From IMG/VR virus record IMGVR_UViG_3300031758_000359, positions 1 to 31,106 of that record: a DNA stretch of 31,106 bases. The stretch is one strand, 5' to 3'. Position numbers and translations under genes: made by a program. The DNA comes from a virus. Shown piece by piece: positions 1 through 31,106 of this stretch. Each line of letters opens with the position of its first letter. Within the stretch, counting starts at the first letter, position 1. The notes below the pieces were generated by a model, which was not told where the DNA came from, made no database searches, and was given only the letters and a program-made list of their open reading frames with translations.

Positions 1-206
1 AGAATCATGGTCTCGTTCTCGAGCCAACTGGGTGTCATACACACGGCAAGAGGGAGCAGGTCATACGGGTCACCTTGCTTGCCGAGGGCATGCCACCGTG
101 AATCCATCGGGCCACGCAACCAAAGCGTGGCGCCGGCGTTATCGGAGTCCCACTGCTGGTCATCGTGGGCCTGGACGAGGAATGAGTTGAACATTTCGGT
201 ATTCAT
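1..206 (-). CDS. Hypothetical protein, 3' end outside window
   Basis: The reading frame starts at an ATG at 206 and runs leftward off the window edge, leaving 68 visible residues (begins MNTEMFNSFLVQAHDDQQWD). The start is preceded by GAAAGGACAAAC, a good Shine-Dalgarno at normal spacing, and lies just downstream of the stop of the next leftward gene. The visible part is acidic and tryptophan-rich, with no signal peptide or membrane segment. I do not recognise the family. It is the most distal visible gene of the leftward block. Confidence 0.7.
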   Translation of the reverse strand, partial: MNTEMFNSFLVQAHDDQQWDSDNAGATLWLRGPMDSRWHALGKQGDPYDLLPLAVCMTPSWLENETMI

Positions 207-216
207 GTTTGTCCTT

Positions 217-414
217 TCAGTTAGTGATGATGTCGAGAATCTGGCGCTGAATGTTGGCGAGCAAAGCAAGTTCTCCGAGAGCCTGCCTGCCCAGTGAACT
301 ATTGGGTCCACGACTACTGGCCTTGCCGTTGAGGTTATCAATGGCGATGCCGATGGTCTTGTGTAGTGCGCTCACTTCGTCAAAGGTGAGTTCGAGGTTG
401 AGTGTAGGTTCCAT
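217..414 (-). CDS. Small hypothetical protein
   Basis: This is a 65-residue protein beginning MEPTLNLELTFDEVSALHKT. The start follows GGAGAAACA, a strong ribosome binding site, and the stop of the upstream 126-residue gene is only about ten bases away, so the two are almost certainly cotranscribed. The sequence is predicted mostly helical with no cysteines and no membrane segment. The N-terminal pattern, a short strand followed by two helices, is common in small phage early proteins, but I cannot assign a family or function. Confidence 0.75.
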   Translation of the reverse strand: MEPTLNLELTFDEVSALHKTIGIAIDNLNGKASSRGPNSSLGRQALGELALLANIQRQILDIITN

Positions 415-423
415 TGTTTCTCC

Positions 424-804
424 TTAGAGTTGCCGTTCGATTGCTTCTGCCAGTTCAAAGAACGGCTTGCTCTGCTCGTCGTTCCATGCGCTGATGGTCA
501 TGTATTCTTCGTGCCACTCTTGGGTGCCGTCCCATTCTTCCCAACGGTATTCCATCGTGAGATACGGGTCTGCCGATGGCAGGTCAGCCCACTCTACCAC
601 GGCATCGGGCAGAATCCCGCTGGCCCAGTTGTTCTCACCGAGTTGGTCGTTGGTCTGCTTCTCGTAGAGGGAACACAGAACACCGAGGGCGCAGTACCCA
701 CCGATGTTGCCCTCCATTGTCCTGTGTCTGAGCCTATCGTAACTCTGCTGGTAGTTGTCGCTACGCAACGCCTCGACCCACAGTTGCTTGATGTCTTTCT
801 TCAT
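424..804 (-). CDS. Hypothetical phage protein with CALGVLC motif
   Basis: This is a 126-residue acidic protein. An N-terminal pattern (W-x-x-A-L-R-S near residues 9-15) is followed by YCALGVLCSLY near residues 37-47. Many phage early genes of unknown function share this layout: a short helical leader, then a C-x-LGVLC-x-x-Y segment. The C-terminal half is rich in Trp, Glu and Asp. The start is preceded by TAAGGAGAGAC, in which the TAA is the stop of the upstream amidotransferase gene, so the two genes are practically contiguous. The family resemblance is from memory; no biochemical role is known to me. Confidence 0.8.
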   Translation of the reverse strand: MKKDIKQLWVEALRSDNYQQSYDRLRHRTMEGNIGGYCALGVLCSLYEKQTNDQLGENNWASGILPDAVVEWADLPSADPYLTMEYRWEEWDGTQEWHEEYMTISAWNDEQSKPFFELAEAIERQL

Positions 805-812
805 GTCTCTCC

Positions 813-1706
813 TTACTTGGTGCTGATGAACTTGCTGTACTTACTACCCGAGCAGAAACAGTTGCCGACCTGCTTCTCGCAGAACAAGCAATAGCCACAC
901 TCGTAGCAGAACTCCTGCTCCCTGATGCGGTTGACATCTGAACCGAGGTTCACATCGCAGGTGGGGCAGTAGAAGTAGCGGTCGAGGTCGTCGTGCTCGT
1001 TACCTGTCTCAATCCAACCACGGAACTCGTCCCACTCGAACACGGTGCCATCTTCTTCGTCGACCCACACATCGGGGTTGTAGTCGAAGTCGTCGGCAGG
1101 CGTAACGCCGGTGGTGTTGGTGACATGCGAGGTGTACTTGTACGACTGGGCGTACCACTGGTACTTGTACGAGTTGTTGCTGTACCACACGCCGTGGTCC
1201 CAATGACCGTCGCCCTCGTTGACGAGATAGACAGGCTTGGCCAACTGCTTACTCACAGAGATGATGGCCAACTTGCTACCGGCCGCGAACTTCTCCAACT
1301 CTGCGAAGTTCTCGGGGTCGTCGAGCACATTGGCAACACCGAGTTCGGGCAACCATTCCTCTGCGAACTGGCGAGTGTCTGACTTGCCATTCTCTTCCTT
1401 GATGGGAAGCATGCCGTTGTGTGCGAGGACGATGCCCTCGTCGACGACAAAGGGGTGGCAGTTGTCGATACTCGTAGCACCGTGAGTGGTGATACGCAGA
1501 TGGAAGATGGCGTGCGCCTTGGGGTACTCGGCTCGCATCTCGTGGAACAGGTCGATGGTACTGTCGAGGTCCATCGAACGGTGGTGGAACAGTTGGTCCT
1601 TGATGGCGAGGGCAAAGCCGAAGCCATCAGGATTGTTGGCACCAGCGGTACGCAGATTCTTCTTGCTCGGCGTAGCACCAGGCTTGGCATAGATGAGTAG
1701 ACACAT
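813..1706 (-). CDS. Class II glutamine amidotransferase with C-terminal zinc ribbon
   Basis: This 297-residue protein starts MCLLIYAKPG, putting Cys2 at the N-terminus after Met removal, as required of the nucleophile of Ntn-type glutamine amidotransferases. Further family signatures are NNPDGFGFAL (about residues 24-33), RITTHGATSIDNCHPF (about 71-86) and LAHNGML (about 93-99). The core therefore looks intact and should hydrolyse glutamine to glutamate and ammonia. The last 50 residues form a cysteine cluster (C247, C250, C267, C270, C273, C276, C283, C285) that probably binds one or two zinc ions and is an unusual appendage. The start follows AAGGAGAAC. A 16-bp dyad lies 29 bases upstream, between this gene and the amidoligase-like gene, its likely partner. 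The substrate is unknown. Confidence 0.85.
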   Translation of the reverse strand: MCLLIYAKPGATPSKKNLRTAGANNPDGFGFALAIKDQLFHHRSMDLDSTIDLFHEMRAEYPKAHAIFHLRITTHGATSIDNCHPFVVDEGIVLAHNGMLPIKEENGKSDTRQFAEEWLPELGVANVLDDPENFAELEKFAAGSKLAIISVSKQLAKPVYLVNEGDGHWDHGVWYSNNSYKYQWYAQSYKYTSHVTNTTGVTPADDFDYNPDVWVDEEDGTVFEWDEFRGWIETGNEHDDLDRYFYCPTCDVNLGSDVNRIREQEFCYECGYCLFCEKQVGNCFCSGSKYSKFISTK

Positions 1707-1735
1707 GTGTAGTTCTCCTTTGTGATGTGATGAAG

Positions 1736-1751
1736 TGATAGGAACCTATCA
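1736..1751 (-). promoter_or_regulatory. Operator-like dyad, copy 1
   Basis: The plus strand reads TGATAGGAACCTATCA: 7-bp inverted arms around a central AA. It overlaps the stop codon of the amidoligase-like gene, which ends in tandem stops TGA TAG supplied by the dyad, and lies 29 bases upstream of the amidotransferase start. It is identical to copies at 3009, 4043 and 4479. A repressor or activator site is inferred. Confidence 0.7.
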
Positions 1752-2960
1752 GGCCACGCCTCGATGAGACATGAGCGGGTGAAGGTCAGGATAGGTGGCG
1801 ATGTTGTCGCTAGCCCACGCACTGAACTGCGTCCAGTCAAGCGCACGCTTCGACACTGCGTCGTTGGCCCTGATGTCACGGGTGTACTGCCACAACGCAT
1901 GGCTGTACTGAATGATGCCCTTGACAGTTGCGGGACGCAGGCTCGAGCGGAAGTAACGCAACTCGACGGTGTTGGCAGGCTGAATGTTCACCGCAACATA
2001 GCGGTCGTAGTTCGTCTGCTGACCCTTGGCCATTGCCACACGGTTATCGCCGTTCATGCGTCCGAACTTGGCATACGACGAGCGACGACCAGCGAATCGC
2101 TGAATCGCCTCGTAGTTGCGGTCGTGGAAAGTCATGAACTTGTACAGGTGTGAGCCAGATGAGAACGAGTTCTTGCTGATGTGAACATGGATACCGGTGT
2201 CGGTACGACTCCACGCACTCATGCCGTACTCGCTGAGTCGACGCAACTTCTCGAACGGGAACATCTCCAAGTGGACACGATAGTCCGCAGGGTGAGTCAC
2301 GATTTCGAAGCCGTTGATGGAGCCGTCCTCTTTGAGAATGATGTAGTCATTCTCGATACCGTCGAGGAAGAACTCGGCCGCATCGTTGAGGTTGTCCTCG
2401 TCGTCGATGTTGGTCTCGACCTCGATGCCGATGTACGGCATGTTGCGCACACGATGACGAGCGATGCCGTTCACCGTCCACGAACGGAAGGTGAGGTTGT
2501 CGACCGTGTGATGGTACGACTGAATCAGATGAGAGCGATGCGACTGCGGATAACACTCTCCGTTGTCGCAGTAATACTCATCGGTCCTGTCGGAGTACAA
2601 CAGGCTGTTGGTCGCCTGTCTGTAATCGCAGTTGCCACACCGCGAAACATACTCGTCCATACACACACGACATGCGAGGTCGGACTCGTAGTCGTTGATG
2701 AGATTCGTCCACGACTCGGGGAAGTAGTCACCGCACAGTGAGCACGACTCCCCGCTGTCTTCGTGGAACCAGAGGTGAACACATCGTGAGACAACTGACT
2801 GTCCGCTGTCCACGATGTAACTAATCTCACGGTGCCGCAAGAGGTGATGTGGAACCTCGATGCTCATCGCATCGTCACGAGGAATGTTCTCTCGTGTCTC
2901 GAAGCAGAGCACCATCTCTGGTGCCTCCTCCTCCGGTACAAAGTCTTCTGATGCTGTCAT
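1749..2960 (-). CDS. Amidoligase-like enzyme (glutamine synthetase-fold COOH-NH2 ligase) with zinc ribbons
   Basis: The ATG at 2960 (MTASEDFVPEEE) is chosen because AAGGAAATAC precedes it; the frame is open upstream but would run through the regulatory region. The 403-residue product has an N-terminal cysteine region (C73, C76, C97, C100, C108, C111, C131, C136) that is probably zinc-binding. It is followed by motifs of the phage and bacterial amidoligase family: YIGIEVET (about 176-183), KEDGS (210-214), FEIVTHP (218-224), TGIHVHIS (255-262) and a later NTVELRYFRSSL. The family is proposed to join a carboxylate to an amine using ATP, and its genes often sit with class II amidotransferases, as here. 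The reaction and target are inferred; family membership is fairly secure from the motifs. Confidence 0.78.
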   Translation of the reverse strand: MTASEDFVPEEEAPEMVLCFETRENIPRDDAMSIEVPHHLLRHREISYIVDSGQSVVSRCVHLWFHEDSGESCSLCGDYFPESWTNLINDYESDLACRVCMDEYVSRCGNCDYRQATNSLLYSDRTDEYYCDNGECYPQSHRSHLIQSYHHTVDNLTFRSWTVNGIARHRVRNMPYIGIEVETNIDDEDNLNDAAEFFLDGIENDYIILKEDGSINGFEIVTHPADYRVHLEMFPFEKLRRLSEYGMSAWSRTDTGIHVHISKNSFSSGSHLYKFMTFHDRNYEAIQRFAGRRSSYAKFGRMNGDNRVAMAKGQQTNYDRYVAVNIQPANTVELRYFRSSLRPATVKGIIQYSHALWQYTRDIRANDAVSKRALDWTQFSAWASDNIATYPDLHPLMSHRGVA

Positions 2961-2976
2961 GTATTTCCTTTGGTAT

Positions 2977-2995
2977 TGCGTGTTCTCCACACGCA
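2977..2995 (-). other. 7-bp hairpin in the amidoligase leader
   Basis: Inverted arms TGCGTGT and ACACGCA enclose a 5-base loop. It lies between dyad copy 2 and the ribosome binding site of the amidoligase-like gene, so it would form in the 5' leader of that mRNA. It may control stability or initiation; it lacks any ribozyme core sequence. Confidence 0.45.
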
Positions 2996-3008
2996 GACAA
3001 CACACGAA

Positions 3009-3024
3009 TGATAGGAACCTATCA
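3009..3024 (-). promoter_or_regulatory. Operator-like dyad, copy 2
   Basis: This is an exact copy of TGATAGGAACCTATCA, 48 bases upstream of the amidoligase-like start and in the same orientation as the other three. It lies in a 115-base non-coding gap, flanked by two perfect hairpins (2977-2995 and 3045-3062). Confidence 0.7.
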
Positions 3025-3044
3025 CTGATGTGCTCTCTGCGTGG

Positions 3045-3062
3045 GGCGAGACTCATCTCGCC
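3045..3062 (-). terminator. 7-bp hairpin after the 73-codon gene, possible terminator
   Basis: GGCGAGA and TCTCGCC form a perfect 7-bp stem with a 4-base loop, about 14 bases past the stop of the leftward gene ending at 3076. No T-run follows, so intrinsic termination is uncertain; it could instead protect the 3' end or insulate the next unit, which begins at dyad copy 2. Confidence 0.35.
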
Positions 3063-3075
3063 ACACGACAGGGTA

Positions 3076-3297
3076 CTAGAACAGTACCTCTTGGTTGCGG
3101 TCGGCTCGCCAACGAGCGAGCATGACCCCATTCACACGGAAGTCACGCGCCTCGCAGAATCCGAGCAACGAATCGAGTTGTTCGGCAAACCGAATCGTGT
3201 CCTCCACATCGGTGGCGACACGAACGATGAGCCACGAACCACACTCATCGTCAGATTCGACAGCGAGCGTGGTCACCTTCTCGTTGTATTCCCTCAT
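3076..3297 (-). CDS. Small hypothetical protein
   Basis: The product has 73 residues and begins MREYNEKVTTLAVESDDECG. Its ATG overlaps the TGA of the upstream gene (ATGA arrangement), which fixes the start and suggests translational coupling. The sequence alternates strands and helices (ECGSWLIVRVATD, then a helix with two cysteines), consistent with a small alpha/beta fold. There is no membrane segment and I recognise no family. It is the last gene of a run of overlapping small genes (3076-3964) ahead of a hairpin and a new regulatory dyad. Confidence 0.7.
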   Translation of the reverse strand: MREYNEKVTTLAVESDDECGSWLIVRVATDVEDTIRFAEQLDSLLGFCEARDFRVNGVMLARWRADRNQEVLF

Positions 3298-3494
3298 TGT
3301 TCCTCCTGTTCGTAGCGTTTGTTGAGCAACACGCGATGGCGGATTGCGTTGGTCAGCATCTCGTTGAGAATGAGTTGTCTGCCAACGACGGCGAGAAGAC
3401 GAATCTGTTCCCACTTGTCTTCCGTTGTCCACCGCTCGTGGGCAACGAGGTTGAGTTCGTCAAACAACTCGTTCACTTTGCTCTCGTGGCTCAT
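3294..3494 (-). CDS. Small helical hypothetical protein
   Basis: The product has 66 residues (MSHESKVNELFDELNLVAHE...) and is predicted almost fully helical and charged. The ATG at 3494 is preferred over an in-frame GTG two codons upstream because it makes a 4-base ATGA overlap with the stop of the preceding gene. The downstream gene overlaps its stop in the same manner. The family is unknown; such proteins are often small regulators or host-takeover factors, but nothing in the sequence identifies the role here. Confidence 0.68.
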   Translation of the reverse strand: MSHESKVNELFDELNLVAHERWTTEDKWEQIRLLAVVGRQLILNEMLTNAIRHRVLLNKRYEQEEQ

Positions 3495-3658
3495 GCCCAC
3501 AGCCCTGCCTTGTAGCCCTCGTAGAGGCCACCGATTTCGATGCGCTCATCGTGAAGACGCATCTCCGTGCGAATGTCGATTTCGTCCCAGTCCATGCTGT
3601 ACAACGAATCGAAGTCGGGTTCCTCGTCGTGGCGAGGAATGTACTTGGACTTGTTCAT
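3491..3658 (-). CDS. Small acidic hypothetical protein
   Basis: The product has 55 residues, begins MNKSKYIPRHDEEPDFDSLY and is strongly acidic (DWDEIDIRTEM in the middle). The ATG at 3658 is preceded by CAAGGAGAACAACTGAA; the TGA of the upstream 40-codon gene lies between the ribosome binding site and the start, one base from the ATG. The stop overlaps the next start (ATGA). I recognise no family. High acidity and small size would fit a DNA-mimic or an inhibitor of a host enzyme, but that is speculation. Confidence 0.65.
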   Translation of the reverse strand: MNKSKYIPRHDEEPDFDSLYSMDWDEIDIRTEMRLHDERIEIGGLYEGYKAGLWA

Positions 3659-3659
3659 T

Positions 3660-3782
3660 TCAGTTGTTCTCCTTGTTGTTGTGATTACGGACACGACAGA
3701 CCACGCACTCGTCGTGGTCGGGAGTGTGCTCGAAAGCCCACTCGGTGATGAGAGGCACGCTCTCATTTGTGTCGTTGTTCAT
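3660..3782 (-). CDS. 40-residue protein with C-x-x-C, downstream of hammerhead ribozyme 1
   Basis: The ATG at 3782 (MNNDTNESVPLITEW) follows GAAAGGGAAATCAC, a good ribosome binding site, whereas the longer reading frame would include the ribozyme. The product ends with DECVVCRVRNHNNKENN; the C-x-x-C with nearby histidines (HTPDHDEC) could bind one metal ion. Its mRNA leader contains hammerhead 1, whose predicted cleavage leaves a 55-base leader with a 5' hydroxyl. It is cotranscribed with the acidic gene one base downstream. The function is unknown. Confidence 0.62.
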   Translation of the reverse strand: MNNDTNESVPLITEWAFEHTPDHDECVVCRVRNHNNKENN

Positions 3783-3800
3783 GTGATTTCCCTTTCGGTA

Positions 3801-3860
3801 CACCTGTCTCATCAGACACGGGCGGTGAACTCCGTGTGACGCACCGAAGTGCGTTTCGAC
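3801..3860 (-). ncRNA. Type II hammerhead ribozyme, copy 1
   Basis: Read on the minus strand: stem II 5' side GTC (3860-3858), GAAA (3857-3854), stem III CGCAC/GTGCG capped by TTCG (3853-3840), T and C (3839, 3838), stem I ACACGG/CCGTGT (3837-3832 with 3821-3816), CTGATGA (3815-3809), stem II 3' side GAC (3808-3806). Every invariant core base of the hammerhead is present and the cleavage triplet is GUC, so cleavage is predicted between 3838 and 3837. The loop of stem I contains CACC (3827-3824), complementary to GGTG (3804-3801) just after stem II, giving a pseudoknot. The ribozyme starts inside the TAG stop of the 34-codon gene and ends four bases before the next ribosome binding site. Stem II is only 3 bp, so the pseudoknot probably matters for folding. 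Confidence 0.9.
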
Positions 3861-3964
3861 TAACGCTTCATGTCCTGCGAAATTGACCACGACACACCGT
3901 TTGCGAAACCGCATTGGCAGGTGTACAGCCAGCAGAGCGTTGTGATGTATTGACGGAAATCCAT
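3860..3964 (-). CDS. 34-residue protein between two hammerhead ribozymes
   Basis: The ATG at 3964 opens a 34-codon frame (MDFRQYITTLCWLYTCQCGF at the N-terminus) ending in TAG at 3860. The upstream GAAAGGACATCAC is an excellent ribosome binding site, matching the one before the 40-codon gene, which supports translation. Residues 6-15 are hydrophobic, and three cysteines (11, 16, 18) lie close together, suggesting a small membrane-associated or metal-binding peptide. It is enclosed by hammerhead 2 upstream and hammerhead 1 downstream, so it would lie on a self-excised 181-nt RNA. I recognise no homologue. Being so short, it could instead be a spacer whose ribosome binding site reflects duplication of the element. 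Confidence 0.6.
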   Translation of the reverse strand: MDFRQYITTLCWLYTCQCGFANGVSWSISQDMKR

Positions 3965-3981
3965 GTGATGTCCTTTCGTTG

Positions 3982-4039
3982 CGCCTGTCTCATCAGGTGC
4001 GGTAGGCGAACTCCGCACGACGCCTCACGGCGTTTCGAC
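3982..4039 (-). ncRNA. Type II hammerhead ribozyme, copy 2
   Basis: Minus strand: GTC (4039-4037), GAAA (4036-4033), stem III CGCC/GGCG capped by the GNRA loop GTGA (4032-4021), T and C (4020, 4019), stem I GTGCGG/CCGCAC (4018-4013 with 4002-3997), CTGATGA (3996-3990), GAC (3989-3987). Cleavage is predicted between 4019 and 4018. Compared with copy 1, stem I has three double compensatory changes, stem III differs in length and loop, and the pseudoknot pair is CGCC (4008-4005) with GGCG (3985-3982), one A-U to G-C exchange. The core is identical. It sits three bases from dyad copy 3 and in the leader of the 34-codon gene, leaving a 54-base leader after cleavage. Confidence 0.9.
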
Positions 4040-4042
4040 TCG

Positions 4043-4058
4043 TGATAGGAACCTATCA
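4043..4058 (-). promoter_or_regulatory. Operator-like dyad, copy 3
   Basis: TGATAGGAACCTATCA, here extended to 9-bp arms (GTGATAGGAACCTATCAC). It overlaps the stop of the 135-residue gene, again giving tandem TGA TAG, and lies three bases upstream of hammerhead 2. A promoter here would begin transcripts at or just before the ribozyme. Confidence 0.7.
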
Positions 4059-4463
4059 CTTGTAGCCCATGGCACGCAGGACGATGTCCTGCTTGGCAGG
4101 GGCGAACTTCTTGTTCATCATGAAGATGCGGACGAGGTCGATTTCGTCCTTGCTGAACTTGATGACCTGCTTCTTGCTCGGAGTCGCGTACGACTTCTTG
4201 GTCTCACGGGCGTGTTCGAGCGACTTGAACTCGTCGCAAGTGTGGCCCTGCTTGATGAGGAACATCAACTCCATCACATACTGGCGAATGGTGTTCATCT
4301 TCCAGTCCTGGCTGACCTTTGCCGATGCGACAGCGTAGGGCTGAGCCTTGCCATCGAACTTGCTCAGGCATTCCTCAGCCGCACTCCACCAACCGGCGAG
4401 AGCGGCCTTATTGCCACGACGAATCGCACTCTCGTGCGTGGCGAAGTTTGTCTTGCTGTTCAT
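4056..4463 (-). CDS. Hypothetical helical, basic protein
   Basis: The ATG at 4463 (MNSKTNFATHESAIRRGNKA) is chosen because AAGGAGGAAATGA precedes it; the longer open frame would read through dyad copy 4. The 135-residue product is lysine-rich and predicted helical. The C-terminal stretch (FSKDEIDLVRIFMMNKKFAP) looks like a helix-turn-helix-sized module, so nucleic-acid binding is possible, but I do not recognise the family. The gene is the first of the leftward group under dyad copy 4, 15 bases upstream, and ends inside copy 3, so it is bracketed by two identical sites. If the dyad is autoregulatory, this is one candidate for its binding protein. Confidence 0.72.
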   Translation of the reverse strand: MNSKTNFATHESAIRRGNKAALAGWWSAAEECLSKFDGKAQPYAVASAKVSQDWKMNTIRQYVMELMFLIKQGHTCDEFKSLEHARETKKSYATPSKKQVIKFSKDEIDLVRIFMMNKKFAPAKQDIVLRAMGYK

Positions 4464-4478
4464 TTCATTTCCTCCTTG

Positions 4479-4494
4479 TGATAGGAACCTATCA
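4479..4494 (-). promoter_or_regulatory. Operator-like dyad, copy 4
   Basis: TGATAGGAACCTATCA with 9-bp arms (GTGATAGGAACCTATCAC), immediately upstream of the AAGGAGG ribosome binding site of the 135-residue gene. A protein bound here would block transcription start or ribosome access. I could not identify confident -35 and -10 boxes. Confidence 0.7.
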
Positions 4495-4711
4495 CGGTTG
4501 TGGTTGTGGTTGTTCGGATACGAGCGACCAACCGCAACGGGTCGAACCATTCAGCCCGCTGTGCGCTGTTCTCCTACCCTTGCTTCGCACGGTGTAAGTG
4601 CGGATACGGAACGCCCCTGGTCAGGGTGCTATTCGACCCCAATACGACGACAAGGGGGGCGCATGGGGGCCCACCGCCAGCCCACTAGACGGAGTCCCTC
4701 CGCGCAGAGCC
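4495..4711. other. Non-coding stretch without recognised gene
   Basis: No reading frame here has a ribosome binding site or convincing composition. It contains a short GT-rich run, a weak hairpin (CGCAC/GTGCG around 4588) and G-runs near 4654-4670. It probably carries the promoter for the leftward group starting at 4463. A T-arm-like string (GGTTCGACC, minus strand) has no accompanying D-arm or acceptor stem. Confidence 0.4.
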
Positions 4712-4755
4712 GAATCCACAGATTTCTGGAGGTTGGGGATAGCCCCTGTGGATAA
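4712..4755. repeat. Inverted repeat with DnaA-box-like arms
   Basis: ATCCACAG (4714-4721) and CTGTGGAT (4746-4753) are perfect 8-bp inverted arms 24 bases apart. The right arm contains TTATCCACA on the minus strand (4755-4747), an exact match to the consensus DnaA box; the left, GAATCCACA, matches 7 of 9. A nested GGGG/CCCC hairpin (4735-4746) lies inside. It directly follows the stop of the leftward gene ending at 4756, so it could also be a transcript-end structure. Confidence 0.4.
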
Positions 4756-5022
4756 CTAGTGGAAGCCAGCGGTGGCTAGTGGCGTTCTGTTCACTATGCA
4801 GGGCTTATATATAGCGATGGCGACAGAGTACGTTCCGCTGAATGGGTCGAATGTCGTCGCCAAATGGATGTAATGTTCGTCTTCTCCGACCACATAACCC
4901 GTGCTAAAGATATGTCTGTAGGGGTGTTTGGTGTTGAGGTCGTACCACTCGTCTTCAATGCTGAAGGAGTCCCACCATTCGATGATTTGAATGGGGGGTG
5001 TTTTGAACTCGGTTTGGCTCAT
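4756..5022 (-). CDS. Hypothetical protein
   Basis: The ATG at 5022 (MSQTEFKTPPIQIIEWWDSF) is preferred because it overlaps the upstream stop as ATGA; an in-frame start 17 codons earlier would overlap the neighbour more. The 88-residue product is rich in aromatic residues (EWWDSF, DEWYDLN, HPYRHIF) and predicted mostly beta, with one cysteine. There is no membrane segment and I recognise no family. It is the distal gene of a three-gene leftward operon starting at the divergent hinge, next to the terminase. Confidence 0.68.
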   Translation of the reverse strand: MSQTEFKTPPIQIIEWWDSFSIEDEWYDLNTKHPYRHIFSTGYVVGEDEHYIHLATTFDPFSGTYSVAIAIYKPCIVNRTPLATAGFH

Positions 5023-5330
5023 GAGCCTTTGACCCATTTCTTTGACGGCGATGCCGTCTTGCTGGGCGACCATTTGACTTTGTCCGCCCAGTAGGCGGCG
5101 GACATGGGACCCTTGGAGATGTTCTTGGCGTGTCGGCTCTTGAAGGCTTCCCGCTGGCCGGCAGTCTGGTTGGTCCTGACCCCCTGTTGGCCGAACCTGA
5201 TGGTCTTGACCTGGCCGCCTGACTTGGCGACTACGATGTGGGACTTTGTGGGGTGGCCAGGGGTGCGCTTGGGCTTGTTGTAGCCGCTGACGCCAGCCCT
5301 GGCGAGGCGAGGGTCCTTGCCGGCCGCCAT
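5019..5330 (-). CDS. Conserved basic phage protein (DUF6321-like)
   Basis: The start at 5330 (MAAGKDPRLARAGVSGYNKP) is fixed by context: the upstream TGA ends one base before it. The 103-residue product is strongly basic and carries a pattern I associate with a widespread phage family of unknown function: PKRTPGHPTKSHIVVAK, KTIRFGQQGV, then AFKSRHAKNISKGPMSAAYW. I recall this as DUF6321, but the number should be checked. Family members often lie near terminase or structural genes, as here. High charge and conserved Gly, Lys and His residues suggest nucleic-acid contact; no function is established. Confidence 0.75.
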   Translation of the reverse strand: MAAGKDPRLARAGVSGYNKPKRTPGHPTKSHIVVAKSGGQVKTIRFGQQGVRTNQTAGQREAFKSRHAKNISKGPMSAAYWADKVKWSPSKTASPSKKWVKGS

Positions 5331-5331
5331 G

Positions 5332-5589
5332 TCAGACGTCCATGTTCTGTCGACGTACGCCCTTGCTCGCCTTCTTCTTGGCACCACCACGACGAATAGC
5401 GTCAGAGACAGTCTCGCGGCGGGTCACGCCAGCGCCGGGATTTCCGACTGGCTTCTCCTTGCCGTAGCCCTCGTGGTACCGCTTGGACTCGCCCATCTTG
5501 ACCTTCTTGCCAGTCTTGGCGGCTGCCTTCTTGGCAGCCTCCTTGCCCTTGGCCGTGTACGGGAACTTCTTTCCACCAACAGTGGGCAT
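5332..5589 (-). CDS. Small lysine-rich phage protein
   Basis: The 85-residue product begins MPTVGGKKFPYTAKGKEAAK and contains a lysine/alanine tract (residues 12-32) resembling histone tails or DNA-condensing peptides. Proteins with the N-terminal pattern MP-x-VG-KKF-x-YT occur in many phages, without known function. The start is preceded by AAGAAGGAGCAGGGAC. It is the first leftward gene at the divergent hinge and one base from the next gene, so the two basic proteins are probably cotranslated. A DNA-binding or virion role is plausible but unproven. Confidence 0.72.
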   Translation of the reverse strand: MPTVGGKKFPYTAKGKEAAKKAAAKTGKKVKMGESKRYHEGYGKEKPVGNPGAGVTRRETVSDAIRRGGAKKKASKGVRRQNMDV

Positions 5590-5634
5590 GTCCCTGCTCC
5601 TTCTTTGTCGTCGTTGTTTTTGCAGGGATACTGT

Positions 5635-5665
5635 ATACGGCCAACCGCTGCGCTTTTGGCCGTAT
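5635..5665. repeat. 31-bp inverted repeat in the divergent hinge
   Basis: ATACGGCCAA (5635-5644) and TTGGCCGTAT (5656-5665) are perfect 10-bp arms with an 11-base loop. It lies between the leftward gene at 5589 and the rightward small terminase gene, so it could be a shared operator or a hairpin in transcripts from either side. It has no T-run suited to termination. Confidence 0.55.
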
Positions 5666-5686
5666 CACTGGTGGCCCCTAACCAAA

Positions 5687-5700
5687 GCGTTACGCGTTAC
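5687..5700 (+). repeat. Tandem 7-bp direct repeat in the hinge
   Basis: GCGTTAC occurs twice head to tail, about 40 bases upstream of the small terminase start. Together with the inverted repeat at 5635-5665 it marks the likely rightward late promoter region. No clear sigma-70 boxes are visible. Confidence 0.35.
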
Positions 5701-5740
5701 ATTGTGCGCTTGTGAAAGGTAACGACGACACCCAGGGGTG

Positions 5741-6172
5741 ATGGGACTCGAAGAAAACATCCTCGACAGCCGACAGGAGGAATACCTGGCTTGGCTGTGC
5801 ACCGCTCCCTCGGAGCGGCAGCCAGCCTCCAAGGAGGCGTACGCGGCCTCCCTTGGCGTCAATGTGACCACCCTCCGCCGGTGGGAAAAGAAGGAAGTCT
5901 TCCGCAAGGCTTGGCAGGCGAGGGTAGACGAAGTCCAGGGGTCGCCTGAGCGAAGCCAGAGACTCCTAGACACCCTCTACGCCAAGGCGCTTGAAGGCGA
6001 CATCAAGGCCGCCCAGTTGTACCTCCAGGCGACCAACCGCATGGCCCCGCCCACACTGAATGTGAAGACCGACAAGGCGACAGCCGAACTGTCCGATGGC
6101 GAACTCGATGACTTGATTGCCGCAATGGCTCAGCGCGAGCGCGAGACGAGGACTCACCTCAAGGCAATGTAA
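5741..6172 (+). CDS. terS: Terminase small subunit
   Basis: The 143-residue product begins MGLEENILDSRQEEYLAWLC. It has an N-terminal helix-turn-helix of the phBC6A51/terminase type (about residues 25-56; SKEAYAASLGVNVTTLRRWE carries the recognition helix). A helical oligomerisation region follows (RLLDTLYAKALEGDIKAAQL), ending in an acidic-to-basic tail. Small subunits recognise the phage DNA end and regulate the large ATPase. The exact start is uncertain: a GTG directly precedes this ATG and the ribosome binding site (AGGGG) is unusually close. It opens the rightward late block, but its large subunit lies 4 kb away beyond the fibre genes, which is unusual. Confidence 0.8.
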   Translation: MGLEENILDSRQEEYLAWLCTAPSERQPASKEAYAASLGVNVTTLRRWEKKEVFRKAWQARVDEVQGSPERSQRLLDTLYAKALEGDIKAAQLYLQATNRMAPPTLNVKTDKATAELSDGELDDLIAAMAQRERETRTHLKAM

Positions 6173-6174
6173 CG

Positions 6175-6315
6175 ATGGCCGATTTAGTTGAGTGTCCAAA
6201 CTGCGGCGAGGAGTATCCGCCACACGCTTGCCGGTGGCGTTGTCCGTACTGTGGTTTGAAAGACTCATGTTGCGAGGGAGAGCCTCGCTTTAGACAAAGG
6301 GATGATGACGAATGA
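6175..6315 (+). CDS. 46-residue zinc-ribbon protein
   Basis: ATG at 6175, two bases after the small terminase stop, opens a frame of 46 codons ending in TGA at 6315, where it overlaps the next start (ATGA). The sequence holds two C-x-x-C pairs (ECPNCGEEY and RCPYCG) plus C19 and a later CC, the typical spacing of a small treble-clef or zinc-ribbon fold. Zinc binding is inferred; no function is known. The tight spacing on both sides argues that it is a real gene. Confidence 0.7.
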   Translation: MADLVECPNCGEEYPPHACRWRCPYCGLKDSCCEGEPRFRQRDDDE

Positions 6316-6674
6316 GCATTTCGAACTATCTTGAGAACGCACTGCTGGACACTTTGCGCAACCAGTCGTTGGCTGTTGCCAACGTGTACCTGAAGTTGCA
6401 CACGGGTGACCCTGGTGAGGCTGGCACCTCTAACGCCGCGACAGAGACGACCCGTCAGGCTGTAACTTTTAATGCGGCCAGCGGAGGCTCTATGGCCTCC
6501 AGCGCCGCTGTGACGTGGACGAATGTGAGCACGACCGAAACCTATACGCATTGGTCGGCCTGGGATAACAGTACTGCTGGTAACTGCTTGTGGTCGGGCG
6601 CACTTAGCGCATCCGCTAGTGTGGCCGCTGGCGACACTTTTCAGATTACTTCGCTGACGCTGACACTTGACTGA
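6312..6674 (+). CDS. Tail-fibre-type virion protein
   Basis: The 120-residue protein begins MSISNYLENALLDTLRNQSL and contains VYLKLHTGDPGEAGTSNAA, then ETTRQAVTF and a WSAWDNSTAG segment with alternating strands. This pattern is frequent in phage virion proteins annotated as tail-fibre or gp80-like beta-sandwich components. It is the first gene of the fibre cassette and starts by a 4-base overlap with the zinc-ribbon gene. Assignment to the virion is secure enough from the pattern; the exact place in the tail is inferred. Confidence 0.7.
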   Translation: MSISNYLENALLDTLRNQSLAVANVYLKLHTGDPGEAGTSNAATETTRQAVTFNAASGGSMASSAAVTWTNVSTTETYTHWSAWDNSTAGNCLWSGALSASASVAAGDTFQITSLTLTLD

Positions 6675-6686
6675 TAAGGAGCCTTA

Positions 6687-7307
6687 ATGGCTACGAATTT
6701 CCCGACGAGTCTTGACTCGTTGACAAATCCAGTTGCGGGTGACACGCTTAGTTCGCCGTCGCATGCTGGTCAGCATGCTGATGCGAACGATGCTATTGAG
6801 GCTCTCCAGGCTAAAGTTGGTGTCAATAACTCTGCTGTAACTACCACTATTGACTATAAGTTGCGGAACCTTGATTCTTCGACAATCACTAATGGCTCCT
6901 TAACGGCGGCTGTTGTTGACCAGTTGGAAGAGAACTGGAATATTGTTGCCAGCGCGGCTACTGGCACAATTAACTTCGATGTTAAGACCGCCAGTATTTG
7001 GTATTACACGAGCAACGCCTCAGCGGACCATACGGTGAATGTGCGTGGCGACGGTTCCACCACCCTGTCCAGCCTGCTTGCGGTAGGTGACAGCATTACG
7101 GTCGTGTGGGCAAATACGAACGGTACGACTGCGTATTGGCCCAGCACTTTCCAGGTGGATGGTTCGACTATCACACCCAAGTGGCAGGGTGGTACGGCTC
7201 CGACTGGCGGCAACGCGAGCGCGATTGATTTGTATTCGTACACGATTGTCAAGACGGCGGCGACGCCAACTTATACGGTGTTTGCTTCTCAGACCCAGTT
7301 CAAGTAG
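6687..7307 (+). CDS. Tail fibre protein
   Basis: The 206-residue product begins MATNFPTSLDSLTNPVAGDT, then has SHAGQHADANDAIEALQAKV (about residues 25-44), a segment often found near the N-terminus of phage tail fibres, where it probably forms the trimeric attachment helix. The C-terminal two thirds are rich in Thr, Ser, Asn and short beta strands. AAGGAG lies at a normal distance before the ATG. It is likely a structural fibre or baseplate-proximal component, with the glycine-rich protein downstream as the distal part. Confidence 0.75.
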   Translation: MATNFPTSLDSLTNPVAGDTLSSPSHAGQHADANDAIEALQAKVGVNNSAVTTTIDYKLRNLDSSTITNGSLTAAVVDQLEENWNIVASAATGTINFDVKTASIWYYTSNASADHTVNVRGDGSTTLSSLLAVGDSITVVWANTNGTTAYWPSTFQVDGSTITPKWQGGTAPTGGNASAIDLYSYTIVKTAATPTYTVFASQTQFK

Positions 7308-7316
7308 GAGTTTGAT

Positions 7317-8261
7317 ATGCCTAATCTTGGTACTAGGTCAAACGCTTCAGCGCGAGCATACGGTTTTGGTGGTGGAGCAAATAAAATTGTTGCCTCTGGT
7401 GGAACAGAAACAACTAGCGGTCTATACAAGATTCACACATTCACTTCGTCTGGAACATTTACAGTTTCGGCAGCCCCCGGTGGAGCAACTGTTGACATTT
7501 TGTGTGTTGCGGGCGGCGGTGGTGGTGGCGGTTATGTTAGTGCTGGTTATGTAAATGAATGCGCTGGCGGTGGCGGTGGTGGTTTTGTTACGACCTCAGG
7601 AACCAGTATTAGTGCTGGAACATATACTGTAACAGTTGGTGCGGGTGGTGCTACTAACGCCAGTGGCAGCGCCAGTTCTATTGGTTCTCTTGCCTCAAGC
7701 ACTGGTGGCGGATATGGAGGCGCTACTCAATCCGTAGTAGGTGGTGTGACGACCCCCACATCTGGTTCTGCAGGTGCTTCGGGTGGTTCTGGTGGTGGCG
7801 GAAGTGGTGGTTTGGGTACAGGTTATTCTGGTGGCGCGGGCGGCGCTGGAACTTCTGGTCAAGGAAATGCTGGCGGTTCAGGTGGAGCCGGTGGCTATAC
7901 CGGTTCAGGAAAATTTGCTTCTCATACCACCGGGGGTGCTGGTGGCGGTGGGGGTGCAGGCGCGGCTGGAGGCAATGGTGGAGCCGCACCGGCTGGGTCG
8001 TATGCGGGACAAAGTGGGAATGGTGGAAATGGCGCAAGCAATTCCTACAGCGGTTCTTCCGTAACATACGCTGGTGGCGGTGGTGGTGGTGGTTCCATTG
8101 TTAGTGGTACAAATAATACTGGAAGTGGTGGTACGGGCGGCGGCGGTGGTGCTGGTGGAAATGGTACCGCGAATACTGGCGGCGGCGGTGGTGGAATGCT
8201 TAACGCAGGCGCCCCAGGTTCTGGTGGTTCTGGAATTATCATCGTAAGGTACCTCGCATAA
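7317..8261 (+). CDS. Glycine-rich receptor-binding (fibre tip) protein
   Basis: The 314-residue protein has an N-terminal module (residues 1-65, including TSGLYKIHTFTSSGTFTVSA) followed by about 240 residues dominated by glycine runs of up to seven, broken by Ser, Thr, Ala, Tyr and Asn. It ends GGSGIIIVRYLA. Polyglycine-helix sandwiches of this type form the tips of some phage fibres (T4-like gp38 adhesins are the known case), and a glycine-rich domain family carries the same TFT and IIIVRY flanks. It therefore probably contacts the host surface. GTAGGAG precedes the start. The runs make the gene prone to replication slippage and to recombination. Confidence 0.78.
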   Translation: MPNLGTRSNASARAYGFGGGANKIVASGGTETTSGLYKIHTFTSSGTFTVSAAPGGATVDILCVAGGGGGGGYVSAGYVNECAGGGGGGFVTTSGTSISAGTYTVTVGAGGATNASGSASSIGSLASSTGGGYGGATQSVVGGVTTPTSGSAGASGGSGGGGSGGLGTGYSGGAGGAGTSGQGNAGGSGGAGGYTGSGKFASHTTGGAGGGGGAGAAGGNGGAAPAGSYAGQSGNGGNGASNSYSGSSVTYAGGGGGGGSIVSGTNNTGSGGTGGGGGAGGNGTANTGGGGGGMLNAGAPGSGGSGIIIVRYLA

Positions 8262-8641
8262 TGGCTCACTTTGCTCAAGTAGACGCAGATAATCGTGTTG
8301 TCCAAGTTCTTGTAGTCCCTGATGACCAAGAACATCGCGGTGAAGAATTTTTGCGCGATGATTTGAACCTTGGTGGTCGCTGGATTCAAACTTCGTACAA
8401 CAATAAGATTCGTAAACAGTTTGCTGGCATCGGATTTACCTATGATTCCGATGCTGATGTTTTTATTGCTATTCAGCCAAGACCGTGGTTTGTCTTAAAT
8501 AGTAATTATGATTGGGAATGCCCAATTGGCATTAAACCGCATGACGGGTCTGTTGTAACGGATGACGAATGGCTGTGGTTGGAAAAGGTATTTACTTATG
8601 GGAATCCAGCAGAAATGGTTAGGGCAATCTATGCCGTCTGA
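8261..8641 (+). CDS. Tail-fibre-associated protein
   Basis: The 126-residue protein begins MAHFAQVDADNRVVQVLVVP and continues with WIQTSYNNKIRKQFAGIGFTYDSDADVFIA-type sequence. This is a pattern widely seen in aquatic phages beside tail-fibre genes. Its role is unproven; assembly chaperone or minor fibre component are the usual suggestions. The ATG overlaps the previous stop by one base with no ribosome binding site of its own, indicating coupling. It is noticeably more AT-rich than the terminase and capsid genes. Confidence 0.72.
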   Translation: MAHFAQVDADNRVVQVLVVPDDQEHRGEEFLRDDLNLGGRWIQTSYNNKIRKQFAGIGFTYDSDADVFIAIQPRPWFVLNSNYDWECPIGIKPHDGSVVTDDEWLWLEKVFTYGNPAEMVRAIYAV

Positions 8642-9047
8642 AATTGTTCACCTCAGCGAAACCTCTTACATTACGATTGACGAATGTCCGCGTGATTATT
8701 TCGGCGACGAAAACAAAAAAGCCGAACGGGTTACGCTTTTTAGTAATGGCGAACAGGTTTTAATTTGGGATGTTTTCATGAACGAAGATACCCGTTATGC
8801 CCTTTACATAGATGTTGAAGAAAAATTCCGCGATGGTGAATGGTTGAATATTCTTTTAGAAAGCGACCCAATGTCTCTGGGCAGATTCAACCGCGAGTAT
8901 GCGGTATGGACGAATGTCGGAGAAGTTATGGTCAGCCGTGAGTCATCTTTAGTTGATTTTTTTAAATCAATGAACGATAAAAATATTCTTCGAACTGAAG
9001 TTGTTCTTGAACATGGTTTAGAAAATAAAGTAATTAAAATTCAATAA
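8631..9047 (+). CDS. Hypothetical protein in AT-rich fibre segment
   Basis: The ATG at 8631 (MPSEIVHLSETSYITIDECP) is chosen over an upstream start that would overlap the neighbour by 80 bases; the chosen start still overlaps by 11. The 138-residue product is acidic, with many Phe, Asn and Lys residues. Its 3' end is very AT-rich: 15 G/C in 60 bases at 8941-9000 by hand count. I recognise no family. Position between fibre genes suggests a fibre chaperone or attachment-related factor, and composition suggests recent acquisition. Confidence 0.65.
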   Translation: MPSEIVHLSETSYITIDECPRDYFGDENKKAERVTLFSNGEQVLIWDVFMNEDTRYALYIDVEEKFRDGEWLNILLESDPMSLGRFNREYAVWTNVGEVMVSRESSLVDFFKSMNDKNILRTEVVLEHGLENKVIKIQ

Positions 9048-10237
9048 TGGCGGCACTATACGATTCCTCAGACCTATATGAAAACTCCTCGTACACATAC
9101 GAGGGGTATCCTTTGCGCACGGCATCGGGGTCTGGAACTGGAACACAGAACGCTACTGGCGTTCGTGTTCAATTAAGAAGCGCAACTGGTGATGGAACTG
9201 GTTCTTCAACCTCTACTTGTGTTCTAACTAAATTAAGGACGGCTACTGGTTCTGGAACTGGAACAGAATCGGCGGACGGGTCAACAGACCACTTCAAGAC
9301 CGCTAGTGGTTCGGGTGGCGCTACCGCAGGTGATACTGCTGTCGGCAAGTTGATTCCTTGCCGTTTGGCTACCGGTTCTGGCACTGGTGGTTCTGATTCG
9401 TATGGTGCGTCCGCCCAGTTGCGTACCGCAACAGGTGCTGGCACGGGAACAGAACTAGCATCTGGTTACAAGACAAGTGTGCGCGTCGCCATAGGCGACG
9501 GCACCGGGACGCAAACCGATACCAACTATAAAACCAGTATTCGTACTGCCACTGGAACAAACTCTAGCGGTTCTTCTTCTAGCGCCCAGTCACAGTTTTT
9601 CCGTGCCGCCACTGGTTCTGGTGGAGCAACCGCAGGCGACCAGGCTATTGGTCTACATACACACCTTAGGTTGTCAACGGATGCTGGTAGTGGAACATCA
9701 ACTAGCAATGGTCTGCTAACGCATATTCGCACTTCAACTGGTGCTGGTGTTGGAAATGAATCTGCTAGCGGCTACAACACAAGCATCCGCTCCGCAATTG
9801 GGGATGGACTTGGTTCAAGTAGCGCGAATGGTTTCAAGACTGTTATCAAGACGGCCTCTGGGTCTGGCACTGGAACATCGTCTGCTACTGGCATTAAGTA
9901 TGTGTTTAAAACTGCGACTGGTGCTGGTGGGGCTACTGCTGGCGATTCCGCTAGTGGGTTTACGACGCGACCTCGTACGGCGACAGCCGGTGGACTTGGT
10001 TCCGCTGTTGCCCTTGGATTGCATGAGCATAAGCGTGGCGCTACGGGCGCTGGCACAAGTGGGCAGACCGCAATCCGCAACCACATTCACATTCGCGTGA
10101 CTGCCTCTGGTGGCGCTGGCTCTCTCGATGTTGCGCTGTGGAAGAACGCAGGTGAATACATGGACCGCGTTATCAGAATGCGTCCAGTCCAGGGTCCAGG
10201 CTTCCGCAAGAAAGTCAACTACTCCTCCAAGAGATAA
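9047..10237 (+). CDS. Repeat-built tail fibre-like protein
   Basis: The 396-residue protein consists of about 17 tandem repeats of about 20 residues with consensus (I/L)(R/K)TATGSGTGT-x-SA-x-G (residues 22-365). A non-repetitive N-terminus (MAALYDSSDLYENSSYTYEG) and a basic C-terminus (YMDRVIRMRPVQGPGFRKKV) flank it. A higher order is visible: GGATAGD occurs at residues 90, 192 and 294, exactly 102 apart, so five 20-22-residue repeats form one module. Regular Gly/Thr/Ser repeats with a hydrophobic-basic pair suggest an elongated beta-solenoid or fibrous shaft. Its place at the end of the fibre cassette suggests a virion role; no catalytic motif is seen. Confidence 0.68.
   Translation: MAALYDSSDLYENSSYTYEGYPLRTASGSGTGTQNATGVRVQLRSATGDGTGSSTSTCVLTKLRTATGSGTGTESADGSTDHFKTASGSGGATAGDTAVGKLIPCRLATGSGTGGSDSYGASAQLRTATGAGTGTELASGYKTSVRVAIGDGTGTQTDTNYKTSIRTATGTNSSGSSSSAQSQFFRAATGSGGATAGDQAIGLHTHLRLSTDAGSGTSTSNGLLTHIRTSTGAGVGNESASGYNTSIRSAIGDGLGSSSANGFKTVIKTASGSGTGTSSATGIKYVFKTATGAGGATAGDSASGFTTRPRTATAGGLGSAVALGLHEHKRGATGAGTSGQTAIRNHIHIRVTASGGAGSLDVALWKNAGEYMDRVIRMRPVQGPGFRKKVNYSSKR
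9316..9945 (+). repeat. 306-bp higher-order repeat within the fibre gene
   Basis: The segment coding GGATAGD recurs at exact 306-base intervals (102 codons), giving three copies embedded in the 60-base repeat series. The copies differ mostly at third codon positions, so the duplication is old or kept by selection on protein. Confidence 0.6.
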
Positions 10238-10239
10238 TC

Positions 10240-11832
10240 ATGGAACTAACCGAACTGCTCAACGAGCGGGAATGGCGGGCCTGCCGAGGCCCGTCTGACG
10301 CTAGCATCGACCAACTTGTCGAAGCATTCACTTACTTCTGCGAGAACTATTGGGCGATTAAGCATCCTGAGCGTGGACGGATTATGTTTGAACTGCGTGA
10401 AGCGCAGGTCGAAACAATCCGCGCCTGGATGACCAACCGTTATAGCGTCGTGCTCAAAGCCCGCCAGATTGGATTTTCCACCCTGGCGGCAGCCTACGCA
10501 TTCTGGCTTGCATTCTTTTGGCCAGACAGATTTATCGTCATGCTTTCGCGCACCGAGCGCGAAGCGGCCAAGTTGCTGCAGAAGTCGAAGTACGGCTACA
10601 AGTTCTTGCCTTCATGGCTCAAGCAGCGTGGCCCCCAGTTGACTTCAGACAACCAGTTGAAGATGACATTCGCCAATGAGTCTGCAATCGAGTCGCTGCC
10701 TTCGGGCAATGACCCTGCTCGTGGTGAATCCGTGTATTTGGTTGTCGTCGACGAGATGGCGTTCTTGCCAAACAGCGAGGAAGCCTGGGCCTCCATCGAG
10801 CCGATTGCTGACGTTGGCGGTCGCGTAATATGTCTGTCAACTGCTAATGGTTCTGGAAACTTCTTTCATCACCTTTGGGTCGGCTCCCAAACTGGAACCA
10901 ATAACTTCCAGGGAATCTTCTGGCCGTGGTCGGCCGGCGACAGAGACGAGGATTGGTATGAAGCCAAAGAGAAGTCGATGCCTTCTTGGCAGTTGCACCA
11001 GGAGTATCCTCGAAATCCTGAAGAGGCATTCATTAAGTCGGGTAATCCTGTTTTCGATGTGGACGCTTTGCGCACATTGGCTACTGAGGAGCCACGGCGG
11101 GGCTATGTACATGTCATCTCCCGAAAGAACATGGAATACCGAGACACTCCCGATGGAGAATTTAGAGTCTGGGCAGAGCCAGACTTCGAGGGAGTTTACG
11201 TCATCGGTGCAGACGTGGCGGAAGGGTTGGCTCATGGAGACTACTCGTCTGCACATGTAGTGGACGCTCGCGACCGTAGCGTCGTGGCACATTGGCATGG
11301 CCACATCGAGCCAGACCTGTTCGGGGACCTGCTGGCTGAGATTGGCTACTGGTACAACGGGGCGCTTTTGGGCGTGGAGAACAACAACCACGGTCTGACC
11401 ACCCTGAAGGCGCTTCAGCGATACGGCTACAAGAATATCTACCGCACCCGCAGACTCCAGCAGCGCAATCCCGAGGCCACGGAAATCCTGGGTTGGCGCA
11501 CCACTACGGCCACCAAGCCGCTGGCCATCGACGAACTGGCTGCCGCCATTCGTGATGGGGACATCGGATTAGCGGATGCGCTTACAGTCCAGGAACTCAT
11601 TACCTTCGTCCGCCAGGCCAACGGCAGGATGAACGGCTCCCCACACGACGACAGGGTGATGTCACTGGCAATTACCTGGCAAATGCTCAAGTATGTCTGG
11701 CTCCCAGAGTACCGGACCGAGGCTCCGCCCCCCAGGTATTCGCTGAATTGGTTCGAGAAGTTCTTGGTCAGCGAGGACGAGCCGTTCAAACGGGTGCCAA
11801 TCGGGGCATACAACGCCAGAAACCGTGGGTAA
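10240..11832 (+). CDS. terL: Terminase large subunit
   Basis: The 530-residue protein is the packaging motor ATPase and nuclease. The N-terminal ATPase has a variant Walker A LKARQIGFST (about residues 72-81), a Walker B YLVVVDE (about 166-172) and a coupling motif LSTANGSG (199-206). The RNase H-like nuclease has its acidic residues in IGADVAEG (D325), LLGVENNN (E380) and SPHDDRV (D470/D471). All catalytic positions expected of the family are present. It uses ATP to drive DNA into the prohead through the portal and cuts the concatemer. The gene starts three bases after the fibre gene stop, is separated from the small subunit by the fibre cassette, and is followed by a zinc protein. Confidence 0.95.
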   Translation: MELTELLNEREWRACRGPSDASIDQLVEAFTYFCENYWAIKHPERGRIMFELREAQVETIRAWMTNRYSVVLKARQIGFSTLAAAYAFWLAFFWPDRFIVMLSRTEREAAKLLQKSKYGYKFLPSWLKQRGPQLTSDNQLKMTFANESAIESLPSGNDPARGESVYLVVVDEMAFLPNSEEAWASIEPIADVGGRVICLSTANGSGNFFHHLWVGSQTGTNNFQGIFWPWSAGDRDEDWYEAKEKSMPSWQLHQEYPRNPEEAFIKSGNPVFDVDALRTLATEEPRRGYVHVISRKNMEYRDTPDGEFRVWAEPDFEGVYVIGADVAEGLAHGDYSSAHVVDARDRSVVAHWHGHIEPDLFGDLLAEIGYWYNGALLGVENNNHGLTTLKALQRYGYKNIYRTRRLQQRNPEATEILGWRTTTATKPLAIDELAAAIRDGDIGLADALTVQELITFVRQANGRMNGSPHDDRVMSLAITWQMLKYVWLPEYRTEAPPPRYSLNWFEKFLVSEDEPFKRVPIGAYNARNRG

Positions 11833-11847
11833 CGACCGGGCATAAAG

Positions 11848-12078
11848 ATGATGGGTGCTACAAAATGTCTCGAATGTGGAGATTTGTTCTCCTTTGATGT
11901 CATGCCGCGCCGTGGCGCGGTGTGCTTTAAGTGTCATGTCAAGGGCATTCGCCTCGGGTTTAGCCACGGCAAGGCAGATTTTCATGGTCCCACCATCCGT
12001 GAGCGCCAGCGACAGCAGGAACGCCAGGCAGCAGAGGCCGGAATCAAGGCCGAACCTATTGGGCAGCGCTGGGTGTAA
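11848..12078 (+). CDS. Small zinc-finger protein next to terL
   Basis: The 76-residue protein has TKCLECGDLF and AVCFKCHVKG, that is C-x2-C and C-x2-C pairs about 19 residues apart, forming a likely zinc ribbon. A conserved-looking GFSHGKADFHGPTIRERQRQ segment and a basic-helical tail follow. It begins about 15 bases after terL and is probably cotranscribed with it. The ribosome binding site is weak, and either of two adjacent ATGs could start it. It may assist the nuclease or bind DNA, but that is only inferred from position. Confidence 0.7.
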   Translation: MMGATKCLECGDLFSFDVMPRRGAVCFKCHVKGIRLGFSHGKADFHGPTIRERQRQQERQAAEAGIKAEPIGQRWV

Positions 12079-12081
12079 GCC

Positions 12082-12273
12082 GTGTGGTGGGTTTCTATTG
12101 TCGTCGCCGTCATTGGCGGTCCCTTGATGTGGGGGCTAAGCAGGTTTGACAAGCGGAATACCCAGCAACACGCGCAGAACCAGGAGGTTCTGCTGCGGAT
12201 TGAGTCGAAGGTCGACCACATCGACGAGCGGCTGGACGACCATATCGATTATCACCTAAAGGAAGGGTTGTAG
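12082..12273 (+). CDS. Membrane-anchored coiled-coil protein (holin/spanin-like)
   Basis: It starts with GTG (MWWVSIVVAVIGGPLMWGLS), which gives one N-terminal membrane helix, followed by a charged helix (RFDKRNTQQHAQNQEVLLRI, then ESKVDHIDERLDDH) with a heptad pattern. The 63-residue architecture resembles small one-helix proteins of actinobacterial phages (DUF2746-type) placed in lysis regions. It probably sits in the host membrane with the coiled coil exposed. The overlap with the next membrane-protein gene (TAGTG) suggests that the two work together. A lysis role is inferred. Confidence 0.65.
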   Translation: MWWVSIVVAVIGGPLMWGLSRFDKRNTQQHAQNQEVLLRIESKVDHIDERLDDHIDYHLKEGL

Positions 12274-12464
12274 TGAATTATCGTGACGCACTTAAGCGTG
12301 GTATTGCTACTTTCATTGCTGGCGCTACCGCTTCTCCGCTGACCTCGGCGGTCTTTGATGTCTCGTTCTTCAAGGCGGCCGGCATTGCCGGCCTGATTGC
12401 CGTGTGGAACTGGCTTGCCCGCGTTGCTCAGGCATGGAAGGCAGACAATGGCACGGTTGTCTAA
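12273..12464 (+). CDS. Holin-like small membrane protein
   Basis: A GTG start at 12273 overlaps the upstream stop by one base and follows AAGGAAGG. The 63-residue product has two hydrophobic stretches (about residues 11-30 and 33-51, including AAGIAGLIAVWNWLARVAQA) separated by a short polar turn. This layout and sequence resemble small two-helix holins of actinobacterial phages. Holins form lesions in the cytoplasmic membrane that release the lysin at the end of infection. Here it lies between terL and portal, 18 kb from the lysin gene. Holin identity is inferred. Confidence 0.6.
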   Translation: MNYRDALKRGIATFIAGATASPLTSAVFDVSFFKAAGIAGLIAVWNWLARVAQAWKADNGTVV

Positions 12465-14256
12465 TTCAGAATTGCTGTCTCGTTATCGCCAGCACATCGC
12501 CAAGTCGAAGCGCTGGCGGCGCGAAGAGGGCTACGACGACACCTGGCGTCGGCTTATCGACATGTACCGTGGTCGGCATTACGAGTTTGCCACTGACGAG
12601 GACCGCCTGTTGGTGAACGTCGCCTTTGCGACGGTCAACGTCATTAGCCCCAGCGTCTCCGTGAACTACCCCAAGATTGCAGTTAACGCTCGCAAGTCCG
12701 AGGATGCGGCTCGAGCCATCGTGACCGAGGCTGTCGTCAACTACTGGTGGAAGCACTACAAGGTCAAGCCCGAGTTCCGCCGCGCGGTCAAGGACTTCCT
12801 TGTCCTTGGCCACGCATGGCTGAAGGTTGGCTACCGCTACGTCGAAGAAGAGGAAGTCCCTACCGCTGACGACGCCTCGACAGTCAACGAGGACAACCTC
12901 ATTACGCCAATTACCATTGTCCGTGATGACCGCCCGTTCGTTGAAAGAGTGTCGCCGTTTGACGTATTTGTTGACCCAGACGCAACCAGCGAAAGCGACA
13001 TGCGATGGATTGCGCAGCGAATCCGTCGACCCCTGAAGGAGATTAAGGCCGACAAGCGGTACAACCGAACCGCTCGTGAGAACTGCTCGCCTTCCTCGAC
13101 CTCCAGGTTTGTCGACGAACCTGACCGCAAGAAGACTTGGGATGAATCGCATCAGTACGCCGATGTGTGGGAGTTCTACGACCTGAAGACTGGCTACATG
13201 TCGGTATTCACCGAGGGAGGCGACCAGTTCCTGGTCAAGCCGACCAAGATGCCGTACGCATTCGGTCATCCATTTGTGATGATTCGCAACTACGACATTC
13301 CCGATTACTTCTATCCGCTTGGTGACCTGGAAGCCATCGAGCCCTTGCAGCGAGAACTCAACGAGACTCGTACCCAGATGATGAACCACCGTAAGCGGTT
13401 CTCGCGCAAGTATTTGTTCCGCGAGTCTGCGTTCGATGCAGATGGTCGGTCGGCATTGGAATCCGACTATGACAATGTGATGGTTCCTGTCGCGTCTGAC
13501 GAAAACATCAACAATGTTGTAGCCCCGTTCCCCGCTGTTATTACCCCGCCCGAGTTCTACAATCAGTCGCAGTTGATTCAGGCTGATGTTGAGCAGATTT
13601 CTGGAGTCACGGAGTACCAGCGAGGTGGCCTGCCCGAGATTCGGCGCACGGCCACCGAGGCGGCCATCATGCAGGACGCGGCTAACGCTCGTGCCGCCGA
13701 CAAGTTGGCGACTATCGAGGGCTGTATCGCTGCCGTGGCCGAACGCCTCGTGGCGTTGGCCCAGCAGTTCATGACCGGCGAACAGGTCGCCCGTGTATTT
13801 GGGCGGGATGGCGAACCGATGTGGGTCACCTTTGACCGCGACTTCATCGCTGGCCAGTTTGACTTTGAGGTTGAGGCGGGTTCGACCGCCCCGGTCAACG
13901 AGTCCTTCCGTCGACAGATGGCCCTGCAGATGGTTGACGCAATGGCCCCGTTCGCTTCTGCTGGAATCGTCAATACCCAGCGACTGGCTGCTCATGTGCT
14001 TCAGTTCGGTTTTGGTGTCAAGAACCCCGAGGAGTTCCTGCAGGAAGCACCAATGATGCCCGAGCAGGGTGGGGCGATGCCGCCCAATGTGGCGGCTCCG
14101 CCCGCATTGGAGGCTCCCGTTGGGGTGGCGGGTGGGCCGATGGGTGAAATCATCGCCCCGCCTGGTGCTTCGCCCACCGAATTGAGTGGCGTGGACCCCG
14201 CAATCTTGGCGGCTCTCTCATCTCGCATGGGTATTGGCCTGCCAAATATGGAGTAG
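12448..14256 (+). CDS. Portal protein
   Basis: The 602-residue product starts at ATG 12448 (MARLSNSELLSRYRQHIAKS), preceded by GGAAGG and overlapping the holin-like gene by 17 bases; an earlier in-frame start would give a longer overlap. It shows features of P22-like portals: an aromatic/charged clip and wing region, FVERVSPFDVFVDPDA (about residues 165-180), LEAIEPLQRELNETRTQMMN, and the long C-terminal helix around RRTATEAAIMQ (about 398-408). The portal forms the dodecameric ring at one capsid vertex, receives the terminase and binds the adaptor. The C-terminus is proline-, glycine- and alanine-rich. Position directly after terL and before the scaffold supports the call. Confidence 0.9.
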   Translation: MARLSNSELLSRYRQHIAKSKRWRREEGYDDTWRRLIDMYRGRHYEFATDEDRLLVNVAFATVNVISPSVSVNYPKIAVNARKSEDAARAIVTEAVVNYWWKHYKVKPEFRRAVKDFLVLGHAWLKVGYRYVEEEEVPTADDASTVNEDNLITPITIVRDDRPFVERVSPFDVFVDPDATSESDMRWIAQRIRRPLKEIKADKRYNRTARENCSPSSTSRFVDEPDRKKTWDESHQYADVWEFYDLKTGYMSVFTEGGDQFLVKPTKMPYAFGHPFVMIRNYDIPDYFYPLGDLEAIEPLQRELNETRTQMMNHRKRFSRKYLFRESAFDADGRSALESDYDNVMVPVASDENINNVVAPFPAVITPPEFYNQSQLIQADVEQISGVTEYQRGGLPEIRRTATEAAIMQDAANARAADKLATIEGCIAAVAERLVALAQQFMTGEQVARVFGRDGEPMWVTFDRDFIAGQFDFEVEAGSTAPVNESFRRQMALQMVDAMAPFASAGIVNTQRLAAHVLQFGFGVKNPEEFLQEAPMMPEQGGAMPPNVAAPPALEAPVGVAGGPMGEIIAPPGASPTELSGVDPAILAALSSRMGIGLPNME

Positions 14257-14313
14257 CAGGTAACGATATCTGCTATTGGATAGAGCAACCGAGTAGGACT
14301 CTAGGAGAAACAA

Positions 14314-15111
14314 GTGAGTGAATTTAATGATGTCCACGTTGACAGCCCCGCCGAGGAAGGCGGACAAGTTGCAGAGGTGGACGGGGCCGAGGACTTCGAG
14401 GCACCCACTCTAAACATCGATGAGTTTGCGGACCACTATGTGACCGTAAAAATTGATGGAGAAGATGTGCGTGTCCCGCTGTCGGAGGCGGTGGCTGGCT
14501 ACAGTCGTCAAGCGGACTATACCCGCAAGACGCAGGAGTTGGCCGAGCAGCGCCAACAGTTGCAGTGGGCTTCTGCAATCCAGGCAGCACTGGAGAACAA
14601 CCCAGCGCAGACAATCGAATTGTTGTCCAATCATTACGGCATTTCCAAGGCGGAGGCTAAGGTCATGGCAGACGAGTGGTCGACAGGCGAGGACTCGTGG
14701 GTAGACCCGGTTGATGCAAAGATGTCCGAACTTGACAAGAGGATTCGGGCGTTCGAGGAGCAGCAGGCTTATGCGAAACTGGAACGAGATGTTCAGGCTC
14801 TGCAAACCAAATACGGTGAAGACTTCAACCCCCAAGAAGTGGTTGCTGCTGCGCTTGCGCAGGGCAACAACAACCTGGAGGCTGTGTATAAGCAAATCGC
14901 TTTCGACCGCGTGGCTACGAAGGCAGAAGCCGCCAAGCGGCTCGCTGCCGACAAGACGGCACAGGAAGAGAAAGTGATTGAGGCCAAGCGAAACGCCAGC
15001 GTGGTGTCGAGCGGTTCCTCTGCCAAAGCAGCGAAGGAAGAAGTTGGAGCCATCCGTTCTGTCTCAGACGCCTGGGCTGCCGCCAAAAAGCAGTACGGCG
15101 TCTCCAACTAA
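14314..15111 (+). CDS. Scaffolding protein
   Basis: The 265-residue acidic protein starts with GTG (AGGAGAAACAA upstream). A disordered acidic N-terminus leads to a VTVKIDGEDVRVPLSEAVAG segment and YSRQADYTRKTQELAEQ (about residues 63-79). The latter is typical of phage scaffolds, which then continue as long alpha-helix and coiled coil to an Ala/Lys-rich basic C-terminus. Scaffolds guide capsid assembly and are removed before or during packaging. The gene lies directly before the capsid gene in the canonical order. No protease domain is visible, so loss of the scaffold by exit or by a host protease is open. Confidence 0.85.
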   Translation: MSEFNDVHVDSPAEEGGQVAEVDGAEDFEAPTLNIDEFADHYVTVKIDGEDVRVPLSEAVAGYSRQADYTRKTQELAEQRQQLQWASAIQAALENNPAQTIELLSNHYGISKAEAKVMADEWSTGEDSWVDPVDAKMSELDKRIRAFEEQQAYAKLERDVQALQTKYGEDFNPQEVVAAALAQGNNNLEAVYKQIAFDRVATKAEAAKRLAADKTAQEEKVIEAKRNASVVSSGSSAKAAKEEVGAIRSVSDAWAAAKKQYGVSN

Positions 15112-15126
15112 CAAGGAGTAACTACA

Positions 15127-16068
15127 ATGGCTGGAAACGCTTCATTCGACGCGCTTCTCTCAACGACTCTTGCGAACTACCGCAAGCAGTTGACCGACAA
15201 CGTGTTCACGGCTCGTCCGCTGACCTACTTCCTCATGGATAAGGGTCGCATCCGCATGCTGGATGGCGGTACGAAGATTGTTGAGCCGCTCATCTACGGT
15301 CAGAACTCGACCGTCGCCTCCTACTCGGGCTACGACACCCTGTCGTTGACCGCCCAGGAAGGCATCACCGCCGCTGAGTACGATTGGAAGCAGTACGCTG
15401 TGTCCATCGCCATCTCGGGAATTGAAGAGGCGAAGAACAACGGCGAAGCCGCTGTCCTCAACCTGCTCGAAGCCAAGGTCATGCAGGCCGAGGAGTCGAT
15501 GCGTGAAGGCTTCAACCAGATGTTTTTCAGCAATGGCACCGGCAACTCGGGCAAGAACTGGAACGGCCTCGGCAACCTCGTGTCGTCGGTCGGAACCGTT
15601 GGTGGCATCAACCGCGCCACCTCGGGCAACGAGTTCTGGCGCTCGTACGTGAACGCCAACGCTGGCGCTCTCACGCTCGGCAAGATGACCACGGCGTACA
15701 ACACCACCTCGGTTGGCAACGACCACCCCGACATGGTGCTGACCACCCAGACCCTGTTCGAGAAGTATGAGTCGCTCCTGCAGCCGCAGTTGCGCTACAC
15801 CGACACCAAGACCGCAGACGCTGGCTTCCAGAACCTGCTGTTCAAGGCTGCTCCCGTGGCGTATGACGTGCACTGCCCCGCTGGCTACATGTACTTCCTC
15901 AACAGCAAGTACCTCACCCTGGTGGGTCACTCGGGCAAGTGGTTCTCGAACACGGACTTCGTCCGTCCCGAGAACATGGACGCCCGCTACGCGCTCATCA
16001 TGTGCTACGGCAACTTGACGGTCCGCAACGCCGCCAAGCAGGGTGTCATCACCGACGCTACCGCCTGA
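15127..16068 (+). CDS. Major capsid protein
   Basis: The 313-residue protein begins MAGNASFDALLSTTLANYRK, preceded by AAGGAG. N-terminal arm, E-loop-like VEPLIYGQNSTVASYSGYDT (about residues 57-76), then WKQYAVSIAISGIEEAKNNG and a C-terminal DFVRPENMDARYALIMCYGN fit the HK97-type capsid fold in a size usual for tailed phages. High GC and biased codon use, compared with neighbouring fibre genes, agree with strong expression. It follows the scaffold and is followed at once by a strong terminator, which should raise capsid mRNA over downstream structural genes. Confidence 0.92.
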   Translation: MAGNASFDALLSTTLANYRKQLTDNVFTARPLTYFLMDKGRIRMLDGGTKIVEPLIYGQNSTVASYSGYDTLSLTAQEGITAAEYDWKQYAVSIAISGIEEAKNNGEAAVLNLLEAKVMQAEESMREGFNQMFFSNGTGNSGKNWNGLGNLVSSVGTVGGINRATSGNEFWRSYVNANAGALTLGKMTTAYNTTSVGNDHPDMVLTTQTLFEKYESLLQPQLRYTDTKTADAGFQNLLFKAAPVAYDVHCPAGYMYFLNSKYLTLVGHSGKWFSNTDFVRPENMDARYALIMCYGNLTVRNAAKQGVITDATA

Positions 16069-16099
16069 TAGCCCGCCCATTACAGGGCACAAACAGGAG

Positions 16100-16139
16100 G
16101 GGGTGGTCTGCCGTAGGGCGGCGGGCCACCCCTTCTTTG
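16100..16139 (+). terminator. Strong intrinsic-type terminator after the capsid gene
   Basis: Arms 16100-16113 and 16119-16132 pair over 14 bp (two G-T wobbles) around a 5-base loop, followed by TTCTTTG. It lies 30 bases past the capsid stop. Read-through would be needed for the downstream genes, so it probably acts as an attenuator. Confidence 0.8.
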
Positions 16140-16152
16140 AGAAAGGAACAAT

Positions 16153-16434
16153 ATGCCCCCCTCACCCAAGCCCAGCCCCAAGAAGCGCCCCAGCCGTAGC
16201 AGCACCGCTGATACGATGAATACCCGCATCGCAGGGAGAAAACTCAAGGCAGTCGGAGATTATTACACCGCCCAGGATGTTTCCACATCTGGTCGAGCAG
16301 GAATCCGGACGCGCAAGGCCGTTGCTGCCAAGCGAGTTGGGCAGTTGAATCGCGCTGCGGCCAAGAAGATTGGCTCCGAAGGGCCCAAGGCACCCAAGCC
16401 GCGCAACGCCCAGCGCAATAAGTACGCTCGCTGA
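16153..16434 (+). CDS. Small basic protein after the capsid gene
   Basis: The 93-residue product begins MPPSPKPSPKKRPSRSSTAD and is highly basic with a Pro/Lys/Ser N-terminus, then VGDYYTAQDVSTSGRAG and a Lys/Ala-rich C-terminus. GAAAGGAACAAT is its ribosome binding site. Position right after the capsid suggests a capsid-associated or DNA-condensing role, but I recognise no family. No membrane segment is present. Confidence 0.7.
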   Translation: MPPSPKPSPKKRPSRSSTADTMNTRIAGRKLKAVGDYYTAQDVSTSGRAGIRTRKAVAAKRVGQLNRAAAKKIGSEGPKAPKPRNAQRNKYAR

Positions 16435-16456
16435 GTAACGCTCCAGCCTTTTAGTG

Positions 16457-16687
16457 ATGGCTGGAACACCTGTTTACTCTTACCACGGCACACCGGCAAC
16501 GGTCGGGTCGCGCCCCTACGCTACGGCTGATGCTCGGCCTGCCCCCGCTGGTGGCATGCCATACATCGGTCACACGCGCTGTATTGCCAACAACGAAACC
16601 TGCGATGGGCCAAGGGCAAAGGGAACCGAATACTGCATCGGCCATCTGCGCAGCATGGCCAAGGAGCAACTGAATGAACCTGAGTGA
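16457..16687 (+). CDS. Small protein with C/H metal site
   Basis: The 76-residue product begins MAGTPVYSYHGTPATVGSRP. The C-terminal half carries C-x6-C-x10-C-x2-H (from RCIANNETC to EYCIGH), the spacing of a zinc-binding loop, followed by a lysine/glutamate-rich helix. The N-terminal half is rich in Pro, Gly and Ala. An alternative GTG start lies one codon upstream. The gene overlaps the next by 14 bases. Similar small metal proteins are found between capsid and connector genes of aquatic phages, with no known function. Confidence 0.68.
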   Translation: MAGTPVYSYHGTPATVGSRPYATADARPAPAGGMPYIGHTRCIANNETCDGPRAKGTEYCIGHLRSMAKEQLNEPE

Positions 16688-17354
16688 CATTCGGTCCAAG
16701 GTCCGAACCATCACAGACATGGACACCACGGACCTGCCCAATGACCTGCTAGACATGTATGCCAAGGACGGCTACGAGCGCATGATTGCGCTCGAACGCC
16801 GCTGGCCGTTTTTCCAGAAGTCATACTCGCTGTCCACCGTCGCTGACCAGAGAGAGTACCTCATCTCGTCCATTGGGACTGGAGATGCGCTGGAAATTAC
16901 TTCGGTTGTCGACACTACCAATGGTGGGCAGCGATTGACCTTGATTGCCCATGAGGATGCCGAGGCCGTGTGGAACGGTTCGTCCGACCTGACTGGTCGG
17001 CCCCTGCACTTCTCCATCTGGGAAAGTCGGATTCATCTGTGGCCCAAGCCCAACGCCGTGTATGCGCTGTCGCTGCGCGGCTATCGCAAGCCAGTTGACT
17101 GGACGGCCAATACGTCGACAGCGGTTGACGCTGACGACCGTTTGCACCAGGCAATTGTTTACTATGTTGTTGCCCAGGTCTACCAACTTCAGGAGGATGT
17201 TGAACTCGCTACGTTCTATCGCAACTCTTTTGATGAAGCCGTTCGCCTTGTGGCTAGCGACATTATGCGTCCTTCTTCTCATCGCCCGCTGATTCTCAGC
17301 GGCTCTCGATTCCACGAGACGCAAGATGGCTGGCAGTACCCCGTCTATTACTGA
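16674..17354 (+). CDS. Adaptor / head-to-tail connector
   Basis: The 226-residue protein begins MNLSDIRSKVRTITDMDTTD and is followed by LPNDLLDMYAKDGYERMIAL and ALERRWPFFQ. These helices, and the later SIWESRIHLWPKPNAVYALS plus QAIVYYVVAQVYQLQED, are hallmarks of SU10-type adaptor proteins of podoviruses. Adaptors form a ring below the portal and hold the nozzle. Order (after capsid, before nozzle) agrees. It overlaps the previous gene by 14 bases and the next by one. Confidence 0.8.
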   Translation: MNLSDIRSKVRTITDMDTTDLPNDLLDMYAKDGYERMIALERRWPFFQKSYSLSTVADQREYLISSIGTGDALEITSVVDTTNGGQRLTLIAHEDAEAVWNGSSDLTGRPLHFSIWESRIHLWPKPNAVYALSLRGYRKPVDWTANTSTAVDADDRLHQAIVYYVVAQVYQLQEDVELATFYRNSFDEAVRLVASDIMRPSSHRPLILSGSRFHETQDGWQYPVYY

Positions 17355-19003
17355 TGATTCAAACAATCGCTGTCAATGACTTCACTGGTGGGTTGAACTA
17401 CCGAGCCGACGCATTCCAGTTGGCCAACAATGAATCGCCAGACATGCAGAATGTCGACGTTGACCCGCGCGGCGGATTCTCCTCGCGTGGCGGAATCATT
17501 GATTATTCGACAGCGGCGGTTGGTGGTGCAACCGCTGGTGCGTTTACGCCCAGGCGGTTGTTCGGATGGGACGGCGCATACAAGCACCTGATGATTGCAG
17601 CCAACGACAAAGTATTCTGGACGGCAGACGGTATAATTTCGTCTTCCATCAGCAACACCGACAACCCGTACGGCGCATCGTTCGCACCATGGGCAGTTGG
17701 CTCGAGTTCGCTGGTCTATATTGCGTGTGGTCACAGCAATGTTGGCAAGAAGTGGAGTGGAACTACAACCACAAGCCTGACCGCAAGCGCTACTGGCGCT
17801 TGGCAGGATTCGTACGCATCGCCAACTGGAACGCACATGCCCAAGGCGAATCTCGTCGCAACACACCTCGACAGGCTGTGGGTCGCTGATACCAACGAGA
17901 ACAGCACGTCCTACCCGAACAGAATCCGATTTTCACATCCAGGATTTGCTGAGTCTTGGCGCGAACTGGATTACATCGACGTGACTGGTGGTGGCTCTGG
18001 CATTACCGCCATCATTCCATTTGGCGACCAATTGCTTATCTTCAAGAAGCGTGCTGTCTACGCACTCATGGGGTACGACGAAGAAACATTCCAGTTGGTG
18101 CCATTGACAACGGAGATTGGTGCGGTCAATGCCCAATGTGTCGCCGTCACGGAACAAGGCGTGTTCTTCTTCTCGTGGCCCGATGGGCTGTTTGTTTACA
18201 ACGGAACCGCTTTTACTGATTTGTTTGTTCCACTTCGCCCGCTCCTCCAGACGGGCGAAATCACCGAAACTTCGATGGGTGGAGTTTATGTTTCTTGGGT
18301 TGGCCGGCGCATCTTTGTATCCCTACCTCTGGGCGTGGACCCTCAAGATATTGAAACATACAACCAGTCCACAATTACCTACGACAACGCGGACACGAAG
18401 TACGGCGGCAACACGAGAGCCACGACACCAACCGCTTCGTTTGTATGGGACCAGACCATTCGTGAGGGCGGAGCCTGGACGAAGTATGTAACTGGGGATG
18501 GCTACGGATTGGGACCTGGCATTGATTTTATTCAATCCACGGGTAGACGAGTGCCTGTATTCGCCCACGTTTATCAACCGGCAATTATTGAAATCAATAA
18601 GCAGGATATTCACACCGATACTATTCGTGGGACCGAGCACACATTCGACGCTTACTATTACACGCGGTGGCAGGATGCCGACGCATCGTCGGCCAAGAAG
18701 TTCTGGCGACGACCAGAGATGGTCGTTCGCCAACTCGGACACAACACCACTATTGATGTCGAGGTTTACCACAACTGGAATCGCGCGACGACAGATAGGT
18801 CATTCTCGGTGGCGCTAGATGCCCGCGAGATTGGTGGCGGCTACGAGTCGTGGGTATCCCCCGACCTTGGTTCGGACTTGGCCAAGGGAAATAATCTTGG
18901 TCTGGCTAACAGCGTGCAGTTGAAGATTTCTACCAATGGTTCAAACCCCTGGGGAATAAACTCCATCTCGTTCAAGTTCAATCCTCGTCGGGTCAGGGCA
19001 TAA
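17354..19003 (+). CDS. Tail nozzle protein
   Basis: The 549-residue protein opens with VNDFTGGLNYRADAFQLANN and SPDMQNVDVDPRGGFSSRGG, a signature of podoviral nozzle/stabilisation proteins that plug or extend the portal channel. The middle is beta-rich with repeated GDQLLIFKKRAVYALMGYD-like blades, suggesting a propeller. A C-terminal beta module (about residues 430-549) follows. Its start overlaps the adaptor stop by one base. The nozzle probably contacts fibres and closes the DNA channel until infection. Relationship to P22 gp10 or T7 gp12 is by function and order, not by detectable sequence here. Confidence 0.78.
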   Translation: MIQTIAVNDFTGGLNYRADAFQLANNESPDMQNVDVDPRGGFSSRGGIIDYSTAAVGGATAGAFTPRRLFGWDGAYKHLMIAANDKVFWTADGIISSSISNTDNPYGASFAPWAVGSSSLVYIACGHSNVGKKWSGTTTTSLTASATGAWQDSYASPTGTHMPKANLVATHLDRLWVADTNENSTSYPNRIRFSHPGFAESWRELDYIDVTGGGSGITAIIPFGDQLLIFKKRAVYALMGYDEETFQLVPLTTEIGAVNAQCVAVTEQGVFFFSWPDGLFVYNGTAFTDLFVPLRPLLQTGEITETSMGGVYVSWVGRRIFVSLPLGVDPQDIETYNQSTITYDNADTKYGGNTRATTPTASFVWDQTIREGGAWTKYVTGDGYGLGPGIDFIQSTGRRVPVFAHVYQPAIIEINKQDIHTDTIRGTEHTFDAYYYTRWQDADASSAKKFWRRPEMVVRQLGHNTTIDVEVYHNWNRATTDRSFSVALDAREIGGGYESWVSPDLGSDLAKGNNLGLANSVQLKISTNGSNPWGINSISFKFNPRRVRA

Positions 19004-19368
19004 TGCCTCGCAAACTATTCACCGCACCGACAGCGCAGTTTTTGACCGGGGAAAATGCCCGCCCATTGCGGTGGATTCTCGGGGCACTTAACGAGTACTT
19101 CAAGACTCACATCGGTTTCTGGGGCCGTTATACGGGAACGACAGACGCAAATGGGCGTCTGGTCATTACCCATAATTGCGGGTTTGAACCCGAGGCCGTC
19201 ACCGTCACGGAGCACTATGTGGACTCCGCCCCCCACGATATGGGGCCATTCCACCTCCACAGTTTTGACGCTACGACTATTGACATTCATTTTTTGACCA
19301 AGTCAGGGCAGGACAGGACCAACCACAATGTTGAGGTTTGCGTTCATTTCGTGCCCTTTACCTCGTGA
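19003..19368 (+). CDS. Short tail-associated protein
   Basis: The 121-residue protein begins MPRKLFTAPTAQFLTGENAR and later reads GFWGRYTGTTDANGRLVITH, then NCGFEPEAVTVTEHYVDSAP. It is predicted as a helix followed by a beta-sandwich, similar in style to small tail or fibre-anchoring domains. The ATG overlaps the nozzle stop by one base. A virion role is inferred from the gene order; no family is recognised. Confidence 0.7.
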   Translation: MPRKLFTAPTAQFLTGENARPLRWILGALNEYFKTHIGFWGRYTGTTDANGRLVITHNCGFEPEAVTVTEHYVDSAPHDMGPFHLHSFDATTIDIHFLTKSGQDRTNHNVEVCVHFVPFTS

Positions 19369-19388
19369 AACGATAAAGGGTATTAGTG

Positions 19389-19823
19389 ATGGCTGCATAT
19401 ACGGACCTAGGACTATGGTGGAGTGGACAGCAGCGCCCCGCTGCCCAGAAGCGGGACGCCACGCTGGCCATGAACTCCTATGCCCGCTTCCTTTCCCAGC
19501 AAAGGGGTAACCGCCAGGCAATGGACATTGACGTGGCGGGAACCAAAGGTCTGGGCAAACTGGGCGCTTCATATGCTCAGCGCGGTTTGACCTCGTCTGG
19601 AATCCGTGAGCGTGGACTTGGCGAGTATGGCGCTGGATGGCAGCGACAGAAGCAGGATGTCCTGACTGAGATGGGTCAGAAGTTGCAGGAGTTGAATCTG
19701 CAGGACGCGGCCGCCGTAGCGGAATATGACGCATTAATGCAGGAGATTAACCGCGAAAAGGAACGTCGAATTATTGAAGCGGCAGCGGCCCTGAGTGGCT
19801 TTGGCCCGTTCTTGGGGAGTTGA
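19389..19823 (+). CDS. Probable internal virion protein (small)
   Basis: The start is at ATG 19389 with AAAGGG eight bases upstream; an in-frame GTG one codon earlier is possible. The 144-residue protein is helical and Ala/Gln/Arg-rich (AYTDLGLWWSGQQRPAAQKR at the start, GLTSSGIRERGLGEYGAGWQ near the middle), followed by a heptad-like helix. Proteins of this type precede the large ejection proteins in podoviruses. It is the first of four consecutive genes that I read as the ejection set. Function is inferred from context. Confidence 0.65.
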   Translation: MAAYTDLGLWWSGQQRPAAQKRDATLAMNSYARFLSQQRGNRQAMDIDVAGTKGLGKLGASYAQRGLTSSGIRERGLGEYGAGWQRQKQDVLTEMGQKLQELNLQDAAAVAEYDALMQEINREKERRIIEAAAALSGFGPFLGS

Positions 19824-19825
19824 TT

Positions 19826-20776
19826 ATGGCAGTTCGTAGAACCGGAAGTGCAGATGCAATGGAAGGAAGTGCACTGGCGCGTCAGCAAATTGCCGCTGGG
19901 CGCACTATTTCGCAACCTTGGGGCGAACAGCGTTCTGCCATCACTGGCACTGGCGCTGGCAGTCGGGGTCAAAGCCAATTGCCATTGACCCAATATGAAC
20001 GCACAATGGAGGCAATTAGAAACGTGCCCGCTTCATTCTGGATGGGCGGCCAAACATCGGGTACTCCATCCGGTCAGGGTGGAGGCCAGACATCAGGTGG
20101 AGGCACGACGACAGGCGGGGGCAGTGCACCAGAAATCAGAGTTCCGCAACCAACGGCACCAGCAGCGCAGTCTTCCAATGTGGACACATTGAGCAAGATG
20201 TATGCCGATGCCCTTGCCGAACTCCAGCGCCAGTACGGCGTGTCGCAGGAAAATATCAATGCGGCTATTGGCCGCATGGAAGCCGACCCGTACAACCGAG
20301 CCAATGCTTACGCCAATCTACAGATTGCTGCCCCCCGTGTCGCCGCAGACCCTCTTGCTGAGTACATGGCTGCCGCCGGTCTGTCCGGTGGCCAGTCGGC
20401 TGCAGCCCAACAGTTGTCGCAGGCCGAAGCCGACGCCTACCAGCAGGCGGTCAGAAATATGGCCAATATTATGACCACCTCGCAGGAGCAGGCAAACCTG
20501 TCGAGGTTGGCCGACATTGGGTTGATTCGCACAGGCGCTCAGCAAGACCTGGAACAGAACTTGAACATGCTTCGCCTTGGCTTGGAGAAGGAGCGTATTG
20601 GTGCTGTAACTGGATTGCAGCAACAGAATCTCCAGAATCAGTTGAATATGCGCAACAATATCGCTAGTCAAATTTCTAATATCTTTAGCGGACAGAATGT
20701 TGCGCCAGAATCAATTCTTAAATTGATTGAGGCAGCGCTGGCGAAGACAAATACGAATCGTTGGGCGACGGCATGA
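19826..20776 (+). CDS. Probable internal virion/ejection protein with Gly-rich linker
   Basis: The ATG at 19826 follows GGGGAG at good spacing; an upstream TTG is also in frame. The 316-residue product has an N-terminal segment, a low-complexity Gly/Ser/Thr/Gln linker (about residues 75-100) and a long helical part. That part (STNV-DTLSKMYADALAEL-type helices, then QQLSQAEADAYQQAVRNMAN) is rich in Ala and Gln and looks like P22/T7 internal core proteins in composition. It overlaps the next gene by four bases. No enzymatic motif is recognised. Confidence 0.65.
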   Translation: MAVRRTGSADAMEGSALARQQIAAGRTISQPWGEQRSAITGTGAGSRGQSQLPLTQYERTMEAIRNVPASFWMGGQTSGTPSGQGGGQTSGGGTTTGGGSAPEIRVPQPTAPAAQSSNVDTLSKMYADALAELQRQYGVSQENINAAIGRMEADPYNRANAYANLQIAAPRVAADPLAEYMAAAGLSGGQSAAAQQLSQAEADAYQQAVRNMANIMTTSQEQANLSRLADIGLIRTGAQQDLEQNLNMLRLGLEKERIGAVTGLQQQNLQNQLNMRNNIASQISNIFSGQNVAPESILKLIEAALAKTNTNRWATA

Positions 20777-22191
20777 CACCCGAAGAAGAGGCAATGCTTG
20801 CGTACATGATGGGCTACGGTACCTACGGCCTGCCATTAATGCCAAGCGCGGCATCGCAATTGAATCTCGTGCAGGATGCTGGCATGATGACGTTTGACCC
20901 CGTCTTCATGTACAACTCAGGTTTGATTACGCCCGACATGCTGTTGATGCAGATTCGCAATGCCACGCATGAACCGGTTGGCGATGCGAATGAATACGAT
21001 TATGAGTCAATGCTCAATCGCGCGTCAGCCGCTGGTGAACAGGAATTGCTCCAGGGCATGAGCGACATTATGAATGGCGTCAACACCGCCAGCGGTTATG
21101 TCCGTAGGCTGAAGGCAAAACTACTGGACGCCGACCCCGAGACATCCTCTGCCCGCATGTCGTTGTACGACAGCATGCAGAGTGAACTCGAGAAGTTTGA
21201 GAAGGTGTGGAGCAACTACCAGATTGTCGAAGAGAAGCGGCAAACTGGAGAATACTTTATTGACGAGTCAACTGGGATGCTGATGAAGCCTCTCCTTGGC
21301 GAAAAGGCCAGAGAGAATCTTCGTGCTATGGGATGGAAGGGTCCGTTGTCGGAACCTGAGTTCTGGCGAACCATTCCAGATATGGCGACCGTGGACCAGG
21401 CGGCGAAACTGCAGGAGCAGTTGCGCCCGCAGATGGAAGCGTATGAGCGCGACCAGGAGATTGTTGAATCAGGCTGGAAGACCCGCGGCTGGAAGGATAT
21501 CGAAGACGCGTACCAGCGCGCCCTCACCCAGTTCAGCATGCCACAGACGACGCGTCAACTTGGTTACGAAGAACTTGGAACCATCAATGGATTCAATGTA
21601 ATTCTTCGCCAGGAAGAGGGAAAGACAAAGGCGTATAGGTACGACTCAAACGGCAAACTCAAGGCCATTTCTCAACCGTTGAGTGATACAGAAATATCTC
21701 AATTGCGCAATGAATCCGCTGACAGAAAATACAATCCCGGAAAATACCGCCAGGAAATCAAACTTCCCAATAGCGGAAAAATTGTGTATGAAGCGGGCAA
21801 GTCTTATCTCGAAACTACCGCACCTGGCGGCAGGCCCACAACAAGAACTGAAGTCAAATCTTCGACAAAGCAACCGACGCAGGAGCAGAAGTCGCAGGAC
21901 TACTGGGCCAGGCAGGCTGCTTATTACACAGCCAAGGGTATGGGCGAAGAGCGCCAGAGGAAGAAGGAAGTTGCCGCAAATGCTGAAGCGCAAGTTGCGG
22001 CCAAAATGTTAGAAGCCCAACAGAGGGGAACAGTCCCTGCTTTGCAGTGGTTGCAGCGTATGCCGCAGTTGGCGGCACTCGCTGCCATGCCGGCTCCTGA
22101 AAAGCCAAAAGCAACTCGTCCAGCACCGCGAGTTCTTTCGGACCAAGAGATTGACACAATGGCCAACATGATTGCTGGAGGAATGCAGTAG
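20773..22191 (+). CDS. Probable internal virion/ejection protein
   Basis: The ATG at 20773 (MTPEEEAMLAYMMGYGTYGL) overlaps the upstream TGA as ATGA, which favours it over an in-frame TTG four codons earlier. The 472-residue product is mostly helical. A central region with EFWRTIPDMATVDQAAKLQE, a beta insert (QLGYEELGTINGFNVILRQE) and a Lys/Gln/Pro-rich C-terminus follow. I do not recognise a catalytic site. It precedes the giant protein with a one-base overlap, so stoichiometry is probably set by coupling. Confidence 0.65.
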   Translation: MTPEEEAMLAYMMGYGTYGLPLMPSAASQLNLVQDAGMMTFDPVFMYNSGLITPDMLLMQIRNATHEPVGDANEYDYESMLNRASAAGEQELLQGMSDIMNGVNTASGYVRRLKAKLLDADPETSSARMSLYDSMQSELEKFEKVWSNYQIVEEKRQTGEYFIDESTGMLMKPLLGEKARENLRAMGWKGPLSEPEFWRTIPDMATVDQAAKLQEQLRPQMEAYERDQEIVESGWKTRGWKDIEDAYQRALTQFSMPQTTRQLGYEELGTINGFNVILRQEEGKTKAYRYDSNGKLKAISQPLSDTEISQLRNESADRKYNPGKYRQEIKLPNSGKIVYEAGKSYLETTAPGGRPTTRTEVKSSTKQPTQEQKSQDYWARQAAYYTAKGMGEERQRKKEVAANAEAQVAAKMLEAQQRGTVPALQWLQRMPQLAALAAMPAPEKPKATRPAPRVLSDQEIDTMANMIAGGMQ

Positions 22192-25100
22192 TGGCGACTT
22201 GGGAGGAAATCCTAAACGCAAATCCCAGGACTACGGCGACAGGAGGGCAGAGGACTACACCCGCTGTTGTTCGTCGCAGTGATGTCATGCGGCTACCACC
22301 TCCGACGAAGACGGAGAGTTGGTCGCTTGGTGCTGACAAGCCCAAGAGCAAGGAAGCCGGTGGACTCATGGGTGTCCTCCAGGACATTCTTGAGAGTCCT
22401 GTCGGCAAGGTGGTTGGCAAGGCTGGAGAGATTATCTCCTTGCCCGGTCGCGTTATTCCTTCTGTTGCTCAGGAAATTGCTGATGCACTCGACAGTGACC
22501 CAAACACCAATGCTTCGTGGAATGACCTTGGCAAGCAAATAACTGACCCGACATTTGGATGGGGAACAGTATTCGGTGATGTGTTCTCGGATGACAGTTT
22601 CTGGGGTAGGTGGGGCAACAGAGCGCTAGGTTTTGTTGGTGACATTGTCACCGACCCCCTGACGTACGTTACATTTGGTGGCAGTCGAGCGCTCCGTATT
22701 GGCAGTGAAGTCGCTGGCGAAACTGCCGAACAGTTGTCGAAGCGTGCTGCACGCATTGGATTTAATCCAGTTACTGGGCGTTCGGGACGTGAGGCTCTTG
22801 CCGTTCGCGTTCTCGAAAAGACTGGTGATGCGGACCTCGCAAAGAGGGCGTACCGCTATGGTCGTTCAGCATTGGCGGACCAGAAAGATGAAGTGTTCGA
22901 GACGCTTGGAATGGACCGAGCCGGCGTCTACTTCATGGGTCGTCGCGTTGGATTCACAAGAACTGGCCAGGCCCTTGAAGGCTCGCTTGCTTCTATGCGC
23001 ACGTGGTCTGGCGACCACTTGTTCAAGCGTGCAGCAGATGTATTTACGCCCGACGATGTTGCGGATGCTAGAAAGGCTCTGGCTCGTGGCACGGCACCGA
23101 CTGAACGCGCTGCAAAATATCTACACATGGTTGTATCGGACAACACCAGACGCAAGGCCGTTGGCGCAGCATCGCGCAAGGCTTCTGCCCTTGTTGACGG
23201 ACTCATCAAGGAAGTCGGTGAAAAGGATTTCAGGGCGGCAACGCCCAATGTGCGGAAGATTCTTGAAGGAGAACTTCCGTTTGTCGACCCCGTGACAGGT
23301 CTTGCGACGACAGTTGAACAGCGCGTTGCCGGCAAGTTGCGCGATTGGTTTGATGTGCTTTGGAATGATATTGATACTGCGGCCAAGGCCGTTGACCCGG
23401 CTTACGAAGCCAGCAGGGTCAAGAACTATTTCCCTCACATGATGACGGACGATGCTCTGTTCTATGTGACGAGCAAGAACACAAAGAACACATCGGCATT
23501 GAGGGAGATTCTGTTCAACCCCCTCGATAATGCTGGTTCGTTCAAGCACAGAATGACACTCGACGATGAGTTCTTCGGGGTTCCCCTCAAGGATATTGAT
23601 GGGCCAATTACCGTCGACAGGCTGAATAAGATTGCCAACGATGCTGGTTTCAAGGGTGAGTTCTTTGAAACAAACGCAGCAACGGTCATGCAGAAGTATG
23701 TTGGTTCGTACGCAGAGCAGATGGGCTTGATTGCGCGAAAGCAGTATCTGGTCGAGAAGGGCGTTTTCCAGCCCCTGTCCGATGTACTCAAGAAGTCAGA
23801 CCCACAGGTATTGAAGGACGCCAAGAAGGCGCTGAAGTTGGCTACCGAACGCCGCACTGCCGCAATTTCTTCTGCGGCAAGCAAAGCCCGTGAGGCTTTG
23901 TCTGCCGTGAACAAGCAGGCTTTGACTGCTGCTGGAATCTACGACGCGGGCATCCTCCTTGATGATGCTATTGCGGACATGCTCGAACACAGCAATCGTT
24001 TGTCTGCCTTGTATGAAGAAGTGCCCGATGTAATTCGTTCCCTTGAATCCGATTACGAGGCTGTCGTCGCTCGCCTTGAATTTGCACGCGCCGCACTCAC
24101 CGAGCCGCAGGCTCGGCTCGAAGATGTCCAGCGTGCGCTTGTGCGCGCAGAGGCCGATGCCCAGCGTCTATTCAACATTGAAGAGGAGATTGGCAAAGTC
24201 GGGGCATTCATTCAGGAAAACCTCGACAAGATTATGAACGAGGGTTCATTCTCTGGTAGCGACGCAATTACCAATCTTGCTAGGGAATTGAAGGAAGCGG
24301 TATCGACCGGCGTACCCGTCGATGTTGAGGGTAAGCGAGTCGAGGCGCTTATTGCCGCCTCCAAAGAATCATGGTGGAAGGTAGCAAACCCCGACAACAG
24401 CATTACTGTCGATTCGCTCAAGAATATGAGCGAGAAGCGGGTTGCCGAAATAGTTGAATCATCAATCCGTGGCAATGCCACAGTTGGGGAGATGCGTCAG
24501 GCATTGCTGTGGGTTGCTTCCGCCAACCCTCGCCTGCGTACATCTCAGCCCGAAATGTGGGAGTCGCTGTTTGGACCCAACGGCGTAATGAGAAAAGCCG
24601 CAGACGCAGACAGAATCCATAGGAGTCTCAACGAAAGCCGATTCAAGGGTCGTCGTGCGGCGACAATTGCGGCACGACGCTCTAATTTGATTTCAGCGGA
24701 GCGTTCGCTTGCCGTTGGCATCAGAGAGTATGTTGCTTCTCGCAGGCTTGCCAACGAATTCCTGAACGCCGATACCGTCATGGGGCGCGCAATTGCTGAC
24801 GCAAAGATTGCTCAGCCTATGGACAGATTGGCCGAACTGCTGGTTCGGCCCGAGTACATGGCAGTACGCCACTACTTCGATGGACTTCTTGGTCTCGCTG
24901 AAGATGCGGGATTCCAGGGAGTGCCCAGGGAATTGGATGTCGACGACATCATGAAGATTCTCAAGGGCATCGGTTCGAACTTTGAAAACTCCAAGTCAAT
25001 TACCGTCACGGTTGGATACGACACGACTGGCAAGATTGGCTCGAAGGCCATTGAGAAGTCGCTCACTATTGACATGTCGAACATGGTCGATGATGTTGAA

Positions 25101-28100
25101 TGGCTGATTCGCTATGGTGACAACGACGATGTTGATTCATATATCGAAGGAATTACCAGGGGGACAATCACCGACAGCATCACCGTGCCGACGCAGAAGT
25201 CACGCGGTGCTCGGCGTGGTGGGAAGATTGTTGACATCGGTAAGGAAAAGCGCCCGGTTGATGCGGGCAAGGGAGCGCGTGACCGGCTGCAGGCCAGGAT
25301 TCTGGGCTTTGAAGATAGTGCGGAGTTCCGTGAAGAACTTGCTGAAAAGGCTTTGCGCGAAGGCGATGCGCTTGGGTCGGCGATTCAGAGCGTAAAAGCA
25401 ATTGGTAATTATTTTGATGCCAATGCAATCAAGAAATCTCTTGTTGAAGTAGTGAAGCGCGAGGCCAGGGAGAATTCTCTTCGTGGCCAGTTGCAAGCAC
25501 TCGATGCAGAAATCGCACGCGAATTCCCGGACATCCCCGTTCAGTACTTTGGTACTGAAATAAACAAGCGTGGCAAATTGATTGGGGGTGTCCGAGACGT
25601 AGCGGATGTTGTCCGCTCCGACTCGTCCGACCAATTGCAAGACCTGTTGACAAAGTTGTGGTTTGTTGCTGATGTTGAAAAGCGCATTGCCGCAACTGTC
25701 GATGTATATGCATCGGCCAATATGGTGCCGGGTCTTGGTGTTGTCCAAGAAATTTACAATCGCGTTGCTCGTGATTTCCTGGACCGCATTGGTTCCGTAT
25801 CCGAAAGCCAGGCCAATGCCTGGAGCGCTCTCAGGGATATTCAGTACAAGATTCTCAACGGCGAATACGACAGCCCGGCTAAGGCATACGAGGCAATTGA
25901 AGAAGCAATTAAGACTCCAGCCATTTCCCGTGCTGTTGCAAAGGCGCGAGGCAATGCTGATGCGCCTAGACTTCTTCGCAAGTTGAATCAGTTTGGTGGA
26001 CTCAGAAGTAGTACCGTAGAGTTCAAGGAACTCAAAGCGACTAATCTCGATGTCGCCCAGTCGATGCGCAAAGAAATGATAGAGGAATTGCGCGATTGGT
26101 ACCAGGCTGTATTTCCTGGAGCAAAGCGCAATACTGGGCTTCCTATAATCAAGGAACAACTAGAAATTATTGTCAAGTCCGAGCCTGGTGTCAAGCGCAA
26201 GATTGGCAATAAGTGGGTTACGGTCGAGCGCTATGGACCAAATGCTTCGATGGAAGAACTGTCGTCGTGGTTGGCTGAAACAATCAAGTCAGTCGGGGGT
26301 GACAACAGGTCAACGCGTCGTAATGTTTTGTGGCTCCAGCGTGCGGCAGACCCGTTTATTGACCCATACGACAAGGCGGTGTTCGGCTCTCGTCAGTGGA
26401 ACGTAAATGTTCCATCTTCACTTGGAGCATCGCTGCGAGCAACAGCCGCCCAACTTGAAGAAGCAGTTGCTGCCGTAAGACTTGCCGACGAAGCAAGTGC
26501 TGCGGCCAAGCAGGCTCTCGAAAAGCAGCAGACCGAATTGTCGGAGTTGGAGTTGCTTGCGGAAACACTCGGCATCCCTGCTGGCCAAAGGCCGCGGATG
26601 CCGCTGACAAAAGCACAACGCGAAGGGATGACGCAAGAAGACTTGTCAAAGGTGCGCGATGTTGTGCGCAGCATTTTTGAAATCAAGAACTCTCCAGATT
26701 ATTTGGCGGCGGTTGAGCGTCGTGGATTGAACGATGTAATCATGATGCTCGCTGACGTAGCCAGCGAGGGTGGGGTAAAGATTCCTCTGGTCAGAACTCA
26801 TGTGACCAAGGCTCGTGAATTATTCGACACGGGTATTGAAATCTTTATTAGGCGAGATGAGAACAGCAAGTGGGTTCCGGTCACTTCGCGTGGTCAGATT
26901 ACTGATGATGTAAAGCCAGGTAATGTGGGCCAGAAGTATTGGTCGCTTGCTCGCGGAACAACTAAACGTGACGGCGGGCAGTTTGTGCCAGACGCCGCCA
27001 AGAATGTCCGCAACAAAAAGACTATTGAGAAGTTCTACAAGCGCATCGATGAACTCGATGCGATGCGCACGAGCAGAAAGATTTCGGAGAAGAAGTATCA
27101 AGCCGAAATCAATAAGATATACGACGACCTGGATAGATTGGGACGTAATACCGAATCGGTAAGTCAGACCGAAAACATCGTCCCAATTCTGAGCGAAGGA
27201 AAGGAAGAACTACGGAAGTACGTTCGTTCTCTTGAGAATCAACGCACCAAGTTGGTTATTGAAAAAAACAATATTCAGGGTGGCGTTGGCAGTATCACGG
27301 ACGAGACAGCCGCTAAGTTGCGGGCCGCCAAGCAGGTTGAGATTGATGAACTAAGCAAGAGTATTGAAGAAGCGAATGTCAAACTGTCTAGACGTATTGA
27401 CGCATCGCGCTTTGTCCAGCGCGATGGTAGTGATATTCAGTTCAGCGCAGAGGAAATTGAATCATTGTTCCTTACCGCTGGTGACACCGCTGGCGTAGAG
27501 AGACTGGCAGCCGAAGGCCGTCGAGTCGATACCTACTTGCTTGAACTTGAATACAACAGAACAAACGGCCGCATTGGCAATGCCGTCAAGAAGTTGTTGC
27601 GCGAGCAGCAGATGTCAGATGAAACACGCGCTCTGTTGGAGCGCTGGCTCTCGCGTCCTTCGACAACCTACGGAGACAGGCCGTTGGAGTTCGTGAGTGC
27701 CGCCGGTTCGAAGGTCAGTTTCTTCGAGGCAATAGTCAAGCCGACAATTGATGCGGAGATTAAGCGCCTAACGGAATATCGCAACCGTATTCAGATGTTG
27801 ATTCGTGCTTCGCAGCCCGATGTGCAACGCTCGGCCCTAATGAAGGCGCACTTCATCAACCAGGGATTGAAGAATGGTGATTTCACCATTGACGAATTGA
27901 CTGGTGGTATTTCCAGGTTGCCCCGCAATTCATCGCCGTGGCAGACCACGGCTCGTAGAGGTCACCTCGAAAGGGTGTGGAGCCAGTCGGTGGACAAGAA
28001 GGTTCTCGACAAGGTCGATGAACTCGAGCGCACGGCACAGGCTGCGAAGTATCGTGAAATCGTGAAGTCAAAGGAGGCGGCTGCCGACCTTGCCGCTCGT

Positions 28101-30332
28101 ATGCGCGAACAGGCAGACAAACTGGATACTGATGCACGCGGCAAACTTGGTGTTGCCGAAGGCATTGCTACCAAGATGGTTCAAACGATGGAGCAGATGA
28201 CTTCTCGTCTTGGTGATGACATTGAGTACGATGTCATGGCTCGCTACGACCAACTTGTGAACCCAATCCAGGGAAGCCGCTCGAAGCGGCTGAAACCAAC
28301 TGAGGCAATAGAAAAAATTCGTGACGAGATTCTGGAACTGCGTCCGATTGAGAAGGGGCCGGTTGGTCCATCGGGCACAATGCTTGTTCGTGGTGCTGAT
28401 GATGCGGCCAATGCCGCTGAAATCAAGAGACTTGCAGACCAGGCGATTTACTACTCCAAGGAACTCGAACCCAACTTCGATATGGCGACTGGCCGCATGA
28501 CACTGGGTCTTGAGGTTAGTTTGCGCAAGCGGGCTGTCGCCGCAATTGCCGACCAGAAGGAAGACCTCGCTGGAGAACTCGAGAAGACCAAGAAGGCTTG
28601 GGCCAAAGAGCAGAAGGCTCTCGCTAAGCCATTGAAGTCGGCGGCCAAGGATGCTCAGAAGCGTTTGGTGAAAGCCGGCAAGACGCAGGTTGATGCAATG
28701 GCCAAGTTCGATAGTGCTGAATTGTTTGCGATGAGCGCGGCTGAGTACGCCGAAACAATTATCCCCAAGTTGCACGCCAACCGTGAGCGGTTGGCTACTC
28801 TCATGGGAGACATTGAGAAATTCCTGAAGCGTACTGACAACGACATGGCGTTTGTTGGTGATGTGCTCGCATGGTTGGACGAGGCCGATTCAATCATCGA
28901 TGACCTGCTACCCCAGAGCAGCGCCGACCAGATTGACATTATGACCAGGCTTCGCACCGACCTGGCTAATCTCGAATATGAGTTTATGTCGTCGACAAAC
29001 CAGGAACAGTTCCTTCAGAAGTTCAACGCTGGTCTCGCAGATGGTACTGTCGGTCAACGAATTGTCAAGGAGGTCGACAAGGCCAAGGGATTTGTTAGCC
29101 TGCAAGCATACGGCATGCCCTCATACCAGGCGGAGAAGTGGCTAAGCGACATGTATGTAAACATGTCGCGTCTCCAGGTTCCCGAATTTGCCAGGGCACT
29201 CAGCAAGTTCCTCAGCAAGTACACCGGATTCTTTAAGGCATACGCAGTATCGACGCCTGGATTCGTTGTTCGAAACAGCATGGGCAATACATTCATGTGC
29301 ATTGCTGGTGGTGCTGATATCGGAAACATGACCGAGGGACTACGCCTGTACAGGGCTTGGCGTGGAGCGGTCAAGACTGGCGACGAAGCGGGATGGCTTG
29401 CCAAGCAAGACCCGCGCGTGACTACCGCTATCGCAGCAATGGACGCATCAGGATACGGTCGCGCTACGGAAGCGTTGAGGATGTTTAATCCCAAGCGCAA
29501 GTGGCTGGTTGACAATGGATACGTCAATGCTTTCCGAAAGGCCAATGAAGTATCGGAAGGTTCGGCTCGCTTTATGCTCGCCTGGGACACCGTTGTGAAG
29601 GGCGGAGACTTCAACGATGCGACAGCCAGGGTCAAGCGATTCTTGTTTGACTACAGCACGACGACACCGGCGGACACGGTGATGCGTCAGTTCGTCCCAT
29701 TCTGGTTCTGGATGTCGCGCAACCTGCCAATGCAGATTGTGAACCAGTACGAGAATCCTCGTGCTTACCTCATGTACCAGAGAGTGACGAACTCAATTCG
29801 TGCCGAAGAAGACGAGGGCGAAGTCGTGCCCAAGTGGTTGCGCGAATCGGGTGGCGTGAAGATTGCCGATGGCCTGTACGTAAACCCCGACTTCGGATTC
29901 AATAAACTGAATCAGCAATTGTCCGAACTGGCCGACCCAATGCGGCTGACCTCTTATGTCAACCCTGGTCTTCGCGTGCCGCTCGAAGCAGTCTTCGCAA
30001 AGCGCAAAATGTACACCGACACGCAGTTCAGCGAAAAGGCGCAGGAAGTTACGGGTGGTGCGTTTTCCCCGGCAGTATCCGCTTTGGCGGTTCTGTTGGG
30101 CCAGTCAAAGGAATTGCCAGACGGCAGCATGGGCACGACCGACAGATTCAACTACGCAATGAACAACCTCGTTCCGCCGTTGGCGCAACTCAGTCGTTTG
30201 TCTGGCGAAGATGATTACAACAAGGAGCGTCGTCGCAGTAACTGGGCAAGTTACTTCGGCATCCCCGTGCGCGAGGTCACTGATTCGATGATTGAAGCAG
30301 AGTTGCGTCGCAGAAAGCGAGAAGGTGAGTAA
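22191..30332 (+). CDS. Giant internal virion (ejection) protein, 2713 residues
   Basis: A GTG at 22191 (MATWEEILNANPRTTATGGQ), preceded by GGAGGAATGCA, opens the longest gene of the window. N-terminal amphipathic and aromatic segments (WGTVFGDVFSDDSFWGRWGN, then LGFVGDIVTDPLTYVTFG) are followed by KNYFPHMMTDD (about residues 411-421), long charged coiled-coil stretches (about 540-720, 1470-1520 and 1640-1800), and a C-terminal part (about 2325-2560). That last part has FFKAYAVSTPGFVVRNSMGN and RFLFDYSTTTPADTVMRQFV, then PFWFWMSRNLPMQ. This last pattern is the one I know from large phage polyvalent/ejection proteins (LPD38-like). It is probably packaged in the capsid and ejected with DNA to form a conduit. 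I saw no certain peptidoglycan hydrolase, polymerase or protease motif, but a domain search could find one. Confidence 0.8.
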   Translation: MATWEEILNANPRTTATGGQRTTPAVVRRSDVMRLPPPTKTESWSLGADKPKSKEAGGLMGVLQDILESPVGKVVGKAGEIISLPGRVIPSVAQEIADALDSDPNTNASWNDLGKQITDPTFGWGTVFGDVFSDDSFWGRWGNRALGFVGDIVTDPLTYVTFGGSRALRIGSEVAGETAEQLSKRAARIGFNPVTGRSGREALAVRVLEKTGDADLAKRAYRYGRSALADQKDEVFETLGMDRAGVYFMGRRVGFTRTGQALEGSLASMRTWSGDHLFKRAADVFTPDDVADARKALARGTAPTERAAKYLHMVVSDNTRRKAVGAASRKASALVDGLIKEVGEKDFRAATPNVRKILEGELPFVDPVTGLATTVEQRVAGKLRDWFDVLWNDIDTAAKAVDPAYEASRVKNYFPHMMTDDALFYVTSKNTKNTSALREILFNPLDNAGSFKHRMTLDDEFFGVPLKDIDGPITVDRLNKIANDAGFKGEFFETNAATVMQKYVGSYAEQMGLIARKQYLVEKGVFQPLSDVLKKSDPQVLKDAKKALKLATERRTAAISSAASKAREALSAVNKQALTAAGIYDAGILLDDAIADMLEHSNRLSALYEEVPDVIRSLESDYEAVVARLEFARAALTEPQARLEDVQRALVRAEADAQRLFNIEEEIGKVGAFIQENLDKIMNEGSFSGSDAITNLARELKEAVSTGVPVDVEGKRVEALIAASKESWWKVANPDNSITVDSLKNMSEKRVAEIVESSIRGNATVGEMRQALLWVASANPRLRTSQPEMWESLFGPNGVMRKAADADRIHRSLNESRFKGRRAATIAARRSNLISAERSLAVGIREYVASRRLANEFLNADTVMGRAIADAKIAQPMDRLAELLVRPEYMAVRHYFDGLLGLAEDAGFQGVPRELDVDDIMKILKGIGSNFENSKSITVTVGYDTTGKIGSKAIEKSLTIDMSNMVDDVEWLIRYGDNDDVDSYIEGITRGTITDSITVPTQKSRGARRGGKIVDIGKEKRPVDAGKGARDRLQARILGFEDSAEFREELAEKALREGDALGSAIQSVKAIGNYFDANAIKKSLVEVVKREARENSLRGQLQALDAEIAREFPDIPVQYFGTEINKRGKLIGGVRDVADVVRSDSSDQLQDLLTKLWFVADVEKRIAATVDVYASANMVPGLGVVQEIYNRVARDFLDRIGSVSESQANAWSALRDIQYKILNGEYDSPAKAYEAIEEAIKTPAISRAVAKARGNADAPRLLRKLNQFGGLRSSTVEFKELKATNLDVAQSMRKEMIEELRDWYQAVFPGAKRNTGLPIIKEQLEIIVKSEPGVKRKIGNKWVTVERYGPNASMEELSSWLAETIKSVGGDNRSTRRNVLWLQRAADPFIDPYDKAVFGSRQWNVNVPSSLGASLRATAAQLEEAVAAVRLADEASAAAKQALEKQQTELSELELLAETLGIPAGQRPRMPLTKAQREGMTQEDLSKVRDVVRSIFEIKNSPDYLAAVERRGLNDVIMMLADVASEGGVKIPLVRTHVTKARELFDTGIEIFIRRDENSKWVPVTSRGQITDDVKPGNVGQKYWSLARGTTKRDGGQFVPDAAKNVRNKKTIEKFYKRIDELDAMRTSRKISEKKYQAEINKIYDDLDRLGRNTESVSQTENIVPILSEGKEELRKYVRSLENQRTKLVIEKNNIQGGVGSITDETAAKLRAAKQVEIDELSKSIEEANVKLSRRIDASRFVQRDGSDIQFSAEEIESLFLTAGDTAGVERLAAEGRRVDTYLLELEYNRTNGRIGNAVKKLLREQQMSDETRALLERWLSRPSTTYGDRPLEFVSAAGSKVSFFEAIVKPTIDAEIKRLTEYRNRIQMLIRASQPDVQRSALMKAHFINQGLKNGDFTIDELTGGISRLPRNSSPWQTTARRGHLERVWSQSVDKKVLDKVDELERTAQAAKYREIVKSKEAAADLAARMREQADKLDTDARGKLGVAEGIATKMVQTMEQMTSRLGDDIEYDVMARYDQLVNPIQGSRSKRLKPTEAIEKIRDEILELRPIEKGPVGPSGTMLVRGADDAANAAEIKRLADQAIYYSKELEPNFDMATGRMTLGLEVSLRKRAVAAIADQKEDLAGELEKTKKAWAKEQKALAKPLKSAAKDAQKRLVKAGKTQVDAMAKFDSAELFAMSAAEYAETIIPKLHANRERLATLMGDIEKFLKRTDNDMAFVGDVLAWLDEADSIIDDLLPQSSADQIDIMTRLRTDLANLEYEFMSSTNQEQFLQKFNAGLADGTVGQRIVKEVDKAKGFVSLQAYGMPSYQAEKWLSDMYVNMSRLQVPEFARALSKFLSKYTGFFKAYAVSTPGFVVRNSMGNTFMCIAGGADIGNMTEGLRLYRAWRGAVKTGDEAGWLAKQDPRVTTAIAAMDASGYGRATEALRMFNPKRKWLVDNGYVNAFRKANEVSEGSARFMLAWDTVVKGGDFNDATARVKRFLFDYSTTTPADTVMRQFVPFWFWMSRNLPMQIVNQYENPRAYLMYQRVTNSIRAEEDEGEVVPKWLRESGGVKIADGLYVNPDFGFNKLNQQLSELADPMRLTSYVNPGLRVPLEAVFAKRKMYTDTQFSEKAQEVTGGAFSPAVSALAVLLGQSKELPDGSMGTTDRFNYAMNNLVPPLAQLSRLSGEDDYNKERRRSNWASYFGIPVREVTDSMIEAELRRRKREGE

Positions 30333-30820
30333 TGTTCGGTAAGAAGAACCGCAAGTACACGGGCTTTGATGGCAACGCCAAGGGGCGTCGACAGGGGACG
30401 AGCAAACTGATTCAGTGGATTATGTTCCTGAACGCTGGCAAGTTCCGCAATCTTGGCTCATGGAATGTGCGTGACATGCGGGGCAAGGAAGGGAAGCCCA
30501 GCGTCCACGGAACGGGGCGGGCTTTCGACATTGGGTTCAAGAACTACGAGGACGCTTGTGGCCTCATGGATTTCTTGGTGCGCCACAACGAGGCGCTAGG
30601 CATTGAGTACATTGCCGACTATTACCCCGGCCCGTTTGGCCGGGGCTGGCGTTGCGACCGAAACGACTGGTCTATCTACAAGAAGAAGACGATGGCTGGT
30701 GCGCCGGGTGGCAAGTGGATTCATGTGGAGATTTCTCCCGAGGTGGCAGACGACGCAGGCTACTTCGATGCCGTGTTCGAGTGCCTGCTGTCGCCGGCCA
30801 AGGGGCAGTTGCCCTACTGA
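30332..30820 (+). CDS. M15-type peptidase, endolysin candidate
   Basis: The 162-residue protein carries SVHGTGRAFDIG (about residues 57-68), the S-x-H-x-x-G-x-A-x-D zinc site of D-Ala-D-Ala carboxypeptidase/M15 peptidases, and a C-terminal WIHVEI (about 129-134) that supplies the third histidine and a catalytic acid. Zinc ligands are therefore H59, D66 and the His of WIHVE. It should cleave peptide bonds in the wall peptides. No signal peptide is visible, so release would need the holin-like proteins. It could alternatively be a virion-borne wall enzyme, as it is coupled to the giant protein by a one-base overlap. Confidence 0.85.
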   Translation: MFGKKNRKYTGFDGNAKGRRQGTSKLIQWIMFLNAGKFRNLGSWNVRDMRGKEGKPSVHGTGRAFDIGFKNYEDACGLMDFLVRHNEALGIEYIADYYPGPFGRGWRCDRNDWSIYKKKTMAGAPGGKWIHVEISPEVADDAGYFDAVFECLLSPAKGQLPY

Positions 30821-31059
30821 CCATCATTCATCGCAATGGTCAAAGACCTTGCGAGAATGTGAATCAACCCCATTAGTTCGAGGAGCGACGACATGCTCCC
30901 ATTGCATGCGTCTTCGTACATTTCCATGAATTCGACTGCGCCTGGATGCGACACCATGAGGCTCACCTCATAGAAGGTGTCGGCGTCACGCACAATCTTC
31001 TCGGCTCGAGCCTGTAGGTCGGCTATGTCGTTGGGGTCAATTCCCTCGAAGTCGCTCAC
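30814..31059 (-). CDS. Small hypothetical protein converging on the lysin
   Basis: An 81-residue acidic, helical product (MSDFEGIDPNDIADLQARAE...) starts with GTG at 31059 and overlaps the lysin gene tail to tail by 7 bases. The GTG overlaps the TGA of an upstream leftward gene (GTGA), supporting the start. The sequence, with TFYEVSLMVSHPGAVEFMEM and a final hydrophobic helix, is not one I recognise. Its strand marks the return of leftward, probably early, genes after the late block. Confidence 0.62.
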   Translation of the reverse strand: MSDFEGIDPNDIADLQARAEKIVRDADTFYEVSLMVSHPGAVEFMEMYEDACNGSMSSLLELMGLIHILARSLTIAMNDGQ

Positions 31060-31106
31060 TGCTTTGCCTTCGCCACTTCGACGTGAACTCTACCCACGGT
31101 GAAGTG
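31056..31106 (-). CDS. C-terminal end of a leftward gene, cut by window edge
   Basis: The minus strand from the right edge reads HFTVGRVHVEVAKAKQ and ends in TGA at 31056, overlapping the GTG start of the next gene. Only 16 residues are visible, too few to name the product. The coupled stop/start makes a real gene likely. Confidence 0.45.
   Translation of the reverse strand, partial: HFTVGRVHVEVAKAKQ

Follow-up and report, generated by a model that had tools for sequence, protein, structure and literature searches.

Two short intergenic gaps at successive junctions in a set of small phage genes each hold what a first-pass annotation, made from the letters alone, had described as a complete type II hammerhead ribozyme. 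The locus raises the question of whether both are genuine hammerheads and, if so, what a pair of self-cutting RNAs would do to the message that carries them. The two elements, here called copies A and B, lie in the IMG/VR virus record IMGVR_UViG_3300031758_000359, the whole of which (31,106 bases) we analysed and refer to as the window. It carries tailed-phage genes, together with a leftward set of mostly small genes running from about 5.1 kb to 0.2 kb, to which the two junctions belong; a 37,092-base contig repeats both the leftward genes and the hammerheads. The same leftward set includes an amidotransferase-like gene (GATase_4, class II glutamine amidotransferase-like) and an amidoligase-like gene, which adjoin each other at 813-3003.

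Anatomy of the two hammerheads

Read directly on the minus strand, copy A runs from 4039 as GTC-GAA-ACGCC(GTGA)GGCGT-C^-GTGCGG(AGTTCGCCTA)CCGCAC-CTGATGA-GAC-A-GGCG and copy B from 3860 as GTC-GAA-ACGCAC(TTCG)GTGCGT-C^-ACACGG(AGTTCACCGC)CCGTGT-CTGATGA-GAC-A-GGTG (Table 1). Both are permuted as GAA-stem III-H17-stem I-CUGAUGA, with stems I and III closed and a terminal, open stem II, and the invariant core (C3-A9, G12-A14, A15.1, U16.1, H17) is complete in each, both by direct reading and by the scanner described below. The first-pass annotation was thus right that neither copy lacks an invariant base or its GUC cleavage site, and the positions that it gave for the cuts, after 4019 and after 3838, each fall on C17. 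Four base pairs link loop I to the 3' tail in each copy, forming a pseudoknot that is frequent, though not obligatory, in type II hammerheads. The differences that it listed between the copies also agree with the sequence: three double changes in stem I, a TTCG against a GNRA loop on stem III, and CACC/GGTG against CGCC/GGCG in the pseudoknot. With their tails the two copies span 3794-4040, compared with the 3801-4039 first given, and each is followed by AAAGGR and an ATG.

As to a recent local duplication, the identity of A to B over stem I and tail is 0.65, which is about the 95th percentile of pairs drawn from different contigs. Nearest-neighbour folding without the pseudoknot favours alternative structures, by 5.0 kcal/mol for A and 3.8 kcal/mol for B; both gaps lie within the range of the hammerhead family (median 3.1 kcal/mol). 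Gaps of this kind run through the entire family, which makes minimum-free-energy folding uninformative about activity.

Table 1. Positions of the two hammerheads, their parts and the neighbouring features in the window.
Feature	Position	Strand	Details
Gene upstream of copy A	4056..4463	minus	135 aa from ATG 4463, no assigned function; ORF with ribosome-binding site AAGGAGG
Palindrome GTGATAGGTTCCTATCAC	4042..4059	minus	directly ahead of copy A
Copy A, type II hammerhead	3975..4040	minus	direct reading; independent covariance model; G006 orthologue
Copy A, stem II	4039-4037/3989-3987
Copy A, GAA	4036-4034
Copy A, stem III	4033-4020		GUGA loop
Copy A, C17	4019
Copy A, stem I	4018-4013/4002-3997
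Copy A, CUGAUGA	3996-3990
Copy A, predicted cut	4018..4019	minus	between C4019 and G4018; from hammerhead chemistry (3' of H17)
Copy A, pseudoknot	3982..4008	minus	loop I CGCC 4008-4005 with tail GGCG 3985-3982
34-codon ORF between A and B (MDFRQYITTLCW...)	3860..3964	minus	AAAGGA precedes ATG
Copy B, type II hammerhead	3794..3861	minus	Rfam RF02276; independent covariance model
Copy B, stem II	3860-3858/3808-3806
Copy B, GAA	3857-3855
Copy B, stem III	3854-3839		UUCG loop
Copy B, C17	3838
Copy B, stem I	3837-3832/3821-3816
Copy B, CUGAUGA	3815-3809
Copy B, predicted cut	3837..3838	minus	between C3838 and A3837; inferred
Copy B, pseudoknot	3801..3827	minus	loop I CACC 3827-3824 with tail GGUG 3804-3801
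40-codon ORF downstream of copy B (MNNDTNESVPLI...)	3660..3782	minus	AAAGGG precedes ATG
Terminase large subunit	10240-11832	plus
Major head protein	15127-16068	plus

Covariance models and family-wide covariation

The first-pass annotation had named the Rfam type II model as a check, with scores below threshold on both copies counting against it. In a search of the window, RF02276 (Hammerhead_II) reports copy B with 37.3 bits, just over its cut-off of 37 (E 2.8e-4), and does not report copy A even at E < 0.5, leaving one of the two above threshold. The same model also omits intact copies in four other contigs (L342, L220, L032 and L085), which a covariance model of our own finds at 46-59 bits. 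The miss of copy A is therefore a limit of the Rfam model, whose threshold is an annotation criterion and not a biological one; we rejected it as sole judge and, because it under-calls, counts based on annotation are too low.

To compare the pair with its family, hammerheads were gathered from other viral contigs by a sequence pattern that selects a GUC/GAC stem II and a GUC site, giving at least 120 stretches; the viral set, like the cellular one used below, is a sample. A stem-checking scanner, not designed to detect decayed copies, kept the pattern matches in which all three stems could be checked (163 unique among the matches listed) and returned 0 matches on 2.09 Mb of reversed control sequence. 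Our covariance model was built from 21 hammerheads of uniform size from other phages, the window phage being excluded. With this model copy B reaches 72.0 bits (E 4.7e-18) and copy A 62.0 bits (E 2.9e-15); the E-values are rough, and the next-best match in the window has 8 bits.

Since stem II and the core are largely set by the search pattern, the independent evidence resides in stems I and III and in the pseudoknot. Across the 21-hammerhead alignment, 94.8% of cells pair (71% in shuffles) and double changes are found at 17 of 20 pairs (10.5 in shuffles), while sliding the partners against each other destroys the pairing. In the pseudoknot helix, 81% of cells are paired and all 5 pairs show double changes. 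Judged from sequence, these results confirm A and B as tandem type II hammerheads, as originally proposed, and indicate that the likeness is not a chance resemblance.

Conservation among related phages

The pair was compared with 40 contigs that encode a related major head protein. Hammerhead matches occur in 4 of these, one of which (G001) is the same phage as the window; many of the 40 are fragments, so this figure is a lower bound. The informative relative is G006, in which the head protein is 90% and the amidoligase-like protein 71% identical to those of the window. It has a single hammerhead at the place of copy A, with homologous neighbours on both sides, and this orthologue carries a compensatory change in stem I (GTGTGG/CCACAC, as against GTGCGG/CCGCAC in the window) as well as U instead of C at H17. 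The earlier argument that covariation between A and B reflects selected structure holds, and the conservation of copy A in G006 and the family alignment are far stronger evidence for it than the A/B comparison alone. G006 has neither copy B nor the ORF that A and B enclose, and G009, whose anchor gene is 89% identical, has other genes and no hammerhead. The hammerheads of the two further contigs, G025 and G034, have a different stem II and belong to another subclass. The elements are, in short, conserved locally and patchy overall, and their absence from this place in most related phages means that their function is dispensable.

DNA similarity searches against sequenced phages gave short matches only, which lay elsewhere in the region, and when the ribozyme region was searched permissively the matches had E-values of about 1-3, two of them proving on inspection to be hammerheads. 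At 5019-5390, the DNA under the ORF of a small basic protein matches short segments of phages that are otherwise dissimilar (MW202867, C72C1 and Roseobacter phages), at 68-81% identity.

A palindrome adjoins copy A. Four copies of the arrangement TGATAG-N4-CTATCA are present among the leftward genes (1735-1752, 3008-3025, 4042-4059 and 4478-4495; chance expectation 0), each shortly ahead of a gene, and G006 has four palindromes at matching places, one of them, with the same half-sites, directly ahead of the orthologous hammerhead. Their symmetric end changes and variable centres in G006 suggest the DNA operator of a dimeric regulator, for which the palindrome is a candidate; it may alternatively act as an RNA hairpin. 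The words 'operator' and 'early mRNA' in the first-pass annotation are to be read as inferences.

Placement of type II hammerheads between genes

Both copies sit in short gaps between small co-oriented genes, as had been noted at the outset. The stop codon of the 135-aa gene ends 16 nt ahead of stem II of copy A, and G006 has a similarly placed gene. The 34-codon ORF meets copy B more closely: its TAG stop occupies 3862-3860, so that its final base also opens stem II, and this is the commonest register among the 153 viral hammerheads listed with enough flank for analysis.

These 153 copies allowed us to examine placement in phages at large, using mechanical open frames and, upstream, only frames of at least 50 codons. 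In 70% of them the end of the upstream stop lies no more than 3 nt from the first stem II base, as compared with 2.3% of random positions in the same contigs, and 127 of the 153 have an upstream stop before them and a start with a Shine-Dalgarno sequence after them (random, 12%), the starts being concentrated 17-30 nt past stem II. A second set, the matches listed from bacterial and archaeal genomes, shows the same stop register in 37/98 (random, 2.9%) and a position between stop and start in 75/98 (random, 10%).

The first-pass annotation had considered tandem copies unusual. This does not hold: published clusters are known from prophages (PMC3088659), and 32 of the 117 hammerhead loci listed hold two or more copies, three of these loci being the window phage itself. 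A tandem type II pair is ordinary for phages, where the arrangement is very common. Among the matches listed, copies within a contig always share a strand, with none on both strands, and the distance from copy to copy tracks gene length (179-2426 nt). Long series include ten consecutive co-oriented type II hammerheads at 3318-6711 of L085 (IMGVR_UViG_3300000217_000001), where genes separate nearly all neighbouring copies and a stop codon mostly overlaps the first ribozyme bases, and eight at 8158-11329 of L032 (IMGVR_UViG_3300008255_000242), again co-oriented and lying between successive genes. No constant partner gene was found downstream among the matches listed; many families occur there, the commonest, DUF932, in 4 of 102 cases.

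The loop closing stem III, which takes no part in the contact between loop I and the tail, is strongly biased. Among the 104 four-base loops of the matches listed, UUCG accounts for 33 (0.6 expected from base composition), GNRA for 28 (2.2 expected) and other UNCG loops for at least 14.

Unannotated type II hammerheads are also present in Brevibacillus phage Emery (L342, 4976-5047) and Anoxybacillus phage A403 (L343, 4972-5041), the second of which Rfam reports and the first of which it does not. In phage Emery, gene 73 as annotated in the deposited record ends at base 4977 of L342, exactly where stem II begins in the hammerhead starting at 4976. The 8-kb contig L293, assigned by binning to an Asgard archaeon (MAG labelled Candidatus Lokiarchaeota), also has a hammerhead pattern match, at 1946-2005; this contig may be viral or misbinned.

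A model for the pair and its alternatives

We consider it probable that A and B act as intercistronic punctuation, cutting a shared messenger into gene-length pieces. The leftward operon would be transcribed through both copies, and each RNA would fold with loops closing stems I and III, the pseudoknot between loop I and the 3' tail aligning stems I and II side by side. One predicted self-cut per copy, after 4019 in A and after 3838 in B, would then separate the gene that ends at 4056 from a 181-nt piece with the 34-codon ORF, and this piece from a message opening with the 40-codon ORF. Because a type II hammerhead is permuted such that its cleavage site is flanked by the two closed hairpins, the upstream message would end in stem III, with a stable tetraloop and a 2',3'-cyclic phosphate, and the downstream message would begin with stem I and a 5'-OH. 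Hairpin ends of this kind should withstand exonucleases and 5'-end-dependent RNase E, so that neighbouring genes could be translated and degraded independently. The analysis shows the identity, covariation, position, orientation and loop bias of the elements, while activity of A and B, protection of the ends and decoupled expression are what we infer. The tetraloop bias and the tight stop register would fit selection for a protected 3' end right after the upstream gene, and the extra-stable loops may instead serve folding rather than end protection.

A broader form of this proposal, which we put forward tentatively and with some doubt, holds that type II hammerheads serve quite generally to punctuate phage transcripts, one per junction, their first base shared with or directly after the upstream stop and both products capped by hairpins, with the window pair as a small case. 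A ribosome terminating there would sit over both stem II and the GAA strand, and might thereby gate cleavage, making it wait until translation of the upstream gene ends.

Other readings differ in what they take to be selected. If the ribozymes were mainly 5' leaders, the defined 5' end of the downstream gene (stem I hairpin, 5'-OH, exposed ribosome-binding site) would matter and separation would be a by-product, as in synthetic insulators such as RiboJ. The concentration of starts downstream of the 153 viral copies and the AAAGGR and ATG after both window copies favour this, as do haloviruses HF1/HF2, whose hammerhead lies 13 nt ahead of a start codon and has a mapped 5' end no more than three nucleotides from where it cuts (PMC3088659). 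We nevertheless find it unlikely, since the upstream-stop register is as tight as the downstream-start register and the strongest stability bias is that of loop III, which stays on the upstream piece. Neutral or selfish passengers, spread among phage operons and tolerated, would account for the patchy distribution (4/40, one of them the same phage), the other subclass in further relatives and the inconstant neighbouring gene; the compensatory change in the G006 orthologue, the family-wide covariation, the precise placement at stop codons and the lack of a mobile gene at the copies examined make this distinctly improbable.

Excision could also be the purpose of the pair, which would then release the 181-nt RNA lying between its cuts to serve, like a retrozyme, as a functional small or circular RNA; this seems to us more improbable still. 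Two co-oriented copies would free such a piece, with 5'-OH and cyclic-phosphate ends that could be joined by a ligase, but G006 has no copy B and no enclosed ORF, copy spacing follows gene length, and Perreault et al., who searched such arrays for circular or spliced products, detected none (PMC3088659). The missing copy B and ORF, the spacing and the type II topology also argue against a retrozyme or circular RNA element. There is, finally, scarcely any likelihood that transcription terminators or chance hairpins merely look like hammerheads here: the stem-loops are GC-rich, lie at gene ends and have UUCG or GNRA loops, but no GC-rich hairpin with a T run, as in an intrinsic terminator, occurs at A or B, and chance is opposed by the empty reversed control and by model E-values of 3e-15 or better.

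The intercistronic punctuation proposed here is open to experiment, as testable predictions about transcript processing follow from the stop-codon register, from the bias in loop III and from the near one-per-junction arrays. Brevibacillus phage Emery and Anoxybacillus phage A403 have culturable hosts in which these could be tested.

Comparison with known systems

Our search, which covered the open literature, found no dedicated study of phage hammerhead arrays after 2011, only reviews. The 2017 review by De la Pena and colleagues describes a persistent link between hammerheads and phages and treats their prokaryotic and phage role as an open question (PMC6155905). The available parts of PMC3088659 and PMC6155905 make no mention of the stop-codon register, the loop III bias or a ten-copy array, which we offer as measurements and not as firsts.

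Perreault et al. (2011) reported type II hammerheads with the loop I/3'-tail pseudoknot in gene-flanking clusters in prophages, and tandem arrays that cleave in vitro, that of A. tumefaciens also in E. coli; 4 of 18 consensus hammerheads were inactive in published tests (PMC3088659). A and B share with the type II hammerhead (RF02276) its topology, core, closed stems I and III, short open stem II, pseudoknot and phage context, and differ from it in that copy A falls below the Rfam model, their anatomy otherwise being nothing new. The viroid-like circular RNAs and retrozymes resemble the pair in that two co-oriented hammerheads bound a short RNA, but those hammerheads are of type I or III and the excised unit is conserved and circularised (PMC4918200, PMC7761336), whereas A and B are of type II and the unit between them is not conserved and has a coding role. 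The HHphage hammerhead of haloviruses HF1/HF2 is likewise viral, just upstream of a start codon and in a polycistronic transcript, but it is a core variant in an archaeal host, reported upstream of a helicase gene and not as a tandem pair (PMC3088659).

The closest likeness is to the prophage arrays of Clostridium scindens, Azorhizobium caulinodans and Agrobacterium tumefaciens, in which co-oriented hammerheads flank individual small genes and for which processing into gene-length pieces was already proposed (PMC3088659). Given that published arrangement, the window pair is already known in kind. It differs from the prophage arrays in its phage and genes, since here two copies enclose a 34-codon ORF and the source is a metagenomic virus record. 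What the present analysis adds is anatomy: the stop register, the shared strand, the varied neighbours and the tetraloop bias of loop III.
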